Shown: positions 1 through 64,000 of the stretch, piece by piece
How the letters are laid out: each line of letters starts with the position of its first letter
How positions within the stretch are numbered: the stretch's first letter is position 1
Source of the DNA: Brachybacterium ginsengisoli
GTDB lineage: Bacteria; Actinomycetota; Actinomycetes; Actinomycetales; Dermabacteraceae
Assembly: GCF_002407065.1 (NCBI RefSeq)
Contig: NZ_CP023564.1
Location: 1,488,001 to 1,552,000, forward strand
Length of the DNA stretch: 64,000 nt
Direction: 5' to 3'
Translations under genes and position numbers: made by a program
Notes under the pieces: model-generated
Databases searched by the model: none
Told to the model about the DNA's origin: nothing
Seen by the model: only the letters and a program-made list of their open reading frames with translations

Positions 1-1
1 C

Positions 2-883
2 TCGGCCACTGCGGTGATCGGACCTCGGCGGATGCGCGACCTGCTTCGGGCCGCGCCCGACGAGTCCACCGAGGTGATCGTCGCCGAGCAGGAGGACCGC
101 CTCCTGGGCTATGTCCACCTCAGCACCGGGGCCGACGTCACCTGGCTGGTCAGCGGCGCCGTCGTCCCCGAGCATCGGCGTCGCGGCATCGGCGGGGCCC
201 TCCTGCAGGAGACGATGGCCGCCGCGCGGTCCGCCGGTGCCGAGTCGCTCCGGATCAGCGGCAGGCCCGCGGGATACGCGGTGCCCGGGATCGACCGTGA
301 GCGAGATGGCGGGACCGCGGCCTTCCTCGAGAGGAGCGGAGCGCAGCAGGGGGCTCCCGCCCTGTCGATGACGCGTCCCCTGCTGGACCTCGAGCCCGCG
401 ACCGCCCGCCCTGGGACCACGGTCCGGGAGTGCCGCGAGAGCGACCTCCCCGCGCTGCTCGACCTGGTGGCCCAGGAGCTCGATCCCGGCTGGGCCGACG
501 TGCTGCACGAGGCTGCCGGTGAGCAGCGCGGCCAGCAGCGGATCCTGATCGCCCACGGACAGGACGGCGACCTGCTCGGATTCGCCGGATGGGGTCTGGT
601 GGGCCGGGACCCCAGCCGATTCGGGCCGTTCGGCGTCATCCCCGCCGCGCGCGGCCGCGGAGCCGGCGCCGCCCTGCTCGATGCCGCGCTGCGGCGGATG
701 GCGGGGGAGGGCCTCGCCCACGCCTGGTTCCAGTGGACCGCTCCCGGGTCCCCGGCCCATCACCTCTACGCCTCGCGCGGCTTCACGACTCTGCGCACGT
801 ACACCCCGTACAGCCTGCCCCTCGCCGGCCCGCTCGGCGACCGCACCTCCCCGCCGGCCCACCAGGAAGGACCCCTCCGATGA
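2..883 (+). CDS. Tandem GNAT-family N-acetyltransferase, 5' end cut by window
   Basis: The frame is open from base 2, so the true start lies outside the window; the first internal candidate is GTG at 14. Two GNAT domains are visible. Each carries an acetyl-CoA-binding motif of the R/Q-x-x-G-x-G type: RRRGIG at about nt 175-195 and RGRGAG at about nt 650-668, each followed by ALL. Such proteins move an acetyl group from acetyl-CoA to an amine in the cytosol; the substrate cannot be read from the sequence. The stop overlaps the ATG of the following lipoprotein gene (ATGA, 880-883), so this gene is very probably the first visible member of the transporter operon. A role in acetylating an imported amino sugar or peptide, or in resistance, is possible but is inference. 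Family sure, function unknown. Confidence 0.85.
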   Translation, partial: SATAVIGPRRMRDLLRAAPDESTEVIVAEQEDRLLGYVHLSTGADVTWLVSGAVVPEHRRRGIGGALLQETMAAARSAGAESLRISGRPAGYAVPGIDRERDGGTAAFLERSGAQQGAPALSMTRPLLDLEPATARPGTTVRECRESDLPALLDLVAQELDPGWADVLHEAAGEQRGQQRILIAHGQDGDLLGFAGWGLVGRDPSRFGPFGVIPAARGRGAGAALLDAALRRMAGEGLAHAWFQWTAPGSPAHHLYASRGFTTLRTYTPYSLPLAGPLGDRTSPPAHQEGPLR

Positions 884-2535
884 CACCAGAGGTCACCCGC
901 CGCGCACTCATGCTCGGCACCGCGGGAGCCGCCGGGGCGACGGCTCTCGCCGGCTGCTCCTCCGCGCCGACCGCGGAGCAGGATCTGCCGGTGCGGATCC
1001 ATGCCAACGACGCCACCACCTTCCAGCCGAACTTCAACCCCTACGGCGGCGTGCCGCTCCAGGGTGCGAGCGGCCTGATCTACGAGAACCTGCGACTCGC
1101 CACCGCGATGAACCCCGGGACGTCGGAACCCTGGCTGGCCACCGACTTCGCGTGGAACGAGGACGGCACCGAGATCACTCTGACGCTGCGGGACGACGTC
1201 GTCTTCACCGACGGTGAGCCGTTGGATGCAGAGGACGTCGTGTACACCTTCCTCCTGCACCGCGACGTCCCGGCGGTGAACACCGTCGCGCTCGACGTCG
1301 TCGACGCCACCGCCCCGGATCCCACCACGGTCCGGCTCCGGTTCGGTCGCACCTCCTTCGCTCAGGAGTCAGACATCCTCACCCGTCCGATCGTCCCCGA
1401 GCACGTGTTCTCGACCTTCGAGGACCCCTCGACGGAGCAGATCGCCGAACCGATGGGCAGCGGGCCCTACCTGCTGGACCGCTTCTCGGACCAGCTCTAC
1501 ACCTTCGTCCGCAACGATGACCATTGGGCGGCCGACGAGTTCGAGCCGCGCGAGCTGGCCTGGCCCTCCTTCACCACGCAGACCATGAACACCGCCATGC
1601 AGGCGGGCGAGCTGGATTGGTCGGGCGGATTCGTCGCCAACATCGACCGGATCTTCGTGGACCACGATCCGGAGCACCGCGGCTACTGGTACCCGGGCAA
1701 CGGCTCGGTCAACCTCACCCTGAACCTCGAGAAGGAGCTGTTTCAGGACATCGAGCTGCGGCGCGGGATCAACCTGGCCGTGGACCGCCAGGAGATCGCC
1801 GAGATCGCCTACATGTCCTACTTCGGCCCCCCTCATCCCACCGGCCTGCCGCGGCCCACCTACGAGGAGTTCATCGCCGAGGAGTACCGGGATCTCGAGT
1901 TCGCCGTGGACGTCGACGGCGCGGAGAAGGTGCTCGACGACGCCGGCTACGAGCGCGGAGCCGACGGCATCCGGGTCGCGCCCGACGGCACCCCGCTCAC
2001 CTTCGACCTGCCGATCCCCTCGGGATACAACGACTGGGTCACCACCAGCCAGATCCTCTCCTCGCAGCTCTCGAGGGTCGGGATCTCGCTGACCCCGCGC
2101 GGCATCTCCTTCGAGCAGTGGCTCGAGGCCCGTGACACCGGGAACTTCGAGGTGACCATCTCCACCGCCGCCGCCGGCCAGAACCCCTGGTACCTGTACC
2201 GCTCGATGCTCTCCTCGGAATACCGCACCGAGGGCGACGAGCCCGTGGTGGCGAACTTCCAGCGCTGGTACGACGAGGAGACCGACCATCTGCTGCGCCG
2301 CTTCTCCGAGACCGACGACCCCGAGGCGCAGCGCGCCTCGGTCGAGGCCCTGCAGCGGATCATGATCGACCAGCTCCCCACGCTGCCGATCATCACCGCC
2401 CCCAACTGGTTCAACTACAACACCGAGTTCTGGAGCGGGTTCCCGGACGAGAGCGACCCCTACGCGCTGGGCGCTCCCGTGCAGAACTCCGACCGGGTCA
2501 TGGTGCTGCGCAAGCTGACCAGGACCACCCGCTGA
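880..2535 (+). CDS. Peptide-type ABC transporter substrate-binding lipoprotein (SBP family 5)
   Basis: This 551-residue protein starts at ATG 880, preceded by AGGAAGG at 864-870 and overlapping the upstream stop. The N-terminus has a twin-arginine-like TRRALMLG, an Ala/Gly-rich hydrophobic stretch and the lipobox LAGC with Cys near residue 27, so it should be exported and lipid-anchored on the outer face of the membrane. The body has the layout of the extracellular solute-binding family 5 (DppA/OppA): TDGEPLDAEDVVYTF in the first lobe, a central stretch around LNLEKELFQDIELRRGINLAVDR, and a C-terminal part with IMIDQLPTLPI. These proteins capture oligopeptides, nickel, or sugars including muropeptides and hand them to the permeases encoded just downstream (16 nt away). 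An open frame extends further upstream, but it overlaps the GNAT gene and lacks a signal peptide, so I rejected that start. Confidence 0.93.
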   Translation: MTPEVTRRALMLGTAGAAGATALAGCSSAPTAEQDLPVRIHANDATTFQPNFNPYGGVPLQGASGLIYENLRLATAMNPGTSEPWLATDFAWNEDGTEITLTLRDDVVFTDGEPLDAEDVVYTFLLHRDVPAVNTVALDVVDATAPDPTTVRLRFGRTSFAQESDILTRPIVPEHVFSTFEDPSTEQIAEPMGSGPYLLDRFSDQLYTFVRNDDHWAADEFEPRELAWPSFTTQTMNTAMQAGELDWSGGFVANIDRIFVDHDPEHRGYWYPGNGSVNLTLNLEKELFQDIELRRGINLAVDRQEIAEIAYMSYFGPPHPTGLPRPTYEEFIAEEYRDLEFAVDVDGAEKVLDDAGYERGADGIRVAPDGTPLTFDLPIPSGYNDWVTTSQILSSQLSRVGISLTPRGISFEQWLEARDTGNFEVTISTAAAGQNPWYLYRSMLSSEYRTEGDEPVVANFQRWYDEETDHLLRRFSETDDPEAQRASVEALQRIMIDQLPTLPIITAPNWFNYNTEFWSGFPDESDPYALGAPVQNSDRVMVLRKLTRTTR

Positions 2536-2551
2536 GGCGGAGGAGAGAACG

Positions 2552-3529
2552 ATGAGATATCTGCTGAAGAAGCTGGGCCTGTACGCCTTCATCGCCTGGG
2601 CGGCGCTGACCCTGAACTTCCTGATCCCTCGGATGATGCCGGGCGACCCGGTGCGCGTGCTGATCGCGGGCTCCGAGGGTCAGATCGAGCCCGAGGCGGC
2701 CGAGGCGATCGCCGCGCAGTTCGGGATCACCGACGATCCCCTGATCATCCAGTACGGCCGCTACCTCGCCGATCTGGCCCGATTCGACCTCGGGGTCTCC
2801 CTGAGCAACTACCCGGTGCCGGTCATCGACATCATCTCCGGGGCGATGCCCTGGACGGTGGCCCTGGTGGGGGTCTCCACCGTGATCAGCTTCCTGCTGG
2901 GCACCGGGCTCGGCGTGCTCCTGGCCTGGCGGCGCGGCACCTGGTCCGACCATGTGCTGCCGGCGCTCACCTTCCTCAACGCCATCCCGTACTTCTGGAT
3001 GGCCCTGATCCTGGTGCTGGTGCTCGCCGTCACCTTCGGCTGGTTCCCGTACGCGGGCGCGTACGACCGCACCATGTTCCCCGAGCTGTCCGCGCCGTTC
3101 ATCGGCTCGGTCCTGGCCCATGCGGCGCTGCCCGCCCTGACGATTGTCATCGGCTCCTTCGCGGGCTGGGTGCTGCAGATGCGGAACATGACCGTCACGA
3201 TCCTCGGCGAGGACTACGTGTCCATGGCCGAGGCGAAGGGGCTGCCGAGGCGGAGCGTGCTGTTCGGCTATGCCGCCCGCAACGCCATCCTGCCGAGCGT
3301 CACAGGCTTCGCCCTCGCTCTCGGCGCGGTGGTGGGCGGATCGATGCTCACCGAGGTGATCTTCAACTATCCGGGCCTCGGCTACACCCTCTTCCAGGCC
3401 GTCTCCGCCCAGGACTTCCCGCTCATGCAGGGACTGTTCCTGATCATCTCGCTCGCCGTGATCGTCGCCAATCTCATCGCGGACGGCGCCTACGTCCTCC
3501 TCGATCCTCGTACCCGACAGGGGGCCTGA
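2552..3529 (+). CDS. ABC transporter permease, DppB/OppB type
   Basis: A 325-residue integral membrane protein with ATG at 2552 and a strong GGAGGAGAG ribosome site just upstream. It shows the DppB/OppB pattern: an N-terminal helix followed by the family motif around NFLIPRMMPGDPV, then about five further hydrophobic segments. The cytoplasmic EAA-type loop, which docks onto the ATPase, is DYVSMAEAKGLPRRSVLFGYAARNAILP. It forms one half of the membrane channel, pairing with the permease part of the next gene. It lies 16 nt after the binding-protein gene and 3 nt before the fusion gene, within one operon. The substrate class (peptides or related) follows from the family and from the binding protein and is not specified further by the sequence. 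Confidence 0.93.
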   Translation: MRYLLKKLGLYAFIAWAALTLNFLIPRMMPGDPVRVLIAGSEGQIEPEAAEAIAAQFGITDDPLIIQYGRYLADLARFDLGVSLSNYPVPVIDIISGAMPWTVALVGVSTVISFLLGTGLGVLLAWRRGTWSDHVLPALTFLNAIPYFWMALILVLVLAVTFGWFPYAGAYDRTMFPELSAPFIGSVLAHAALPALTIVIGSFAGWVLQMRNMTVTILGEDYVSMAEAKGLPRRSVLFGYAARNAILPSVTGFALALGAVVGGSMLTEVIFNYPGLGYTLFQAVSAQDFPLMQGLFLIISLAVIVANLIADGAYVLLDPRTRQGA

Positions 3530-3532
3530 GCC

Positions 3533-5395
3533 ATGACCATCTCCACCGTCATCCCCCGGGGCGGGAAGGTCCGCGCGGGCCTGATCATCGTGCTGGTGTT
3601 CGCGGCGTTCGCCGTCTTCGGCCCGATGATCTCCCGCTTCGATCCGAACCAGACCTCATTCGACATGCTCGAGGCGCCCTCGGCCCGGCACTGGCTGGGC
3701 ACCACCCAGACCGGCCAGGACGTGTTCGCCCAGTTCATGACCGGTGCACGCACCTCGCTGCTGGTGGGGCTGCTGGCCGGCGTCGTCTCCCAGGTCGCCT
3801 CCGTGGCCGTCGGGCTGCTCGGCGGCTACCTCCGCGGGGCCGCAGATGACCTGCTGTACATCCTCACCGCGGTGTTCCTGGTGATCCCCGGCATGCCGCT
3901 GCTCATCGTGCTCACCGGATATCTGCCCTCGCGCGGGCTGCTGTCGATCGCGATCGTCATCGCGATCACCTCCTGGGCCGGATCGGCCCGCGTGATACGT
4001 GCCCAGACGCTCTCGCTGCGCAACCGCGAGTTCGTCGAGGCGGCCCGCGCGACCGGCGAGAGCCGACTGCGGATCATGTTCTTCGAGGTCCTGCCCAACA
4101 TGCTCCCGCTGGTCGCCTCCGGCTTCCTCTTCTCTGTCATCGGCGGCATCCTCGCCGAGGCGGGCCTGGCCTTCCTGGGGCTCGGTTCGCTGACCACCAC
4201 CAGCTGGGGCTCGATGCTGTACTTCGCCCAGAACTCCCAGGCGCTCCTCGCGGGCGCCTGGTGGTGGTACGTGCCGCCGGGCCTGGCGATCGCCGTGATC
4301 GGCGCCGGGCTCGCCCTGATCAACTTCGCGATCGACGAGTACTCCAATCCTCGGCTGCGCACCGGATCGGCGGCGGCGAAGGGCGGCGGCAGCCGTGCCG
4401 CGGGCGGAGATCCGGTCAGCGCCGACGCCCAGGCGTCGGGGATCGGTGCGACGGCGTCCGGCGGCTCGGACGCGGCGGGCGCCGCAGCAGAGCAGGCGGC
4501 CCGTGCGGCCGACGGTTCCCAGGAGCGCGAGGACCGACAGGACGAGCCCGAGGACGCCCCCAGCATCCAGCCCTCGCCGATGCCCGGCTCGTCGATCATC
4601 GAGGTCGACGGGCTGCGGGTGGACTACCCGACCGCCTTCGGCACCGTGCACGCCGTGCAGGACGTCTCGCTGGCCCTGCGCCGCGGGGAGATCCTGGGGC
4701 TGGCCGGCGAGTCGGGCTCGGGGAAGTCGACCCTGACCAACTCGATCACCCGCCTGCTGCGACCGCCGGCGGAGATCGTCGACGGCTCGATCACCTATCG
4801 GGCGGAGGACGGCACCCCGACTGACCTGCTGCACCTGGAGGATCGGGAGCTGCGCGCCCTGCGATGGAACGAGATCGCCGTCGTGTTCCAGAGCGCCATG
4901 AACGCCCTGAACCCGGTGACCTCGATCCACGCGCAGTTCGACGACGTCATCCGGGTGCATCGCCCCGGTCTGACCCCGACGCGGCGCACCGAGATCGCGA
5001 AGGAGCATCTGGAGAGGGTGGGGATCGACCCCGAGCGCATCGACGCCTATCCGCACGAGCTCTCCGGCGGTATGAAGCAGCGCGTCGCGATCGCGATCGC
5101 GCTGGTGCTGGAACCCGACGTGATCTTCATGGACGAGCCGACCACCGCCCTGGATCTGCTGGTCCAGCGGGACGTGCTCGACCAGATCGTGCGCCTGCGC
5201 CAGGAGTACGGGTTCGCGATCGTGTTCACCACGCACGATCTCGCCCTGCTGCTGGAGATCTCCGACTCGATCGCCGTCATGCGCCATGGCCGCCTCGTCG
5301 AGTACGGCCCGGCGGTCGACATCTATCGGGACCCGCAGCACCCGTACACCAAGAACCTGCTGTCCTCGCTCGCAGACCTGGGGAGCCTCGCATGA
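3533..5395 (+). CDS. Fused ABC permease (DppC type) and ATPase (DppD type)
   Basis: One continuous 620-codon frame joins two subunits that are usually separate genes. Residues 1-277 are a DppC-like permease with the EAA loop near residues 166-190 (EFVEAARATGESRLRIMFFE). Residues 278-354 form a low-complexity Gly/Ala/acid-rich linker. Residues 355-620 are an ATPase with Walker A GESGSGKST (392-400), signature LSGGMKQR (510-517) and Walker B IFMDEP (531-536), followed by the C-terminal oligopeptide-transporter tail (DPQHPYTKNLL). Hydrolysis of ATP by this domain and by the next gene product would drive import. The ATG at 3533 is 3 nt after the upstream stop, and the stop overlaps the next ATG by 4 nt. 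The frame is intact across the linker and I saw no internal stop or good internal ribosome site, so I take the fusion as real. Confidence 0.93.
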   Translation: MTISTVIPRGGKVRAGLIIVLVFAAFAVFGPMISRFDPNQTSFDMLEAPSARHWLGTTQTGQDVFAQFMTGARTSLLVGLLAGVVSQVASVAVGLLGGYLRGAADDLLYILTAVFLVIPGMPLLIVLTGYLPSRGLLSIAIVIAITSWAGSARVIRAQTLSLRNREFVEAARATGESRLRIMFFEVLPNMLPLVASGFLFSVIGGILAEAGLAFLGLGSLTTTSWGSMLYFAQNSQALLAGAWWWYVPPGLAIAVIGAGLALINFAIDEYSNPRLRTGSAAAKGGGSRAAGGDPVSADAQASGIGATASGGSDAAGAAAEQAARAADGSQEREDRQDEPEDAPSIQPSPMPGSSIIEVDGLRVDYPTAFGTVHAVQDVSLALRRGEILGLAGESGSGKSTLTNSITRLLRPPAEIVDGSITYRAEDGTPTDLLHLEDRELRALRWNEIAVVFQSAMNALNPVTSIHAQFDDVIRVHRPGLTPTRRTEIAKEHLERVGIDPERIDAYPHELSGGMKQRVAIAIALVLEPDVIFMDEPTTALDLLVQRDVLDQIVRLRQEYGFAIVFTTHDLALLLEISDSIAVMRHGRLVEYGPAVDIYRDPQHPYTKNLLSSLADLGSLA

Positions 5396-6276
5396 CCACG
5401 ACCGACACCACCCACGGCATCGAGGGCTCCGGCAGCTCGGGCAGCTCCGACGGTGACGACTCGGGACGCGTGGTCCTTGAGGGACGCCATCTGGTCAAGG
5501 AGTATCCCGCCGGCACCCGCCGCGGTCTGCTGCGACGTCAGGAGACGATGCGGGCCGTCGACGACGTCTCGCTCCGGCTCGTCCAGGGCCGGGTCACCGC
5601 CCTGGTGGGGCAGAGCGGCTCGGGGAAGTCGACCCTGGGAAGGATGCTGGCCCGGCTCATCCCCACCACCTCCGGCGAGATCCTGCTCGAGGGGCGCGCG
5701 GTGCCGGCCTCGACCAGCTCCGGCCACCGCGAGTACGTGGGCGACGTGCAGCTCACGCTGCAGGACCCCTTCGCCTCGCTGAACCCGCTGCGCCGCATCG
5801 CGTACACGCTGGGCCGGGCGGTGCGGATCCACCAGAGCGCGCGCGGCACCGAGGAGGTGCACGCGCGCTGCCTCGAGCTGCTCGAGCGGGTGGGCCTCAC
5901 CCCGGCGGAGCGCTACCTGGACCGCTTCCCCCACGAGCTCTCCGGCGGGGAGCGCCAGCGCGTCTCCTTCGCGCGGGCGCTCGCGGCCTCGCCGAAGGTG
6001 CTGATCGCGGACGAGCCCGTCTCGATGCTCGACGTCACCATCCGCAAGGAGATGCTCGACCTGATCGACGCCCTGCGACGCGATGAGGATCTCGCGGTCC
6101 TCTACATCACCCACGACCTGGGCAGCGCACGGCGCTACTCGGACGAGGTGATGGTGATGCACCAGGGCCGGGTGGTGGAGTCCGGAGAGAGCCGCTCGGT
6201 GATCGACGACCCGCAGGAAGAGTACACCCGGCGTCTCCTCGCCGCGGCACCGGATCCGGCGTCCCGCCTGCGGTGA
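5392..6276 (+). CDS. ABC transporter ATP-binding protein, DppF/OppF type
   Basis: A 294-residue ATPase that starts at ATG 5392 in a 4-nt ATGA overlap with the fusion gene, indicating translational coupling. It has Walker A GQSGSGKST (residues 73-81), a Q-loop in LTLQDPFASLNP, signature ELSGGERQR, Walker B VLIADEP and the H-loop histidine in YITHDL. LQDPFASLNPLRR is typical of the second (F-type) ATPase of peptide importers. It is expected to dimerise with the ATPase half of the preceding fusion protein at the inner face of the membrane. The first 26 residues are Ser/Gly/Asp-rich and look disordered. An open frame reaching back to 4864 is a shadow inside the upstream gene. This is the last gene of the operon; the convergent hydrolase gene ends 12 nt downstream. 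Confidence 0.93.
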   Translation: MTTTDTTHGIEGSGSSGSSDGDDSGRVVLEGRHLVKEYPAGTRRGLLRRQETMRAVDDVSLRLVQGRVTALVGQSGSGKSTLGRMLARLIPTTSGEILLEGRAVPASTSSGHREYVGDVQLTLQDPFASLNPLRRIAYTLGRAVRIHQSARGTEEVHARCLELLERVGLTPAERYLDRFPHELSGGERQRVSFARALAASPKVLIADEPVSMLDVTIRKEMLDLIDALRRDEDLAVLYITHDLGSARRYSDEVMVMHQGRVVESGESRSVIDDPQEEYTRRLLAAAPDPASRLR

Positions 6277-6288
6277 GTCGCGGGCGGG

Positions 6289-7413
6289 TCAGCCGACGGC
6301 GAGCCGCGCGAGCTCCCGTCGGGCGTGGTCGACGGTGAAACGGGTGCGCCGCGGGTGCACCCGGTTGGTCAGCAGCACGGCCACGGCGCCGGTCGACGGA
6401 TCGGCGAGCACCGAGGTGCCGGTGAAGCCGGGATGTCCCACCACCTGCGGGATCACGGTGCCCGGTGCGGTCTCCTGGCCGATCCGCAGCCCGAAGCCCT
6501 GCCGCCACGGTGCACCGGTGCTGATCGTCCCCGACAGCTGATCCCTGGTCAGGAGGTCGAGCACCGGCGCCGAGAACGTCGGGCCCGGCGCCCTGCCGAC
6601 CAGCACCCGGCCGAGCGCGAGCGCGTCCTCGAGGGTCGCGAAGAGCCCGGCGTTGCCCGCGCCGCCCAGCGACCAGGCGGTCTCGTCGTGGGTCGATCCG
6701 CGGACCAGCCCGCGGGGCGGATCGTCCTGGATCTCGGTGGCCGCGGCGCGGGAGGCCTGCTGGGCGGGCGGCGCCCAGCCCGCGCCCGTGGCCCCGGCAG
6801 GGTCGAGGACGCGACGCCGGGCGAGCTGCGGCAGCGACAGGCCGGTGAGCTCCTCGAGCAGGGTGCCCAGCAGGATGAAGCCGATGCAGGAGTAGGCGTG
6901 CGCCGTGCCCGGCTCCGCGTCGAGGGTCGCGCGCGAGATCGCCTCCAGCTTCGCCCGACGGTCCCCGGGGATCTGCCAGATCGACATCACCGGGGGCAGG
7001 CCGGCCGTGTGGGTGAGGAGCTGGCGCGCCGTGATCCGGGGATGCGGCGAGTCCAGGTGCTCGGCGATGGGGGCCTCGGGATCCAGCAGTCCGTCCTCGA
7101 TGAGGGTGGCCGCGGTCAGCGTCGTGACCACCTTCGTCACCGAGGCCATGTCGAACAGGGTGTCCTCGTGCACCGGCCCGCCCTCGGCGGAACCGGTCGG
7201 CAGGCGGGTCCCGTCCCCGGAGAACAGCGTGGTGCTCCCGGCGACGGCGCGGGAGATCCCGCCTCCGGGGCGGTCCACGGCGGCGACGGCCGCGGCAGCT
7301 CCCTCGATCGCGACGCCGTCTGCAGGGGCCGCGGCCGCGGCGTCGGTCAGCCTGGTGACCAGGGCGGTGAGGGCCTCTGCGTCCTCGTGGGCAGGATCGG
7401 TGGGGGTGCTCAT
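6289..7413 (-). CDS. Serine hydrolase of the class C beta-lactamase fold
   Basis: A 374-residue protein with the nucleophile tetrad SVTK (residues 91-94) that defines this fold and a C-terminal GHPGFTG, matching the third (KTG/HxG-like) motif. The second motif, usually YxN or YSN, reads YSC here (residues 174-176), an odd substitution followed by the usual IGFILLG helix. There is no signal peptide, so it is predicted to be cytosolic, unlike true beta-lactamases. Members of this family hydrolyse esters, D-peptides or muropeptide amide bonds; the exo-amidase AmiE (YbbE) of Bacillus subtilis is a relative encoded next to murR. Its start overlaps the stop of the RpiR regulator gene (7410-7413), so the two are co-transcribed, convergent to the importer. 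Substrate is inferred, not shown. Confidence 0.85.
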   Translation of the reverse strand: MSTPTDPAHEDAEALTALVTRLTDAAAAAPADGVAIEGAAAAVAAVDRPGGGISRAVAGSTTLFSGDGTRLPTGSAEGGPVHEDTLFDMASVTKVVTTLTAATLIEDGLLDPEAPIAEHLDSPHPRITARQLLTHTAGLPPVMSIWQIPGDRRAKLEAISRATLDAEPGTAHAYSCIGFILLGTLLEELTGLSLPQLARRRVLDPAGATGAGWAPPAQQASRAAATEIQDDPPRGLVRGSTHDETAWSLGGAGNAGLFATLEDALALGRVLVGRAPGPTFSAPVLDLLTRDQLSGTISTGAPWRQGFGLRIGQETAPGTVIPQVVGHPGFTGTSVLADPSTGAVAVLLTNRVHPRRTRFTVDHARRELARLAVG

Positions 7414-8273
7414 GCTCCGCGGTACTCCTCAAGGGCGTCGTAGGTGCGTCGCAGCGCGTCCACGCTCGTCTCTCGGGCCTGCCCTGCCACGGCCACGAAC
7501 AGGCAGTCCACGACGAGCAGCTGGGCCGAGCGGGAGGCCATGGCGCCCGAGCGGTAGACGGATTCGCGCACGGTGGTGCGCAGCGGGATGTCGGCGTTCG
7601 CCACGACGGGGCCGCCGCTCCCGTTGGTCAGGGCGATGGTCGTGGCGCCGGCGCTCCGAGCGGTGGTGAGGAAGGCGGCGGTCTCCGTGGTGGTGCCGCT
7701 GTGCGAGAAGCCGATGGCGACCTCGCCGGGGCCCATCAGGGCGGCGGCGGCCAGCGCGTCGTGGGTGTCCCGCGGGCTGTGGGCGCGGCGGCCGATCCGC
7801 TGGAGCTTGCGCTCGAAGTCCCCGGCCACGGAGGCGGAGGCGCCGATGCCGTGCAGGAGCACCACGGGAGCGGCCGCGATCGCCGCGGTAGCCCGCTCGA
7901 GAGCATCCATGTCGAGGGAGGCGGCGGTCTCCTCGATGCCGAGCACCTCGGCCAGCGCGACGTCGGCGACGATCTCCGAGAGCGTGCCGCGCACGGGGAG
8001 GTCCGCGCCGTGCGCCCCGCCGACGGACGGGCGGCGCACCTGCTCGGAGGCCAGCTCGCCGGCGAGGGTGAGGCGGAGCTCGGCGTATCCCGTCATGCCG
8101 AGACGCTGGCACAGGCGCACCACCGTGGGCTCCGAGGTGCGGCACTCCGCGGCGAGCTCCGTGATGGTGGTCCGGAGGATCCGCTGGGGGTCGGCGAGGA
8201 CCGCCTCGGCGACGCGGCGCATCGAGGGCGGCAGATCCTCCGTCATGCCCTGCAGGAGCGATTGTGTGCTCAT
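7410..8273 (-). CDS. MurR/RpiR-family transcriptional regulator
   Basis: A 287-residue cytosolic regulator. The first 80 or so residues are the RpiR helix-turn-helix domain (LPPSMRRVAEAVLADP, then ITELAAECRTSEPTVVRLCQRLGMTGYAELR). Residues from about 130 to 260 form a sugar-isomerase (SIS) domain that binds phosphosugars, with VVLLHGIGASASVAGDFERKL and the GFSHSGTTTET loop. Regulators of this family respond to phosphorylated sugars such as MurNAc-6-P, GlcN-6-P or ribose-5-P. It is co-transcribed with the downstream serine hydrolase (4-nt overlap) and faces the peptide-type importer, which suggests that it controls both. The family is well supported; the effector is not determined. The ATG at 8273 is the first in-frame start after the divergent spacer. 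Confidence 0.9.
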   Translation of the reverse strand: MSTQSLLQGMTEDLPPSMRRVAEAVLADPQRILRTTITELAAECRTSEPTVVRLCQRLGMTGYAELRLTLAGELASEQVRRPSVGGAHGADLPVRGTLSEIVADVALAEVLGIEETAASLDMDALERATAAIAAAPVVLLHGIGASASVAGDFERKLQRIGRRAHSPRDTHDALAAAALMGPGEVAIGFSHSGTTTETAAFLTTARSAGATTIALTNGSGGPVVANADIPLRTTVRESVYRSGAMASRSAQLLVVDCLFVAVAGQARETSVDALRRTYDALEEYRGA

Positions 8274-8336
8274 GGCCTGATCGTAGGCGTCCTCCAGGAG
8301 TCGGCGGCGGGCTTCCGGGGGAGCGGGCCGAATCCC

Positions 8337-8822
8337 TCAGCGGACCCCGTTCTCGATGCTCTCGGGCAGCGGATCCTCCTGCGGGTCCAGCTCGGCCGCC
8401 TCGGCGGTGCGGCGGCGGTATCGCTCGCCGATCCACAGCCCCGCTCCCAGTGCGATGCCAAGGACGTCGAACAGCACGTCGCCCAGGTCGCCGCTGCGCT
8501 GGGGGAGCGCCACCCACTGGATCAGCTCGATGAGCAGCGCGTGCGCGATCGCGACCACCACCACCCAGCCCATGGGGAAGCGCCGGCGCGGGGCGAGCAG
8601 CCGGCCCGCGGCGAAGACCGTCAGGCCGAAGACGACCAGGTGCACCACCTTGTCCAGACCCGGGACGCCCGCGCCCGGGGTGCCCTCGGGCAGGGAGGGC
8701 AGGTAGAAGCCGAGGTTCAGCAGCAGCGCCAGGAGCAGCAGCCCGGCGCGCAGCGGCAGCGAGCCGCCGACCCGTCGGATCTCGTCGGGCAGGCGGCGGA
8801 GGAAATCGACCACGGCGTCCAT
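8337..8822 (-). CDS. VanZ-like family membrane protein
   Basis: A 161-residue small membrane protein with the VanZ-like signature LDKVVHLVVFGLTVFAAGR, then LLIELIQWVALPQRSGDLGDVLFDVLGIALGAGLW. About four transmembrane segments are evident: near residues 25-40, 55-72, 82-100 and 118-135. The C-terminal tail is charged and soluble. VanZ-like proteins are widespread; one confers low-level teicoplanin resistance, but most have no known function, and none should be assumed here. I chose ATG 8822; the longer frame back to 9056 would run through the oppositely oriented DUF3039 gene and lacks the family N-terminus. No clear ribosome site precedes 8822, so translation may be leaderless. It is divergent from the DUF3039 gene. 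Confidence 0.8.
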   Translation of the reverse strand: MDAVVDFLRRLPDEIRRVGGSLPLRAGLLLLALLLNLGFYLPSLPEGTPGAGVPGLDKVVHLVVFGLTVFAAGRLLAPRRRFPMGWVVVVAIAHALLIELIQWVALPQRSGDLGDVLFDVLGIALGAGLWIGERYRRRTAEAAELDPQEDPLPESIENGVR

Positions 8823-8912
8823 GGGGAGGAGTGTTCCAGGGGGCGGCGGTGTCCCGCGGGAGGCAGGGCCGATAGGCTTCGCGGAGCACGACATCGATCG
8901 AGGGAGAGTGCC

Positions 8913-9284
8913 ATGTCCTCCACGTCCGACCCGTCCCGGATGGACCCCTACAGCGACGACCCCGGCGCCGGCCCGGGCAGCACCGCGGTGCTGGACCGTC
9001 AGCTGCAGGAGCAGGACCAGAAGACCGACGACGGTGATCACGACCGGTTCGCGCACTACGTGCGCAAGGACAAGATCACCCAGGCCGCCCTCGGCGGCAC
9101 CCCTGTGATCGCGCTGTGCGGCAAGGTGTGGGTGCCCGGCCGCGATCCTGAGAAGTACCCGGTCTGCCCGGAGTGCAAGGAGATCTACGAAGGCTTCCGT
9201 GAGCCGAACGACGGCGGGGACGGGTCCGGCTCCGGAGGGTCCGGCAAGGGCGGCTTCCGCGGCTTCTTCGGCGGGCGGCGCTGA
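8913..9284 (+). CDS. DUF3039 domain-containing protein
   Basis: A 123-residue protein with ATG at 8913 and AGGGAGAG ahead of it. The conserved core is DHDRFAHYVRKDKITQAALGGTPVIALCGKVWVPGRDPEKYPVCPECKEIY, read here in pieces: a single Cys in ALCGK and a C-x2-C pair in VCPECK. This is the actinobacterial DUF3039 pattern and could bind zinc or a similar metal; that is inference. The C-terminal 25 residues are Gly/Ser-rich and end in Arg. It sits immediately upstream of the DEAD/DEAH helicase, pncB and clpS region, an order commonly seen in actinobacteria. No experimental function is known to me. Confidence 0.85.
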   Translation: MSSTSDPSRMDPYSDDPGAGPGSTAVLDRQLQEQDQKTDDGDHDRFAHYVRKDKITQAALGGTPVIALCGKVWVPGRDPEKYPVCPECKEIYEGFREPNDGGDGSGSGGSGKGGFRGFFGGRR

Positions 9285-9384
9285 GCCCGCGCCGCGCCCC
9301 GTCGGGACGCTCGCAGCGCGGCGACTTCCTCACATCCGTCGCGTCGGCGGGTCGTCACCCGTCGGCGGTACGGTTGTTCTCGCT

Positions 9385-11193
9385 GTGAACACGACCCCCT
9401 CGCTCTTCTCCACGAACGATCCCCGCCAGCCCTCCGAGGCCGCCGCGCGATCGCTCCCTGTCGCCTACCCCGAGCGCGCCGCCTGGGGCACCGTCTCCAA
9501 GCTCCGTGCCTGGCAGGCGGAGGCCCTCGAGCTGTACCGGGACCGCGCGCCCAAGGACTTCCTGGCCGTCGCGACCCCCGGCGCCGGCAAGACCACCTTC
9601 GCGCTGCAGATCGCGGCGGGCCTGCTGTCCGAGGGCACGGTCCGACGCATCACCGTGGTCGCGCCGACGGAGCATCTGAAGACCCAGTGGGCCGATGCCG
9701 CGGCGCGCGTGGGCATCTCCCTGGACCCGAACTTCTCCAACGCCCAGGGCGCGCACGGCTCGCACTACCAGGGCGTCGCGGTCACCTACGCGCAGATCGG
9801 CATGCACCCGGCGCTGCACCGCGCCCGCACCGAGGCCGATCGCACGCTGGTGATCCTCGACGAGATCCACCACGCCGGCGACGCGCGGACCTGGGGCGAC
9901 GGCGTGCGCGATGCCTTCGACCCGGCCACCCGGCGCCTCGCCCTGACCGGAACCCCCTTCCGCTCGGACGACTCCCAGATCCCCTTCGTGGTCTACGAGG
10001 AGGACGGCGAGGGCTTCCTGCGCTCGAAGGCGGACTACACCTACGGGTACGGGGAGGCGCTGCGCGACCACGTGGTGCGCCCGGTCCTGTTCATGACCTA
10101 CTCCGGGCGCATGCACTGGCGCACCAAGAGCGGCGACGAGGTCTCAGCCCAGCTCGGCGCGCTGGAGACCAAGGACATCACCCAGCAGGCCTGGCGCACG
10201 GCGCTGGACCCCAAGGGGGAGTGGATCCAGTCCGTGCTCTCCGCGGCGGACCGCCGTCTCACCGAGGTGCGCCGCCACGTGCCCGACGCCGGCGGACTGG
10301 TCATCGCCACCGACCAGAAGGCGGCCCGCTCCTATGCGGCGACCCTGAAGGACATCTGCGGCGAGGAGCCCACCGTGGTCCTCTCGGACGACGTCGGCGC
10401 CGGCAAGCGGATCGAGGCGTTCTCGGAGTCCGACGACCGCTGGATGGTCGCGGTGCGCATGGTCTCCGAGGGCGTGGACGTGCCGCGCCTGGCCGTCGGC
10501 GTCTACGCGACCTCGACCTCGACACCCATGTTCTTCGCGCAGGCGGTGGGCCGCTTCGTGCGCTCCCGGACCCGGGGCGAGACCGCGAGCGTCTTCCTGC
10601 CCACCGTCCCGATCCTCATGGGCCACGCCGCCGAGATGGAGGCCGAGCGTGACCATGTGCTCGACCGCCGGCCGAAGACGGGCGACGAGGAGACCGGGCT
10701 CGACGAGAGCCTCATCGAGCAGGCCAACCGCCCGGAGAAGACCTCCGACGAGCTGGAGATGAGCTTCGAGGCCCTCGAGTCCGAGGCCTCCTTCGACCGC
10801 GTGCTCTTCGACGGCGGCGAGTACGGGGCCGGCGGCACGATCGGCTCCGAGGACGAGCAGGAGTTCCTGGGCATCCCGGGCCTGCTGGACGCCGACCAGA
10901 TGCGCACCGTGCTCCAGCAGCAGCAGGCCCAGCAGCAGGCCCGACGGCAGAAGAGCGGGAGCGCGGGCGCGCCCGTCACCCCCGGAGTCGTCGATCACCG
11001 GCAGCTGATGGACCTGCGCAAGGAGCTCAGCACCCTGGTCTCCGCCTGGTCCAAGAAGTCCGGCACCCCGCACGGCTCGGTGCACAACACCCTGCGCAGC
11101 CGCAGCGGCGGCCCGGCCGTCGCCCAGGCCAGCGCGGAGCAGATCCAGGAGCGCATCGGGATCGTGCGAGGCTGGTTCGTCGGCCGCCGCTGA
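9385..11193 (+). CDS. DEAD/DEAH-box (superfamily 2) helicase
   Basis: A 602-residue predicted helicase starting at GTG 9385. Motif I is ATPGAGKTTF, motif II is LDEIHH (DEIH variant of DEAH), motif III is LTGTPF, and the C-terminal helicase lobe has MVSEGVDVPRL and the motif VI arginine patch QAVGRFVRSR. The N-terminal LRAWQAEAL is the Q-motif-like region of restriction-type SF2 enzymes. The C-terminus contains a glutamine-rich segment (LQQQQAQQQARRQ) near residue 515. Proteins like this are conserved in actinobacteria between DUF3039 and pncB, with an ascribed role in nucleic acid unwinding but no well-defined substrate. The frame is open upstream to 9199, but the family N-terminus and the spacing from the DUF3039 gene favour the GTG at 9385. 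Confidence 0.88.
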   Translation: MNTTPSLFSTNDPRQPSEAAARSLPVAYPERAAWGTVSKLRAWQAEALELYRDRAPKDFLAVATPGAGKTTFALQIAAGLLSEGTVRRITVVAPTEHLKTQWADAAARVGISLDPNFSNAQGAHGSHYQGVAVTYAQIGMHPALHRARTEADRTLVILDEIHHAGDARTWGDGVRDAFDPATRRLALTGTPFRSDDSQIPFVVYEEDGEGFLRSKADYTYGYGEALRDHVVRPVLFMTYSGRMHWRTKSGDEVSAQLGALETKDITQQAWRTALDPKGEWIQSVLSAADRRLTEVRRHVPDAGGLVIATDQKAARSYAATLKDICGEEPTVVLSDDVGAGKRIEAFSESDDRWMVAVRMVSEGVDVPRLAVGVYATSTSTPMFFAQAVGRFVRSRTRGETASVFLPTVPILMGHAAEMEAERDHVLDRRPKTGDEETGLDESLIEQANRPEKTSDELEMSFEALESEASFDRVLFDGGEYGAGGTIGSEDEQEFLGIPGLLDADQMRTVLQQQQAQQQARRQKSGSAGAPVTPGVVDHRQLMDLRKELSTLVSAWSKKSGTPHGSVHNTLRSRSGGPAVAQASAEQIQERIGIVRGWFVGRR

Positions 11194-11515
11194 GGCCCGC
11201 AGCTGGTGACAGTGCGCCTGCACCCGCTGTCGTCTCCGAGTCCTGCTGAGCCGAGCCGTGGTCGGGTACTGGCGTCAGGGCGATCTGTACGACGATATCG
11301 CCGTAGTCATCGCTGACGCGCCGGTCACCGACCAGCTGCGGGCCGGTGCGCAGGCGGGCCGTGCGCCGAGGGCTGGTGCGCAGGCGGGCCGTGCGCCGCG
11401 GAGGCCGGCGACCGGAGCAGACTGTGCGCCGAGGTAGGCCGATGTCCAGGTCAGAGCGGTTGCTGGGCCGAACTGGTCCCGGGGCGCACCAGATATCCCG
11501 CCCCGAGCTCCCGCC
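11194..11515. other. Non-coding spacer between helicase and pncB
   Basis: This 322-base convergent spacer contains no convincing gene. Open frames here encode Ala/Pro/Arg-rich peptides without a recognisable domain. Its one clear feature is a 24-base direct repeat with a 30-base period at 11345-11398, described separately. I see no clean terminator with a T-tract. Confidence 0.6.
11345..11398. repeat. Direct repeat, two copies, 30-base period
   Basis: The 24 bases at 11345-11368 recur exactly at 11375-11398, separated by AGGGCT. The unit begins GGTGCGCAGG and ends GTGCGCCG. The outer parts GGTGCGCA and TGCGCC are partly self-complementary, so each unit could fold. It lies in the spacer between the helicase and the convergent pncB gene. 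Confidence 0.8.
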
Positions 11516-12895
11516 TCAGCCCAGCAGGCGCGCGGCCTCGGTGCCGTCGGTGATGGTGGGGATCGCGACAGGGCCGTCGGGGCCGTCGTCTGCGGCGATC
11601 CCGAGCTCCGCCACGGACTCGGCATGCCGGATCCGTGCCGCCTCGACCCGCTCGGGTGCCCGCAGGGTCTCGACGAGCTCCCCGCCCAGGATCAGGGGCT
11701 GCTGCAGCGGGCGCAGCGAGGTGCGCGCCCAGTCGGGATGCGAGGTCCCGGAGGTGAGCTCGGCGGTCAGCTCCCGCTCGAACTCGGCCACCTCCTCCTC
11801 GCCGGGCAGCACCAGCTCGGCATGGGCACGACCGCCCACCCGCATCCGGTAGGCGGCCTTGCCCGCGCCGAGGGTGGCCTTGGAGGCGGAGCGCTTGCCC
11901 ACGGGCTGCATGGTGCCGTCGGCGCCCTCGCGCTCGACGAGCTTGTAGACGAAGCCCGGCGCAGGATGCCCGCCGCCGGTGACGAGCTTGGTGCCGATGC
12001 CGTAGCCGTCCAGCGGCACGTCCTTCAGCTCCTCGACACGATGCTCGTCCAGATCGCCGGTCGCCGTGATCCGGGTCCCGGTCGCCCCGAGCGAGTCCAG
12101 CAGCGCCCGCACCTGGACGGCCTGCTCGCCGAGGTCGCCGGAGTCCAGGCGCACCGCGCCCAGCTCGGGCCCTGCGAGCTCGACGGCGGTGCGCACGGCC
12201 TGCTCGACGTCATAGGTGTCCACGAGCACCGTCGTCCCGGCGCCCTGGGAGGCGAGCTGGGAGCGGAACGCCTCCTCCTCGCCGTCGAAGAGGAGGGTGA
12301 AGGCGTGTGCGGCGGTTCCGGCGACGGGCACGCGGTAGTGCGCTCCCGCGGCGAGGTTCGAGGTGGAGGCGAAGCCGACCAGGTACGCGGCCCGCGCGGC
12401 GGCGATCGCGGCGTCCTCGTGGACCCGTCGGCCGCCCATCTCGATGCAGGGCCGGCCGCGGGCTGCGGTGATCATGCGTGATCCGGCGGAGGCGACGCCG
12501 CTGTCGTGGTTCAGGATGGAGAGCACCACCGTCTCGAGCAGCACCGCATTCTCGAAGGTCCCCTCGATGCGCAGCACGGGCGAGTTCGGGAAGTACAGCT
12601 CGCCCTCCGCGTAGCCGTGCACGTCCCCGGCGAAGCGGAACTCGGCCAGGTGCTCGAGCGTCTCCTCCGTCAGCACCCCGGCCCCGCGCAGGTAGCGCAG
12701 GTCCGCGTCGTCGAATCGGAAGCCGGCGATCGCGTCCAGCACGCGTCCGGTTCCCGCGAGCGCGCCGTAGCGGCGCCCCTCGGGCAGGGAGCGGGTGAAC
12801 ACCTCGAAGACGCAGCGCCGCGACGCGGTGCCGGCCTCGCGGGCGGCCTCCAGCATCGTCAGCTCGTAGAGGTCGGTGAGCAGGGCAGAAGTCAC
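11516..12895 (-). CDS. pncB: Nicotinate phosphoribosyltransferase
   Basis: A 459-residue enzyme of NAD salvage. It joins nicotinate to PRPP, with ATP, to give nicotinate mononucleotide in the cytosol. The N-terminal SALLTDLYELTML is the hallmark start of the family. Other supporting stretches are GRRVHEDAAIAAARAAYLVGFASTSN (substrate-binding region), DTYDVEQAV, RLDSGDLGEQAVQVRALLD and DGYGIGTKLVTGGGHPAPGFVYKLVE. I chose GTG at 12895 because it gives the conserved N-terminus VTSALLTDLYE; GTG 12904 would add three residues. The long open frame beyond 12904 crosses into the divergent clpS gene. Sitting divergent to clpS is a common arrangement in actinobacteria. Confidence 0.93.
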   Translation of the reverse strand: MTSALLTDLYELTMLEAAREAGTASRRCVFEVFTRSLPEGRRYGALAGTGRVLDAIAGFRFDDADLRYLRGAGVLTEETLEHLAEFRFAGDVHGYAEGELYFPNSPVLRIEGTFENAVLLETVVLSILNHDSGVASAGSRMITAARGRPCIEMGGRRVHEDAAIAAARAAYLVGFASTSNLAAGAHYRVPVAGTAAHAFTLLFDGEEEAFRSQLASQGAGTTVLVDTYDVEQAVRTAVELAGPELGAVRLDSGDLGEQAVQVRALLDSLGATGTRITATGDLDEHRVEELKDVPLDGYGIGTKLVTGGGHPAPGFVYKLVEREGADGTMQPVGKRSASKATLGAGKAAYRMRVGGRAHAELVLPGEEEVAEFERELTAELTSGTSHPDWARTSLRPLQQPLILGGELVETLRAPERVEAARIRHAESVAELGIAADDGPDGPVAIPTITDGTEAARLLG

Positions 12896-13003
12896 GGTGT
12901 CCACCGTAGTGCGTGCCGGCGCGGCAGCCGAGCGGGCACGCCCCGTAGACTCGACCCGCCGCATCCCGAACCCGGGGGAGCGGGAGGATTCAGGAGGATG
13001 CGC

Positions 13004-13327
13004 ATGCCGGTGGAGCTGCCGCGGGTCGACCCGCGGACGGAGTCGCTCACCGATCCGCTCGGCAGTGCGCAGGCGACGCTCGAGACGGATGGTCCCTGGT
13101 GCACCGTCGTCTGGAACGACGCGGTGAACCTCATGAGCTACGTCGAGTTCGTCTTCCGGCGCTACTTCGGCTACTCGCACCTGGTGGCCGAGCAGCTGAT
13201 GATGCAGGTCCACGAGGAGGGCCGCGCCATCGTCTCGACCGGATCCCGGGAACGGGTCGAGACCGATGTGCAGGCGATGCATTCCTTCGGACTGCAGGCG
13301 ACGCTGGAGAAGGCGGGGGAGGCCTGA
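13004..13327 (+). CDS. clpS: ATP-dependent Clp protease adaptor ClpS
   Basis: A 107-residue adaptor that binds N-degron substrates (bulky N-terminal residues) and delivers them to the ClpA/ClpC unfoldase of the Clp protease. The core has CTVVWNDAVNLMSYVEFVFRRYFGYS, matching the family pattern of an Asn/Asp pair followed by a helix, then AEQLMMQVHEEGRAIVSTGSRERVETDVQAMHSFGLQATLE. Two starts are possible, ATG 12998 and ATG 13004. The AGGAGG at 12992-12997 lies 6 nt before 13004, which I therefore prefer; 12998 would need the weaker GGGAGG at 12982. The stop shares one base with the next ATG (TGATG), coupling it to the DUF2017 gene. Confidence 0.92.
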   Translation: MPVELPRVDPRTESLTDPLGSAQATLETDGPWCTVVWNDAVNLMSYVEFVFRRYFGYSHLVAEQLMMQVHEEGRAIVSTGSRERVETDVQAMHSFGLQATLEKAGEA

Positions 13328-13962
13328 TGGCGCATGCGTTCCGACGCCGTGCGGACGGCACCCTGGCCTGCCGGCTCGATGGCGAGGAGAAGGCGATCAT
13401 CGCCCAGGTCGCGCAGGAGACCGCGGATCTGATCCGCGGCGACCTGGGCATCGACACCGGGGGCGGGGCGCTGCGACGCGCCGCGCAGAGCGAGGATCCG
13501 CTGCGTCGCCTGGAGGCGGAGTTCGCCGGCCGTGATGCTCGGTCCCCCTCGGATTCCGCCGTGCGACGCCTCTTCCCCGAGGCCTCCGAGGACCCGGATC
13601 TCGCCGCGGAGTACCGACGCCTGGCCCAGCAGGACCTCGCCGAGGGCAAGCTCGCCGATCTCCGCCTGGTGATGCGGATCCTGGACCGCACGGGCGGCGG
13701 CCATGGTGAGGTGGTGCTCGACGACCCCGAGTCGATGGCCATGCTGCGGGCCCTCAACGACGTGCGGATCGTGCTCGCCGACCGGCTCGGACTCGAGCGG
13801 GACGGCGACTTCGACACCGTGCGGATGCTCCAGCAGATCGGGGAGCGGGTGGAGGACGCGCCGCCGGTCGGTGATGAGGAGCACGTCGGCTCCGACATCG
13901 TCATCGCGGTCTACGAGCTGCTGTCCTGGCTGCAGGAGAGCCTCCTGCGCGCGCTGGACTAG
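13327..13962 (+). CDS. DUF2017 family protein
   Basis: A 211-residue protein of the actinobacterial DUF2017 type, recognised from its position directly after clpS and from the pattern [28 protein letters not shown] at the start, [31 protein letters not shown] in the middle and [14 protein letters not shown] before the C-terminal helix [17 protein letters not shown]. It appears all-helical and cytosolic with no membrane segment. No function has been established. The persistent clpS linkage suggests a part in regulated proteolysis, which is guilt by association only. The start codon overlaps the clpS stop by one base. Confidence 0.85.
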
Positions 13963-14105
13963 CCTCCCGCCTGGCCCGTCGGCCGAGGTCCAGTCCGTCG
14001 ATCTCCCCGCGGCGGGACCACCGGAGTTGTGTTCGAACTGTGAAACGGCACGCAGTGAGCGTGCCGTCACTGCCCTTGACGGCTGTCGAGATTAGCCTTG
14101 CACGG

Positions 14106-14918
14106 ATGAACAACGCGCCGATCGGGATCTTCGACTCCGGGGTGGGTGGCCTCACCGTCGCCCGCGCCGTCCTCGACCAGCTGCCCCAGGAGGAGCTGGT
14201 CTACATCGGCGACACCGCGAACGGCCCCTACGGCCCGCGTCCCATCGCCGAGGTGCGTTCGCTGGCGCTGGGGATCATGGACGAGCTGGTCGAGCACGGC
14301 GTGAAGATGCTCGTCATCGCGTGCAACACCGCATCCGCCGCCGTGCTGCGCGATGCCCGAGAGCGGTACCGGGTGCCGGTGGTCGAGGTGATCCAGCCGG
14401 CCGTGCGCCGTGCCGTCGCCGCGACCCGCAACCGCCGGGTGGGCGTGATCGCCACCCAGGGCACGGTCACCTCCCGCGCCTACGAGGACGCCCTCGCCGC
14501 CGCGCCCGAGCTGTCGCTCACCACGCAGGCCTGCCCCCGCTTCGTCGAGTTCGTCGAGAACGGCGTGGTCACCGGCCACGAGGTGCTCGAGGCGGCGGAG
14601 GAGTACCTGGCCCCGGTGAAGGCGGCCGGAGTGGACACCCTCGTGCTGGGCTGCACGCACTACCCGATGCTCGCCGGCCCCATCAGCTATGTCATGGGCC
14701 CGGACGTCACCCTCGTCTCCTCCGCCGAGGAGACCGCGCTGGACGTCTACCGCCAGCTCCAGGCCGCCGACGCGCTGCGCGAGACGGCCCGGGCGCCGCA
14801 CCACGTCTTCGCCCAGACCGCCGTCGGCGCGGGCAGCGAGAACTTCGCGCGGCTCTCCCGCCGGTTCCTCGGCCCCACGCTCGAGATGACAGGCACTCTG
14901 CCGGTGGTGCCGGCATGA
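14106..14918 (+). CDS. murI: Glutamate racemase
   Basis: A 270-residue cytosolic enzyme that interconverts L- and D-glutamate, supplying D-Glu for the peptidoglycan stem peptide. The catalytic features are present: [10 protein letters not shown] with Asp10 and Ser11, the first catalytic cysteine in IACNTASA (Cys73), and the second in LGCTHYPML (Cys183). Length matches the family. The ATG at 14106 gives the standard N-terminus [11 protein letters not shown]; the upstream frame to 14040 would add an unconserved extension. The stop overlaps the ATG of the following metallo-hydrolase by 4 nt. It begins the murI - metallo-hydrolase - rph - rdgB run conserved in actinobacteria. Confidence 0.96.
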
Positions 14919-15691
14919 GGGTCCACGTCATCGGCTGCAGCGGCAGCTTCGCCGGCCCCGAGAGCGCCGCCTCGAGCTACCTCATCGAGCAGGAGGACGC
15001 CGACGGCCGCGTCTGGCGGGTGCTGATGGACCTGGGGTCCGGCGCGTTCGGGCCGTTGCAGAACGTCATCGATCCGGCGGACCTGGACGCGGTGATCATC
15101 TCCCACCTCCACCCGGACCACTACCTCGACCTCACCGGCCTCGAGGTGTTCTGGGCCTACCACTCCCGCACGGACCTCGGGAAGCTGCCGATCCACGCCC
15201 CGGCCCCGCTGCCCGAGCGGATCGCCGGCGTGCTGGGCCGCGAGGGTTGCATCCCCGATGGCGTCACCACCGCGCCCTTCGAGCACCTCCCCCTGAGCGA
15301 CGGCGACCGTTTCACGATCGGCCCGCTGGAGATCGAGACCCGCGCCGTCATGCACCCGGTCGAGGCCTACGGCTTCCGGATCACCGGTGGCGGGGTCACG
15401 CTCGCCTACTCCGGCGACACCGATGCCTGCGAGGCGCTGGATGAGCTCGCCGACGGCGCCGACCTGTTCCTCTGCGAGGCCGGGTACATCGAGGGGCGCG
15501 ACGATCGCTTCTCCGGTGTCCACCTCACGGGACGTCGTGCGGGGGAGTGTGCGGCCCGCGCGGGGGTCCGCCACCTGGCGCTGACCCACATCCCGGCCTG
15601 GACCGACCACGAGGTCCCGCTCGCCGAGGCGCGCGAGGTGCACAGCGGGCAGATCACGATGGTCCGGCCGATGGATATCCTCGACGTGTGA
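14915..15691 (+). CDS. Metallo-beta-lactamase-fold hydrolase (RNase Z-like superfamily)
   Basis: A 258-residue metallohydrolase. The metal-binding core motif is [10 protein letters not shown] (HxHxDH), with further ligands in [23 protein letters not shown] (the conserved Asp of SGDT) and LALTHIPAW near the C-terminus. It resembles the small RNase Z/cyclic-phosphodiesterase-like branch of the superfamily, with the initial [21 protein letters not shown] typical of the actinobacterial proteins found beside murI and rph. It presumably binds two zinc ions and cleaves a phosphodiester or ester; the neighbouring RNA enzyme rph hints at RNA, but that is inference. Translation is coupled to murI by the 4-nt ATGA overlap. 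Confidence 0.88.
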
Positions 15692-15775
15692 CGATCGCCC
15701 GATCGGCCTGCCGCGTCGACGACGCGGCGGGGGATCGGACGGTGACCATCCGACGCCTTCCGAGGAAGGAGCTCC

Positions 15776-16530
<755 letters not shown>

Positions 16531-16534
<4 letters not shown>

Positions 16535-17178
16535 GCGCGGCACGCACGGAGGTCCCCGCCGGCGCGCGGGTCATCCTCGCCTCGCACAATGCGAAGAAGC
16601 TGGCCGAGCTGCAGCGGATCCTCACCGCGGCCGTCCCCGGGCTCGCGCCCGAGCAGATCATCTCCTCGGCAGGGATCTCCCTGCCGGATGTGGTCGAGGA
16701 CGCCGTGACCTTCGAGGGCAACGCCCTGCTGAAGGCCCGCTCCGCCGCGGAGGCCACCGGGCTGCTCGCCGTGGCCGATGACTCGGGACTCTCGGTCGAC
16801 GTGCTCGGCGGGGCGCCGGGGATCTTCTCCGCCCGTTGGAGCGGCCGGCACGGTGACGACGAGGCGAACAACGATCTGCTCCTCGCCCAGCTCGGCGACG
16901 TCCCCGACGCCCACCGCACCGCGCGCTTCGTGTGCGCGGCGGCGCTGGTCGCGTCCGACGGCGCCGAGGTCGTGGAGCGCGGGGAGATGGTGGGCGTGCT
17001 GCTGCGCGAGCGCCACGGCGACGGGGGCTTCGGCTATGACCCGTTGTTCCGCCCGGACGGCGAGAGCCGCTCCTCCGCGGAGCTCAGCCCGGCGGAGAAG
17101 GATGCGATCTCCCATCGCGGGAAGGCCTTCCGGGCGCTCGCCGGGCATGTCGCCCCGCTGCTGGGCACGGCCGGCTGA
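16531..17178 (+). CDS. rdgB: Non-canonical purine NTP pyrophosphatase (ITPase/XTPase)
   Basis: A 215-residue house-cleaning enzyme that hydrolyses dITP, XTP and related deaminated purine triphosphates to monophosphate and pyrophosphate, keeping them out of nucleic acids. Conserved stretches are [17 protein letters not shown] (substrate-binding SHNxxK), the acidic [41 protein letters not shown] (catalytic Asp region), [13 protein letters not shown] and [20 protein letters not shown]. It starts at ATG 16531 within a 4-nt overlap with rph. A strong hairpin follows at 17209-17240 and probably ends this operon. Confidence 0.96.
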
Positions 17179-17208
17179 GACAGGCTCTGCAGGAACGGGA
17201 AGGGAAGG

Positions 17209-17240
17209 GACGGGATGGGCCGTGCGCGGCCCGTCCCGTC
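17209..17240. terminator. Hairpin between rdgB and the convergent DUF4916-like gene
   Basis: GACGGGATGGGCCG pairs with CGGCCCGTCCCGTC around a short TGCG loop, with one mismatch. It lies between two converging genes and could serve both. There is no long T-tract, as is usual in GC-rich genomes. Confidence 0.65.
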
Positions 17241-17245
17241 TGCTC

Positions 17246-17788
17246 TCAGATCGCGCCGACGTGGGCGAGGGCGCGACGGACCAGCAGATCCCGGCCGCCC
17301 TCCGTCTCCTCCAGCGGCGAGGACTCCGCCACCAGCTCGTCGATCCCGAACCAGGTCAGCTCCAGCGCATCCTCCTGCGGAGCGGTCTCCCCGTCGATCG
17401 GCACCACGTAGGCCATCGAGATCGCGTGCTGGCGCGGATCGTGGAACAGGGAGACCCCAGGGGTGGGGAAGTACTCGGCCACCGTGAACGGCACCGGGGA
17501 GACGGGGATGCGGGGCATCGCCATGGGGCCCAGGTCCTTGTCGATGTGCCGGGCGATCGCCTCGCGGATCGTCTCGTGCACCAGCACCCGGCCCGAGACG
17601 ATCGCGCGCACGATCCGCCCGGCGCCCGAGGCGCGCAGCAGCAGACCCACCTCCTCCACGGAGCCGTCCACGTCGGTGCGCACCGGGACGATGTCCACGT
17701 AGGGGATCGGCAGGCGCCGACGCAGCTCGGTGACCTGATCGGGTTCGAACCAGGATCCCTCGGAGTCCACGGCGGTGCGGCTGCTCAT
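17246..17788 (-). CDS. DUF4916-like (Nudix-fold-like) protein
   Basis: A 180-residue cytosolic protein. It resembles the actinobacterial DUF4916 family, described as Nudix-like: YVDIVPVRTDVDGSVEEVGLLLR, then RIVRAIVSGRVLVHETIREAIARHIDKDLG in place of the Nudix box, FPTPGVSLFHDPRQHAISMAYVVPIDGE and EALELTWFGIDEL-like WF. The classical Nudix box GX5EX7REUXEEXGU is not intact: the RVLVHETIREAIARHIDKDLG segment keeps only part of the spacing, so catalysis is doubtful. Its start overlaps the stop of the histidine-phosphatase gene by 4 nt, so the two form one operon. Name by resemblance; function unknown. Confidence 0.65.
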   Translation of the reverse strand: MSSRTAVDSEGSWFEPDQVTELRRRLPIPYVDIVPVRTDVDGSVEEVGLLLRASGAGRIVRAIVSGRVLVHETIREAIARHIDKDLGPMAMPRIPVSPVPFTVAEYFPTPGVSLFHDPRQHAISMAYVVPIDGETAPQEDALELTWFGIDELVAESSPLEETEGGRDLLVRRALAHVGAI

Positions 17789-18477
17789 CGATCTGCTCCT
17801 TCAGCGGGGTGCGCGGTGGCGTGCGAGGCGGCATCGCGGGCTGCGATCGCCGCGGGGGTGAGATGCGACTTCTCCAGGATGAAACGGGGGTTCTCGGAGC
17901 GGTCGGCGACCTCGACCGTGTGGTCGACCGCCTGCCCGGCGACCATGCTGACGTGCCAGGTGGTGCCCTCGAGCTCGAGGACGGACAGGGTCGCGTTGGG
18001 GATCGAGGGCAGCGGCTGCTCGATGATCCCCGAGAGCAGGAAGCGGATCAGCGTGCCGTGGGCGACCAGCAGCACCTTCTTGCCGGGGTAGCGCTCCTCG
18101 AGCGCCTCGAGGGCGTCGTAGCCGCGGTCGGCCACGGCCTGGTGGTCCTCACGGCCGGGGAAGGCGCGCTCGGGGTACTTCTCCTCCATCTCCCGCACCG
18201 GCCTGCCCTCGGCCTCGCCCCAGTCGATCTCGACCAGGCGCGGCTCGGTGCCGCCGAAGGGGATGGCATGGTCCTCGCCGATGATCCGCGCGGTCTGCTC
18301 GGCCCGCTGCAGCGGGGAGGAGAGCACCACGTCCCAGTCCACGGCCGGCAGCGCGTCGAACGCGGCATGGGCCTGGGCGATGCCCGTGTCGTTCAGAGGG
18401 ATGTCGGAGGACCCCTGGAAGAGATCCTGCAGGTTGTAGTCCGTCTGCCCATGACGGACGAGCCCGAACAGGGTCAT
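17785..18477 (-). CDS. Histidine phosphatase family protein (phosphoglycerate-mutase-like)
   Basis: A 230-residue enzyme of the histidine phosphatase superfamily. The phosphorylated histidine lies in LVRHGQTDYN (RHG motif), with the second arginine in SSPLQRAEQTARII, the acid/base region in EIDWGEAEGR and the second catalytic histidine in LLVAHGTLIRFLL. Members dephosphorylate a wide range of small molecules, and the fold alone does not name the substrate. The ATG at 18477 gives the normal N-terminus MTLFGLVRHG; the open frame beyond it overlaps tRNA-Leu. It is followed by the coupled DUF4916-like gene. Confidence 0.9.
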   Translation of the reverse strand: MTLFGLVRHGQTDYNLQDLFQGSSDIPLNDTGIAQAHAAFDALPAVDWDVVLSSPLQRAEQTARIIGEDHAIPFGGTEPRLVEIDWGEAEGRPVREMEEKYPERAFPGREDHQAVADRGYDALEALEERYPGKKVLLVAHGTLIRFLLSGIIEQPLPSIPNATLSVLELEGTTWHVSMVAGQAVDHTVEVADRSENPRFILEKSHLTPAAIAARDAASHATAHPAEGADR

Positions 18478-18507
18478 GAAACGTCTCCTCGTCGCTGTGG
18501 TGATGCG

Positions 18508-18589
18508 TGCGCGAGAAGGGACTCGAACCCTCACGCCCTGGGGCACTGGAACCTAAATCCAGCGCGTCTACCGATTCCGCCACTCGCGC
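18508..18589 (-). tRNA. tRNA-Leu, anticodon UAG
   Basis: Read on the minus strand, the 7-bp acceptor stem GCGCGAG/CTCGCGC encloses a D-arm with GGCGGAATCGGTAGACGC, an anticodon stem CTGGA/TCCAG with loop TTTAGGT (anticodon TAG), a long variable arm and the T-arm GGGTTCGAGTCCC. The long variable arm and the A discriminator fit leucine. CCA is not encoded. Confidence 0.93.
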
Positions 18590-18737
18590 GCGAGTCCAGC
18601 CTAACGGGCCGTCGGCTGTGCTCCGGTAGGCTCGGGTGGTCGGTCGAGCGGGATCCCGACGGGTGCCCCTCGTGAGCGCCCTCGATCTCCCTCGTCCATC
18701 GCTGAACCACACGATCCACGATCCCCAGGAGTCCTTC

Positions 18738-19493
18738 ATGAGCGCCCTCGCAGGCAAGACCGCCGTCGTCACCGGTTCGTCCCGAGGAGTCGGGGCCGCC
18801 ACGGCGAAGCTGCTCGCCGCCGACGGTGCGAACGTCGTCATCAACTACCGCCAGAAGGCGCCGCGCGCGAACAAGGTGGTCAAGGAGATCGAGGAGGCGG
18901 GCGGCAAGGCCGTCGCCGTCGGCGCCGACCTCACCGATGCCGAGGGCGTGCGCACCCTCATGCAGACCGCCGTGGACACCTTCGGCGGCCTGGACCTGCT
19001 GGTCCTGAACGCCTCGGGCGGCATGGAGGCCGATCTCGGCGAGGACTACGCGATGCGCCTGAACCGCGACGCGCAGGACGACGCGCTCAGCGCCGGCCTC
19101 GAGCATCTCTCCACCGGCGGCCGCGTGGTCTTCGTGACCAGCCACCAGGCGCACTTCATCGACGAGGTCGAGACGATGCCCGAGTATGAGCAGGTCGCGC
19201 GTTCGAAGCGCGCCGGCGAGACGGCGCTCACCGAGCGGATCGGCGAGCTGTCCGAGAAGGGGATCTCCTTCGTGGTCGTCTCCGGCGACATGATCGAGGG
19301 CACCGTCACCGCGACGCTGCTGAACCGTGCCCGCCCCGGCGCTCTCGAGGAGCGCCGCGAGGCCGCCGGCAAGCTCTACTCCGTCGAGGAGTTCGCCGCC
19401 GAGGTCGCCGCGATGGCGTCGGCCGACGTCGAGACCGGTCACATCGAGCTCGTCGGCGGGGCCGACGACTTCCTCTCCCGCACCGCGAGGTGA
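18738..19493 (+). CDS. Divergent SDR-family protein lacking the catalytic tyrosine
   Basis: A 251-residue Rossmann-fold protein. The cofactor motif is TGSSRGVGAATAKLL (TGxxxGxG) and Asn is kept in LNASGG. The strand ending VVFVTSHQAHF contains the usual serine, but the YxxxK position reads VARSK, with valine where tyrosine should be and lysine retained. A tyrosine occurs three residues earlier (EYEQVARSK) and might substitute. Classical SDRs oxidise or reduce alcohols with NAD(P); whether this one does is uncertain. ATG 18738 follows AGGAG at 18728 and gives the normal start MSALAGKTAVVTG, so I rejected the 34-residue upstream extension. It stands alone after tRNA-Leu on the opposite strand. 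Confidence 0.85.
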   Translation: MSALAGKTAVVTGSSRGVGAATAKLLAADGANVVINYRQKAPRANKVVKEIEEAGGKAVAVGADLTDAEGVRTLMQTAVDTFGGLDLLVLNASGGMEADLGEDYAMRLNRDAQDDALSAGLEHLSTGGRVVFVTSHQAHFIDEVETMPEYEQVARSKRAGETALTERIGELSEKGISFVVVSGDMIEGTVTATLLNRARPGALEERREAAGKLYSVEEFAAEVAAMASADVETGHIELVGGADDFLSRTAR

Positions 19494-19582
19494 ACCCCGC
19501 GCGGGCCGGCGCGTGGCCATATGGTCCCGCCGTCCGCGATACGATCTGCAACAGCAAGCCCTGACGACCCCCGGAGGCAGTG

Positions 19583-20062
19583 GTGGCCAAGAAGAAGAGC
19601 CTGGACGACATGCGCAGCGAGGCCTATCGCCGGCAGGACAACCTGGCGTCGGACATCGATGAGCTCATCGATCGCGTCCATCCCGTGAACGCGGCGACGC
19701 GCTGGAAGAACGAGATCGTCGGTGCGGTGAAGGGTTTTTCCGCCGCCGGTGACGAGAAGTCCCCTGTGACGCCCGCCGTGGCGATCGCAGGCGGCGTCGC
19801 CGGCGTGGTCCTGATCGGAGCGGGCATCGCTGCGGCGATCGCCCTGTCCCGTCGCGAGCCCACCCGCGGGGAGAAGGTCGCCGCAGCCATGAAGGATGCG
19901 CGACGCAGCACCGAGCGCTCCGCGAAGCGGGCCTCGAAGTCCGTGAAGAAGTCGTCGCTGCCCCGCTCCAAGGAGGCCGAGAAGCACGCCTCGGAGCTCG
20001 GTGCGATCCTCCAGGAGGCCGCGAAGCGGGCCGAGAAGAAGGTCGCGACCCTCGGCGGCTGA
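19583..20062 (+). CDS. Membrane-anchored protein of unknown function (DUF3618-like N-terminus)
   Basis: A 159-residue protein. The first 50 residues resemble DUF3618-type proteins (LASDIDELIDRVHPVNAATRWKNEIVG). One hydrophobic segment, PAVAIAGGVAGVVLIGAGIAA, is a likely membrane span around residues 68-90. The C-terminal 70 residues are Lys/Arg/Ala/Ser-rich and predicted helical, giving a very basic cytoplasmic tail. There are three ways to start: GTG 19580, GTG 19583 or later. GGAGG at 19573-19577 sits 5 nt before 19583, which I prefer. No function is known; a basic tail on a membrane anchor could contact nucleic acid or acidic lipids, but that is speculation. Confidence 0.75.
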   Translation: MAKKKSLDDMRSEAYRRQDNLASDIDELIDRVHPVNAATRWKNEIVGAVKGFSAAGDEKSPVTPAVAIAGGVAGVVLIGAGIAAAIALSRREPTRGEKVAAAMKDARRSTERSAKRASKSVKKSSLPRSKEAEKHASELGAILQEAAKRAEKKVATLGG

Positions 20063-20112
20063 CCCTGCTGACTCCGTCGTGCGGAGCGATCGCTCCGGCA
20101 CCGACGCGCGCT

Positions 20113-20145
20113 GACGCCCCGGGCTCCCTGTGAGCCCGGGGCGTC
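20113..20145. terminator. Bidirectional hairpin terminator
   Basis: GACGCCCCGGGCTC and GAGCCCGGGGCGTC form a perfect 14-bp stem around CCTGT. It lies between two converging genes and is the best terminator candidate for both. Confidence 0.8.
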
Positions 20146-20161
20146 CGTCGTCGACGAAGCG

Positions 20162-20593
20162 TCAGCCAGGGTCGCGGGCGACATCCCCGTCGACGTACAG
20201 CCATGCCCCGCCCTCCCGCACGAAACGGGAGAGCTCGCGCAGCACCTGCCTGCCCCCGGGACCGCGGGAGATCGCCGTGAACTCGACGGTGCCGGCATCG
20301 TCGAACGGACCACCGGCGGAGGTCTCGTGGATCACCAGCCGCAGCCAGCGCACGTCCTCCTCCAGCGAGGCGGCGAGATCTTCTCGGTCCGGGCGCGTCC
20401 CTGGATGCCAGGAGCGCAGCAGATGCTCGAGGTCTCCCGTGGCGAAGGCCGTGTAGCGCGAGCGCATCAGAGCCTGCGCGGTGGCGGCCCGTCGCTGCTG
20501 GGACAGCACCGGTCCGCAGCAGGCGCCGAAGGTGTCCCCGCTGCCGCAGGGGCAGCGGTCGGTCTCGAGAGGTGGCGTCGGCGTGGTGCTCAT
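20162..20593 (-). CDS. YchJ family protein with SEC-C-type zinc motif
   Basis: A 143-residue protein of the YchJ/UPF0225 family. The N-terminal metal motif CPCGSGDTFGACCGP has the C-x-C...C-C arrangement of SEC-C zinc-binding modules, followed by the conserved ALMRSRYTAFATGDLEHLLRSWHP and, near the C-terminus, a strand-rich NTF2-like half containing GTVEFTAISRG and LRELSRFVREGGAWLYVDGD. No membrane segment. Family members have no firmly assigned function; SEC-C modules bind zinc and mediate protein contacts. The ATG at 20593 is the first start consistent with the family; the longer open frame to 20659 overlaps the divergent GNAT gene. Confidence 0.9.
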   Translation of the reverse strand: MSTTPTPPLETDRCPCGSGDTFGACCGPVLSQQRRAATAQALMRSRYTAFATGDLEHLLRSWHPGTRPDREDLAASLEEDVRWLRLVIHETSAGGPFDDAGTVEFTAISRGPGGRQVLRELSRFVREGGAWLYVDGDVARDPG

Positions 20594-20657
20594 CCCGGCA
20601 GTATCCCTCTCCGGTCTGTGCGGAGCGAGGAAGTGCCGGGGATGACAGGATCGGCCC

Positions 20658-21101
20658 ATGACATCGGCCGAATCCCGCCCCCATGCGCCGCTGCCCAGCG
20701 GATATCAGCTGATTCCTGAGGCGCCGGGCGCCGAGGAGTACCTTCGTCTGCGCCGGGAGTCCGGTCTCAGCCCGCGCACCCGGGAGCAGTCGGCCGGCGC
20801 CCTCATGGCCAGCTGGGCGTGGGCGAGCGTGCGCACCGAGGACGGCGCGCTGGCGGCGATGGGACGGGTGCTCGGGGACGGCACCTGGTACTTCCACCTC
20901 GCGGACATCGCCACCGATCCCGCCCATCAGCGTCGTGGCCTGGGCAGGGTGGTGATGGAGGACCTCATCGCACGGATCGACGCGGCCGCACCGCCGCACC
21001 CGTACATCACGCTGCTCGCGGATCCGCCCGGGCAGAGGCTCTACGGATCGCTCGGCTTCGTCGACTCCTCACCGAGCGTGGGGATGCGCCTGCCGCGCTG
21101 A
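20658..21101 (+). CDS. GNAT-family N-acetyltransferase
   Basis: A 147-residue acetyltransferase with the central GNAT motif IATDPAHQRRGLGRVVMEDL (acetyl-CoA pyrophosphate-binding QRRGLG) and a C-terminal LYGSLGFVDS typical of the fold. It resembles small stand-alone acetyltransferases acting on amines of unknown identity. It is divergent from the YchJ gene, with about 64 bases between the start codons, and is not obviously part of an operon; the next gene downstream is on the other strand. Confidence 0.88.
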   Translation: MTSAESRPHAPLPSGYQLIPEAPGAEEYLRLRRESGLSPRTREQSAGALMASWAWASVRTEDGALAAMGRVLGDGTWYFHLADIATDPAHQRRGLGRVVMEDLIARIDAAAPPHPYITLLADPPGQRLYGSLGFVDSSPSVGMRLPR

Positions 21102-21172
21102 GCCCGGGCGGGAGGACGTCTTCGCGTCGCCACCCCCGCCTGCTGTCCGGCGTCATGCCGCCGGGCGCCGTC

Positions 21173-22069
21173 TCAGCGGCGCGACCAGCCCGGGGTGGAG
21201 GGGCCCACCGTCGGTCGCCAGCCGGTCTCGGACACGAACCGCAGCGAGGAGACCCGCAGCGAGCGCCGCTGCACGTCGAGACGGGTTCCGACGATCGCCT
21301 GGGTGATCTCCGGGTAGAACTTCGCGGGCTGCTCGGTGCCGGCCTCCATCGCGAGATCCTTCGCCCAGCGCTTCTTGAGGATCGGCTCGCCGCCGACGTT
21401 GTAGAAGCCGCTGCTCGCACGCAGGGCCGCCACGAAGGCGCGCCCGGCGTCGGAGTGGTGCAGCAGGGTGACGTAGGAGTCCGGCTTGCCCAGCAGGATC
21501 GGATCGCCGTTGCGGGTCGCCCTGAGCGCGTGGGTGGTGTGCTGGTCACGGCCGAACAGCTGGCCCAGCCGCAGGATCACGGCGCTGCGCCCGGAGGTCG
21601 CGAAGTCGACCGCGGCGCGCATCTCCTTGACCCGGGGCCGGAAGGCCTGGTTGCGCACGTTCAGCGGGAGGTCCTCGCTGATCCAGTCGGTGCCGTTGTC
21701 CGGGTAGAGGAAGATCGTGGATTCCTGGATGAGACGGCGCACACCGGCCTCGGCGGCGGCCTTCGCGATCGCGACGGAGGCCTCGAGGTGGAGGCGGTCG
21801 TCCTCGCGCCAGGACAGCGGGCGCAGGCCCGACATCCCGACCGGGACGTGGGCGAGGGCGTTGATCGCGACGTCGTGGCCGCGGAACGCGCGGGCCAGAT
21901 CGTGAGGGTCGAAAACGTCGGCGACGACGGCGCTGCCGCCCCGCCCCTCGACGATCGGCACCCCGGAGTCGCGGCGGGTGATCCCGGTGACCTCGTGCCC
22001 GGCGGCGACCAGCGCCTCCACGGCTTCCTGCCCGAGCACGCCGGTGGCTCCGGTGACCGCGATCCTCAC
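21173..22069 (-). CDS. NAD(P)-dependent epimerase/reductase (extended-SDR type)
   Basis: A 298-residue protein with the N-terminal cofactor motif VTGATGVLGQEAVEALVAAGH (TGxxGxxG), typical of extended SDRs and atypical NmrA-like relatives. HDVAINALAHVPVG follows the fourth strand. The usual YxxxK reads FRPRVK (QAFRPRVKEMRAAV), so the tyrosine is not in the standard setting and activity is uncertain. The later stretch LRLGQLFGRDQHTTHAL and YVTLLHHSDAGRAFVAAL fits NAD-dependent epimerases of nucleotide sugars. I chose GTG 22069 because AGGAGG lies 5-10 nt ahead; the frame to 22231 upstream has no conserved residues. Confidence 0.82.
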   Translation of the reverse strand: MRIAVTGATGVLGQEAVEALVAAGHEVTGITRRDSGVPIVEGRGGSAVVADVFDPHDLARAFRGHDVAINALAHVPVGMSGLRPLSWREDDRLHLEASVAIAKAAAEAGVRRLIQESTIFLYPDNGTDWISEDLPLNVRNQAFRPRVKEMRAAVDFATSGRSAVILRLGQLFGRDQHTTHALRATRNGDPILLGKPDSYVTLLHHSDAGRAFVAALRASSGFYNVGGEPILKKRWAKDLAMEAGTEQPAKFYPEITQAIVGTRLDVQRRSLRVSSLRFVSETGWRPTVGPSTPGWSRR

Positions 22070-22288
22070 TCCGACCTCCTCCGGCGAGCGGTCCGGGGGA
22101 CCCTCGCGCAAGACGCTCCTGGGAGGGTCGAGTCTAGAGGATCGGTGCTGGTCTCCGCACCGGCGCCCGTCCCTGCGACGGAACCGGCGATGCCGGCGGC
22201 CGACGGCAGGACCTGCTGTTCCCTCGATCACAGAGCGGCCTCTCGAGTTGGCGGCGCGGAGACTTGGGGGTAAAGTTCTTTCCTGTTC

Positions 22289-22362
22289 GCGCCATTAGCT
22301 CAGTTGGTTAGAGCAGCTGACTCTTAATCAGCGGGTCCGGGGTTCGAGTCCCTGATGGCGCA
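22289..22362 (+). tRNA. tRNA-Lys, anticodon CUU
   Basis: The acceptor stem GCGCCAT/ATGGCGC, D-arm AGCTCAGTTGGTTAGAGC, anticodon stem GCTGA/TCAGC with loop CTCTTAA (anticodon CTT) and T-arm GGGGTTCGAGTCCC are all present. A discriminator base A ends the gene; CCA is not encoded. Confidence 0.95.
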
Positions 22363-22370
22363 CAGAGAGA

Positions 22371-22402
22371 AGAAGCCCCACCGGCCAGCCGGTGGGGCTT
22401 CT
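22371..22402 (+). terminator. Intrinsic terminator after tRNA-Lys
   Basis: AGAAGCCCCACCGG pairs perfectly with CCGGTGGGGCTTCT around a CCAG loop, 9 bases after the tRNA. A short T-rich tail (the right arm ends CTTCT, then TCATGTCT) follows. Confidence 0.8.
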
Positions 22403-22533
22403 TCATGTCTCCGGCGAAACGGTCAGTGCGGACGGCGGTATGTGTGCGGGGTCGCGCGTGGAATCCTGAGGGCAATCCTCGCGGTGCGCGCTCATGGCGC
22501 ACCACACCCCCGCCTCGTCCCTCAGGAGACTCG

Positions 22534-23283
22534 ATGACCACGGTGTGGCCCTACCTGCGACTGGCGGCCGCCGCGCTCGGCGCGGCCGCGATCCTGCGAC
22601 AGCTCGCGATCGCGGTCGGCAACGCCCGCGCCGCGGAGGGTGTCGCCGCCGGGCAGGTCGGCACCGTCGTGGCGAACTTCTTCAGCTACTTCACGATCAT
22701 CTCGAACCTCTGCGCCGTGGTGGTCCTGGTCCTCCTGGGCGTGCGAGCACTGCGGCGACGCGACGTAGGCGTGGATCCCGCGTGGTTGGCGACGCTGCTG
22801 GTCTGTGCGAGCGCCTACATGATCGTCACCGGGGTGGTCTACAACCTGCTGCTGCGGTCGATCCCGATCGCCGGGATCTCTGACGTCTGGACCAACGAGA
22901 CGCTCCACCTCATCGCGCCGCTGTTCCTGCTGATCGACGTGCTGGTGGGGCCACAGCGGCGCGCGCTGCCCTGGCGCGCCGTGCTCGTCGCCGCCGTGCT
23001 CCCGGTCCTCTGGGTGCTCTACACCATGATCCGCGCGAACTTCGTGGTCGGTCCTGCGACGGGGGACCCCTGGTGGTACCCGTACCCCTTCCTGGACCCG
23101 CACCTCGTGCCCGGCGGATATGTCGGCGTGGCCGGCTACATCGTCGGCATCGCGGCCGTCATCCTCGGGGTGGCCGCCGGAGTGGTCGCGGTGGGGCGCC
23201 GGCGGGGACGGCGTGACACTAACCAGGGCGCACGAGCGTCAGCCTCGCCCTCGACCGGCGCCGATCGACCGGCCGGGAATTGA
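22534..23283 (+). CDS. Pr6Pr family membrane protein
   Basis: A 249-residue protein with about six hydrophobic segments. The pattern NFFSYFTIISNLCAVVVLVLL, then VTGVVYNLLL and NETLHLIAPLFLLIDVL, with the late WYPYPFLDP, fits the Pr6Pr (six-helix) family, widespread in actinobacteria with no known function. ATG 22534 is preceded by CAGGAGAC; the frame open to 22405 has no family residues upstream. The C-terminal 35 residues are basic and then Ser/Ala-rich, probably cytoplasmic. A relative with the same YFTNQSN and YPYAFLDP signatures is encoded at 32836-33516. Confidence 0.8.
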   Translation: MTTVWPYLRLAAAALGAAAILRQLAIAVGNARAAEGVAAGQVGTVVANFFSYFTIISNLCAVVVLVLLGVRALRRRDVGVDPAWLATLLVCASAYMIVTGVVYNLLLRSIPIAGISDVWTNETLHLIAPLFLLIDVLVGPQRRALPWRAVLVAAVLPVLWVLYTMIRANFVVGPATGDPWWYPYPFLDPHLVPGGYVGVAGYIVGIAAVILGVAAGVVAVGRRRGRRDTNQGARASASPSTGADRPAGN

Positions 23284-23320
23284 TCGGGCGGTTCGACGGG
23301 CGGGGTGGAGTCATAGTCTC

Positions 23321-23349
23321 TTGACAGCCGTTCTGAGTATACTCAGAAT
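23321..23349 (+). promoter_or_regulatory. Promoter of the quinone oxidoreductase gene
   Basis: TTGACA at 23321-23326 is a perfect -35 box. Seventeen bases downstream, CAGAAT at 23344-23349 is a weak -10 candidate (four of six matches). The palindromic operator lies within the spacer and covers the -10 region, so a bound repressor would block RNA polymerase. Confidence 0.55.
23331..23348. promoter_or_regulatory. 18-bp perfect palindrome, probable TetR operator
   Basis: TTCTGAGTATACTCAGAA is identical to its reverse complement. It lies within the promoter spacer of the quinone oxidoreductase gene. A second, degraded copy stands upstream of the TetR gene (25113-25130), which argues that the adjacent TetR protein recognises this sequence. 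Confidence 0.75.
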
Positions 23350-23455
23350 TGAGGTGGCTCTGTAATGTGCGTCAGGGGTGCCCTTGGTCGCGAACGGCGC
23401 CGGGGTGCCGCGCACGGCGACGCCCGGAGTCCGACCTCTGGAGGAGAACCGGATC

Positions 23456-24451
23456 ATGCGAGCATTCGCCATCGATGCCCACAAGCAGTCCCTGCATGAG
23501 GTCGACGTGCCCGAGCCGGTCGTCGGCCCGCAGGACGTCCTCATCGGGGTTGCCGCGACCGCGGTGAACCAGCTCGACGAGAAGCTCCGGGAGGGCGAGT
23601 TCACGGCGATCCTCCCGTACCGCATGCCGCTGGTGCTCGGGCATGATCTCGCGGGCACGGTGCTGAGGGTGGGGGAGCAGGTGCAGGGCTTCGCTCCCGG
23701 CGACCGGGTGTTCGCCCGGCCGCGTGATCACCGGATCGGCACCTTCGCGGAGCGCATCGCCGTGGACCAGGCGGACGTCGCCCTCGCTCCCGTCTCGATC
23801 AGCCTCGCCGACGCCGCGTCCCTGCCCCTGGTGGCGCTCACCGCCTGGCAGGTGCTCGTGGTCCGCGGCGACGTCCAGCCGGCCCAGAAGGTCCTCATTC
23901 ACGCCGGCGCCGGCGCCGCTGGCTCGATGATGATCCAGCTCGCCAAGCACCTCGGCGCGCAGGTCGCCACGACCGCCTCCGGGAAGAACGCCGACTTCGT
24001 GCGCGAGCTCGGGGCCGACGTCGTCATCGACTACCGCACCCAGGACTTCGAGCAGGAGCTCTCCGGATACGACCTGGTGCTCGACAGCCTCGGCGGGGAG
24101 AGTCTCGAGAAGTCCCTCCGCGTCCTGCGCCCGGGCGGACGGGCGATCGGCATCGCTGGTCCGCCCGACCCCGCCTTCGCGAGGAGGGCCGGGCTGAACC
24201 CCGTCCTCCGGCTGGTCATCGCCGCCCTCAGCGCGAAGATCCGTCGCCGGGCTAAGAAGCTCGGCGTCTCCTACGAGTTCCTGCTCATGGAAGCCAGCGG
24301 CGAGCAGCTCCGCACGATCGCCGGCCTCGTCGACGACGGCACCCTGCGGCCCGTCATCGGCCGGACGTTCTCCTTCGACGAGACCCCGCAGGCCCTCGCC
24401 TCGATGGCGCGCGGCGGATCGCGAGGGAAGACGGTGATCACCGTCCCCTGA
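23456..24451 (+). CDS. NADP-dependent quinone oxidoreductase (zinc-free MDR family)
   Basis: A 331-residue medium-chain dehydrogenase/reductase of the quinone-oxidoreductase branch. It has the N-terminal GroES-like lobe (GPQDVLIGVAATAVNQLDEKLREG), MPLVLGHDLAGTVLRVGEQVQGFAPGDRVFA and the Rossmann motif ILIHAGAGAAGSMMIQLAKHLGAQV (read KVLIHAGAGAAGSM). The zinc ligands of alcohol dehydrogenases are absent. It should reduce quinones or enones with NADPH in the cytosol. ATG 23456 has GAGGAG at 23441; the open frame to 23378 lacks support. The gene sits under a strong palindromic operator and its partner TetR lies convergently 9 bases beyond, suggesting repression relieved by an electrophilic or quinone ligand. 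Confidence 0.9.
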   Translation: MRAFAIDAHKQSLHEVDVPEPVVGPQDVLIGVAATAVNQLDEKLREGEFTAILPYRMPLVLGHDLAGTVLRVGEQVQGFAPGDRVFARPRDHRIGTFAERIAVDQADVALAPVSISLADAASLPLVALTAWQVLVVRGDVQPAQKVLIHAGAGAAGSMMIQLAKHLGAQVATTASGKNADFVRELGADVVIDYRTQDFEQELSGYDLVLDSLGGESLEKSLRVLRPGGRAIGIAGPPDPAFARRAGLNPVLRLVIAALSAKIRRRAKKLGVSYEFLLMEASGEQLRTIAGLVDDGTLRPVIGRTFSFDETPQALASMARGGSRGKTVITVP

Positions 24452-24460
24452 GTCGTCGGC

Positions 24461-25075
24461 TCAGGCGACCTGGCCGGCTGGCAGGATCGCGGCGACCTGC
24501 GTCCGGATGCTCGTCACGAGCTCCTCGATGCTCGCTGCGGCGTTGTAGCTCGCGCCAAGCTCCAGGAGCAGGATGGCCGAGACCACGTGGGCCAGCGTCG
24601 CCGCCTCGTCGGCCGAGATCGCCGCGGCTCCGGCCAGGAGGGCGGCGGTGGCCTCCTCGGTCCGCTCGACGATGGCCAGTGCCTCGGCGTGGTGGGGCTC
24701 AGAGGGATCGCCGAAGACCATCTCCCGCAGATAGGTGCGGCCGTTGTCGACCTGGACCCGGCTGCAGTGCACGACGGGGGTGAGCAGCGCCATGACGCCG
24801 TCCAGTGGCGTGGTGGTCGCCGCGGCCGCCGCCTGCCCGCGCTCGAGCGCCACGGCGTAGTGGGTGTTCTGCACGAGGAGAAGCAGCTCGCCCTTGGTCC
24901 GCGCGTAGAGGAACAGCGTGCCGGTGCCGATGTCCGCCGCGTCCGCGATCTGCTGGGTGGTGACGTCGTCGACGCCGTACTGGGAGAACAGCTCGCTCGC
25001 GGCCGCGGTGATGCGCTCGAGCTTGGCCTGCTTGTTGCGCTCGCGACGACCGAGCGGCGGGGTCACCCCTGACAT
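24461..25075 (-). CDS. TetR-family transcriptional repressor
   Basis: A 204-residue regulator. The N-terminal helix-turn-helix is RITAAASELFSQYGVDDVTTQQIADAADIGTGTLFLYARTKGELLLLV, with the recognition helix GTGTLFLYARTK. The remainder is the all-helical ligand-binding and dimerisation domain, unspecific in sequence. It is convergent with the quinone oxidoreductase and divergent from the old yellow enzyme gene. The half-site TTCTGAGT occurs at both promoters, which strongly suggests that this protein controls both and possibly its own gene. Ligand unknown; quinones or reactive electrophiles would fit the target enzymes. Confidence 0.92.
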   Translation of the reverse strand: MSGVTPPLGRRERNKQAKLERITAAASELFSQYGVDDVTTQQIADAADIGTGTLFLYARTKGELLLLVQNTHYAVALERGQAAAAATTTPLDGVMALLTPVVHCSRVQVDNGRTYLREMVFGDPSEPHHAEALAIVERTEEATAALLAGAAAISADEAATLAHVVSAILLLELGASYNAAASIEELVTSIRTQVAAILPAGQVA

Positions 25076-25112
25076 CGTCTCTCCTCCTGGAATAAACGCC
25101 GAGTCACCTCAG

Positions 25113-25130
25113 TTCTGAGTGTAGTCACTG
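25113..25130. promoter_or_regulatory. Degenerate copy of the TetR operator
   Basis: TTCTGAGTGTAGTCACTG keeps the left half of the 18-bp palindrome exactly (TTCTGAGT) and a weaker right half. It lies between the divergent tetR (start 25075) and OYE (start 25242) genes, where one site can control both. Confidence 0.6.
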
Positions 25131-25241
25131 TTGTGTGGACTCGGAGGTGCCGATGCTCATCCTCCCACCTAAGTGCCTGGCCGCCCGGCCCGGCACCGGT
25201 CGCAGTGACGACCCGCCCGACGTCAAGGAGTCCACTCAGTC

Positions 25242-26318
25242 ATGACCACCGCTTCCCTCTGGCAGCCGCTCACCGTGGGCCGTCTCGACCTCCCGCACCG
25301 CCTCGCCCTGTCGCCCATGACCCGCAACCGGGCGAACCCCGACGGCACCCCCGGGGAGCACACCGCGACCTACTACCGTCAGCGCGCCTCGCTCGGCCTG
25401 CTCATCAGCGAGGGGACGCAGCCGTCTGAGGACGGCCAGGGGTACTTCGCCACCCCCGGGATCCACACATCCGAGCAGATCGAGGGATGGCGCGAGGTCG
25501 CCGACGCCGTCCACGAGGACGGCGGGCACCTGTTCATCCAGCTGATGCACGCCGGCCGGATCTCCCATCCGGACAACACCCCGCATCACCGACAGCCCGT
25601 CGGGCCGTCGGCGATCTCCGCCGAGCAGGACATCCACACCCCTCGCGGCGTCGAGAAGACCCCGGTGCCCCGTGAGCTCGCCACCGAGGAGATCGCGGGC
25701 GTGATCGACGAGTTCCGTCAGAGCGCAGCCTCCGCGATCGCCGCCGGGGCGGACGGCGTGGAGATCCACGCGGCCAACGGGTACCTGCTGCACCAGTTCC
25801 TGGCACCGAACGCGAACCAGCGCACCGACGAGTACGGCGGCTCGATCGAGAACCGGGCCCGCTTCGTCCTCGAGATCGCCCAGGCTGTCGCCGACGAGAT
25901 CGGTGCGGACCGCACCGGCATCCGCATCTCCCCGGCCTTCCCGCTCGGCGGGCTCGAAGAGGGCGACGCCGGCGCCGTGCGCGCCCAGTACCGCTACCTG
26001 GTGGGCGAGCTGGTCCCGCTGAACCTCGCGTACCTGCACGTCCACCACCTCGGCGACGACGAGCTGCTGCGCTCCTTCCGTGAGATGTGGCCCACCGCGC
26101 TGCTCGTTGTCCGGTACGGACGCGACCGTGATGCCATCGCCGCCGATATCGACGCCGGCCTCGCCGACATGGCGCCGCTGGGCCGCTTCGCCCTCGCCAA
26201 TCCCGACGTCGTCGAGCGACTGCGCACCGATGCGCCGCTGAACGACGCCGACCCCGCCACCCTCTACACGGGCGGCGCGAACGGATATATCGACTACCCG
26301 ACCCTCGCTCACGCCTGA
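25242..26318 (+). CDS. Old yellow enzyme family alkene reductase
   Basis: A 358-residue FMN-dependent TIM-barrel ene-reductase of the NemA/OYE type, reducing activated C=C bonds or nitro compounds with NADPH. Seen are LALSPMTRNRA (FMN-binding start), LFIQLMHAGRISH with the conserved HAGR, GVEIHAANGYLLHQFLAPNANQRTDEYGGSIENRARF (substrate-binding His and Asn in HAAN, and GGSIENR) and RISP before the C-terminal FMN phosphate site around ADMAPLGRFALANPD. The usual GRPFIANPDL motif reads GRFALANPDV. ATG 25242 has AAGGAG 13-18 nt upstream. It shares a promoter region with tetR, and the SDR gene 38 nt on is likely in the same operon. Confidence 0.94.
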   Translation: MTTASLWQPLTVGRLDLPHRLALSPMTRNRANPDGTPGEHTATYYRQRASLGLLISEGTQPSEDGQGYFATPGIHTSEQIEGWREVADAVHEDGGHLFIQLMHAGRISHPDNTPHHRQPVGPSAISAEQDIHTPRGVEKTPVPRELATEEIAGVIDEFRQSAASAIAAGADGVEIHAANGYLLHQFLAPNANQRTDEYGGSIENRARFVLEIAQAVADEIGADRTGIRISPAFPLGGLEEGDAGAVRAQYRYLVGELVPLNLAYLHVHHLGDDELLRSFREMWPTALLVVRYGRDRDAIAADIDAGLADMAPLGRFALANPDVVERLRTDAPLNDADPATLYTGGANGYIDYPTLAHA

Positions 26319-26356
26319 CCCCACCAGACCAGATCCAGATCGAGAGAGAAGAGCTC

Positions 26357-27076
26357 ATGACTTCACTGAACGGCGCCATCGTCCTCGTCACCGGTGCGAA
26401 CGGCGGCATCGGCACCCACTTCGTCCGGGAGGCGCTCGCCCGCGGGGCCGCCAAGGTCTACGCCACGGCCCGCACCCCGCGCACGTGGGACGACGAGCGG
26501 ATCGTGCCCCTCGCACTCGACGTCACCGACCCGGCCTCCATCCAGGCCGTGGCCGAGGCTGCGTCCGATGTGACGGTGCTGATCAACAACGCCGGCATCT
26601 CCGTGCCGAGCGCCGGTCTGCTCTCCCACAGCGACGAGGAGATCCGTGCGAGCGTCGAGACCAACTTCCTCGGCCCGCTGTTCCTGACCCGTGCGTTCGC
26701 CCCGCTGCTCGCCGCGAAGCAGGGCGGCACCGCGATCATCAACCTCCATTCGGCGCTGTCCTGGTACGCCGTCGCCGGGATCTACTCGGCCACCAAAGCC
26801 GCCCTGTGGTCGTCGACGAACTCGCTGCGCCTGGAGCTGCAGCCGGCCGGCGTGCAGGTCGTCGGCGTGCACGTGGGCTGGGTCGACACCGCGATGGCGG
26901 CGCACGTCACCGACGACAAGGTCGACCCCGCCGAACTAGTCGGCCAGGTGTTCGACGCGACCGAGGCGGGGGAGCACGAAGTCCTCGCGGATGTGACCTC
27001 CGTGCACGCCAAGGCCGGGCTCTCGGCCCCGCTCGAGGCCGTGTACCCGCAGCTGGCGACCGCGCAGCAGGCCTGA
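26357..27076 (+). CDS. SDR-family oxidoreductase
   Basis: A 239-residue short-chain dehydrogenase. It has the cofactor motif VTGANGGIGTHFV (TGxxxGIG), the NNAG motif in INNAGIS, the catalytic serine in INLHSALSWYAV and YSATK (YxxxK) for catalysis. It probably oxidises or reduces a carbonyl or alcohol with NAD(P). ATG 26357 follows a GAGAGAAGAG purine stretch. It lies downstream of the OYE gene on the same strand, so it very likely belongs to the TetR-controlled redox operon. Substrate unknown. Confidence 0.92.
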   Translation: MTSLNGAIVLVTGANGGIGTHFVREALARGAAKVYATARTPRTWDDERIVPLALDVTDPASIQAVAEAASDVTVLINNAGISVPSAGLLSHSDEEIRASVETNFLGPLFLTRAFAPLLAAKQGGTAIINLHSALSWYAVAGIYSATKAALWSSTNSLRLELQPAGVQVVGVHVGWVDTAMAAHVTDDKVDPAELVGQVFDATEAGEHEVLADVTSVHAKAGLSAPLEAVYPQLATAQQA

Positions 27077-27080
27077 GAGC

Positions 27081-27137
27081 ACGGCGGGCGCCGGCCTGCG
27101 GGACCTCGTTGTCCCGCGGGCCGACGCCCGCCGCCGT
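27081..27137. terminator. Long bidirectional hairpin
   Basis: ACGGCGGGCG...GCGGGAC and its complement GTCCCGC...CGCCCGCCGCCGT form a long GC-rich hairpin with small bulges around CTCGTT. It separates two converging genes. Confidence 0.7.
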
Positions 27138-27141
27138 CTGC

Positions 27142-27915
27142 TCAGCGGTAGCGCTGCACCGCGACCGGATTCGCCTCGGCCAGATCGCGGATCTGCTCGT
27201 GCTCGGTGCGGGAGAGCACCTCGCCGAGAGCGCCCTGGGCGAGGATCCGCCCCTCTCCGAGGAATGCGATCTGCGGGCACAGCTTCTGCAGCAGCTCGAT
27301 GTCGTGCGAGGCGATGAGCGTGCCGATGCCGAGCCGCTCGATGGTCGCGGCCAGGGTCGCGGCGATGCGGGCGCGGGAGTTGGGGTCCACGGCGGTCAGG
27401 GGCTCGTCCAGCACCAGGATCTCCGGGCGCGTGGCGAGCGCGGTCGCGAGGGCGACGCGCTGGGTCTCCCCTCCGGAGAGGGTGCGCATCGTGCGCGGCA
27501 TCAGGTGCTCCTCGAGCCCCACGCTCTCCAGCAGCTCGGCAGGGGAGACGGCGTGGGTGCGTCCTCCCTTGCGGGCCTCCTTCGCGGCCAGCTCGAGTCG
27601 GGAGCGGACCGTCTCCCGCGGGTCGGAGATGTTCATCGCGTACTGGGAGACGAAGCGGACGGCCGCGCGGAACTGCCGGCGGTCCTTCCCGCGCAGCTTC
27701 GAGACCTCACGCCCGTTCCAGGTGGCGCGCCCTGACGAGGGCTTGTGCTCGCCGCTGAGGGTGGCCAGCAGCGTGGTCTTGCCCGACCCGGAGGGGCCGA
27801 GCAGGCCCAGCGGGGCCGCACCGGCGTCGATGGTGAGATCGATCCCGCGCAGCACCTCCTCGCCCGGGTAGCCGGCATGCAGGGAGCTGAGGGTGAGGCT
27901 GGACGAAGCTGGCAT
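27142..27915 (-). CDS. Orphan ABC transporter ATP-binding protein
   Basis: A 257-residue ATPase domain. It has Walker A GPSGSGKTTLL, the Q-loop FVSQYAMNISDP, the signature LSGGETQRVAL, Walker B ILVLDEPLTAVD and the H-loop SHDIEL. No permease or binding-protein gene lies beside it, so the partner must be elsewhere. FVSQYAMNISDPRETV resembles the Q-loop of oligopeptide/nickel-type ATPases, which is a weak hint only. A TetR gene lies 105 bases away in the same orientation and might regulate it. The ATG at 27915 has GAGAGTTCC ahead of it. Confidence 0.88.
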   Translation of the reverse strand: MPASSSLTLSSLHAGYPGEEVLRGIDLTIDAGAAPLGLLGPSGSGKTTLLATLSGEHKPSSGRATWNGREVSKLRGKDRRQFRAAVRFVSQYAMNISDPRETVRSRLELAAKEARKGGRTHAVSPAELLESVGLEEHLMPRTMRTLSGGETQRVALATALATRPEILVLDEPLTAVDPNSRARIAATLAATIERLGIGTLIASHDIELLQKLCPQIAFLGEGRILAQGALGEVLSRTEHEQIRDLAEANPVAVQRYR

Positions 27916-28020
27916 CGGGAACTCTCTCGCGGGGAACGGACCGGACGCACTCTAGCCAGTCCACCTGTGCCGCCCCGGCAAGGGCGGCCGGGATGGGCCG
28001 GCCGGGAGGGCTCCGGCTGC

Positions 28021-28734
28021 TCAGCGCGAGCGGCGAGCGGGTCCCGCGGCGGGGCGCGGCTCGAGGAAGAACCCGTCGACCTGCATCGCGATGTCCTTCA
28101 TCGGGGCGTCGTCATGCGGCTCGCTCTGCAGCGGGCGCACGGTCTTCTCGCGCACGGCGAGGCTGAGCACCACGGCCAGCAGCGACCGGCCGGCGAAGGC
28201 GGGATCCGCTCCCTCGCGCAGCAGGCCCTGTTCGGCGAACCCGGTGAAGCAGTGCTCGAGGACGTGCTCATGCACCTTGCGCAGGCGGGCCATGCGGAAG
28301 CGGCCGTGGTGATAGGCGCTGACGGACTCCGCGTCGAGCGTGGCGAGCAGCCGGATCGGCAGCGAGGCCGGGTGCCAGTGCTCGGCGAGTCCCAGCAGCA
28401 GCGCGTTGCGATCCGAGCGGAGCTGCGGGATGCGCTCGAGCCCAGTCTGCGCGTGCGCCTCAAGCCGGTCGATGACCCCGTCGAGCAGGGCATCCTTCGA
28501 GTCGAAGTGATGCAGCATCCCCGAGTGCGAGATCCCGATGTGCTGGCTGATGTCCCGCAGGCTGGAGCCGTGATAGCCGTGCTCGGCGAACATGTCCGCC
28601 GCGCCGTCGAGGATCTCCTCGCGGCGACCGCGCGGCACCGGTTCGGTCGCGGCCTCGGGTGGCGCCGCCTCCGGGGAGCGGGCGGGCCCGGGCTCGCCCT
28701 CGAGCAGCTCGCGGCCGATGGTCCGTTCCGACAT
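28021..28734 (-). CDS. TetR-family transcriptional regulator
   Basis: A 237-residue regulator. The first 37 or so residues are a Pro/Ala/Glu-rich extension; the helix-turn-helix follows as RREEILDGAADMFAEHGYHGSSLRDISQHIGISHSGMLHHFDSKDALLDGVI. The recognition helix SHSGMLHHFDSK is characteristic. The C-terminal effector domain has AVVLSLAVREKTV, with no motif that names a ligand. ATG 28734 is preceded by GAGGAGAG; the upstream extension to 28863 is not supported. It precedes the orphan ABC ATPase on the same strand. Confidence 0.9.
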   Translation of the reverse strand: MSERTIGRELLEGEPGPARSPEAAPPEAATEPVPRGRREEILDGAADMFAEHGYHGSSLRDISQHIGISHSGMLHHFDSKDALLDGVIDRLEAHAQTGLERIPQLRSDRNALLLGLAEHWHPASLPIRLLATLDAESVSAYHHGRFRMARLRKVHEHVLEHCFTGFAEQGLLREGADPAFAGRSLLAVVLSLAVREKTVRPLQSEPHDDAPMKDIAMQVDGFFLEPRPAAGPARRSR

Positions 28735-28941
28735 GGCTCTCCTCGTCCTGTGCGCCGGTGGCCGGTGATGCTCGGCCACCTGGGGACGCGAGCCCGGCCA
28801 TGTGGTGGGCGTCACGTCCCGCTGCTCGTCACAGTACCCCACCGGGGCACCTGGGGGAGCCATCGATTGCCGGTGTCACCAGGGGGATCGCAGGACACTC
28901 GGGCGAATCGCCGTCGAAGCGCGCCGCAGCCGGGCGGGGGA

Positions 28942-29286
28942 TCAGGAGCGGACGAGCCGTGAGATCGCCGCGGAGGCCTCCTTGAGCTTCTCCTCGGCCT
29001 CCTCGCCGCCGGCGCGCGCGGCATCGACCACGCAGTGCTGGAGGTGGTCCTCGAGCAGGCCCATCGCCACCCCGTCCAGAGCGCTCTTCATTGCGCTGAC
29101 CTGGGTGAGGATGTCGATGCAGTACTGCTCCTCGTCGACCATGCGGTGGAGCCCGCGGGCCTGGCCCTCGATGCGCTTCAGACGTGCGAGGTACCGGGAC
29201 TTGTCCGAGATGTAGCCGTGGTGGTGCTCGTGCGACGCCTCCGTCGGCGTGGTGTCCTCGAGCGGTGTCGGGTCGGTGGTGGTCAT
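28942..29286 (-). CDS. csoR: Copper-sensing repressor CsoR
   Basis: A 114-residue all-helical repressor of the CsoR/RcnR (DUF156) family. The copper ligands Cys56, His81 and Cys85 have the C-x24-H-x3-C spacing of copper-type CsoR (YCIDIL ... EDHLQHCVV). Copper(I) binding releases it from DNA and derepresses export genes. An N-terminal extension of about 25 residues is His-rich (SHEHHH), which may scavenge metal. It is the last gene of the copper operon after copZ and copA, 25 bases beyond copA. Matching palindromic sites lie upstream of copZ (31944-31962 and 31976-31992). Confidence 0.93.
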   Translation of the reverse strand: MTTTDPTPLEDTTPTEASHEHHHGYISDKSRYLARLKRIEGQARGLHRMVDEEQYCIDILTQVSAMKSALDGVAMGLLEDHLQHCVVDAARAGGEEAEEKLKEASAAISRLVRS

Positions 29287-29311
29287 GGTGTTCCTCCCGG
29301 GAACGAGGCGG

Positions 29312-31612
29312 TCAGGGCGCCGGAACGGTCTGGTCGGTGGTGGTCTCGGGCTGAGTGGTGCTGCGGGAGCGGAAGGTGCGCAGACGCAGGCTGTTGCCCA
29401 CCACGAACACGCTCGAGAAGGCCATGGCGGCCCCGGCGAGCATCGGATTCAGCAGCCCCAGCGCCGCCAGCGGGATCGCCGCGGTGTTGTAGGCGAAGGC
29501 CCAGAAGAGGTTGCCCTTGATGGTGCCCAGGGTACGACGGGACAGGCGGATCGCGTCGGCCGCGCTGCGCAGGTCGCCGCGCACCAGGGTGATGTCCCCG
29601 GCCTCGATCGCCACGTCCGTCCCGGTGCCCATCGCGAGGCCCAGATCCGCCTGGGCGAGTGCCGGGGCGTCGTTGACGCCGTCGCCGACCGTCGCCACCA
29701 CGCGCCCCTCGGCCTGCAGCCGGGTGACCACGTCGATCTTGCCCTGCGGCAGGACCTCGGCGATCACCTCGTCGATGCCGACCTCGGCGGCGATCCGCTC
29801 GGCGACCGCGCGGTGATCGCCCGTGAGCAGGATCGGGGTGAGCCCCAGATCCTTCAGCTGGGCGATCGCCTCGGCGCTGGTGGGCTTGACCGCATCGGCG
29901 ATGAGCAGCACGCCGTGCGCGGCGCCGTCACGGACCACCAGGACGGCGGTCTCGCCGCGGGTCCCGGCGGCCTCCATCGCCTCCGTGAGCGGGGCGGGCA
30001 GATCGTGGCCCTCGAGAAGGGACGGCCGGCCGACGAGGACCGTGCGCCCCTCGACCACGGCCCGCACTCCGCGCCCCTCCAGGTTCTCGAACCTGTCGGC
30101 GACGGGCAGGGCGCCGGTCTCGGCGGTGGCGGCTCGGGCGACGGCCTGGGCGATCGGATGCTCGGAGGCGTCCTCCACGGCGCCGGCGTCGCGCAGCAGC
30201 TCGGCGCGGTCCACGCCCGCGGCGGGGATGACGTCGGTGAGCGTCATCCTGCCGGTGGTCACGGTGCCGGTCTTGTCCAGCAGCACCGTGTCGACCCGTC
30301 GGGTGCTCTCCAGGACCTCGGGGCCCTTGAGGAGGATGCCCAGCTGGGCGCCGCGCCCGGTGCCCACCAGCAGTGCGGTGGGGGTGGCGAGGCCGAGCGC
30401 GCAGGGGCACGCGATGATCAGCACCGCGACGGCCGCGGTGAACGCCGTCTCCAGCGGGAAGCCCGCGATGATCCAGGCTCCGAGCACGATCACCGCAAGG
30501 GCGATGACGATCGGCACGAAGATGCCGGAGACCCTGTCGGCCAGCCGCTGGATCTCGGCCTTGCCGGACTGCGCGTCCTCGACCATCCGCGCCATCCGGG
30601 CCAGCTGGGTGTCGCCGCCCACGCGGGTGGCGCGCACCAGCAGGCGGCCTCCGACGTTCACGGTCGCGCCGGTGACGGCGTCGCCCTCGCCGACCTCGAC
30701 CGGCACGGACTCCCCGGTGAGCATCGAGGCGTCGACCGCGGAGGTCCCCGAGGTGATCACGCCGTCGGTCGCGATCTTCTCGCCCGGGCGGACCACGAAC
30801 GTCTCGCCCACGGCGAGATCGCCCATCGGGATGCGCGTCTCGACGCCGCCTCGGAGCACGGCGACGTCCTTCGCGCCCATGTCCAGCAGGGCCCGCAGCG
30901 CGGCGCCCGCCTGCCGCTTCGAGCGCTTCTCGAGGTAGCGGCCCAGCAGGAGGAACAGGGTCACGCCCGCGGCGACCTCGAGGTAGATGTTCGCCGAGCC
31001 GTCGGTGCGGCCGATGGTCAGCGAGAACTCATGGGTCATGCCGGGGTGGCCGGCGCTGCCGAGGAACAGCGCGTACAGCGACCAGAGGAAGGCCGCGAGG
31101 ACGCCCACCGAGATGAGGGTGTCCATCGTCGCCGCGCCCTGGCGGAGGTTCAGCGCCGCGGCACGGTGGAACGGCCACGCGGCCCAGACGACCACCGGCG
31201 CGGAGAGGGCCAGCACCGCCCACTGCCAGTTGGTGAACTGCAGGGCGGGGATCATCGAGAGGAGGATGACCGGCACGGAGAGCACCGCGGCGCCGATCAG
31301 GCGCTGGCGCAGGGAGACCATCTCGGGGTCCTCCTGCTCCCCGTCGGCCTCCGGCGCCGCCTCCCGCGGCGCCGGCAGCGTCGCGCCGTACCCCGACTTC
31401 TCGACCGTCGCGATGAGCTCCTGCGGGTCGTAGCCGGCCGGAGCGGAGACGCGGGCCTTCTCCGTGGCGTAGTTGACCGCGGCGGAGACGCCGTCGAGCT
31501 TGTTCAGCTTCCGCTCGATCCGGTTCGCGCACGAGGCGCAGGTCATCCCGCTGATCTCGAGCTCGATGTCGGCGCCCGGCGGATGCTGCAGCGGAGACGG
31601 GGAGGTGGTCAT
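29312..31612 (-). CDS. copA: Copper-translocating P1B-type ATPase
   Basis: A 766-residue membrane pump exporting Cu(I) with ATP. It carries one N-terminal metal-binding domain with CASC (Cys25 and Cys28 in GMTCASC). The actuator motif is TGES (299-302), the intramembrane metal site CPC (402-404), the phosphorylation site DKTGT (Asp446), the P1B hallmark SEHP (483-486) and the hinge GDGVNDAP. A copper-type pump is indicated by CPC and by the CsoR and CopZ neighbours. About eight membrane segments are expected. ATG 31612. It lies between copZ and csoR on one transcript, controlled by the tandem operators upstream of copZ. Confidence 0.96.
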
Positions 31613-31701
31613 CGTGCGGACCTTTCTCTCGTGGGGGACGGGTCGTGGTGGTGAGGTGTGCGATGGGGAACGGGCCGGTCAGCGACCCGACGGGGCCTTC
31701 G

Positions 31702-31917
31702 TCAGGCCCGCACCGCCGAGTAGCCCGCCTCGGTGACGGCCGCGAGCACGGCGGCGTCCTGGACGGCCGGGGCGGCGGAGACGCTGAGCAGGCCGGTCTC
31801 GTGGCTGACCTCGACGGACTCGACGCCGGGGATCTCGCCGACCTCCTCGCGCACGGACATCTCGCAGTGGCCGCAGGTCATGCCGGTCACCTGGAACTGA
31901 GTGGTGGTCGTAGCCAT
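31702..31917 (-). CDS. copZ: Copper chaperone, heavy-metal-associated domain
   Basis: A 71-residue single HMA domain with the metal motif GMTCGHCEMSV (two Cys in C-x2-C) and a ferredoxin-like fold pattern. It should bind Cu(I) in the cytosol and pass it to the CopA ATPase, encoded next, 89 bases downstream. ATG 31917 is preceded by AAGGAG at 31928-31933 (read on the minus strand); the 16-residue upward extension to 31965 overlaps the operator. It is the first gene after the CsoR operators. Confidence 0.9.
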   Translation of the reverse strand: MATTTTQFQVTGMTCGHCEMSVREEVGEIPGVESVEVSHETGLLSVSAAPAVQDAAVLAAVTEAGYSAVRA

Positions 31918-31943
31918 GGGGCGTGCTCCTTCGTCGTGGTGGC

Positions 31944-31962
31944 GATACCCTATTGGGGTATC
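31944..31962. promoter_or_regulatory. CsoR-type operator 1
   Basis: GATACCCTATTGGGGTATC is a near-perfect palindrome with the ATACCC(N)GGGGTAT pattern of CsoR boxes. It lies 27 bases upstream of the copZ start. Confidence 0.7.
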
Positions 31963-31975
31963 CATTGCCTCATGT

Positions 31976-31992
31976 ATACCCCTAAGGGGTAT
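31976..31992. promoter_or_regulatory. CsoR-type operator 2
   Basis: ATACCCCTAAGGGGTAT is a palindrome with complementary flanks (perfect except for its central base), centred 31 bases from operator 1, about three helical turns. Two boxes suggest tight copper control of copZ-copA-csoR. Confidence 0.75.
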
Positions 31993-32060
31993 GTGAATTC
32001 AAGGGGAGCGACCTCGGCAGAACGGGTGCTGTGGCTCACCCGAGGTGCTTCGATGGGTGC

Positions 32061-32903
32061 ATGAGCATCGATGCGACCGCCGTCATCCGTCAGGAATCCG
32101 AGAGGCTGGTCTCGGTCCTGACCGCCACCGATCCCGGGCAAAAGGTCCCCACCTGTCCCGACTGGACGGCGGACGACCTCCTGTGGCACGTCGCCGAGGT
32201 CCATGAGTTCTGGACCGCGATCCTCGCCGCGGGCGCCACCACCGAGGACGAGGTGATGGCGATCGAGGAGGCCAAACAGCCCCGTCCGGACGGCCGCGAG
32301 GCCGTGCTTGAGCGGCGCACCGCCGCGACCGCGGCCCTGATCGCCCAGCTCGAGTCCCATGCCGACGAGGATCCCGCCTGGTTCTGGTACTCCGCGGTCC
32401 AGGGAGTGGGTGCCACTCGTCGCATGCAGATCCACGAGTCGACCATCCACCGCGTGGACGCCGAGCTCACCGCGGGAGTGCCCGTCAGTGCGATCGACGC
32501 CGAGGTCGCCGCCGCAGGGCTGGACCACGTCCTGCAGGTCATGTGGCCCGCGGCCTACGAGTGGATCCCCGAGTGGGCGAGCCTCACGCCCATCGCCCTG
32601 GTCGAGATCCGACTCGAGGGCGGCGACGCCCGGTGGCTCGGCATCAGCCGCTGGACCGGGACCCGCCCGCGCGACGGCCAAGAGTTCGACGTGCCCGTCG
32701 GCCGACTGATCGAGGACGCGGCCGAGGCCGAGCAGTTGCCCCGGTCGAGCGCCACCGGATCGGCTCTCGCGCTGGGCCTGTGGGCCTGGGGGCGTGAGCG
32801 GGCTCTCGAGAAGCTGGCCACGGGCGCCGAGGAGGTCAGCCTCGAGGGGGATCCGACAGCGCTCGCTGCTCTGCGGGCGCTGCTCTCCGAGGGTCACGAC
32901 TGA
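32061..32903 (+). CDS. Maleylpyruvate-isomerase-family, mycothiol-dependent-type (DinB-like) protein
   Basis: A 280-residue helical protein. The DinB-like metal site is visible: CPDWTADDLLWHVAEVHEFW supplies a His, and a second pair appears in RMQIHESTIHRVDAEL. This arrangement is typical of actinobacterial maleylpyruvate-isomerase-type proteins that use mycothiol as cofactor. The C-terminal part has LLWAWGRE-like (GLWAWGRERALE), typical of the family. The reaction is not specified: members include isomerases and S-transferases. ATG 32061; the earlier ATG at 32031 adds ten residues without family likeness. It ends by overlapping the convergent Pr6Pr gene by 68 bases. Confidence 0.85.
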   Translation: MSIDATAVIRQESERLVSVLTATDPGQKVPTCPDWTADDLLWHVAEVHEFWTAILAAGATTEDEVMAIEEAKQPRPDGREAVLERRTAATAALIAQLESHADEDPAWFWYSAVQGVGATRRMQIHESTIHRVDAELTAGVPVSAIDAEVAAAGLDHVLQVMWPAAYEWIPEWASLTPIALVEIRLEGGDARWLGISRWTGTRPRDGQEFDVPVGRLIEDAAEAEQLPRSSATGSALALGLWAWGRERALEKLATGAEEVSLEGDPTALAALRALLSEGHD

Positions 32904-33516
32904 TCTGCGGCGAATCCCTTCGACGGGCGAGCCGTCCTTCGAGCAGGTGGACGGCGCTCGCGATCGCGAAGAAGGCCGCCAGCACCACCACGGTGGTCAC
33001 GAGCACCGTGGGCCAGGAGGACACGGTGGGGTCGAGGAACGCGTAGGGATACCAGCCGGTGATCCCGCCGCGCAGCCAGGTCCCGGCGAGGAACACCACC
33101 GGATAGGCCTGCCACCACAGGATCCGTCGGACCGACGGCGCGCGTCGCCGCGCGGTGAGCATCCAGTCCGCCGCTGCGGCCAGCGGGGCCAGACGGTGAA
33201 GAACGGTCCCGGTCCAGCCGATGTCCCAGCGCAGCAGCTCGTCCAGCGGCGCCACCAGCAGCGCGTAGATGATGCCCGTCACCGCGAGGTAGAAGGCGGC
33301 CGCACCGCGCAGGTCCGCGAACCAGGACGGTCGACGTCCTCCGATCACGACCCCCGCCACCAGCACTCCGGCCAGGAGCAGGTTGGACTGGTTGGTGAAG
33401 TACGAGATGTTCTGCGCGACGAGCCCGTCGTGGGCCGACTGGACGAGGGTGGTCAGCAGCGCGGCGAGGATCAGCAGCGCGAGGGTCAGGCGCGCGATGG
33501 CCGGGAGGTGCCTCAT
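32836..33516 (-). CDS. Pr6Pr family membrane protein (second copy in window)
   Basis: A 226-residue protein with about six hydrophobic segments. It shares the family signatures NISYFTNQSNLLLAG, VTGIIYALLVAP and WYPYAFLDPT with the protein encoded at 22534-23283. Unknown function. ATG 33516 is in a 4-nt overlap with the stop of the upstream epimerase gene (33513-33516), so the two are translated together. The C-terminal 35 residues are basic and Pro/Arg-rich; the 3' end overlaps the convergent gene by 68 bases, which is rather long, and the end could be less well conserved. Confidence 0.75.
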   Translation of the reverse strand: MRHLPAIARLTLALLILAALLTTLVQSAHDGLVAQNISYFTNQSNLLLAGVLVAGVVIGGRRPSWFADLRGAAAFYLAVTGIIYALLVAPLDELLRWDIGWTGTVLHRLAPLAAAADWMLTARRRAPSVRRILWWQAYPVVFLAGTWLRGGITGWYPYAFLDPTVSSWPTVLVTTVVVLAAFFAIASAVHLLEGRLARRRDSPQISRDPRRAAPAEQRALSDPPRG

Positions 33517-34304
33517 GCGCCGTGCGGCCAGTCGTCCCGCACGTCCGCGCCGCCCTCGACGACGTCCTCGCTCGCGCCGGGAAGATCCGTCCACGAATCC
33601 TGGGGGCGGTAGCCGAGCTCGAGCTGGGTGTTGGTGAGCGACCAGCGGCGGTTGGGGTTGTCGGAGATCGCGTAGAACAGCCCGTAGCGCACCTCCGCCT
33701 CGATCGCGCAGCGCACCACCGCGGTGCAGTCCCGTGGGCTCAGCCACATGGCCCGCAGGATGTCCTCCTGGGCCGCGAGCGGGTCCTCGGAGTACCAGCC
33801 GATGCGGAGGTTGATGACGTCCAGGCCGTGCTCGTCGTGGTAGAAGCGGCTGAGCGACTCGCCGAAGATCTTCGAGACCCCGTAGAGCGAGTCGGCGCGC
33901 GGCAGCTGATCGGGGTAGACGGGCCACTGCTCGTGGCGGTCGTACATCCCCATCGCGTGGTTCGAGGAGGCGAGCACCACGCGGCGCACCCCGGCCTCGC
34001 GAGCGGCCTCGAGCACGTTGCGCACGCCCACGATATTCGCCTCGAGCACGAGCTCCCAGCTCGACTCCGGGGAGGCGGCGCCGGCCATGTGCACGACCGT
34101 GTCGATGCCGTCCATCAGGGCGAGCACCTGCTCGTACTCCCCGAGCTCGGCGAGCTTCAGCTCCGCGCCCTCGGGGGCGTCCTCCGCGCTGCGGGCGTGG
34201 AGGACCAGCTCGTAGCCCTCGGCCAGGCTCGCGGCGAGGTGGGAGCCGACCCCGCCGGTGGCCCCGGTGATCAGTACACGTCTGCGTCGTTCCGAGTCGG
34301 TCAT
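33513..34304 (-). CDS. NAD(P)-dependent sugar dehydrogenase/epimerase, uronate-dehydrogenase-like
   Basis: A 263-residue extended SDR. Seen are the cofactor motif LITGATGGVGSHLAASL, the strand AGAASPESSWE, LASSNHAMGMYD and the catalytic SLYGVSKIFGESL (YxxxK). The SSNHAMGMYD and YGVSK stretches closely recall uronate dehydrogenases, which oxidise glucuronate or galacturonate to the lactone with NAD; the identification is by resemblance and is moderate. It lies 80 bases from the small alarmone synthetase gene on the same strand and is coupled to the Pr6Pr gene behind it. Confidence 0.82.
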   Translation of the reverse strand: MTDSERRRRVLITGATGGVGSHLAASLAEGYELVLHARSAEDAPEGAELKLAELGEYEQVLALMDGIDTVVHMAGAASPESSWELVLEANIVGVRNVLEAAREAGVRRVVLASSNHAMGMYDRHEQWPVYPDQLPRADSLYGVSKIFGESLSRFYHDEHGLDVINLRIGWYSEDPLAAQEDILRAMWLSPRDCTAVVRCAIEAEVRYGLFYAISDNPNRRWSLTNTQLELGYRPQDSWTDLPGASEDVVEGGADVRDDWPHGA

Positions 34305-34384
34305 GGCGCCATTATGGTCCGCGAGGCGCCGACGGGGACGTCGGAACAGGCGGAATGCTCGCGACCGGCCCGGATCGGTGTCGG

Positions 34385-35224
34385 TCAGTCCTGCGGGCGC
34401 TCCGGGCTCAGTGCGTCCTCCGCGTGGTCCGGGCCCTCCTGGTCCTCCGGACGCTCCTCCGGACGCTCTGCCGGCGCCTCCGTCGACGGAGGGCTCTGCG
34501 GCATCGGCCGGATCTCGTCCCTCAGCCGTTCCATGCGGGCATCGAGGTCGGAGGCGACCCGGGCCGCGTCGTCGAGCTCGTCCCGCAGCGACAGCGGGAG
34601 GTTCCGCCGGTACTTGTAGGACAGCTTGTGCTCGGTGCTCGCCCAGAAGTCCATCGCGATCGTGCGGATCTGCAGCTCCACGGGCACCATCTCGACGTGC
34701 TCGGAGAGATAGACGGGCACCTGCACGATGAGATGCAGGGACCGGTACCCGTTGGCCTTGGGGTGGGCGATGTAGTCCTTGACCGTGAGCACCTCGAGGT
34801 CCCGCTGCCGGCTGAGCATGTCCGCGATCCAGTACACGTCCGAGACGAAGCTGCAGGTGATCCGGATGCCGGCGATGTCCATGACGCGTTCCCGGATCGC
34901 GGGGATCGTCATCTCGCCGCCGGTGCGCACGGCCTTCTCGATCAGGGACTCGGTGGACTTCAACCGGGTGCGGACGTGCTCGATGGGGCTGTAGTCATGG
35001 AGCATCTCGAACTCGCGCCGCAGGATGTTCACCTTCGTCTGCACCTCGTCGATGCCGAACTGGTAATGCATCTGCAGGGCGGTGAGCTCGTCGTACACCT
35101 GCCTCATCCGCGAGGCGAGCTGCTCGGGATCCGCGTCGGCGCGCAGCAGCTGCTCCTGTCGGGCCGCGACGAGCGCACCCACCTCGGCAGAGGTCTCGGT
35201 GTCGCTCGACGGTGCGTCGTCCAT
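34385..35224 (-). CDS. Small alarmone synthetase (GTP pyrophosphokinase family)
   Basis: A 279-residue RelA/SpoT-type synthetase without the HD hydrolase domain. Core motifs: RLKSTESLIEKAVRTGG, DIAGIRITCSFVSDVYWIADML, DYIAHPKANGYRSLHLIV (YIxxPKxNGYRSLH) and VPVELQIRTIAMDFWASTEHKLSYKY, where Glu of VELQ is catalytic. It transfers pyrophosphate from ATP to GDP/GTP to make (p)ppGpp. The N-terminal 30 residues and the C-terminal 45, which are Pro/Glu-rich with repeated PERP-like steps (AERPEERPEDQEG), look disordered. Usually a stand-alone synthetase, complementing the long Rel enzyme elsewhere. Regulation not visible. Confidence 0.92.
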   Translation of the reverse strand: MDDAPSSDTETSAEVGALVAARQEQLLRADADPEQLASRMRQVYDELTALQMHYQFGIDEVQTKVNILRREFEMLHDYSPIEHVRTRLKSTESLIEKAVRTGGEMTIPAIRERVMDIAGIRITCSFVSDVYWIADMLSRQRDLEVLTVKDYIAHPKANGYRSLHLIVQVPVYLSEHVEMVPVELQIRTIAMDFWASTEHKLSYKYRRNLPLSLRDELDDAARVASDLDARMERLRDEIRPMPQSPPSTEAPAERPEERPEDQEGPDHAEDALSPERPQD

Positions 35225-35378
35225 GCGCGGGGTTCCTTCCGGGCGGTTCGGTACCCCGACGATGCCAGATCCTCCTGGGGAGGTGGTGGATCTCCGGTGG
35301 CGACGACGCGGACGATCCGCGGAGAGGGCGCCGTGACCGATGACCCCTGCTCGGCGGTCAGTGCTCGAGGTACAGCAC

Positions 35379-35449
35379 TCAGTGCTCTGCGCTCAGCTCT
35401 GCGCTCAGCTCTCTGCGGTCAGTCCTCTGCGCCCGGTCCTCTGTGGTCA
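35379..35449. repeat. Degenerate 14-base tandem repeat ending in a stop codon
   Basis: Five units lie end to end: TCAGTGCTCTGCGC, TCAGCTCTGCGC, TCAGCTCTCTGCGG, TCAGTCCTCTGCGC and CCGGTCCTCTGTGG. A sixth TCAG begins at 35447, where its TCA is the complement of the MetF-like gene's stop codon. The array occupies the end of the spacer between the alarmone synthetase and MetF-like genes. Confidence 0.75.
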
Positions 35450-36262
35450 GCGCAGCGCATCCCGAGCGGCCCGCAGATCGTTGAAGGTGTAGAGATGCGG
35501 TCCCAGCAGGGCCGGCCCCGGCGTCGTCCTCGTTTCGACGCGCAGCTCCTCGAGCAGTGGAGCGGGGTCCCAGCGACCGGGTGCGAGCAGACGGCGCACG
35601 CCCGAGCCCTCTGCCGAGAGCATCCTCAGCGACCGGCCCACCCCGATCCGGGGCCCGATCGACAGCAGGCGCGCCGTGCCGACCCCGGCGGCCAGCCCCG
35701 GGCGCAGCGGAAGCCCGATGCCGGCCACGTGCAGACGCTCCCGCCAGGTCAGCAGCGGCTCCGCCTCGAAGCACATCTGGGTCACCAGGTACGAGACGTA
35801 CCGGGCCTTCTCCCGCAGCAGCCGCAGCGACTCCGCCTCGTCCACGAAGGGGTGGCCCTCGGGGTGGGTGCCCGCACCGAGCACCAGGCCGGGGGACGCC
35901 TCGGCGAGCACCTCCAGCAGGTCGAGCGCGCCGTGGAGGCTGCCCGCCGGATGCGGGGCGTCCCCGGCGATGACGAACACCTCCGCGATCCCGGCCTCCG
36001 TCAACCGTGCCAGGTGCTCCCCGACCTCGCCGCCGTCGTGCAGCATGCGGGCGGCGAGATGGGGGATGGCCGTGAACCCGCACCGGGCGAGCGCGCACGC
36101 GGCCTCGAGCGTCGCGTCCAGTCCCTGGGCGGGGGAGGCGGTGACGGTGACCCGGGATCCTGCCGGAAGCATCTGCGCGACCTGATCGACGATGCCCGGC
36201 AGCGGGATCACCTCGAACTGCGGGGCGCCCTCCGCGGCTGCCGGGCCGGTCTGCGAGGTCAT
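35447..36262 (-). CDS. Methylenetetrahydrofolate-reductase-like protein
   Basis: A 271-residue TIM-barrel protein similar to MetF, which reduces 5,10-methylene-THF to 5-methyl-THF. It keeps VTVTASPAQGLDATLEAACALARCGFTAIPHLAARML, FVIAGDAPHPAGSLHGALDLLEVL (flavin and folate region, with AGD for the usual GGD) and VTQMCFEAEPLLTW (TQ loop). The length and the missing segments recall the short, non-canonical actinobacterial reductases. ATG 36262 lies 4 bases after the demethylase-like gene, so both are one operon. Its likely role is to process the THF-bound one-carbon unit made by the neighbour; alternatively it works on 5-methyl-THF in the reverse direction. The long frame beyond 36262 has no support. 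Confidence 0.75.
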   Translation of the reverse strand: MTSQTGPAAAEGAPQFEVIPLPGIVDQVAQMLPAGSRVTVTASPAQGLDATLEAACALARCGFTAIPHLAARMLHDGGEVGEHLARLTEAGIAEVFVIAGDAPHPAGSLHGALDLLEVLAEASPGLVLGAGTHPEGHPFVDEAESLRLLREKARYVSYLVTQMCFEAEPLLTWRERLHVAGIGLPLRPGLAAGVGTARLLSIGPRIGVGRSLRMLSAEGSGVRRLLAPGRWDPAPLLEELRVETRTTPGPALLGPHLYTFNDLRAARDALR

Positions 36263-36266
36263 GAGG

Positions 36267-37493
36267 TCAGTCTCCACCGTCGAGGGCGGTGACGTCGCTC
36301 TTGGGCTGCTCCTTCGTCGGGTCGATGAAGGGCTTGGGGACCACGGTCGCCTCGACGAGGTCCTGCCCTGAGGGGAGTGAGGCACCGGGCCGCTCGCCGA
36401 CGTCGACGGAGAAGACGGTGCCGATCTCGGAGAGGTCGCTGCGCACCAGGGCGAGGCCGATGTTCCGCTCCAGACGCGGGGAGAAGCACGCCGAGGTCAC
36501 CCGGCCCACCTCCTCGCCGTCGTGGAGGACGGGGAAGGCGTCGATCATCGACCCGTCGTTGTAGGTCCCCAGGGGAGCCCCTCCGAGCTCGAGGCCCACC
36601 AGGCGGCGCGTCGGCCCGTCGGCCTTGATGCGGGCCAGGGCCTGCTTCCCGATGAAATCGGCCTCCTGCTCGAGATCCACCATCCAGTCGTAGCCCATCC
36701 CCACCTCGAAGGGGTTGGTGTCCACCGTGATGTCGGCGCCGTGGGCGAGCATGCCGCCCTCGATGCGCCGGATGTGGCAGGGTCCGATGACCCGCAGATC
36801 GTGCGGCTCGCCCGCCGCGAGGACGAGCTCCCACAGCCGCTCCGCGTCCCGGGAGGCGTGGTGGACGTAGATCTCATAGCCGATCTCCCCGGTGTACCCG
36901 GTGCGGGAGACGGTCACGTCGATGCCGTCGATCGTGAAGTCGTGCAGGTAGTAGTAGCGGATGTCCTTCACGGCGTCCCCGAGGAGATCGCGCATGAGGG
37001 CATAGGACTTCGGGCCCTGCACCTGCACCGGCCCCACGTCGATCTCCTCGATGCTCACGTCCATCCCGGCGTGGGTGGCGACGCCTCGGGCCCAGAGCAG
37101 GATGTCGCTGTCGGCGAGGGAGAGCCAGAAGCGGTTCTCCTCGAGGCGCAGCAGGATCGGGTCGTTGAGGATCCCGCCGTGCTGATCGGTGAGGAAGACG
37201 TACTTGCACTGCCCGACCCTGCACTTCGAGAGATCGCGGGTGACGAGCAGGTTGGTGAAGTCGAAGGCATCGGGACCGGAGATCTCGATCTGGCGCTCGA
37301 CGCCGACGTCCCAGAGGGTGACGCCCTCCAGCAGCGCCCAGTATTCGGCGACGGGATCGCCGTAGTGCCGGGGGTGGTAGGTGTGGTTGTACACGCTGTA
37401 CATCGCGACCCCATGACGCCGAGAGGCGTAGAAGAACGGGGACTTGCGGATGCGGGGGTACAGCAGCACGTGGGGATTCGGGTTCACGGTCAT
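36267..37493 (-). CDS. DmdA-like tetrahydrofolate-dependent demethylase (GcvT superfamily)
   Basis: A 408-residue protein of the GcvT/aminomethyltransferase superfamily. It begins with MTVNPNPHVLLYP, then GVAMYSVYNHTYHPRHYGDPVAEYWALLEGVTLWDVGVERQIEI, RDLSKCRVGQCKYVFLTDQHGGILNDPI and FWLSLADSDILLWARG; that order recalls DmdA, the dimethylsulfoniopropionate demethylase, and LigM-type demethylases. A C-terminal barrel with VGRVTSACFSPRLERNIGLALV matches GcvT_C. Such enzymes move a methyl group to THF. Terrestrial relatives have no established substrate, so I do not call DMSP. It is adjacent to the MetF-like gene and divergent from an IclR regulator, indicating an inducible pathway. Confidence 0.8.
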   Translation of the reverse strand: MTVNPNPHVLLYPRIRKSPFFYASRRHGVAMYSVYNHTYHPRHYGDPVAEYWALLEGVTLWDVGVERQIEISGPDAFDFTNLLVTRDLSKCRVGQCKYVFLTDQHGGILNDPILLRLEENRFWLSLADSDILLWARGVATHAGMDVSIEEIDVGPVQVQGPKSYALMRDLLGDAVKDIRYYYLHDFTIDGIDVTVSRTGYTGEIGYEIYVHHASRDAERLWELVLAAGEPHDLRVIGPCHIRRIEGGMLAHGADITVDTNPFEVGMGYDWMVDLEQEADFIGKQALARIKADGPTRRLVGLELGGAPLGTYNDGSMIDAFPVLHDGEEVGRVTSACFSPRLERNIGLALVRSDLSEIGTVFSVDVGERPGASLPSGQDLVEATVVPKPFIDPTKEQPKSDVTALDGGD

Positions 37494-37538
37494 CGTGGCC
37501 TCCAGGAATCGTGTCCGTAGTCCACTGTGGCATTAGGG

Positions 37539-37551
37539 TGCGTTCTACGCA
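37539..37551. promoter_or_regulatory. Inverted repeat in the demethylase/IclR divergent region
   Basis: TGCGTTCTACGCA has 4-bp arms around a 5-base spacer and lies midway between the divergent starts 37493 and 37590. It is a candidate IclR binding site; the arms are short, so this is tentative. Confidence 0.35.
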
Positions 37552-37589
37552 ATGGCATGCGTGATGCGCATGAAGGAGAGGGCTGTGAG

Positions 37590-38366
37590 ATGGCGACAGG
37601 TGGCGTGCAGTCGGTGGAGAGGGCGGCGCAGGTGCTCGAGATCCTGGCGCGCGACGGGCGCTGCGGCGTGGGGCGGATCGCCCAGGAGCTGGGCGTGCAC
37701 CAGTCCACCGCCTCCCGTCTGGTCGCCGCTCTCGTGCAGCACGATCTCGTCGAGCGTCCGGTCGAGGGCGGCCCCGTGCAGCTCGGGATCGGCATCCTCC
37801 GCCTCGCCGCGGCGACCAGGCCCCGCCTCGACCTCGCCGCCCAGGGCGGCCCGGTGTGCGATGCGCTCGCCGAGCGGCTCGGGGAGACGGTGAACCTCGC
37901 GGTGTACCGCTCGGGCGCGGCCGTGAACGTCTACCAGGCCCAGGGCCACCGCACCGTGGCCCTGCACAACTGGGTGGGCGACGCGACCGTCCTGCACGCC
38001 ACCTCGAGCGGCAAGATCCTCCTGGCGCACCTGGCCGAGGAGCGGCGCGAGGCCGTCCTGGCCGGGAGCCTGGAGCGCTTCACCCCGCGCACCCTCACCG
38101 ACCCCGCCGTGCTGCGCATGCAGCTGAGCGAGGCGGGGGAGCAGGGCTGGGCGCTCGCCGAGGAGGAGTTCGAGGAGGGCCTCAACGCCGTGGCCGCCGA
38201 GATCCGTGGCGCCGAGGGCGACGTGGTCGCGGCGCTGTCCGTGGCCGGTCCCGCCTATCGGCTCTCCCGCGTGCGCCTGCCGGAGATCGCGTCCGAGGTG
38301 CAGGCCGCGGCCGCGGAGATCTCCCGGCGCCTCGGACATCGCCCCGAGGTCATCGGAGCGAGGTGA
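37590..38366 (+). CDS. IclR-family transcriptional regulator
   Basis: A 258-residue regulator. The N-terminal winged helix is VQSVERAAQVLEILARDGRCGVGRIAQELGVHQSTASRLVAALVQHDLVER, with recognition helix HQSTASRLVAAL. The effector domain from about residue 90 has VNLAVYRSGAAVNVYQAQGHRTVALHNWVGDATVLHATSSGKILLAHL, the family's small-molecule pocket, and EEFEEGLNAVAAEIRG near the C-terminus. It is divergent from the demethylase operon and lies just ahead of the convergent oxidase gene, so it most likely controls both. ATG 37590 follows AAGGAGAG at 37573-37580; the upstream frame to 37527 has no such signal. Confidence 0.92.
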   Translation: MATGGVQSVERAAQVLEILARDGRCGVGRIAQELGVHQSTASRLVAALVQHDLVERPVEGGPVQLGIGILRLAAATRPRLDLAAQGGPVCDALAERLGETVNLAVYRSGAAVNVYQAQGHRTVALHNWVGDATVLHATSSGKILLAHLAEERREAVLAGSLERFTPRTLTDPAVLRMQLSEAGEQGWALAEEEFEEGLNAVAAEIRGAEGDVVAALSVAGPAYRLSRVRLPEIASEVQAAAAEISRRLGHRPEVIGAR

Positions 38367-38393
38367 GCCCCGGGCGCTCGGCGCGCCGTCGGC

Positions 38394-40916
38394 TCAGCCC
38401 TTCATCCGCGAGTCCTCCGGATCGAAGGCGGGAGTGCGGCCGACGGACAGCACCTCCGCCGCCAGCCGCGCGCCGAGCAGCTCGACCTGCACGGACGTGC
38501 CCTGCGTCGCCTGCTCGATCGGCAGATACGCGAGCATCAGGTAGCGACCCACCGACGGTGCCGGGCCGGCGGAGGTGACATAGGAGCATCGTCCCCGGGC
38601 ATCGACCAGCACCTCGCCGTCCGGAGAGAGGATCGGCTCACCGCCGCTCGGGCAGCGGGCCGCTCCCGCCTCGGCCGGTTCGCCGGTCAGGGCGAGGGTG
38701 CACAGCATCGCGGCCGGCCCGCGCTCGCGGGCGGACAGGTAGGCGTCGCGGCCGATGAAGTCGGCGCGCTTGACCTTCGGCAGTGCCAGGTCCGCCTCGA
38801 CCGGGTCGTGCTCGCCGGTGAGCTCGGCGCCCATCAGCCGGTAGCCCTTCTCCAGTCGCCCCGTCGTCCCGTACACGCCGATCCCGGCCGCGATCGCGCC
38901 CAGCTCCGTGCCGGCCTCCCACAGCCGGTCCCACAGCCTCGGGGCGATCTCTGAGGCGGTGTGCAGCTCCCACCCGGACTCGCCCACATAGCTGATGCGC
39001 AGCATCGAGGTGGGGACTCCGGCGAGCACCGCGTCCTCGGCGGTGCCGAAGGCGAAGGCGTCGGCGGACAGATCGGTCCGGGTGAGCGCCTGGACGAGGT
39101 CCCCGGCGAGGGGACCCCACACGCCGATGGTGGTCAGGGCCGAGGTCGAGTCCGTCAGGTGCACCGACCCGTCGGCCGGGAGATGCCGTCGCAGCCATGC
39201 CAGGTCGCGTCCGCCCTCGGCGCCGCCCGTGATCACGCGGAACTCCTGCTCGCCGCGCCGCACGATCGTGAGATCGCTGCGGAAGGTCCCCGCTGCGGTG
39301 AGCAGGGGCGTGTAGACCACTCGGCCCACGGGCACATCGATGCGCGCCATCGCCAGGTGCTCGAGGAACGCCAGCGCTCCCGGGCCGGTGACCTCGAGGA
39401 ACGCGAAGGCGGCGAGGTCCACGAGCGCGACCCGTTCCCGCATCGCGAGGTGCTCCGCCTCGATGAGCGGCGACCACCAGCGGGCGTCCCATTCGTGGGT
39501 GCGCTCCTCGAGACGATCTCCGAACTCCTCCAGCAGCGGCTGGTTGGATGCGTACCACTGGGGTCGCTCCCACCCGGCGGCCTCGTGGAACACCGCGCCG
39601 AGCGCCGCGGAGCGCGAGTGCAGGGGACTGGTGCGCAGGGGTCGGTCCGAGAGCCACTGCTCGCGCGGGTGGCTGATCCCGTACACCTTGGGGAAGCCCT
39701 CTTCGGCGCGGGCCCGCACGTGCTCGCGGGTGCGCTGCGCCGGGTGGAACCGCGCGATGTCCGAGCCGTGGGCGTCGATCTCGCTGGTGCCGTCCGTGAG
39801 CAGCTCCGCCACCATGCGCCCCACTCCGGCGGCCTCCTTGATCCATACCGCGGCAGCGGTCCACAGCCCGGCCACCTCCGGGGTCTCGCCCACCAGGGCA
39901 CCGCCGTCCGGGGTCAGGGAGAGCAGGCCGTTGAGCGCGGCGCGCCGAGGGGGCTCGGGATCGGTGAGCAGGGAGGGGAAGAGCTCGCGGGCGTGGGCGA
40001 GCTGGGCGGTGAAGTCCTCCTCGGTGAACGGGAAGCTGGTGGGGCTCGCCTGCCCGGGATGGTTCCCCACGGGTGGGATCTCCCCGGGATCGTGGAGCAG
40101 CGGGCGGTGCGCGTAGGAGCCGATCTCGAGGTCCGCGCCGCGCTGTCGCTCGTACATCAGGTTGTCCATGTCGCGCAGCAGCGGGAAGCTCACCCACTCC
40201 TCGGTCGCGGCGAGGGCGGGGATCGGGCCAACGTCGATCATCTGGTGCACGGCAGGGGTGAGGGGGATCGTGGCCCCGGCGAGCGCCGCGACCTGGGGGC
40301 TCCACACGCCGCAGGCGATCAGCACCCGCTCGGTCTCCACGTCTCCGCGATCGGTGAGCACGCGCCGCACCCGGCCCGAGGCGGTCTCGATGCCCGTCAC
40401 CTCGGTCTGCTCGAGAGTGGTCAGCGCTCCGAGGGCCGCCGCGCGCTCGCGGAACAGCTCGCCGGCGCGCAGCGGGTCCACGATGGCGCCGGTCGGGGTG
40501 TAGAAGCCGCCGAGGAACAAGTCGGCCTCGCAGTGGGGCACGAGCTCCTGGATCTCGGCGGGGGAGAGCAGGTGCGCCTCCACGCCCCAGGAGCGTGCCG
40601 AGGTCAGACGCCGCGTGAGCTCCTGCATCCGCTCGGGGCTGCGGGCGCCCTCGATGCCGCCGCAGCGGGTGAGCACCCCGAGCTCCCCGTACTGGCGCAG
40701 CGAGTCGACGGTGAGGTCGGTGATCTCCTTGGAGTGGTCCACCGGGAACACGAAGTTCGAGGCGTGCCCGGTGGAGCCGCCCGGATCCGGCAGAGGACCC
40801 TTGTCGATCTGCACGATGCGGCGCCACCCGTGCTCCGCGAGGTGGGCGACGGCGGCGTTTCCCACCACCCCCGCTCCGATGACGACGATGTCTGCGCGGT
40901 CCGGCAACTGTGCCAT
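38394..40916 (-). CDS. FAD-dependent dimethylglycine oxidase-like protein with GcvT domain
   Basis: An 840-residue two-domain flavoprotein. It has the FAD motif GAGVVG (residues 14-19), then GGSTGHASNFVF, where His51 matches the histidine covalently bound to FAD in dimethylglycine oxidases. The N-terminal half is a DAO-type oxidoreductase that oxidises N-methylated amines to an iminium. The C-terminal half, from about residue 400, is the GcvT-type domain with VALVDLAAFAFLEVTGPGALAFLE, ISYVGESGWELHT and the C-terminal barrel, which moves the carbon to tetrahydrofolate. Size agrees with dimethylglycine or sarcosine dehydrogenases. Dimethylglycine or sarcosine is the natural guess, not proven. 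It is co-located with the MetF-like and DmdA-like genes and the IclR regulator. ATG 40916 has GGAGGA ahead. Confidence 0.88.
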   Translation of the reverse strand: MAQLPDRADIVVIGAGVVGNAAVAHLAEHGWRRIVQIDKGPLPDPGGSTGHASNFVFPVDHSKEITDLTVDSLRQYGELGVLTRCGGIEGARSPERMQELTRRLTSARSWGVEAHLLSPAEIQELVPHCEADLFLGGFYTPTGAIVDPLRAGELFRERAAALGALTTLEQTEVTGIETASGRVRRVLTDRGDVETERVLIACGVWSPQVAALAGATIPLTPAVHQMIDVGPIPALAATEEWVSFPLLRDMDNLMYERQRGADLEIGSYAHRPLLHDPGEIPPVGNHPGQASPTSFPFTEEDFTAQLAHARELFPSLLTDPEPPRRAALNGLLSLTPDGGALVGETPEVAGLWTAAAVWIKEAAGVGRMVAELLTDGTSEIDAHGSDIARFHPAQRTREHVRARAEEGFPKVYGISHPREQWLSDRPLRTSPLHSRSAALGAVFHEAAGWERPQWYASNQPLLEEFGDRLEERTHEWDARWWSPLIEAEHLAMRERVALVDLAAFAFLEVTGPGALAFLEHLAMARIDVPVGRVVYTPLLTAAGTFRSDLTIVRRGEQEFRVITGGAEGGRDLAWLRRHLPADGSVHLTDSTSALTTIGVWGPLAGDLVQALTRTDLSADAFAFGTAEDAVLAGVPTSMLRISYVGESGWELHTASEIAPRLWDRLWEAGTELGAIAAGIGVYGTTGRLEKGYRLMGAELTGEHDPVEADLALPKVKRADFIGRDAYLSARERGPAAMLCTLALTGEPAEAGAARCPSGGEPILSPDGEVLVDARGRCSYVTSAGPAPSVGRYLMLAYLPIEQATQGTSVQVELLGARLAAEVLSVGRTPAFDPEDSRMKG

Positions 40917-41067
40917 GGCGTCCTCCGACCTGCCCGTGGCCCTCCCACGGTAGCCGTGAAGCCGGGCCGTGCCCAGAGGCACGGGGCGCCGATCTGAGGA
41001 GGCCCAGTGGGTAGGCACCTTGCGGACGGCTGCGACCAGCAGGGGCAGGGCACTCTAGGATCGCAGC

Positions 41068-42078
41068 ATGCTGCTCATCGCCCAGGCCTCGCAGGACGAG
41101 ATCCTCGCCGCCTTCGCCGCTCTTCCCGTCCCTGAGGATTCTGTCCAGGGGTGGAGCGTGGGTCCGACCGCGCCGAGCGGGTGGACCGCCGCCCGGGTCG
41201 AGGAGGAGGCGGCGCTCCCGGAGTCCTGGGACCTGGTGGTCCTCGGCGAGGTCGGAGATCCGCGCGTGGTGCGCGTACGCGCCGGGGGAACGGAGCAGAG
41301 GTTCGTCTGGGACGCCCACGACGCGAGCATCCCTGCGGAGGCTCCCGCCGCGATCTCGGCGACCCTCAGGATGCCCGAGGTCGCGGAGCCGTTCCGCCTC
41401 GCTCTCGAGGAGCACCTGCTCGGGGAGACGACGGCGGAGGAGGAGGACCTCGCCCTCTCCCAGGTCGCCGAGGCCGTCCACGGGGAGGCGAGCGGTCTGC
41501 CGGAGCTGGGGGACTTCACCGAGCGGGATGTCCTGCTGGACCGCGGCGACGCAGAGCGGCGCCGCGGCCTCGCCGAGGAGTTCGCCCGCGACGGTGGAAG
41601 GTGGGTGCTCACGGAGATCGGTGGAGACTGGTTCACGGTGCATGACCCTGACGCCCCGGGGCTCGGCCCTGGTGCCCTCGACCTCGACAGTGCGCCGGGC
41701 GCGGACCGTCCGGTGCTCCAGCTGTCCCGCGGCGGCGGCTCGGGCGTCGTCCTCGAGGATCGCGACGACCTCCTGGAGGCGATCCACTGGAACAGCGTCT
41801 GGGTGGAGCAGTTCGACGACACCGCAGAGCGCTCCGCGGCCTGCGACGCGCTGGCTGCGGCCTTCGGCCCGGTGACGGGACAGCAGCGGCTGCGCGAGCT
41901 GTGCCGCGCGCACGATGTCGACGGCGATCCGCTCGCCCAGCTGCTCGAGCTGCTGAACATCCCCCGCGCGGCGCTGCTGGTGCTGGACGGTGATCCGTCG
42001 GCTCCCGAGCCGTTGGCGGTCGAGGCCCCGGGTGGTCTGCTGGGCGGGCTGAAGCGGCTCTTCGGCGGCCGCCGCTGA
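41068..42078 (+). CDS. Hypothetical protein, 336 residues
   Basis: I do not recognise this protein. It is acidic, cytosolic-looking and rich in Asp/Glu/Ala, with no signal peptide or membrane segment. Regions: LLIAQASQDEILAAFAALPV at the start, GEVGDPRVVRVRAGGTEQRF near residue 65, and, in the second half, CDALAAAFGPVTGQQRLRELCRAHDVDGDPLAQLLELLNIP as a helical stretch. It ends GLLGGLKRLFGGRR, a short Gly-rich basic tail like that of the DUF3039 protein (GFRGFFGGRR), which may be a shared terminal tag. Codon use and GC look native. It begins at ATG 41068 without a strong ribosome site. It is divergent from the oxidase gene. Confidence 0.7.
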   Translation: MLLIAQASQDEILAAFAALPVPEDSVQGWSVGPTAPSGWTAARVEEEAALPESWDLVVLGEVGDPRVVRVRAGGTEQRFVWDAHDASIPAEAPAAISATLRMPEVAEPFRLALEEHLLGETTAEEEDLALSQVAEAVHGEASGLPELGDFTERDVLLDRGDAERRRGLAEEFARDGGRWVLTEIGGDWFTVHDPDAPGLGPGALDLDSAPGADRPVLQLSRGGGSGVVLEDRDDLLEAIHWNSVWVEQFDDTAERSAACDALAAAFGPVTGQQRLRELCRAHDVDGDPLAQLLELLNIPRAALLVLDGDPSAPEPLAVEAPGGLLGGLKRLFGGRR

Positions 42079-42131
42079 GGCGGGCCGACGGGTCCCGCGA
42101 TCCGTCGGACGGCGGGCCCGGACACGACGAC

Positions 42132-42163
42132 GAAGGCCCCGGTGAACACTCACCGGGGCCTTC
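42132..42163. terminator. Terminator between hypothetical gene and tRNA-His
   Basis: GAAGGCCCCGGTG and CACCGGGGCCTTC pair perfectly (13 bp) around AACACT, followed by the T-rich CTCTTCT on the plus strand. Confidence 0.85.
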
Positions 42164-42173
42164 CTCTTCTCGG

Positions 42174-42247
42174 GGTGATCGACGGGATTTGAACCCGCGA
42201 CCGCCTGGACCACAACCAGGAGCTCTACCAACTGAGCTACGACCACC
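42174..42247 (-). tRNA. tRNA-His, anticodon GUG
   Basis: On the minus strand the acceptor GTGGTCG/CGATCAC, D-arm AGCTCAGTTGGTAGAGC, anticodon stem CCTGG/CCAGG with loop TTGTGGT (GTG) and T-arm CGGGTTCAAATCCCG are complete. The extra 5' G (-1) at 42247 opposite the C discriminator is the histidine identity mark. Confidence 0.95.
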
Positions 42248-42374
42248 ATGTGCGGATCGAGACCCGCAACGAGAGACAAGCATACCGTCTCCGCAGAGCG
42301 ATCTCGCCCGTGAGAGCGCTGTAGGAGTGTGAGACGCATTGCATCGCCCAGCAGGGCTCCCGCAGACTGGCGAC

Positions 42375-42722
42375 ATGATCGTCGCCTTCTCCGTCCAGCC
42401 CACCGGTGAGCCCTCCGACCCGACCCTCGTGCGCGAGCTCGCCGACGGGTCCGACGCCGCGAGCGTCCACGACGCCGTCGCCGCTGCGGTGCGGATCGTG
42501 CGGGAGTCCGGTCTGCCCACGCGCACCAGCTCGATGTTCACCGAGATCGAGGGGGAGTGGGGCGAGGTGATGGACGTGGTGCGCCGCGCGACGGAGGAGG
42601 CCGGGCGCTATGGCTCCCGCGTCTCGCTCGTGCTGAAGGTCGACATCCGGCCCGGTCACGAGGGCGAGCTGGACGGGAAGGTCCAGCGGGTCGAGCAGAT
42701 GCTCGGCGACCCGGAGGCCTGA
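42375..42722 (+). CDS. Thiamine-binding protein, MTH1187/YkoF-like family
   Basis: A 115-residue small soluble protein of the MTH1187 family. Features: MIVAFSVQPTGEPS at the start, DAVAAAVRIVRESGLPTRTSSMFTEIEGEWGEVMDVVRRATEEAG and VSLVLKVDIRPGHEGEL. Proteins of this family bind thiamine or related ligands and form a ferredoxin-like fold. The reason for binding is unclear; they may act in thiamine storage or as sensors. ATG 42375; the frame back to 42339 includes no conserved residues. It is flanked by tRNA-His and by the convergent M24/MFS pair. Confidence 0.85.
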   Translation: MIVAFSVQPTGEPSDPTLVRELADGSDAASVHDAVAAAVRIVRESGLPTRTSSMFTEIEGEWGEVMDVVRRATEEAGRYGSRVSLVLKVDIRPGHEGELDGKVQRVEQMLGDPEA

Positions 42723-42777
42723 GACCCGCCGATCCGACGCGTTCAGATCTCGGTCCCGTCGCTCAAACCCGGGATGG

Positions 42778-43518
42778 TCACAGGGCCGACAGGGTCCCGT
42801 CCACGAAACGGTAGATGTTCTCGTGCTTGACCCCGAACCGGCCGCCGAGCGGTCGGATGTGCGGTTCGACGGTGAACAGCTCCACGCTGTCCAGCCGCGC
42901 CCGGTTCCCGAGCTCGAGGTAGATCCGTGCAGAGCTCTCGCGCGCGATCGAATGGCCCAGGTTGCCGCGGAAGTCGAGGTTCTCGAAGCCGTGCGCGGCG
43001 ATGCGGCTGTTCATGGCGTGGGCGAGGGCCTCGAAGGTCATGTCGGGCTGCGCGATGCGCAGCAGCTCGTCGTGGAGCGCATGCTCGACCGCCACGGCAT
43101 CGCTCCACTCCCCGCGGCGGCTCTCGCGCGCATCGGCCAGTGGGACGCCGTCCTCGAGCACGAGGGTGCGGGCGAAGTCGCCCCAGATGCCGCGGCGCTG
43201 GGGGCTGAGATCCACGGTGATCAGCTCGGACTCGCCCAGGATGTGCTCCGGGGTGCGGTACTCCCTGCCGGACACGGACAGGACGGTGTCCTCGCCGGCG
43301 AAGACGAAGGCGCCGATGCCCCAGTACCAAAAGGAATCCGCCCCCAGCTCTCGCAGGGCGTCCTCGCCCAGACGACGGAGCTCGTGGAGGGACTGGCCGG
43401 GACGGAGCGATGCCCGGGCGCTCTCCATCGCGGCACGCGCCATGTCCTGCATCGCGGCATGCTCCTGCACGACGCTGTCCGGACAGGTCGGCATCGGCTC
43501 GGAGCTCGGGGACGTCAT
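42778..43518 (-). CDS. M24-family metallopeptidase
   Basis: A 246-residue pita-bread-fold protein. The five metal ligands of M24 peptidases can be assigned: Asp103 (TVDLS), Asp114 (WGDFART), His189 (GNLGHS), Glu218 (VEPH) and Glu233 (HENIYRF). It is shorter than X-Pro aminopeptidases and lacks their N-terminal domain, resembling stand-alone aminopeptidase-like proteins. It presumably binds two metal ions and cleaves N-terminal residues or acts on small amides; substrate unknown. The ATG at 43518 shares one base with the MFS gene's stop (TGATG), so the two are translated as a unit. Confidence 0.85.
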   Translation of the reverse strand: MTSPSSEPMPTCPDSVVQEHAAMQDMARAAMESARASLRPGQSLHELRRLGEDALRELGADSFWYWGIGAFVFAGEDTVLSVSGREYRTPEHILGESELITVDLSPQRRGIWGDFARTLVLEDGVPLADARESRRGEWSDAVAVEHALHDELLRIAQPDMTFEALAHAMNSRIAAHGFENLDFRGNLGHSIARESSARIYLELGNRARLDSVELFTVEPHIRPLGGRFGVKHENIYRFVDGTLSAL

Positions 43519-44822
43519 CACGCCACCGGCGCCAGCGCGTCGTACTCCCGGAAGCGGGGCAGTCGTTGCAAGAGCACGGTGACCAGCACGATCACCACCA
43601 GACCGCCCAGAAGCGGCGGGAACCACAGCGCCGTGAGCGAGGCGAGGGTCCCGGCGTAGAGGGCGCCCACCCGCGGCCCGCCCGCGACCACCACGATGAA
43701 GATGCCCTGGAGTCTGCCGCGCATCGTATCGGGCACCGCGGCCTGCATCATCGTGTTGCGGTAGATCGAGGAGATGTTGTCCGCCCCGCCGGAGACGGCC
43801 AGGGCCAGGCATGCCGCCGCGATGAGCGCCAGGTGCGGGGTGCTCGCGTCGGCGCCCGGGAAGAACGTGCTCACCAGGAGCACCGCGCCGAACATCGCGA
43901 TCGCGGCGCCGTACACCTGGATGGCCCGCGCGATCCCGCGACCGTGCCAGCGGTACCGGGACGCCCTCCCGGAGAAGACGCTCGAGAGGAAGGTGCCCGC
44001 CGCGACGGAGGCGGTCAGCACCCCGGTGGTGATCGCGCCGCCTCCCAGCAGCACCGTGCCCAGCGCCGGGAAGAGTGTCAGCGGGTTGCCGAAGGTCATC
44101 GCGATGATGTCCATCAGGTACTGGGTGCGGATATTGGCCGAGCGGCGCAGGTAGCGCCAGCCGTCCACCAGCGAGGCGAGGCCGGGGCGCACGATCTCCC
44201 CCTCGGGTCGCAGCGCGGGCAGGCTCCACAGCCCCAGGAACATCGCCAGCATGAGGACCACGTCGATCGTGTACGTGAGCCCGTAGCCGGTGGCCGCCAC
44301 GAGCACGCCCGCGAGCGCCGGGCCCACCATCACCATCACCCCGATGGTGATGCCGTTCAGCGCCGAGGCCGCCGCCAGCAGGTCCGCGGGGATCAGCCGC
44401 GGCACGATGGCGGTGCGCGTGGCCATGCCCACCGAGTTCGCGGCCGAGTTGATCACGCTGAGCAGGTACAGCCAGGCGATGGTCTCCAGCCCGGCCCAGG
44501 TCAGCGTGGCGAGCAGCGCGGTGGAGAGCAGGGTGATCACGGCGGCGGCGAGCGCGACGCGGCGCCGGTCGAAGGCATCGGCGAGCATCCCGCCGTAGAG
44601 TCCCGCGACGATCATCGGCACCAGGCCCGCGACCGCGACCATGGAGACGGCGAAGGTGCTGCCCGTCAGGGCGAACACGTGCAGCATCACGGTGACGATC
44701 GTGAGCTGACCGCCGAGGCCCGCGAGGGTCGACCCGATCCACAGCTTCGTGAACGCGCTGCTGGCGCGGAAGGGGCGCAGGTCCAGGAACGCTGAACCGC
44801 GGGAATCAGCGGAAGGGGGCAC
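43518..44822 (-). CDS. MFS transporter
   Basis: A 434-residue membrane protein with about 12 hydrophobic segments. It shows the typical MFS loop YGGMLADAFDRRRVALAAAV (GxxxDRxxRR-like motif A) between helices 2 and 3 and a similar SGRASRYRWHGRGIARAI in the second half. It looks like a drug or metabolite exporter of the enterobactin-exporter/MFS_3 type. The start is uncertain: GTG 44822 (VPPSADSRGS) precedes the conserved FLDLRPFRASSAFTKLW, while the frame to 45170 overlaps the fusion gene and the hairpin at 44887-44926. No ribosome site is visible. It is translationally coupled to the M24 gene; an export-and-processing pair is conceivable but unproven. Confidence 0.85.
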   Translation of the reverse strand: MPPSADSRGSAFLDLRPFRASSAFTKLWIGSTLAGLGGQLTIVTVMLHVFALTGSTFAVSMVAVAGLVPMIVAGLYGGMLADAFDRRRVALAAAVITLLSTALLATLTWAGLETIAWLYLLSVINSAANSVGMATRTAIVPRLIPADLLAAASALNGITIGVMVMVGPALAGVLVAATGYGLTYTIDVVLMLAMFLGLWSLPALRPEGEIVRPGLASLVDGWRYLRRSANIRTQYLMDIIAMTFGNPLTLFPALGTVLLGGGAITTGVLTASVAAGTFLSSVFSGRASRYRWHGRGIARAIQVYGAAIAMFGAVLLVSTFFPGADASTPHLALIAAACLALAVSGGADNISSIYRNTMMQAAVPDTMRGRLQGIFIVVVAGGPRVGALYAGTLASLTALWFPPLLGGLVVIVLVTVLLQRLPRFREYDALAPVA

Positions 44823-44886
44823 AGGAGGAGAGTACGCGGCGATCGCGGTGGGGCCGACGCGGTGGATGCGGCCCCGACACGACGAA

Positions 44887-44926
44887 CGGGCCCCGCCCGC
44901 CTCCAGGAGGAGGGGGGCGGGGCCCG
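44887..44926. terminator. Hairpin after the oligoribonuclease fusion gene
   Basis: CGGGCCCCGCCC pairs with GGGCGGGGCCCG, separated by about 16 bases. It lies 27 bases beyond the fusion gene's stop and before the MFS gene in the same direction, so it probably separates their transcripts. Confidence 0.7.
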
Positions 44927-44953
44927 CGGTTCGAGGTGGTCCTCGCCGTCTGC

Positions 44954-46858
44954 TCAGCTGTGCAGGTCGTGGTCCAGCAGGCCGTCCCGCAGGGCCGCGG
45001 CGAGCACGGGCGTCACGGGCAGGCGGGGGATGAGCGTGGCCTGGAAGGCGTGGTAGATGTCGGGCTTGCCCGGCCAGGTCACGCCCTGGACCTCGTTGTC
45101 CGCGTCGAGCTCGTGGAACCACGAGCCGCTCTCGGGGTCCAGCAGATAGGTGGAGATGTACTCCCACCACTGCTCGTAGCGCTCGGCCCAGATCCGGTCA
45201 CCGGTCACCTGGTGCATGACGGCGGCGGCGCCGATCGCCTCGGCCGCGACCCAGTGCATCCGCTCGCTGGAGACGGGGGTGCCGTCCCAGTCCACGGTGT
45301 AGACCCAGCCGGGCTGCCCGTCGGCCCCGAAGGCCGCGGCGGACTTCTCCATCAGCGCGGTGGCGGCCTCGAGCATCCACTCCGGGGCCTCGCCGTCGGC
45401 CGCGATGAGCGCGGCGCGCGCATGCAGCACCAGGCGGGACCACTCGATCCAGTGCCCGATCGTCGCACCATAGGGGCGGAACGGATGGGCCGGCTGGTCC
45501 TTGTTGTAGTCCAGCAGCGGGGACCAGTCCACGTCGAAGTGCTCGGGCAGCGCCCAGTCGTTGGAGCGGGCGAACTCGTCGATCGCGCGGGTCGCGATGC
45601 CGACGGCGCGGTCCAGCCAGCGGCGCTCGCCGGTGACGTCCGCCGCGGCGAGCAGCGCCTCGACGGTGTGCATGTTCGCGTTGATCCCGCGGTACTCCTC
45701 GCACTCCTCGAAGGCAAGGTCGAAGGTGTCCACGCTCATGCCCGCGGACTCCTCGAAGAACTTCTCGTCCAGCACGGCGAGAGCCTCGTCCAGCAGCTCG
45801 CGCGCTCCGGGACGCCCGGCGGCGGTCGCGCTCGCGGCGGCGAGCACCACGAAGGCGTGCGCGTAGGCCTGCTTGGAGTCGTCCACCGCGGCGCCGTCGG
45901 CCACGGCGGAGAACCAGCCGCCGTGCTCGTCGTCGTGGAACACCCCGCGCAGGGAGTCCAGGCCGTGATCGGCCAGGCGCCCCAGGCCCGGGCGGCCCAG
46001 CAGGTGGCCCAGCGCGAAGGAGTGGGTCATCCGGCAGGTGATCCACAGCTCCGAGGGGCGGGAGAGATCGGGTTCGCCGTCCTCATCGAGCCAGGCGAAG
46101 CCGCCGTCCTCCCGCACGGACTCGGAGCCGAACTGCAGCAGCTCGTCGGCCTCGCCGGCGAGCCACTCGCGGTGCGAGGCGCGATCCAGCCACGGCACGT
46201 GCGGCGCGGGCGCCGGGGCGGCGGCTGCGCCCGGCTCCTCGCGCAGCTCGAAGCTGCGGGAGGCCTCCTGGGCCTGGGAGGTGGTGGGGCCGGGCTCGTC
46301 CACCAGGAGCACCTCGCGGTAGTACTTCAGCTCCTGGATCGACTCGCGGATGTCCGCGAGCGCGCGGTGGCCGCCGTGCTTGGCGGGGATGTTGTAGTAG
46401 ACCCGCGGGAACCAGCGCTTGGCGAGCTCCTTGAGGCTGGAGACGTCGATGGTGCGGTACGAGAGCCACTGCGCGAACTCGGGCACGTCGCGGTCCAGGA
46501 ACACGCGGTCGGTGCCCACGCTGTTACCGGCCAGCGGCGCCTTGCCGGGCTCGGGGCAGTACCGGCGCACGTAGGCGAGGCACTGGGCCTGGGCGTCCTC
46601 GAGCGTGGTGCCGCCGTCGAGCTCCTCGAGGAGCCCGGAGACGGTGTGCATGTTCACCACGAAGGGATCCATGCCCTGCAGGGACTCCGCCGGGGGCTTG
46701 ATGACGACGTCGACACCGTCCCCGAGGATGTTCAGATCGGCGTCGGTCACGAGGACGGCGATCTCGACGAGCGCGTCGCGCTTCTTGTCGAGGCCTGTCA
46801 TCTCGCAGTCGACCCAGATGATGCGGTCGTTGATGGCACGTGTGGAGCTGGAGGTCAC
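44954..46858 (-). CDS. Fusion of oligoribonuclease (Orn) with AGE-family sugar epimerase/isomerase
   Basis: One uninterrupted 634-codon frame. Residues 10-185 are oligoribonuclease, the 3'-5' exonuclease that finishes RNA decay to mononucleotides: the DEDDh set is complete (Asp17 and Glu19 in WVDCEM, Asp117 in GTDRVF, His164 and Asp169 in HRALAD) and the 17-to-117 spacing agrees with E. coli Asp12-Asp112. Residues 190-221 are a Pro/Ala linker (AAAAPAPAPH). Residues 222-634 are a full N-acylglucosamine-2-epimerase-like (alpha/alpha)6 barrel resembling mannose/sulfoquinovose isomerase: RMTHSFALGHLLG, NANMHTVEALL, IGHWIEWSR, MHWVAAEAIGA, WFHELD and KPDIYHAFQ. Typically the two are separate genes. 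A GTG at 46198 (Val221) could start the second domain alone but has no ribosome site, so I read a true fusion. Sugar substrate not determined. Confidence 0.9.
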   Translation of the reverse strand: MTSSSTRAINDRIIWVDCEMTGLDKKRDALVEIAVLVTDADLNILGDGVDVVIKPPAESLQGMDPFVVNMHTVSGLLEELDGGTTLEDAQAQCLAYVRRYCPEPGKAPLAGNSVGTDRVFLDRDVPEFAQWLSYRTIDVSSLKELAKRWFPRVYYNIPAKHGGHRALADIRESIQELKYYREVLLVDEPGPTTSQAQEASRSFELREEPGAAAAPAPAPHVPWLDRASHREWLAGEADELLQFGSESVREDGGFAWLDEDGEPDLSRPSELWITCRMTHSFALGHLLGRPGLGRLADHGLDSLRGVFHDDEHGGWFSAVADGAAVDDSKQAYAHAFVVLAAASATAAGRPGARELLDEALAVLDEKFFEESAGMSVDTFDLAFEECEEYRGINANMHTVEALLAAADVTGERRWLDRAVGIATRAIDEFARSNDWALPEHFDVDWSPLLDYNKDQPAHPFRPYGATIGHWIEWSRLVLHARAALIAADGEAPEWMLEAATALMEKSAAAFGADGQPGWVYTVDWDGTPVSSERMHWVAAEAIGAAAVMHQVTGDRIWAERYEQWWEYISTYLLDPESGSWFHELDADNEVQGVTWPGKPDIYHAFQATLIPRLPVTPVLAAALRDGLLDHDLHS

Positions 46859-46985
46859 CGGACAACAGTATCGCGGGCACGCTCGCGAACGGCTCCGGCC
46901 GGGGAGTCCACGACGGTGCAGAAGGTTACTATCGGGTCATTCGGGATCGATGACGAGCCGACGAGGCGTCCAGGAGGACCGCGCT

Positions 46986-47534
46986 GTGAACATGTACTTC
47001 CGACTCCTGCTGTTCCTCCTGCGCGTGCGGAGGAAGTCGCCGCTGAGCATCTGGGACACCTCCCACGCGAGCTTCCGCGTGAACCCCGCGGACCTCGACG
47101 TGCAGCGCCACATGAACAACGGCCGGTACCTCTCGATCATGGATCTGGGGCGGATGGACCTGATGCTCCGCTCGGGGTTCTGGAAGAAGGTCACCGACCA
47201 GGGCTGGTATCCGGTGGTGGCGGGGCAGACCATCACCTACCGCCGGTCCCTCACCCTGGGGCAGAAGTTCGACGTGGCCACGCGCGTGATCGGGTACGAC
47301 GAGCGCTGGATCTACATGGAGCAGGTCTTCCGGCGCGGGAGCACGGTCATCGCCGATGCGATCGTCCGCGCCCGCTTCCTGCGCACCTCGGGCGGCTCGG
47401 TCGACGTCCAGGAGGTGCTCGCCCTCACCGGGGACGCCCCCGAGGATCAGGTGCTCCCGGAGTGGGTGGGGCGGTGGAACCGGGAGTCCTCCGCCCACAG
47501 CAGGGGCCTCGGCGAGAACTCCCGCGAACGCTGA
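46986..47534 (+). CDS. Acyl-CoA thioesterase, hot-dog fold (4HBT-like)
   Basis: A 182-residue protein. The region FRVNPADLDVQRHMNNGRYLSIMDLGRMDLMLRSGF contains the hot-dog helix with the conserved DxxxHxNN signature (DVQRHMNN), where Asp and His serve catalysis in this family; later strands include ITYRRSLTLGQKFDVATRVIGYDERWIYMEQVF. It likely hydrolyses an acyl-CoA or acyl carrier protein thioester in the cytosol. I chose GTG 46986 because AGGAGG at 46972 lies 8 nt before it; ATG 46992 would be further. It is divergent from the oligoribonuclease fusion gene. Confidence 0.88.
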   Translation: MNMYFRLLLFLLRVRRKSPLSIWDTSHASFRVNPADLDVQRHMNNGRYLSIMDLGRMDLMLRSGFWKKVTDQGWYPVVAGQTITYRRSLTLGQKFDVATRVIGYDERWIYMEQVFRRGSTVIADAIVRARFLRTSGGSVDVQEVLALTGDAPEDQVLPEWVGRWNRESSAHSRGLGENSRER

Positions 47535-47634
47535 GGCTCGCCAGCGCGCTGGATCCGATCGCCGTCGGCCGTGTGGATGACGGTCTGTGACGAGACCATG
47601 GCCCCTCGCGCGGTGCCGCCCCTACGTTGTGCCC

Positions 47635-48210
47635 ATGACGATCTCCGACACCGCGCCCACCGCCCTCTCCGATGCCGACCTCGCCGCCAGCGCGGGCGAG
47701 CGCGCCGACCGCCTCACCGCCGCCGGTGCGGCGTGGAGCGAGCGGATCGACGCCCGCCGCGAGTCCGCTCATCTGACGTACACCGTCCACGGCAGCGGCG
47801 TGGGCGCCGTCGCCTCCGCCCTCCGGGCCGGTCGCCACGAGTTCGCGGTCGACGAGCCGGCCGCGCTCGCCGGGGACGACCTCGCCGCCAGCCCGGTCGA
47901 GGTGGCTCTCGGCGCGCTGATCTCCTGCCAGGTGGTCGTCTATCGCCTGTACGCCCACGCGCTCGGCATCCAGGTCGACGACATCGACGTGACCGCCGAG
48001 GGCGACCTCGACGCGGCCCGACTGTTCGGCAAGGACGACTCCGTGCGCGCCGGCTTCGAGTCCGTGCGGCTGACCGTGCGCCTCACCGGTCCCGAGACCG
48101 CGGAGCGCTACGAGGAGCTGCGGGCCGCGGTGGACGCGCACTGCCCCGTGCTCGACCTCTTCCAGAACCCGACCCCCGTCACCACCACGGTGGAGGTCAC
48201 CGCCGCCTGA
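47635..48210 (+). CDS. OsmC family protein
   Basis: A 191-residue OsmC/Ohr-fold protein. The two active-site cysteines of the family are present: one in LISCQVVVYR and one in AHCPVLDLFQN. The N-terminal half includes VHGSGVGAVASALRAGRHEFAVDEP. OsmC-like proteins reduce organic or inorganic hydroperoxides with dithiol reductants. ATG 47635 gives the family-like start; the frame open to 47587 adds 16 unconserved residues. The 3' end overlaps the convergent small membrane protein by 14 bases. It probably contributes to oxidative-stress defence, like the nearby sodA, but no regulator is visible. Confidence 0.88.
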   Translation: MTISDTAPTALSDADLAASAGERADRLTAAGAAWSERIDARRESAHLTYTVHGSGVGAVASALRAGRHEFAVDEPAALAGDDLAASPVEVALGALISCQVVVYRLYAHALGIQVDDIDVTAEGDLDAARLFGKDDSVRAGFESVRLTVRLTGPETAERYEELRAAVDAHCPVLDLFQNPTPVTTTVEVTAA

Positions 48211-48466
48211 CGGCCTCGCCGGCCTGCTGCACCGAACGGGCCCGGAGCCACTCCACGAGAGAGACCACGAGCAGGATGCCCACGACGGTGAGCAGGATCC
48301 ACTGCTCGAACACCACGGCCAGCACCGCGGCGAGCAGCAGCGCCACGAGATAGATGAGGTTCAGGACCCGCAGCGAGAGCCCCAGCAGGCGCGCCCCGAA
48401 CCGGGTGCGGGCCAGGCGCAGCAGGAGCAGCAGGGCGATCACGCCGAACGTCAGGAATCGCAGCAT
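48197..48466 (-). CDS. Small membrane protein, 89 residues
   Basis: A small protein with two hydrophobic segments: LTFGVIALLLLLRLA near the start and VLNLIYLVALLLAAVLAVVFEQWILLTVVGILLVVSLVEWLRA in the middle. The C-terminus is basic (RSVQQAGEAVRRR). No family can be named with confidence; the pattern would fit many small actinobacterial membrane proteins. It converges on osmC with a 14-base overlap and follows tRNA-Arg. ATG at 48466 has no strong ribosome site. Confidence 0.6.
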   Translation of the reverse strand: MLRFLTFGVIALLLLLRLARTRFGARLLGLSLRVLNLIYLVALLLAAVLAVVFEQWILLTVVGILLVVSLVEWLRARSVQQAGEAVRRR

Positions 48467-48500
48467 GACCGGGGCTCCTGGATCGGTGGTGGGTGAGCGG

Positions 48501-48573
<73 letters not shown>

Positions 48574-48620
48574 TGACGGCGCACGAGTCTACCGAGGTTC
48601 CGGTCCCCGGCGGTGCAACC

Positions 48621-49544
48621 TCAGCGGCCGGACCAGCGACGCCGATCACTGCGGCGGTCCTGCCGCTGCTGCGGGGCCGGAGCACCCGGCCCCGCCTGGC
48701 ACCGGGGGCAGAACCACAGCACCCGCGCCTCGGTCCCCTCGAGGCGGGGATCGGCGAGCTCGCCGCGCTCGATCCGGGTGCGGCAGCGTCGGCACTGCCG
48801 TCCGCCCCGCCCGTACACCCACAGGTCCCCGTCGCGGCCCAGCATCCCGCCGGTGGTGACCCGCACCGTGCGGTCCCGGTTCAGCACCAGCAGGCGGTGG
48901 GCGAGGTCGACCAGCTCCCCGAGATCTCCGGCCTCGCCCGTGGGCGCGGCCGGGTGGACGCGGCGCAGGAAGCACAGCTCGCTGCGGTAGATGTTGCCGA
49001 CCCCGGCGAGGTTGCGCTGATCGAGCACGGCGAGGCCCACGGGCCGTTCCGGCTCCGCGGCGAGGTTCTCCACCGCTCGCGCGCGATGCTCCGCGCCCCA
49101 GGTGGGATCCAGCAGATCGGGGCCCAGGTGCCCCACCAGGGAGCCCTCGTCGGCCGTGCGGACCAGGCGCACCTGCTTGACGTCGTACGCGACCGCGCGC
49201 GACTGCTGACCGTCCTCGTGCCGGGCGGTCAGGACGATCCGGATGGTGTCCGCCGGGCGGGGTCCGGCGCTGGTGTCGCTCGAGCGCAGCGCCTTCCCGT
49301 CCACGTGCCATATCCCGTCCATCATCAGATGGCTGTGCAGGGTCATCGGCGGCGTGCCCGGGGAGGGCGAGAGCAGGCGGATCAGCAGATGCTTGCCGCG
49401 CGGCCGCACCTCCTGGACCCTCCACCCGGTGAGGTCCGCGGTCGCGGCCTGCGGGACGCGCAGGTCGCAGCTCGTGATCGTGCCGCCTGCGAGGGCCTCG
49501 TGCAGGATCCGGCACTGCCGCGCGACGGTGTCCCCCTCGGGCAT
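48621..49544 (-). CDS. Fpg/Nei-family DNA glycosylase (endonuclease VIII-like)
   Basis: A 307-residue base-excision repair enzyme. It starts [10 protein letters not shown] (Pro2 and Glu3 are the catalytic N-terminus of the Fpg/Nei family), has LHSHLMMDGIWHVDG, the helix-two-turn-helix AVLDQRNLAGVGNIYRSELCFL and a C-terminal zinc finger with CRRCRTRIERG and FCPRCQ. MPEGDTV is typical of actinobacterial Nei2-type glycosylases, which remove oxidised pyrimidines. The start shares one base with the stop of lhr (TGATG), so the helicase and glycosylase are translationally coupled, as in mycobacteria, where lhr and nei adjoin. The C-terminal 30 residues after the finger are basic and Gln/Arg-rich. 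Confidence 0.93.
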   Translation of the reverse strand: MPEGDTVARQCRILHEALAGGTITSCDLRVPQAATADLTGWRVQEVRPRGKHLLIRLLSPSPGTPPMTLHSHLMMDGIWHVDGKALRSSDTSAGPRPADTIRIVLTARHEDGQQSRAVAYDVKQVRLVRTADEGSLVGHLGPDLLDPTWGAEHRARAVENLAAEPERPVGLAVLDQRNLAGVGNIYRSELCFLRRVHPAAPTGEAGDLGELVDLAHRLLVLNRDRTVRVTTGGMLGRDGDLWVYGRGGRQCRRCRTRIERGELADPRLEGTEARVLWFCPRCQAGPGAPAPQQRQDRRSDRRRWSGR

Positions 49545-52500
49545 CAGCGGTCTCCTGCGCGCAGGCGGATCGACTTCGGGGAGCGGTAGCAGCCGGCCTC
49601 CACCAGGGCGGCGCCGACCGACGCGACCGCCTCGGCGTCGATCGGATGGCCGTTGATCCGCTCGATCCGCAGCTGGGGGAGTCGGGAGTCCTCAGCGACC
49701 GCGCGCACCAGCTGCGCGGCGACCTCGGCGGTCAGCTCGTCCTCCGCCCACCACAGCAGGTGCTTCGCCCCCCGATCCACCACGGCCGCGACCGCGCCGT
49801 CGCGCAGCAGCACGAGGGCTCCGGCCCGGCGGGCGGGCCTCACTGTGGTGCCCTCGGGCGGCAGGATCGTCAGCGACGGCCAGGGCAGGGCGGCGCCGTA
49901 GGGGTTCGCCGGATCCGTCGCCGCGAGGGCGAGGGTGGTCCCGGCACCGGCGGACTCCTCGCTCACGGCCTCCCGCTCCCGGTCGCGGAGCCGGTCCACG
50001 GCCTCGACCGGGGCGAACTGCGAGGCCCCCAGCCCGTCCACGAAGTAGCCGCGGCGGCAGCTGCCGTTCTCCTCGAGCACCGCGAGCACCCGGTAGACGG
50101 CGGCGAAGCCCCCGGGGATGTCCTCCACGTCCATCGCGCCGCGGGTGACGACCCCGTGCCGGTCCAGGAGCAGGGTGGCGAGCGCCGCGGACCGCGCCGA
50201 GGGATCCACGGCCTCGACCCGCACCGCGGACCACCTGCCTGCCCCGGCCGCGCCGGTCGCGAGCTCGGAGACGGAGGAGACCCCCTGTCGCATCATCGCC
50301 GCGGACAGTCGTGCGGCACCGCGACGGGACAGCGATCGCGAGCGCGCCGGGGCCCGCGCGGTGCGGGAGGCTCCAGAGCCCCGGTTGTAGGACCGCAGCA
50401 CCTCGAAGGAGTCGTTGGTCAGCAGCCCGGAGAAGGCGAGGTCCCACAGTGCCTCGTGCAGCTCCGGCGGGGCGACCGCCGCGCCGTCGTCCGCCAGGGC
50501 GGTGAGGATCTCGCCGTGACGCAGCGCCCCGGGCGTCCCGCGCAGCAGGGCCAGCACGCGCGCGGCGACCGACCCCGCGGCCAGTGCGTCAGCGGAGTCC
50601 TCGAGCGCGGCGGCGTCGAGCCCGAGCGGCAGCGCGTCGGCGAGATGGAGCCGGACCCAGCCGTCGTCCCCGCCCAGCCGTCCGTGCCCGGTCCACACCA
50701 GCTCGCCGGAGGCGAAGGCGGCATCGAGCATCGCGGGGGTCAGGTCCGGCAGCCGGGCCGGCAGCACCTGCGACTCCCAGGCGGACAGCGGCAGCGAGAC
50801 CCCGGCGAGCTGGTCGATCACCGAGAGCAGGCCGTCCTGGCCGTGCCAGGTCGCGCGGCCCCGTCGGCCGTCCTCGCGCCGGCCCGCCACATGCTGCCAC
50901 TGGCCGAGGAACCGTGCGTACACAGGACCCTCGACGGGGGCGATCTCCTTGCGGGAGGCGGCGAGGCTCGCCCGACGGATGCGGCGCAGCACCTCGGCAT
51001 CCACCCACTCCTCGCCCTCGCGGCCGGGAGTGAACTCGCCCTGCTGCAGCACCCGCTCGGCGGTGAGCTGCTCGAGCGCGCCCCGTGCCACGCCCGGGGC
51101 GAGGCCGAAGGCCTCCACCGGGGCATGCGCCGGGAAGGGGCCGCGGCCCCTCGCCCAGCGGGAGAGGAGCTGGGCGACGGCGCGGTCGACGGGGGCCAGG
51201 TGCGCCTCGGGGATCCCGGGCGGCAGCGCGGTGCCCAGGGCGTCGCGCAGCAGGCCGGCGTCCTCGATCGCGACGAGGTGCTCCACCCCGGACAGGCGCA
51301 CCGTGAGGATCCGACGGGAGCGCTGGAGCTCCTCGAGCGCCGCGTCGAGGTCGAGCTCCTCGGCCCCGCGCCGCGCGAGCTCGGCGCGGGGGAGCGGGCC
51401 GAGCCGGCGCAGCGTGTCCGCGATCTGCTCGGGGCCGCGCAGGGCACGCTCCGCGGTGAGGCCCTGGAGACGCTGCTCCACCTCGGCGATGACCTCGGCA
51501 TCCAGCAGCTCGCGCAGGCTCACCGAGCCCAGCAGCTCGGCCAGCAGCGACTGGTCCAGCGCCAGTGCGGCGGTGCGGCGCTCGGCGAGCGGCGCGTCGG
51601 CGTCGTAGATGAACTGGGCGAGGTAGCCGAACAGCAGCGAGCGCGCGAAGGGGGAGGGCGCCGGGGTCTCCACCTCCCGCACTTCGATGCGGCGCCGCCC
51701 CACCTGCGTCATGAGCTCGACGAGGGCAGGAAGGTCGTAGACGTCCTGGAGGCATTCGCGCGCCGCCTCGAGCATGATCGGGAAGTCGGGATGGGGTCGT
51801 GCCACCTCGAGCAGATGCGAGGAGCGCTGGCGCTGCTGCCACAGCGGGGAGCGCTGGTTCGGGTCCCGCCTCGGCAGCAGCAGGGCGCGGGCGGCGCACT
51901 CCCGGAACCGGGCGGCGAACAGGGCGGAGGAGCCGACGAGACGGCGCACCTCCTCCTCGATCTCCTCCGGCGTGAACACGAACAGGTCCGCGCCGGGCGG
52001 CTGCTCGCCGTGGGGGATGCGCAGCACGATCCCGTCGTCGGCCGCCATCACCTGGCCGTCCAGGCCGTAGCGCTCCTCCACGCGCGCTCCGACGGCGAGT
52101 GCCCACGGCCCGGTGATCCGCTGCCCGTAGGCGCAGTGCAGCACCACCCTCCAGTCGCCGAGCTCGTCGAGGAACCGTTCCACCACGAGCTGCTGCGGGC
52201 CCGGCACCGTGCCCGTGGCCCGGCGCTGCTCGGCGAGATGATCGAGCAGGACGGTGCGGGCGTTCGTCTCCAGGCCCAGGGCGCCGAGCTGCTCCTCCGC
52301 CTCGGCGCGGTCCAGGGAGGAGAGCTCGGACTGCGCGGCGGCGATCGCCCGGCCGAGGCTCGCGGGGCGGCCGTCGCCATCTCCGTGCCAGAACGGGATC
52401 CGGCCCGAGAGGCCGAAGGCCGGGGAGACGGTCACCCGTGACGCGGTGATCTCCTCGATCCGCCAGCTCGTGGTGCCCAGCGTGATCACGTCGCCGCGGC

Positions 52501-54238
52501 GGGACTCGTAGACCATCTCCTCGTCGAGCTCGCCCACCCGTCGGGGCTGGGAGTCGTCGTCCCCGGCGACCAGGTGCACGGGGTACAGCCCACGATCCGG
52601 GATCGTGCCGCCGCTGGTGACGGCGAGGCGCTGGGCGCCGGGGCGGCCAGAGAGGACCCCGGTCTCGTGATCATGCACCAGGCGCGGCCGCAGCTCGGAG
52701 AAGTCGGTGGAGGGGTAGCGCCCGGCGAGCAGGTCGATGGTCTGGTCGAAGGCCGAGCGCGGCAGCGCCCGGTAGGGATGGGCGGTGCGGACCAGGTCGA
52801 ACCAGTCGTCGATCTGCAGATCGTCCATCGCCGCGGCGGAGACGGTGTGCTGGGCGAGGACGTCCAGGGCGTTGCGCGGCACCGTCAGCGGCTCGATGCG
52901 CCCGGAGACGGCCTCCTGCACCGCCACCGCGGAGCGCAGCACGTCCGCGGCATGCAGCGGGTGCAGCGACCCGGTGGAGACGGCGCCGACGTCGTGCCCG
53001 GCCCGACCGACCCGCTGCAGCAGGCTCGAGACGGACATCGGGGCGGCGACCTGCAGCACCAGATCCACGGCGCCCATGTCGATGCCCAGCTCGAGGGAGG
53101 AGGTCGCCACCACGCAGCGCAGCGTCCCGCCCTTCAGCTGCTCCTCGATCCCTGCCCGCACCTCCTTGGACATCGAGCCGTGGTGGGCGCGGGCGATGTC
53201 CTCGACCCCCTCAGGCTGCTCTGCCTCCTCGTGCCCCGGTTCCCCGTCGCCCGAAGCGGCGGCGACCCGACGCGCGTGGAGCCGGTTCAGCTTCCCTGTG
53301 AGCCGCTCGGCCTGGCTGCGGGAGTTGGTGAAGACGATCGTCGAACGGTGCGCGAGGATGCGCTCGAGCACAGCCCGCTCGACATGCGGCCAGATCGTGC
53401 CGGAGACGTCCTCGTCGTCGACCGCGTCCGCGGGCGGCTCGATGGCCTGCAGGTCCGCCACCGGCAGCGAGACCGTGAGATCCCAGCGCTTGGTGGACTC
53501 CGGTCGCACCACGGTGACCTCCCGGGCGCGCCCGGTGCCGGTGAGGAAGGAGGCGACCTCGTCCACCGGCTCCACGGTCGCCGAGAGTCCGATCCGCTGC
53601 GCGGGCGCGGCGAGCAGGGCATCGAGGCGGGCCAGCGAGAGCGCCAGATGCACGCCGCGCTTCGAGCCCGCGACCGCATGCACCTCGTCGAGGATCACCG
53701 TGTCCACGCCGCGCAGGGTCTCCCGCGCCTGCGAGGTGAGCATGAGGAACAGCGACTCGGGAGTGGTGATGAGGATGTCCGGCGGATGCGCGATCAGGCG
53801 CCGGCGCTCCGCGGCCGGGGTGTCGCCCGTGCGCACGCCCACGCTGATCGGCGCGTGCGGGATGCCGAGGCGTTCCGCGGTGCGTGCCGTGCCCACCAGG
53901 GGCGAGGTGAGGTTGCGTTCCACGTCGACGCCGAGCGCCTTGAGCGGGGAGAGGTACAGGACCTTCGTGCTCCCGACCGGTCGCTTCCGGCGGGAGGTGG
54001 GGCCGACCACCCGGGAGGCCGGTGCGGCCGGGCGCCCGGCGAGGGAGTCGATCGCGGTGAGGAACGCGGCGAGCGTCTTGCCCGACCCGGTCGGGGCGAC
54101 CACGAGCGTGTCATCGCCCCGCTCGATCGCCTCCCATGCCGCGGACTGCGCCGGTGTGGGCGCGTCGAAGGACTCCTCGAACCACGTCGCCGTGGCAGGG
54201 GAGAAGGACGACGGGAGTGCCCGAGCGGTCGTGGCCAT
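49544..54238 (-). CDS. lhr: Lhr-type ATP-dependent helicase
   Basis: A 1564-residue large superfamily 2 helicase. Motif I is [12 protein letters not shown], motif II is LDEVHAV, motif III is LSATVEP, and the second lobe has [25 protein letters not shown] and QRVGRAGH. After residue 900 the protein continues as the long Lhr C-terminal half with no clear motif. Mycobacterial Lhr unwinds DNA:RNA hybrids, 3'-5', and its expression responds to DNA damage; this is family knowledge. The stop overlaps the nei gene start by one base. I chose ATG 54238 because the next upstream ATG would add residues in front of the family start ([33 protein letters not shown]) and the open frame reaching 54895 runs antisense to sodA. 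Confidence 0.95.
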
Positions 54239-54403
54239 CCCCCCATTGTGGACCGCGCCGCCGACATCCGGCGGGAAAGGCATGTGCACTGCCCGCCGCG
54301 GGTGCCCGCCCTGCCAACTCACCGGCCATCGTGGCAGGATGGAGGGCACGGCGGCTCCCGCATCGACCGGGCCCGCGCACACCACGACGAAGGGATGATC
54401 CAC

Positions 54404-55033
54404 ATGGCGGAGTACACGCTTCCTGATCTCGATTACGACTACGGCGCGCTGGATCCCTCGATCTCGGGGAAGATCATGGAGCTGCACCACTCCAAGCACC
54501 ACGCGACGTATGTGAAGGGTGCGAACACGGCGCTGGAGAAGCTGGCCGCGGCGCGCGAGAACAATGATTTCGCGACGGTGAACCAGTTCTCGAAGGATCT
54601 GGCGTTCAACCTCGGGGGTCACACGAACCACTCGATCTTCTGGAAGAACCTCTCGCCCGAGGGCGGCGACAAGCCGACCGGCGAGCTGGCGGCGGCGATC
54701 GATGAGTTCTTCGGGTCCTTCGATGGTTTCCGTGCGCACTTCACGGCGGCGGCTCTGGGGATCCAGGGTTCGGGCTGGGCTGTTCTGGCGTACGAGCCGA
54801 TCGGTGGGAACCTGGTGATCGAGCAGTTCTACGATCAGCAGAACGGTGTGCCGGTGGCGACGATCCCGCTGTTCCAGCTGGACATGTGGGAGCACGCGTT
54901 CTACCTGGATTACCAGAACGTGAAGGCGGATTACGTGAAGGCGATCTGGGACATCGTGAACTGGGCGGATGTCCAGGCGCGGTTCGAGGCCGCGCGGTCC
55001 ACCGGGTCGGGCCTCGTGATCCCGTCGGTCTGA
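54404..55033 (+). CDS. sodA: Superoxide dismutase, Mn/Fe family
   Basis: A 209-residue cytosolic enzyme that converts superoxide to oxygen and hydrogen peroxide. Metal ligands can be placed: His28 (ELHHSKHH), a second His in [10 protein letters not shown], and Asp and His in [21 protein letters not shown] and YDQQN favour manganese over iron, but the family is cambialistic and I do not insist. ATG 54404 is preceded by GAAGGG; ATG 54395 is too close to it. Codon choice is unusual for this window: many NNG codons (GCG, ACG, TCG) and NNT codons (GAT, GGT) instead of the NNC habit of the neighbours. Stand-alone; the divergent spacer toward lhr is 165 bases. Confidence 0.96.
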
Positions 55034-55084
55034 TCTTGATGGTCTGATCTTCGCGGTCTGATCCTGGCGGGCTGCGTCCCGCCC

Positions 55085-55127
55085 CCTCCGGCCCGTGCCC
55101 CCTGATGCAGGGGGTGCGGGCCGGAGG
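55085..55127. terminator. Probable sodA terminator
   Basis: CCTCCGGCCCG-TGCCCCCTG pairs with its complement CAGGGGG-TGCGGGCCGGAGG around ATG, an 18-of-20 bp stem, 52 bases after the sodA stop. No T-tract follows. Confidence 0.75.
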
Positions 55128-55223
55128 TCTGTCCGGGTGGATGCCGTCTCCGGGGTGGTGCCTGCGCAGAGGTGGTGTGGTCACCAGAGCCATCCGCGTC
55201 TCGAGTGGTGTCGCCGGAGGGCG

Positions 55224-55266
55224 TGTAGCAACGCGAGGTGGCTATATCGCCAGCTCGCGTCGCTAT
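55224..55266. repeat. Degenerate copy of the palindromic repeat
   Basis: About 43 bases starting GTAGCAACGCG and ending CGCGTCGCTAT, an imperfect palindrome centred on GGCTATATCGCC. It matches the perfect palindrome at 55419-55460 at most positions, and the resemblance continues for about 25 bases on the right side (CTATAGGCC...). Confidence 0.75.
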
Positions 55267-55418
55267 AGGCCATTACGCGACATGGGCGAGCTGCGGGCGG
55301 CACCGCGGTGCGAGATGGCCGGTCTGAGGGTGCGCTGGTGTACGGGGCAGCGGATCTGCGGCGCGGCGGTGCGGGGCTACGGGTCGGCGGCGGCGCCGAA
55401 GCTGTTCCGCACGGGCGC

Positions 55419-55460
55419 ATAGCGACGCGAGGTGGCGATATCGCCACCTCGCGTCGCTAT
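55419..55460. repeat. 42-base perfect palindrome
   Basis: The left arm ATAGCGACGCG AGGTGGCGAT is the exact reverse complement of the right arm ATCGCCACCTC GCGTCGCTAT, so the element is its own inverse over 42 bases with no loop. It lies 260 bases before ssb. Confidence 0.9.
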
Positions 55461-55719
55461 AGGCCGGTCCGTGACACGGGAGCGACGCTCGACCTCTCCA
55501 GGAGCGGGGCGGCCGGACCGATCAGCCGACGCTTCGCCTCCGGCCCCCGCGCCCTAGCCGCCCACCCGGGCCGGCATGCGTGCAACGGATCCTCCCCAGG
55601 ACAGGGTCGTCCACAGGAACCGACAGGGGATGGAACGCAGGGGAGCGGGCCGCGACGCTGAGGGGCATCGGCACGGTGCCGACGCCGGGCAGGCCCGGCC
55701 CTTCAGGAAGGACACCGCC

Positions 55720-56241
55720 ATGCGGGACATCCAGACGATCATCATGGGCAACGCGACCGCGGACCCCACCGCCCACACGCAGGAGGACGGCTCCATCACC
55801 GCCAAGCTGCGGGTCGCCGTCACCGGGCGCTACTACAACGCCTCCCAGCAGGACTACTCCGATCGGAAGACCGAGTTCCTGACGGTGTTCGTGCGGCGCC
55901 AGGTCGCACGCAACGTGCTGCTGTCGGTGCGCAAGGGCCAGCCGCTGATCATCAGCGGCCGGCTCCACACCTCGGAGTGGACGGGGGAGGACGGTGCGCC
56001 GCGCTTCACGCTGAACCTCCAGGCCGAGTCCGTCGGCCACGATCTCACCTACGGCACGGCGGCCTTCCGTCGACCGCTGCGCGGTGGTGACACCCCGGAC
56101 ATCGATCCGTACACCGGCGCCATGGTCGATCTGGGAGCAGGTCCGGCGAAGGACACGGAGGAGGACGGCGACCGCCCGGATGGCGATCCGCTCACAGAGG
56201 AGGAGAGCTCGGCGGAGGAGCTCGCCACGGCGCCCTTCTGA
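55720..56241 (+). CDS. Single-stranded DNA-binding protein
   Basis: A 173-residue protein with an N-terminal OB-fold of the bacterial SSB type: IMGNATADPTAHTQEDGSITAKLRVAVTGRYYNASQQDYSDRKTEFLTVFVRRQVARNVLLSVRKGQPLIISGRL. It should bind ssDNA as a tetramer in replication or repair. The C-terminal tail is acidic (TEEDGDRPDGDPLTEEESS) but ends TAPF rather than the classic DDIPF, so the partner-binding tip is altered. It is not beside rpsF/rpsR, so it is probably a second SSB copy. ATG 55720 has AGGAAGG at 55705-55711. The palindromic repeats lie upstream. Confidence 0.88.
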   Translation: MRDIQTIIMGNATADPTAHTQEDGSITAKLRVAVTGRYYNASQQDYSDRKTEFLTVFVRRQVARNVLLSVRKGQPLIISGRLHTSEWTGEDGAPRFTLNLQAESVGHDLTYGTAAFRRPLRGGDTPDIDPYTGAMVDLGAGPAKDTEEDGDRPDGDPLTEEESSAEELATAPF

Positions 56242-56255
56242 CCCGCCACGGCACC

Positions 56256-56285
56256 CGTCAGAACGGCGCCCGTCAGAACGGCGCC
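56256..56285. repeat. 15-base tandem direct repeat after ssb
   Basis: CGTCAGAACGGCGCC is present twice in a row (56256-56270 and 56271-56285). TCAGAAGGGCGCC on the reverse strand over the ssb stop codon makes a related inverted copy. It may fold as an RNA hairpin near the 3' end. Confidence 0.7.
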
Positions 56286-56337
56286 CTTCTCGATGGTGCC
56301 GTCCCGGCACCCGGTCGCCGGATGGCGGCCGACGTGA

Positions 56338-56865
56338 TCAGGCCGTCGGGCGGAAGGTCTGGACCAGGGCCTGCGCGATCTCCGGGAGCAGCGCGGTGCC
56401 GAGGACGTAGCCGTCCTCGCCGCCGTGGTGCACCGCCGACCAGGTGGTGCCGTCCTCCAGCGCGCCGACCACGACGCGCAGCGGGCGATCGGCCGGGAGC
56501 TTGCCCTCGGCACCGTCCTCGCGGGCGGTCCAGGCGGTGGGTGCGAGATCGCAGGCGATCGCACCACCGGCCGCCAGGTCCGGCCACTGCGCCCTCTCGA
56601 GCGCGGCCAGCGGATCCTTCGCCGTCGCGGTGCCGTCGTCCAGATCGATCGGGGTCAGGTGCAGCTCGTCGCGGGAGGTCTCGCCGTCCGCACCGAGAAG
56701 CGCGGCGAGCGAGGGGGAGGCGGTCATCAGCTCGGCGCTGCGTGCCAGGGCGAACAGTCGGGGAGCGGGAAGCGGGCCGTCCTCCACGTGGCGGGCGATC
56801 TCGAGGACGGCGGCCGCCAGCGCGGCGGTCGGGGCGTCGAGGGGGTCCTGGGCCGGAGTCGTCAT
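56338..56865 (-). CDS. PPA1309 family protein
   Basis: A 175-residue protein of the actinobacterial PPA1309 family, recognised from its order next to the UPF0182 gene and the pattern LAAAVLEIARHVEDGPLPAPRLFALARSAELM, LHLTPIDLDDG (read here as ELHLTPIDL) and WSAVHHGGEDGYVLGTALLPEIAQALVQTF. No membrane segment, signal peptide or catalytic motif is visible and no function is known to me. ATG 56865; the frame reaching 56940 is in the divergent spacer. It is divergent from the UPF0182 gene. Confidence 0.78.
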   Translation of the reverse strand: MTTPAQDPLDAPTAALAAAVLEIARHVEDGPLPAPRLFALARSAELMTASPSLAALLGADGETSRDELHLTPIDLDDGTATAKDPLAALERAQWPDLAAGGAIACDLAPTAWTAREDGAEGKLPADRPLRVVVGALEDGTTWSAVHHGGEDGYVLGTALLPEIAQALVQTFRPTA

Positions 56866-57020
56866 CGGATCGAGAGGTCCCTTACAGGTTCGGCCTGACA
56901 GAATGGGGGCGACCGTCGCTGTGATGCGGCGGCACCACACTGTACCCGGAGCCTGCAGCCGCCCGTCTGCGCAGCAGCCGACAGGATCGACGGCTCCGAT
57001 ACCGACGCCCGAGGATATCT

Positions 57021-60000
57021 GTGAGTTTCTCCGCCCCGTTCGGCGACATGCCCCGGCCGCGCCCCCGGCCGGCCCCTGATTCGAGTTCGAGCGGTCCCCG
57101 GAGGGTCTCGCCGCTGGCCATCACGGTGGGGGTCCTCGTCATCCTCGTGGTGGCGCTGGTGATCGCCTCCGAGGTGTGGACCAAGTATCTGTGGACCTCT
57201 CAGCTGGGCTTCACCGATGTGCTGCTCACGCGCTGGGGCACCCAGGCGGTGCTGTTCCTCGGAGGGGCCGTGCTGTTCGCGGTCCCGCTGTTCCTCAGCC
57301 TGCGGATGGCCTACTCGCGTCGTCCGGTGTATCCGCCGGTCACGCGGGAGCAGGAGGCGCTGGAGCAGTTCCGCGCCGCCGTGGACCCGCTGCGACGCGG
57401 TCTCACCTATGGCGCCCCGGTGGTCATCGGTGCCTTCGGCGGTCTCGCGCTCTCGCGCCGCTGGCAGGACGTCCAGCTGTTCCTGCACCCGCAGGACTTC
57501 GGCGAGGCCGACCCGATCTTCAACAATGACATCGGCTTCTACGTCTTCACGCTGCCGCTGATCGACATGATCATCTCCTTCGGGCAGTTCGTGCTGCTGG
57601 TCTCGATCGTCGGTGCCCTGGTGGGTCACTTCATCTACGGGGGAGTCAGCTGGGGGCAGGAGAACGGGCTCGAGGTCACCCGCTCGGCCCGTCGCCATCT
57701 CGGGATCCTCGCTACCATCTACGTGCTGCTCCTCGGCGCCGGCCACTGGTTCCAGCGCTACGACCTCCTCACCGCGGTCCACTCGCGGTTCGAGGGCGCC
57801 TCGTACGCCGACGTCAAGGCGATCCTCCCCGCCCAGACCATCCTCGCGATCGCCTCGATAGTGGTGGCCGCGCTGTTCGTGGTGTGGATCTTCCGCTCCG
57901 ACTGGCGCATCCCCGCGATCGGCGCCGGCCTGATGATCCTGTCGACCCTGGTGGTCGGCAACCTCTACCCCTGGGCGATCCAGCAGTTCCAGGTCCAGCC
58001 CAACGAGCGTGCGCTCGAGCAGCCGTACATCCAGCACAACATCGATGCGACCCGCTCCGCGTTCAACCTCGAGGACGTCAACGAGGTCCCGTACACGGCG
58101 AGCACCGACGCGGAGTCGGGGGCGCTGCGCGAGGATGCCTCGACCACGGCGCAGATCCGGCTCATGGACCCCAACATCATCTCGCCGACCTTCGGCCAGC
58201 GTGAGGCGAACCGTCGGTACTGGGGCTTCGACGACGTGCTCAGCGTCGACCGCTACGAGATCGATGGCGAGCTGCAGGACACCGTGGTGGGCGTGCGTGA
58301 GCTGCGCCCGGACAAGTTCGGCCTGTCCGACCGCTCCTGGGTCGATCAGCACATCATCTACACCCACGGCTACGGCACTGCGGCCGCGCACGGCAACCGT
58401 CGCAACGCCGACGGCGAGCCCAGCTTCCTGCAGTCCGGCGTGCCGGGCGACGGGGCGTTCGGCACGTACGAGGAGCGCGTCTACTTCGGTCGCCACTCCC
58501 CGGACTATTCGATCGTGGGCGCCGCTGAGGGGGCCACCCCGGAGGAGTTCGACTACCAGCGCGGCGGCACCGATGACGAGGAGGGCGGCGACCAGGTCTA
58601 CAACACCTTCCAGGGCGACGGCGGCCCCTCCGTCGGCGGCTTCATGAACCAGCTGCTCTACGCGATCAAGTTCCGCGATCCGAACATCGTCATCTCGAAC
58701 TACCTCAACGACGAGTCGCAGATCCTCTACGACCGCGACCCGCAGCAGCGGGTACGCGAGGTGGCGCCGTTCCTGTCGCTCGACTCCCAGATGTACCCGG
58801 CCGTCGTGGACGACCAGCTGGTGTGGGTGGTCGACGGCTACACCTCGACCACCGAGTACCCGTACGCCCAGTCGGTGAATCTCGACCAGACCGTCGACGA
58901 CTCGCAGACCGATCCCAACGCCACCGCGGCCAACCGTGACCGCTCGGCGAACTACATGCGCAACTCCGTCAAGGCGACGGTCAACGCCTTCGACGGTTCC
59001 GTGACCCTGTACACCTGGGACACGGAGGACCCGATCCTGAAGTCCTGGTCGGAGGTGTTCCCCGAGGCGCTGAAGCCGGCGTCCGAGATCAGCGGCGAGC
59101 TCATGTCGCATCTGCGCTATCCCGCGGACTACTTCAAGGCGCAGCGTCAGATCCTGTCGACCTACCACGTCACCGATGCGGATGACTTCTTCACCCAGCA
59201 GGATTTCTGGCAGGTCTCGCCCGACCCCACCGTCGCCGCGCCGACCAACCCGGACGGCTCGGCGGGGGAGCAGGCTCCTCAGCCTCCGATGTATCTGACC
59301 ATGCAGATGCCGGATGCCGACTCCCCGAGATTCATGCTCTCCTCGAGCTTCATCCCCTCCGAGGGGCAGAGCGTCCTGACCGGCTATCTGGCCGTGGACT
59401 CCGAGACCGGAGACACGCAGGGCAACCCGGCAGAGAGCTTCGGGGACATGACCCTGCTGGTCCTGCCCACCTCGAACCCGGTCAACGGGCCGGGCCAGGT
59501 GCAGGCGACCTTCAACGCGGAGCCGAACGTCTCACAGGCGCTGAACCTGCTGAAGTCCGGCAACTCCGAGGTCATCAACGGCAACCTCCTCACGCTGCCG
59601 GTCGGCGGCGGCCTGCTGTACGTGCAGCCGGTCTACCTGCAGTCCTCGCAGACGGGTGGCGGCACGCAGTATCCGCTGCTGCAGATGGTGCTGGTCTCCT
59701 TCGGCGAGAAGATCGGCTTCGCGCCGACCCTCGACGAGGCCCTGGACCTCGTCTTCGGCGGTGACTCGGGAGCGACCGCCGGCGATGCCGAGGTCTCCGA
59801 CACCGACGCGCCCTCCGGCACGGCGGACACACAGACGGGAGAGGGCACCGTCGACGAGGGGGAGGACGCCCCGGCCGACGGCGGGGAGGAGTCCCCGGCC
59901 CCGGCGGCCGACGGCACCGCCCAGGAGCGGCTCGACTCCGCGCTGAAGGACATGGACACGGCCGTGACCAAGTCCGAGACGGCGATGGCCGAGGGTGACT

Positions 60001-60122
60001 GGACCGCCTACGGCGAGGCCCAGAAGGAGCTCTCGGACGCCCTGAACCGGGCGATCGCGGCGAACGAGGAGCTCGGCGGGAGCGGAGTCCCGGCCCAGCC
60101 CTCCGACGGCGGAGGCGGCTGA
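57021..60122 (+). CDS. UPF0182 family large membrane protein
   Basis: A 1033-residue protein. The N-terminal 320 residues contain about seven membrane segments (for example VGVLVILVVALVIASEVWT and VVAALFVVWIFRSDW). The large remainder is predicted outside, with NEPYIQHNIDATRSAFNL-like PYIQHNIDATRSAFNLEDV, the UPF0182 hallmark, then RDPNIVISNYLNDESQILYDR and YPYAQSVNLDQTVDDS. The C-terminal 120 residues are Glu/Asp/Gly/Ala-rich (GDAEVSDTDAPSG...), probably flexible. The family is conserved in actinobacteria and has no proven function. It starts at GTG 57021, preceded by GAGGA. It ends just before a hairpin at 60148-60190. Confidence 0.9.
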   Translation: MSFSAPFGDMPRPRPRPAPDSSSSGPRRVSPLAITVGVLVILVVALVIASEVWTKYLWTSQLGFTDVLLTRWGTQAVLFLGGAVLFAVPLFLSLRMAYSRRPVYPPVTREQEALEQFRAAVDPLRRGLTYGAPVVIGAFGGLALSRRWQDVQLFLHPQDFGEADPIFNNDIGFYVFTLPLIDMIISFGQFVLLVSIVGALVGHFIYGGVSWGQENGLEVTRSARRHLGILATIYVLLLGAGHWFQRYDLLTAVHSRFEGASYADVKAILPAQTILAIASIVVAALFVVWIFRSDWRIPAIGAGLMILSTLVVGNLYPWAIQQFQVQPNERALEQPYIQHNIDATRSAFNLEDVNEVPYTASTDAESGALREDASTTAQIRLMDPNIISPTFGQREANRRYWGFDDVLSVDRYEIDGELQDTVVGVRELRPDKFGLSDRSWVDQHIIYTHGYGTAAAHGNRRNADGEPSFLQSGVPGDGAFGTYEERVYFGRHSPDYSIVGAAEGATPEEFDYQRGGTDDEEGGDQVYNTFQGDGGPSVGGFMNQLLYAIKFRDPNIVISNYLNDESQILYDRDPQQRVREVAPFLSLDSQMYPAVVDDQLVWVVDGYTSTTEYPYAQSVNLDQTVDDSQTDPNATAANRDRSANYMRNSVKATVNAFDGSVTLYTWDTEDPILKSWSEVFPEALKPASEISGELMSHLRYPADYFKAQRQILSTYHVTDADDFFTQQDFWQVSPDPTVAAPTNPDGSAGEQAPQPPMYLTMQMPDADSPRFMLSSSFIPSEGQSVLTGYLAVDSETGDTQGNPAESFGDMTLLVLPTSNPVNGPGQVQATFNAEPNVSQALNLLKSGNSEVINGNLLTLPVGGGLLYVQPVYLQSSQTGGGTQYPLLQMVLVSFGEKIGFAPTLDEALDLVFGGDSGATAGDAEVSDTDAPSGTADTQTGEGTVDEGEDAPADGGEESPAPAADGTAQERLDSALKDMDTAVTKSETAMAEGDWTAYGEAQKELSDALNRAIAANEELGGSGVPAQPSDGGGG

Positions 60123-60147
60123 CCTCTCGTAGAGCACCCGCTCTGGG

Positions 60148-60190
60148 ACGCCCGACCGGCACCGGCTCACAGCTGGTCCCGGCCGGGCGT
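60148..60190 (+). terminator. Terminator after the UPF0182 gene
   Basis: ACGCCCGACCGG and CCGGCCGGGCGT pair with small bulges, and an inner GCT/AGC pair continues the stem around a CAC loop. It lies 26 bases after the UPF0182 stop. Confidence 0.7.
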
Positions 60191-60295
60191 TCCGGCGTTC
60201 AGGCAGGTGAACGGCCTATGAACGTGTCATGGCACACGTTGAACCCCATCTGGTTGGACGAGGGGGTCGGGTCGACGTAGAGTTATCCATGTCGC

Positions 60296-60370
<75 letters not shown>

Positions 60371-60374
60371 GAGA

Positions 60375-60421
60375 TAGGGTCCCTGACCAGCAGAAATGCT
60401 GATCAGGGGCCCTAGTTTTTT
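60375..60421 (+). terminator. Intrinsic terminator after tRNA-fMet
   Basis: The left arm TAGGGTCCCTGACCAGCA and the right arm TGCTGATCAGGGGCCCTA form a stem with a GAAA-type loop, and six T residues follow (60415-60421). It is the only terminator in the window with a full T-tract. Confidence 0.92.
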
Positions 60422-60599
60422 GTGCCTGCGAGGCGTCGCCGCCTGGGAAGAGGGTAGAGCGAAGCCCGCGAGAGACGTGTACTGACCGATCGGCCGATGC
60501 CACGCTGGAGTGGCCATCGTCGTGGTCGACGGCCGTATCGGCCGTCGTGCCCGACGCACCAGGCAGACCCGACGCGAGCAGGAGAAGCTCAAGGCAGCA

Positions 60600-60780
60600 C
60601 AGACTATTCCGGAACCGCCGGCGTCCTTCCGCGACGCCGGGAACCGTCACGACCAGGAGGCATGCCTCGGAGCTTCACCTCTGACGCAATCGTGGATGAC
60701 CGGGGTCGGCTCTTCGAAGGGCATGACCAGATCAAGGCATGCAGCGACGAGGAGTTCATCGGCGTCCCGCCGCCTCGCCG
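60600..60780 (+). pseudogene. Remnant of a SnoaL/NTF2-like gene, frameshifted and truncated
   Basis: In one frame 60600-60670 reads PEPPASFRDAGNRHDQEACL; in the frame shifted by one base, 60662-60770 reads RSFTSDAIVDDRGRLFEGHDQIKACSDEEFIGV. Together these match the NTF2/SnoaL-like pattern NRHD-EALL--FT-DAVVDD-GR-F-GHD-IRAWSDEEFIG. A one-base loss near 60666-60669 would explain the shift. No start codon matches the front, and after IGV nothing of the expected C-terminal strands is seen, so the gene is broken at both ends. NTF2-like proteins are small hydrolases or isomerases. It lies in the region after the fMet terminator. Confidence 0.55.
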
Positions 60781-60958
60781 AACGGCGGCACTCGGAAGAC
60801 GTTGCGCAATTCGGGGAAGCCGCGCGGGTTCGCCACCCTCGGGGCGGGAGCGATGTCCCGGGCGATGCGTTCCGCGACCACCTGGGACCTCTCCCGCCTC
60901 TGCGGCCTTCTTGAGACGAGCTGACCCAGGGGAGCGGCGGCTCTGACAGGATTGCCGC
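60780..60958. other. Spacer without recognisable gene
   Basis: Several short open frames overlap here on both strands but none has a ribosome site or recognisable domain. It may hold decayed coding sequence belonging to the NTF2-like remnant. Confidence 0.5.
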
Positions 60959-61588
60959 ATGACGACCCCCGCCGCCCCCGCGCCGCGAACACTCCTGTTC
61001 ATCGGCGATTCCATCACCGACGCCGGCCGCCGCGAGGATCCGGAGGAGCTCGGGCACGGCTACGTGCGTCTGCTCGCCGAGCACTTCGCCGCGCACGAGC
61101 CCACCGCCACCGTGATCAACCGGGGCATTGGCGGGAACAAGGCCTCCCATCTGGTGGAGCGCTTCGACGCGGACTGCCTCGAGCATCGCCCCGATCTGGT
61201 GACCCTCTACGTCGGCGTGAACGACTCCTGGCACCGCTTCACCCGCGGCGAGCACGTCCTCGACGAGGACTTCGAGCGGGACTACCGCCACCTGCTCGAC
61301 CAGCTCGCCGCCACCGTGCCGGAGGCACCCGTGGTGGTGATCGTCCCCTTCGTCGCGGACATCGACGAGCTGACCACCACGATCCACAGCGATCTGGACG
61401 GCAAGGTCGCGATCATCCGCGCCCTGGCCGAGGAGCGCGGGCTCGCCCTCGTGGATCTCGAGGAGGTGCTGGCGACCGCCCTGGCAGCGGGGCACACCAC
61501 CGCGAGCATCGCGGCCGACGGCGTGCATCCCACCCCTCCCGGGCACCGCCTCATCGCCGACGCCTGGCTCGACGCCGTCGGGCGCTGA
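60959..61588 (+). CDS. SGNH/GDSL-family hydrolase
   Basis: A 209-residue esterase or lipase-like enzyme. It has the block I nucleophile FIGDSITDAG (GDS), the block II Gly in NRGIGGNKASH, the oxyanion block III VGVNDSW (GxND) and the block V DGVHPTPPGH, where Asp and His complete the triad. No signal peptide, so cytosolic. These enzymes hydrolyse acyl esters or deacetylate sugars; the substrate is not evident. ATG 60959. It faces the calpain-like gene, convergent, with a 22-base gap. Confidence 0.93.
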   Translation: MTTPAAPAPRTLLFIGDSITDAGRREDPEELGHGYVRLLAEHFAAHEPTATVINRGIGGNKASHLVERFDADCLEHRPDLVTLYVGVNDSWHRFTRGEHVLDEDFERDYRHLLDQLAATVPEAPVVVIVPFVADIDELTTTIHSDLDGKVAIIRALAEERGLALVDLEEVLATALAAGHTTASIAADGVHPTPPGHRLIADAWLDAVGR

Positions 61589-61610
61589 CGCCGGCGGCGG
61601 CGCGCCCGCC

Positions 61611-62426
61611 TCAGCGCAGCGGACCGGTGACGTCCACCGAGAGGAAGCCGCGGCGGAATCTCCGGGCGTCGAGCACCAGGAGGTCGGCCGGGCGCACCGG
61701 GTTCCGCAGGTGGATGTGCCCGGTGCGCTCGTCGGCGCCGACGACCGCGAACACATGGCTCGGCGGCAGCGGCCCGGCGGAGGTCGGCACGAGCGGGCTC
61801 AGCGGATGCGTCGAGGCGGCGATCGCCCGTCCCTCGGCGCGCCAGGCCGCGATCTGTGCGGCGCTCGGCATCTTCAGCAGGGTGCGCACCCGCTCACCCA
61901 GCAGCAGCTCGAGACCGAAGCGGGCGAAGCCGCGCTGCAGAGAGGCGTAGTCCCCGGCGACATGGAGGGCGATCGCCTTCTCCAGCACGCCCACCCAGCC
62001 AGGGTTCCCGCCGTCGCGCCGCCCGTACTGGAAAACGCCCCGGTCATCGACGGGTAGCCGGCGGTCCACCCGGATCGGTGCCGAGACCCCCGGCAGGTGC
62101 ACGGCGACGATCCCGTCGGCCTCCTCGACGAGCAGCCGGCGCAGACGCTCCGGCGCGGTCTCGTGGATCGCGAGCATCGAGGCCATCACCCAGCAGTCCC
62201 CGAGCCGTCCCTGCCGCGGCCTCAGCAGGCGCTCCGGAGCCAGGGGCCCACGATCCTCGCGCAGCGCGGTGGCGTGCGTCCCGGGGGCCGGCGGGGGAGC
62301 GCCGCCGTCGCCGGTGCCGTCCTCCGACGTCGGCACCCCGAGATGCGCAGCGCGCGCCCGCCACATCAGGGCGAGCGCGCGCAGGATGCGGCGCCAGGTG
62401 CGCACGCGGGGGCGGTGCTCAGTCAT
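61611..62426 (-). CDS. Calpain-like (C2-type) cysteine protease
   Basis: A 271-residue protein. The catalytic triad of the calpain family can be assigned: Cys78 in GRLGDCWVMASM (calpain GxLGDCW), His224 in PSHVFAVVGA and Asn242 in LRNPVRP. WVGVLEKAIALHVAGDYASLQRGF corresponds to the calpain WxxLLEKAYAK segment. The N-terminal 55 residues have two amphipathic or hydrophobic stretches (ILRALALMWRA) and then a Pro/Gly-rich linker. There are no C2-like or EF-hand domains, as is usual for bacterial members. Role unknown; processing of intracellular partners is a guess. Start ATG 62426 follows the PPi-phosphofructokinase gene by 32 bases. Confidence 0.85.
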   Translation of the reverse strand: MTEHRPRVRTWRRILRALALMWRARAAHLGVPTSEDGTGDGGAPPPAPGTHATALREDRGPLAPERLLRPRQGRLGDCWVMASMLAIHETAPERLRRLLVEEADGIVAVHLPGVSAPIRVDRRLPVDDRGVFQYGRRDGGNPGWVGVLEKAIALHVAGDYASLQRGFARFGLELLLGERVRTLLKMPSAAQIAAWRAEGRAIAASTHPLSPLVPTSAGPLPPSHVFAVVGADERTGHIHLRNPVRPADLLVLDARRFRRGFLSVDVTGPLR

Positions 62427-62458
62427 CTGCAGCCCGCCCCCGCCTGTCGCACCGGAGC

Positions 62459-63679
62459 TCAGTGGGCCTCGGCCGCGACGACCGGCTGGCCGATGCGGTC
62501 CATGACCTCGTGGAACCAGGGCTGCGAGATGTCGAAGGCCTTGTGGCCGGCGACGCGCTCGAACTCGACGGCGCGCAGCACGTCGCCCTGCTCCTCGTCG
62601 TGCCCGACGAGGCCGGAGCCGCCCTCGAGCGCGACCTGCACCGCGTAGTCGGTCATCGACTTGATCAGGCGCAGATCCTCGGGGTTGGCCTTCGCGGAGC
62701 GGGAGAAGTAGCCCGACTTCTGGACCATGACCTTCTCCGCGCCGAGCTTCTCCGCGAACTGCTTCGCGAACCACTGGCCGGGGTTGATCGTGTCGATCTT
62801 GACGTGGCCGAAGGGATCCTTCTCCGGCTCCTCGCCTCGGGCCTGCATCTCGGCGATGATCTCCGGGATGCCGGCGCCCTCGGACAGGAAGATGTTCACG
62901 CAGCCGGCGTCGTCCATGACGGCCTTCAGACGCTCGGCCTCGGCGTCGATGTCGAGCTTCAGCTCGGGCAGGTACACGGCGTGGACGTCCCAGCGCTCGG
63001 CGCGGTGGCCGATCCCGGGCAGCCACTCCTGCTTCGAGTGCCAGTCCTGGTAGTACTCCGCGGCCTGGGCGGTGAGGTACCCGCAGGCACGACCCATGAT
63101 CTCGTGGATGATCAGCATCTTCGGGTTCGAGCCGTGCTCGGCGACGATGTTCTGCGCGTAGATGCTGGACTGCTCGGCGGCGGACTTCGCGCCCAGGGAC
63201 TGACGGATCGGCACGATGTCGTTGTCGATCGTCTTGGGCAGGCCCACGACCTGCAGCTCGTGGCCGTTGTCGTGGAGGTACTTCGCCAGGTCCGCGGCGG
63301 TGGTGTTGGTGTCGTCGCCGCCGATGGTGTGGAGCACGTCCACGCCGTCGTCCTTGAGCTTGTTCGCGGCGACCTCGAGGGCGTTCTCGCCCTCCTGGAT
63401 CAGGCCGCGCTTGACGAGGTCCGCGGTGTTGGTGAGCTTCACGCGGGAGTTGCCGATGGGGGAGCCGCCGTAGTTGTGCAGCAGGCCGGCCTTCGCGCGC
63501 ACCTCGTCGTCCACCACGAGCTTCTCGCCGGAGAGCAGTCCCCAGTAGCCGTGCTTGTAGGCGATGATCTCGACGTCGGGCACCAGCTCGGTGTACCGCT
63601 CGATGAGGCCGCCGACGGCGGAGGACAGGCAGGGGGCATAGCCACCGGCGGTCAGGAGGGCGACGCGCTTGACGGTCAT
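62459..63679 (-). CDS. pfp: Pyrophosphate-dependent 6-phosphofructokinase
   Basis: A 406-residue enzyme that phosphorylates fructose-6-phosphate with pyrophosphate, reversibly, in glycolysis/gluconeogenesis. The PPi-type signatures are seen at both sites: GGDDTNT at 120-126, where Asp123 replaces the Gly of ATP enzymes, and PKTIDND at 148-154, where Lys replaces the Gly of ATP enzymes (PGTIDND). The catalytic Asp lies in TIDND. The substrate-binding GRACGYL (MGRACGYLTAQAAEYY) follows. Length matches the family. ATG 63679. It is followed by the calpain-like gene on the same strand, 32 bases away, likely in the same transcript; the meaning of that link is unclear. Confidence 0.95.
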   Translation of the reverse strand: MTVKRVALLTAGGYAPCLSSAVGGLIERYTELVPDVEIIAYKHGYWGLLSGEKLVVDDEVRAKAGLLHNYGGSPIGNSRVKLTNTADLVKRGLIQEGENALEVAANKLKDDGVDVLHTIGGDDTNTTAADLAKYLHDNGHELQVVGLPKTIDNDIVPIRQSLGAKSAAEQSSIYAQNIVAEHGSNPKMLIIHEIMGRACGYLTAQAAEYYQDWHSKQEWLPGIGHRAERWDVHAVYLPELKLDIDAEAERLKAVMDDAGCVNIFLSEGAGIPEIIAEMQARGEEPEKDPFGHVKIDTINPGQWFAKQFAEKLGAEKVMVQKSGYFSRSAKANPEDLRLIKSMTDYAVQVALEGGSGLVGHDEEQGDVLRAVEFERVAGHKAFDISQPWFHEVMDRIGQPVVAAEAH

Positions 63680-63754
63680 GGAGAGGGAGTCCCTTCACGG
63701 GTCGGGGTCAGATGCCCCGGAGTCTACCGAGAGGAGCTGGGCGCGCCGTGCGGT

Positions 63755-63788
63755 GGCTCCTCCCGTGGACGCCCCGCCGGGAGGAGCC
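63755..63788. terminator. Hairpin between pfp and the inositol-monophosphatase-family gene
   Basis: GGCTCCTCCCG pairs with CGGGAGGAGCC (11 bp) around about 12 bases. It lies 12 bases after the stop of the upstream (minus-strand) gene, where it can end that transcript. Confidence 0.75.
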
Positions 63789-63799
63789 GCGAGCAGAGC

Positions 63800-64000
63800 T
63801 CAGGACTCGCGGGCGGCGAGCGCCTCGAGGATCTCCTCGTGCAGGTGCCCGTTGGTGGCCACGGCGTCCCCGCCGAAGGGGCCGTCCTCCCCGGCGAGGG
63901 AGGTGAAGCGGCCGCCGGCCTCGGTGACGATCGGTGCCAGCGCCACCATGTCGTGCAGGGCGAGGGCCGGTTCGCAGGCGGCATCGACCGCGCCCTCGGC
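63800..64000 (-). CDS. Inositol monophosphatase family protein, C-terminal part only
   Basis: The 66 visible residues start inside the gene at the window edge. They read [21 protein letters not shown], then [20 protein letters not shown] and [19 protein letters not shown]. This is the end of the inositol monophosphatase superfamily: [19 protein letters not shown] matches the helix and sheet before the end, and VATNGHLH is the family's ATN motif. It looks most like actinobacterial histidinol-phosphatases (HisN), which would remove phosphate from histidinol phosphate, but this is weak. The metal-binding N-terminal two-thirds lies outside the window. Confidence 0.75.

Follow-up and report, generated by a model that had tools for sequence, protein, structure and literature searches.

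An oligoribonuclease-sugar isomerase fusion protein in Brachybacterium, probably derived from two neighbouring genes

Domain composition of the fused protein

How a ribonuclease and a sugar isomerase came to share one polypeptide, and whether their activities bear on each other, is the question raised by a gene of Brachybacterium ginsengisoli on the minus strand at 44954..46858 of the window (the whole stretch of 64,000 nucleotides analysed, to which all coordinates refer). The gene encodes 634 amino acids, with a GTG start at 46858 and a stop codon at 44954-44956, and no internal stop codon interrupts this 634-residue open reading frame. The initial annotation had described a complete oligoribonuclease (Orn) and a complete sugar isomerase in one polypeptide. 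This is borne out by family profile matches, namely with Pfam RNase_T at residues 14-176 (86 bits; cutoff 24) and GlcNAc_2-epim at residues 252-607 (382 bits; cutoff 23.4) and with the NCBIfam models given below, as well as by each of the 37 Brachybacterium genomes in which a match was found. The Orn residues and AGE motifs listed in that annotation were all retrieved, the five Orn residues being invariant among 34 complete fused proteins (33 from Brachybacterium and one from genus g4).

The Orn half (residues 1-205; 46244..46858, minus strand) is a DEDDh 3'-5' exoribonuclease followed by an actinobacterial C-terminal tail (PGPTT...FEL), and its score of 243.9 bits exceeds the cutoff of 106 bits of the NCBIfam Orn equivalog PRK05359. 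Its catalytic residues are D17, E19, D117, H164, and D169, kept in 34/34 complete fused proteins. The half is 53-55% identical to 9f7m (Blastococcus Orn bound to pGG) and 7wik (Mycobacterium smegmatis Orn), and it shares with such Orn proteins (PRK05359, DEDDh, REXO2-type) the full-length domain, the five DEDDh residues, and the actinobacterial tail. However, PDB entries for Orn contain a stand-alone chain of about 180-240 amino acids, whereas the fused protein adds an isomerase of 414 amino acids. The AGE half (residues 221-634; 44957..46198, minus strand) is a YihS-type (alpha/alpha)6-barrel aldose-ketose isomerase, 46% identical over about 410 amino acids to structures of the YihS subfamily of the AGE superfamily (sulfoquinovose/mannose isomerase; 2zbl, 2rgk, 7ag4), with which it shares the barrel, three active-site histidines (H397, H469, H603), and an aligned arginine (R276). 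These four residues are conserved in all 34 complete fused proteins as well, and H469 aligns with H248, the residue mutated in structure 7ag4. The N-terminal nuclease sets the fused protein apart from the YihS-type enzymes. The best NCBIfam score of this half, for the D-mannose isomerase ManIsomPseudo (NF051846), was 474 bits and thus below the cutoff of 600, so that the half was not classed as an established mannose isomerase. Between both halves lies an Ala/Pro-rich linker of variable length and sequence (residues 206-220; 46199..46243, minus strand).

In the AlphaFold2 model, pLDDT values were mostly above 93 for the AGE barrel, mostly 70-90 for the Orn domain, and below 50 for linker residues 207-218, so the AGE domain is predicted to be well folded, the Orn domain is modelled with fair confidence, and the linker is predicted to be disordered. 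A Foldseek search with this model returned 2zbl/7ag4 (TM 0.97 on target) and 9f7m. By sequence too, YihS/sulfoquinovose isomerase was the closest solved structure to the AGE half, and the Orn structures 9f7m and 7wik came closest to the Orn half. The component enzymes are ordinary, and it is their combination that is apparently undescribed; a literature survey, with most subscription papers outside its coverage, found nothing relevant on Orn-epimerase fusions or on the Orn of Brachybacterium.

Gene order and origin of the fusion

The phylogenetic spread of the architecture, which the initial annotation had proposed to search, consists of Brachybacterium and genus g4 (one genome, with both genes fused in one frame), both genes being separate neighbours in most other members of the Dermabacteraceae. 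Indeed, orn and the AGE gene are separate, adjacent, and co-directional in Dermabacter (g2), g3, g5, and g6, making their adjacency common to all six Dermabacteraceae genera examined. Both genes overlap by 4 nt in two loci (L027, ATGA; L031, GTGA), are 1-4 nt apart in three others (L029, L032, and L033), and are separated by 39-44 nt in Dermabacter hominis and close relatives. Outside the family, no orn gene was found in the flanks of at most 4 kb around 54 AGE loci (including those of Cellulomonas, Demequina, Nocardioides, Bifidobacterium, and Streptomyces), and, among the matches listed from the order (248 genomes) and the class (148 genomes), none spanned both halves. Long open frames upstream of the AGE gene in other families (L132-L143), considered as further fusions, were read as non-coding and GC-rich.

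In other families, a tRNA-His gene occurs within about 230 bases after orn in 21 of 23 loci (L151-L173), and this direct succession of orn and tRNA-His represents a neighbourhood conserved across the order. In most Dermabacteraceae loci, the tRNA-His gene is located a little beyond the AGE gene; in B. ginsengisoli this usual downstream neighbour of orn is found at 42172..42246 (minus strand), beyond the AGE half and further genes. As the AGE gene lies behind orn across the Dermabacteraceae and tRNA-His takes that place elsewhere, the AGE gene was placed there in the ancestor of the family and fused later. Whichever tree was used (AGE, Orn, or joined), the fused state required two changes. A single clade of fusions was rejected with p-AU values of 0.006 (AGE), 0.026 (Orn), and 0.0016 (joined), for a test group chosen after the states were seen and with g4 represented by one genome on a long branch that the AGE and Orn trees place differently. 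As judged from these sequences, the fusion apparently arose twice, in Brachybacterium and in genus g4.

The reading that is strongly favoured is that the bifunctional protein resulted from an evolution from operon to fusion, in a ratchet-like manner, with both halves working independently. The sequences support each step of this course. Starting from the order of the other families, with orn usually followed directly by tRNA-His, the AGE gene would have been placed directly behind orn in the ancestor of the Dermabacteraceae. Both genes would then have come to overlap or nearly touch, as they do in relatives, where the AGE Shine-Dalgarno sequence is located in or just past the end of orn. Subsequent loss of the orn stop codon would have joined the frames, apparently twice (Brachybacterium and genus g4), and decay of the internal ribosome site would have left AGE to be synthesised solely as an extension of Orn, so that the fusion is not easily undone. 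Such a course is a general process in overlapping, translationally coupled gene pairs (coupled unidirectional pairs are the subject of PMC10666635 and PMC12548453). The present case resembles it in its conserved gene order and in the spacing seen in relatives, which ranges from a 4-nt overlap to short gaps, and differs in that Orn and AGE are not known to form a common complex or to act in the same pathway. Since the stages survive in relatives, from placement of AGE behind orn through overlap and fusion (apparently twice) to loss of the internal start, the family offers a clean natural experiment on whether fusions come from neighbourhood and a ratchet or from selection.

Genomic context and a possible role for selection

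The B. ginsengisoli chromosome, a single contig, encodes one protein matching NF003765, so that the fused protein is its sole Orn, as it is its sole AGE-family protein. Three other RNase_T proteins look DnaQ- or helicase-like, and a DHH-family (NrnA) gene was not found on the chromosome. Hence, the fused chain carries the only recognised Orn of the cell, and this enzyme is permanently tied to an unrelated one. Orn family members clear pNpN and pGpG. In the fused protein, the Orn halves would dimerise and cut such short RNAs to mononucleotides. YihS-type enzymes use three active-site histidines (PMC7762179) to convert unmodified aldoses into ketoses and back. The flexibly tethered AGE barrel may do so independently of the nuclease, most likely with mannose and fructose.

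The main alternative is that the fusion was selected because tethering couples both activities, for instance by keeping the isomerase at a constitutive 1:1 dosage with Orn, by letting the halves stabilise each other, or by building a shared oligomer. It would account for two apparently independent fusions among six genera, for the adjacency of orn and AGE in all six of them, and for the maintenance of the fusion throughout Brachybacterium, without reversion in about 37 species and with both active sites intact. However, the gene neighbours, encoding an MFS_3 transporter, an OsmC protein, a thiamine-binding protein, a Fpg/Nei-like glycosylase, and tRNAs, reveal no pathway link, and sulfoglycolysis genes are absent among those identified. 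Similarly, the standalone AGE genes of Cellulomonas and Demequina adjoin serS, HAD-phosphatase-like, and exporter-like genes (read from the sequence), and these neighbours provided no substrate clue and, together with those of the fused gene, no common pathway. Furthermore, the linker is variable and of low complexity, leaving no conserved fixed geometry between the domains. Selection for tethering is therefore considered unlikely. A more specific form, in which RNA turnover is coupled to sugar use (Orn occupancy or released nucleotides tuning the isomerase) and two independent fusions were selected for that reason, is distinctly improbable. The ratchet-like origin needs no metabolic or allosteric coupling, and independent function of both halves is preferred because their neighbours give no common pathway. 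The initial annotation had known of no established link between the Orn and AGE reactions, in agreement with these neighbours. Of the novelties it had envisaged, co-expression is real and can be explained by the AGE gene lying between orn and tRNA-His before fusing, whereas no evidence was found for allosteric coupling, nor for a metabolic one. This case cautions against taking every gene fusion as a pathway link.

An MFS_3/MFS_1 transporter gene is located at 43518-44900 (minus strand), between the fused gene and tRNA-His, and is followed by a peptidase-like open reading frame at about 42778-43600, named by reading the sequence only. Elsewhere, a second Orn-like match, 36-38% identical, occurs in two family members (G020:C2:1707295-1707873 and G044:C13:382789-383301), and one Brachybacterium genome (L050, G015:C286) encodes a second AGE protein that is 47% identical to the AGE half of B. 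ginsengisoli.

Translation of the fused gene

In most Brachybacterium loci, a TANNNT hexamer ends about 6 nt upstream of the GTG start of orn, and no Shine-Dalgarno sequence is present. In B. ginsengisoli, this conserved -10-like hexamer (TACTGT; 46865..46870, minus strand) ends 6 nt before the GTG. As the hexamer closely precedes the start codon and a Shine-Dalgarno sequence is lacking, the fused gene is suggested to give a leaderless mRNA, from which a single chain of 69 kDa would be translated. The chain may be cut proteolytically at the linker in the cell.

An independent start at the GTG codon of Val221 (46196..46198, minus strand) had been left open by the initial annotation; the cell would then contain two products, the full-length fusion and an AGE protein initiated internally at Val221 or at another in-frame start. 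The codon is, by homology, the position of the old AGE start: it corresponds to the true start of the separate genes, where pairing with the anti-Shine-Dalgarno sequence amounts to -6.9 to -10.8 kcal/mol. In the fused species, pairing at the homologous codon was only +1.9 to -4.1 kcal/mol, no Shine-Dalgarno sequence accompanies Val221 in B. ginsengisoli, and only 18 of 36 fused loci have kept a start codon at this position. With the ribosome-binding site gone and the start codon lost in half of the species, the GTG is a relic and a separate AGE product from it is unlikely. Although a few species (L015, L035) possess other in-frame GTG codons behind a Shine-Dalgarno-like sequence, these alternatives are not conserved across the genus or fall within the first AGE helix. 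The existence of two products is accordingly rated as very improbable.

Integrity of the reading frame

A match to the fused protein was found in 37 of 38 Brachybacterium genomes, and in every one of these 37 a single frame led from one half through the junction into the other, confirming that the frame runs continuously through the Pro/Ala linker, as had been noted initially. The match covered the whole or nearly the whole protein in a single frame in 33 of those 37 genomes. In another (G006), the tblastn match was split in two, yet a single frame of 671 codons was present, two matches ended at contig ends but still spanned the junction, and in the last genome the AGE half carries a frameshift. 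Fusion-bearing species include B. paraconglomeratum, B. massiliense, B. tyrofermentans, B. timonense, B. squillarum, B. epidermidis, B. nesterenkovii, and B. alimentarium. Among the 34 fused proteins, mean pairwise identity was 86% for Orn, 79% for AGE, and 29% for the linker. Between its PGPT and WL anchors, the linker occurs in 12 lengths (99-207 nt), all multiples of three and free of stop codons. A missed stop codon or a frameshift merging two separate genes, as they do exist in relatives, can practically be dismissed, since the identical continuous frame in 37 assemblies of the genus and the frame-preserving indels of the linker refute a sequencing error, and the missed stop between the halves named initially as a possible refutation was not encountered in any of the linker lengths. 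In Brachybacterium sp. Z12 (L046/L066), a frameshift occurs within the AGE half, near residue 310 of the AGE query, and is possibly an assembly error.
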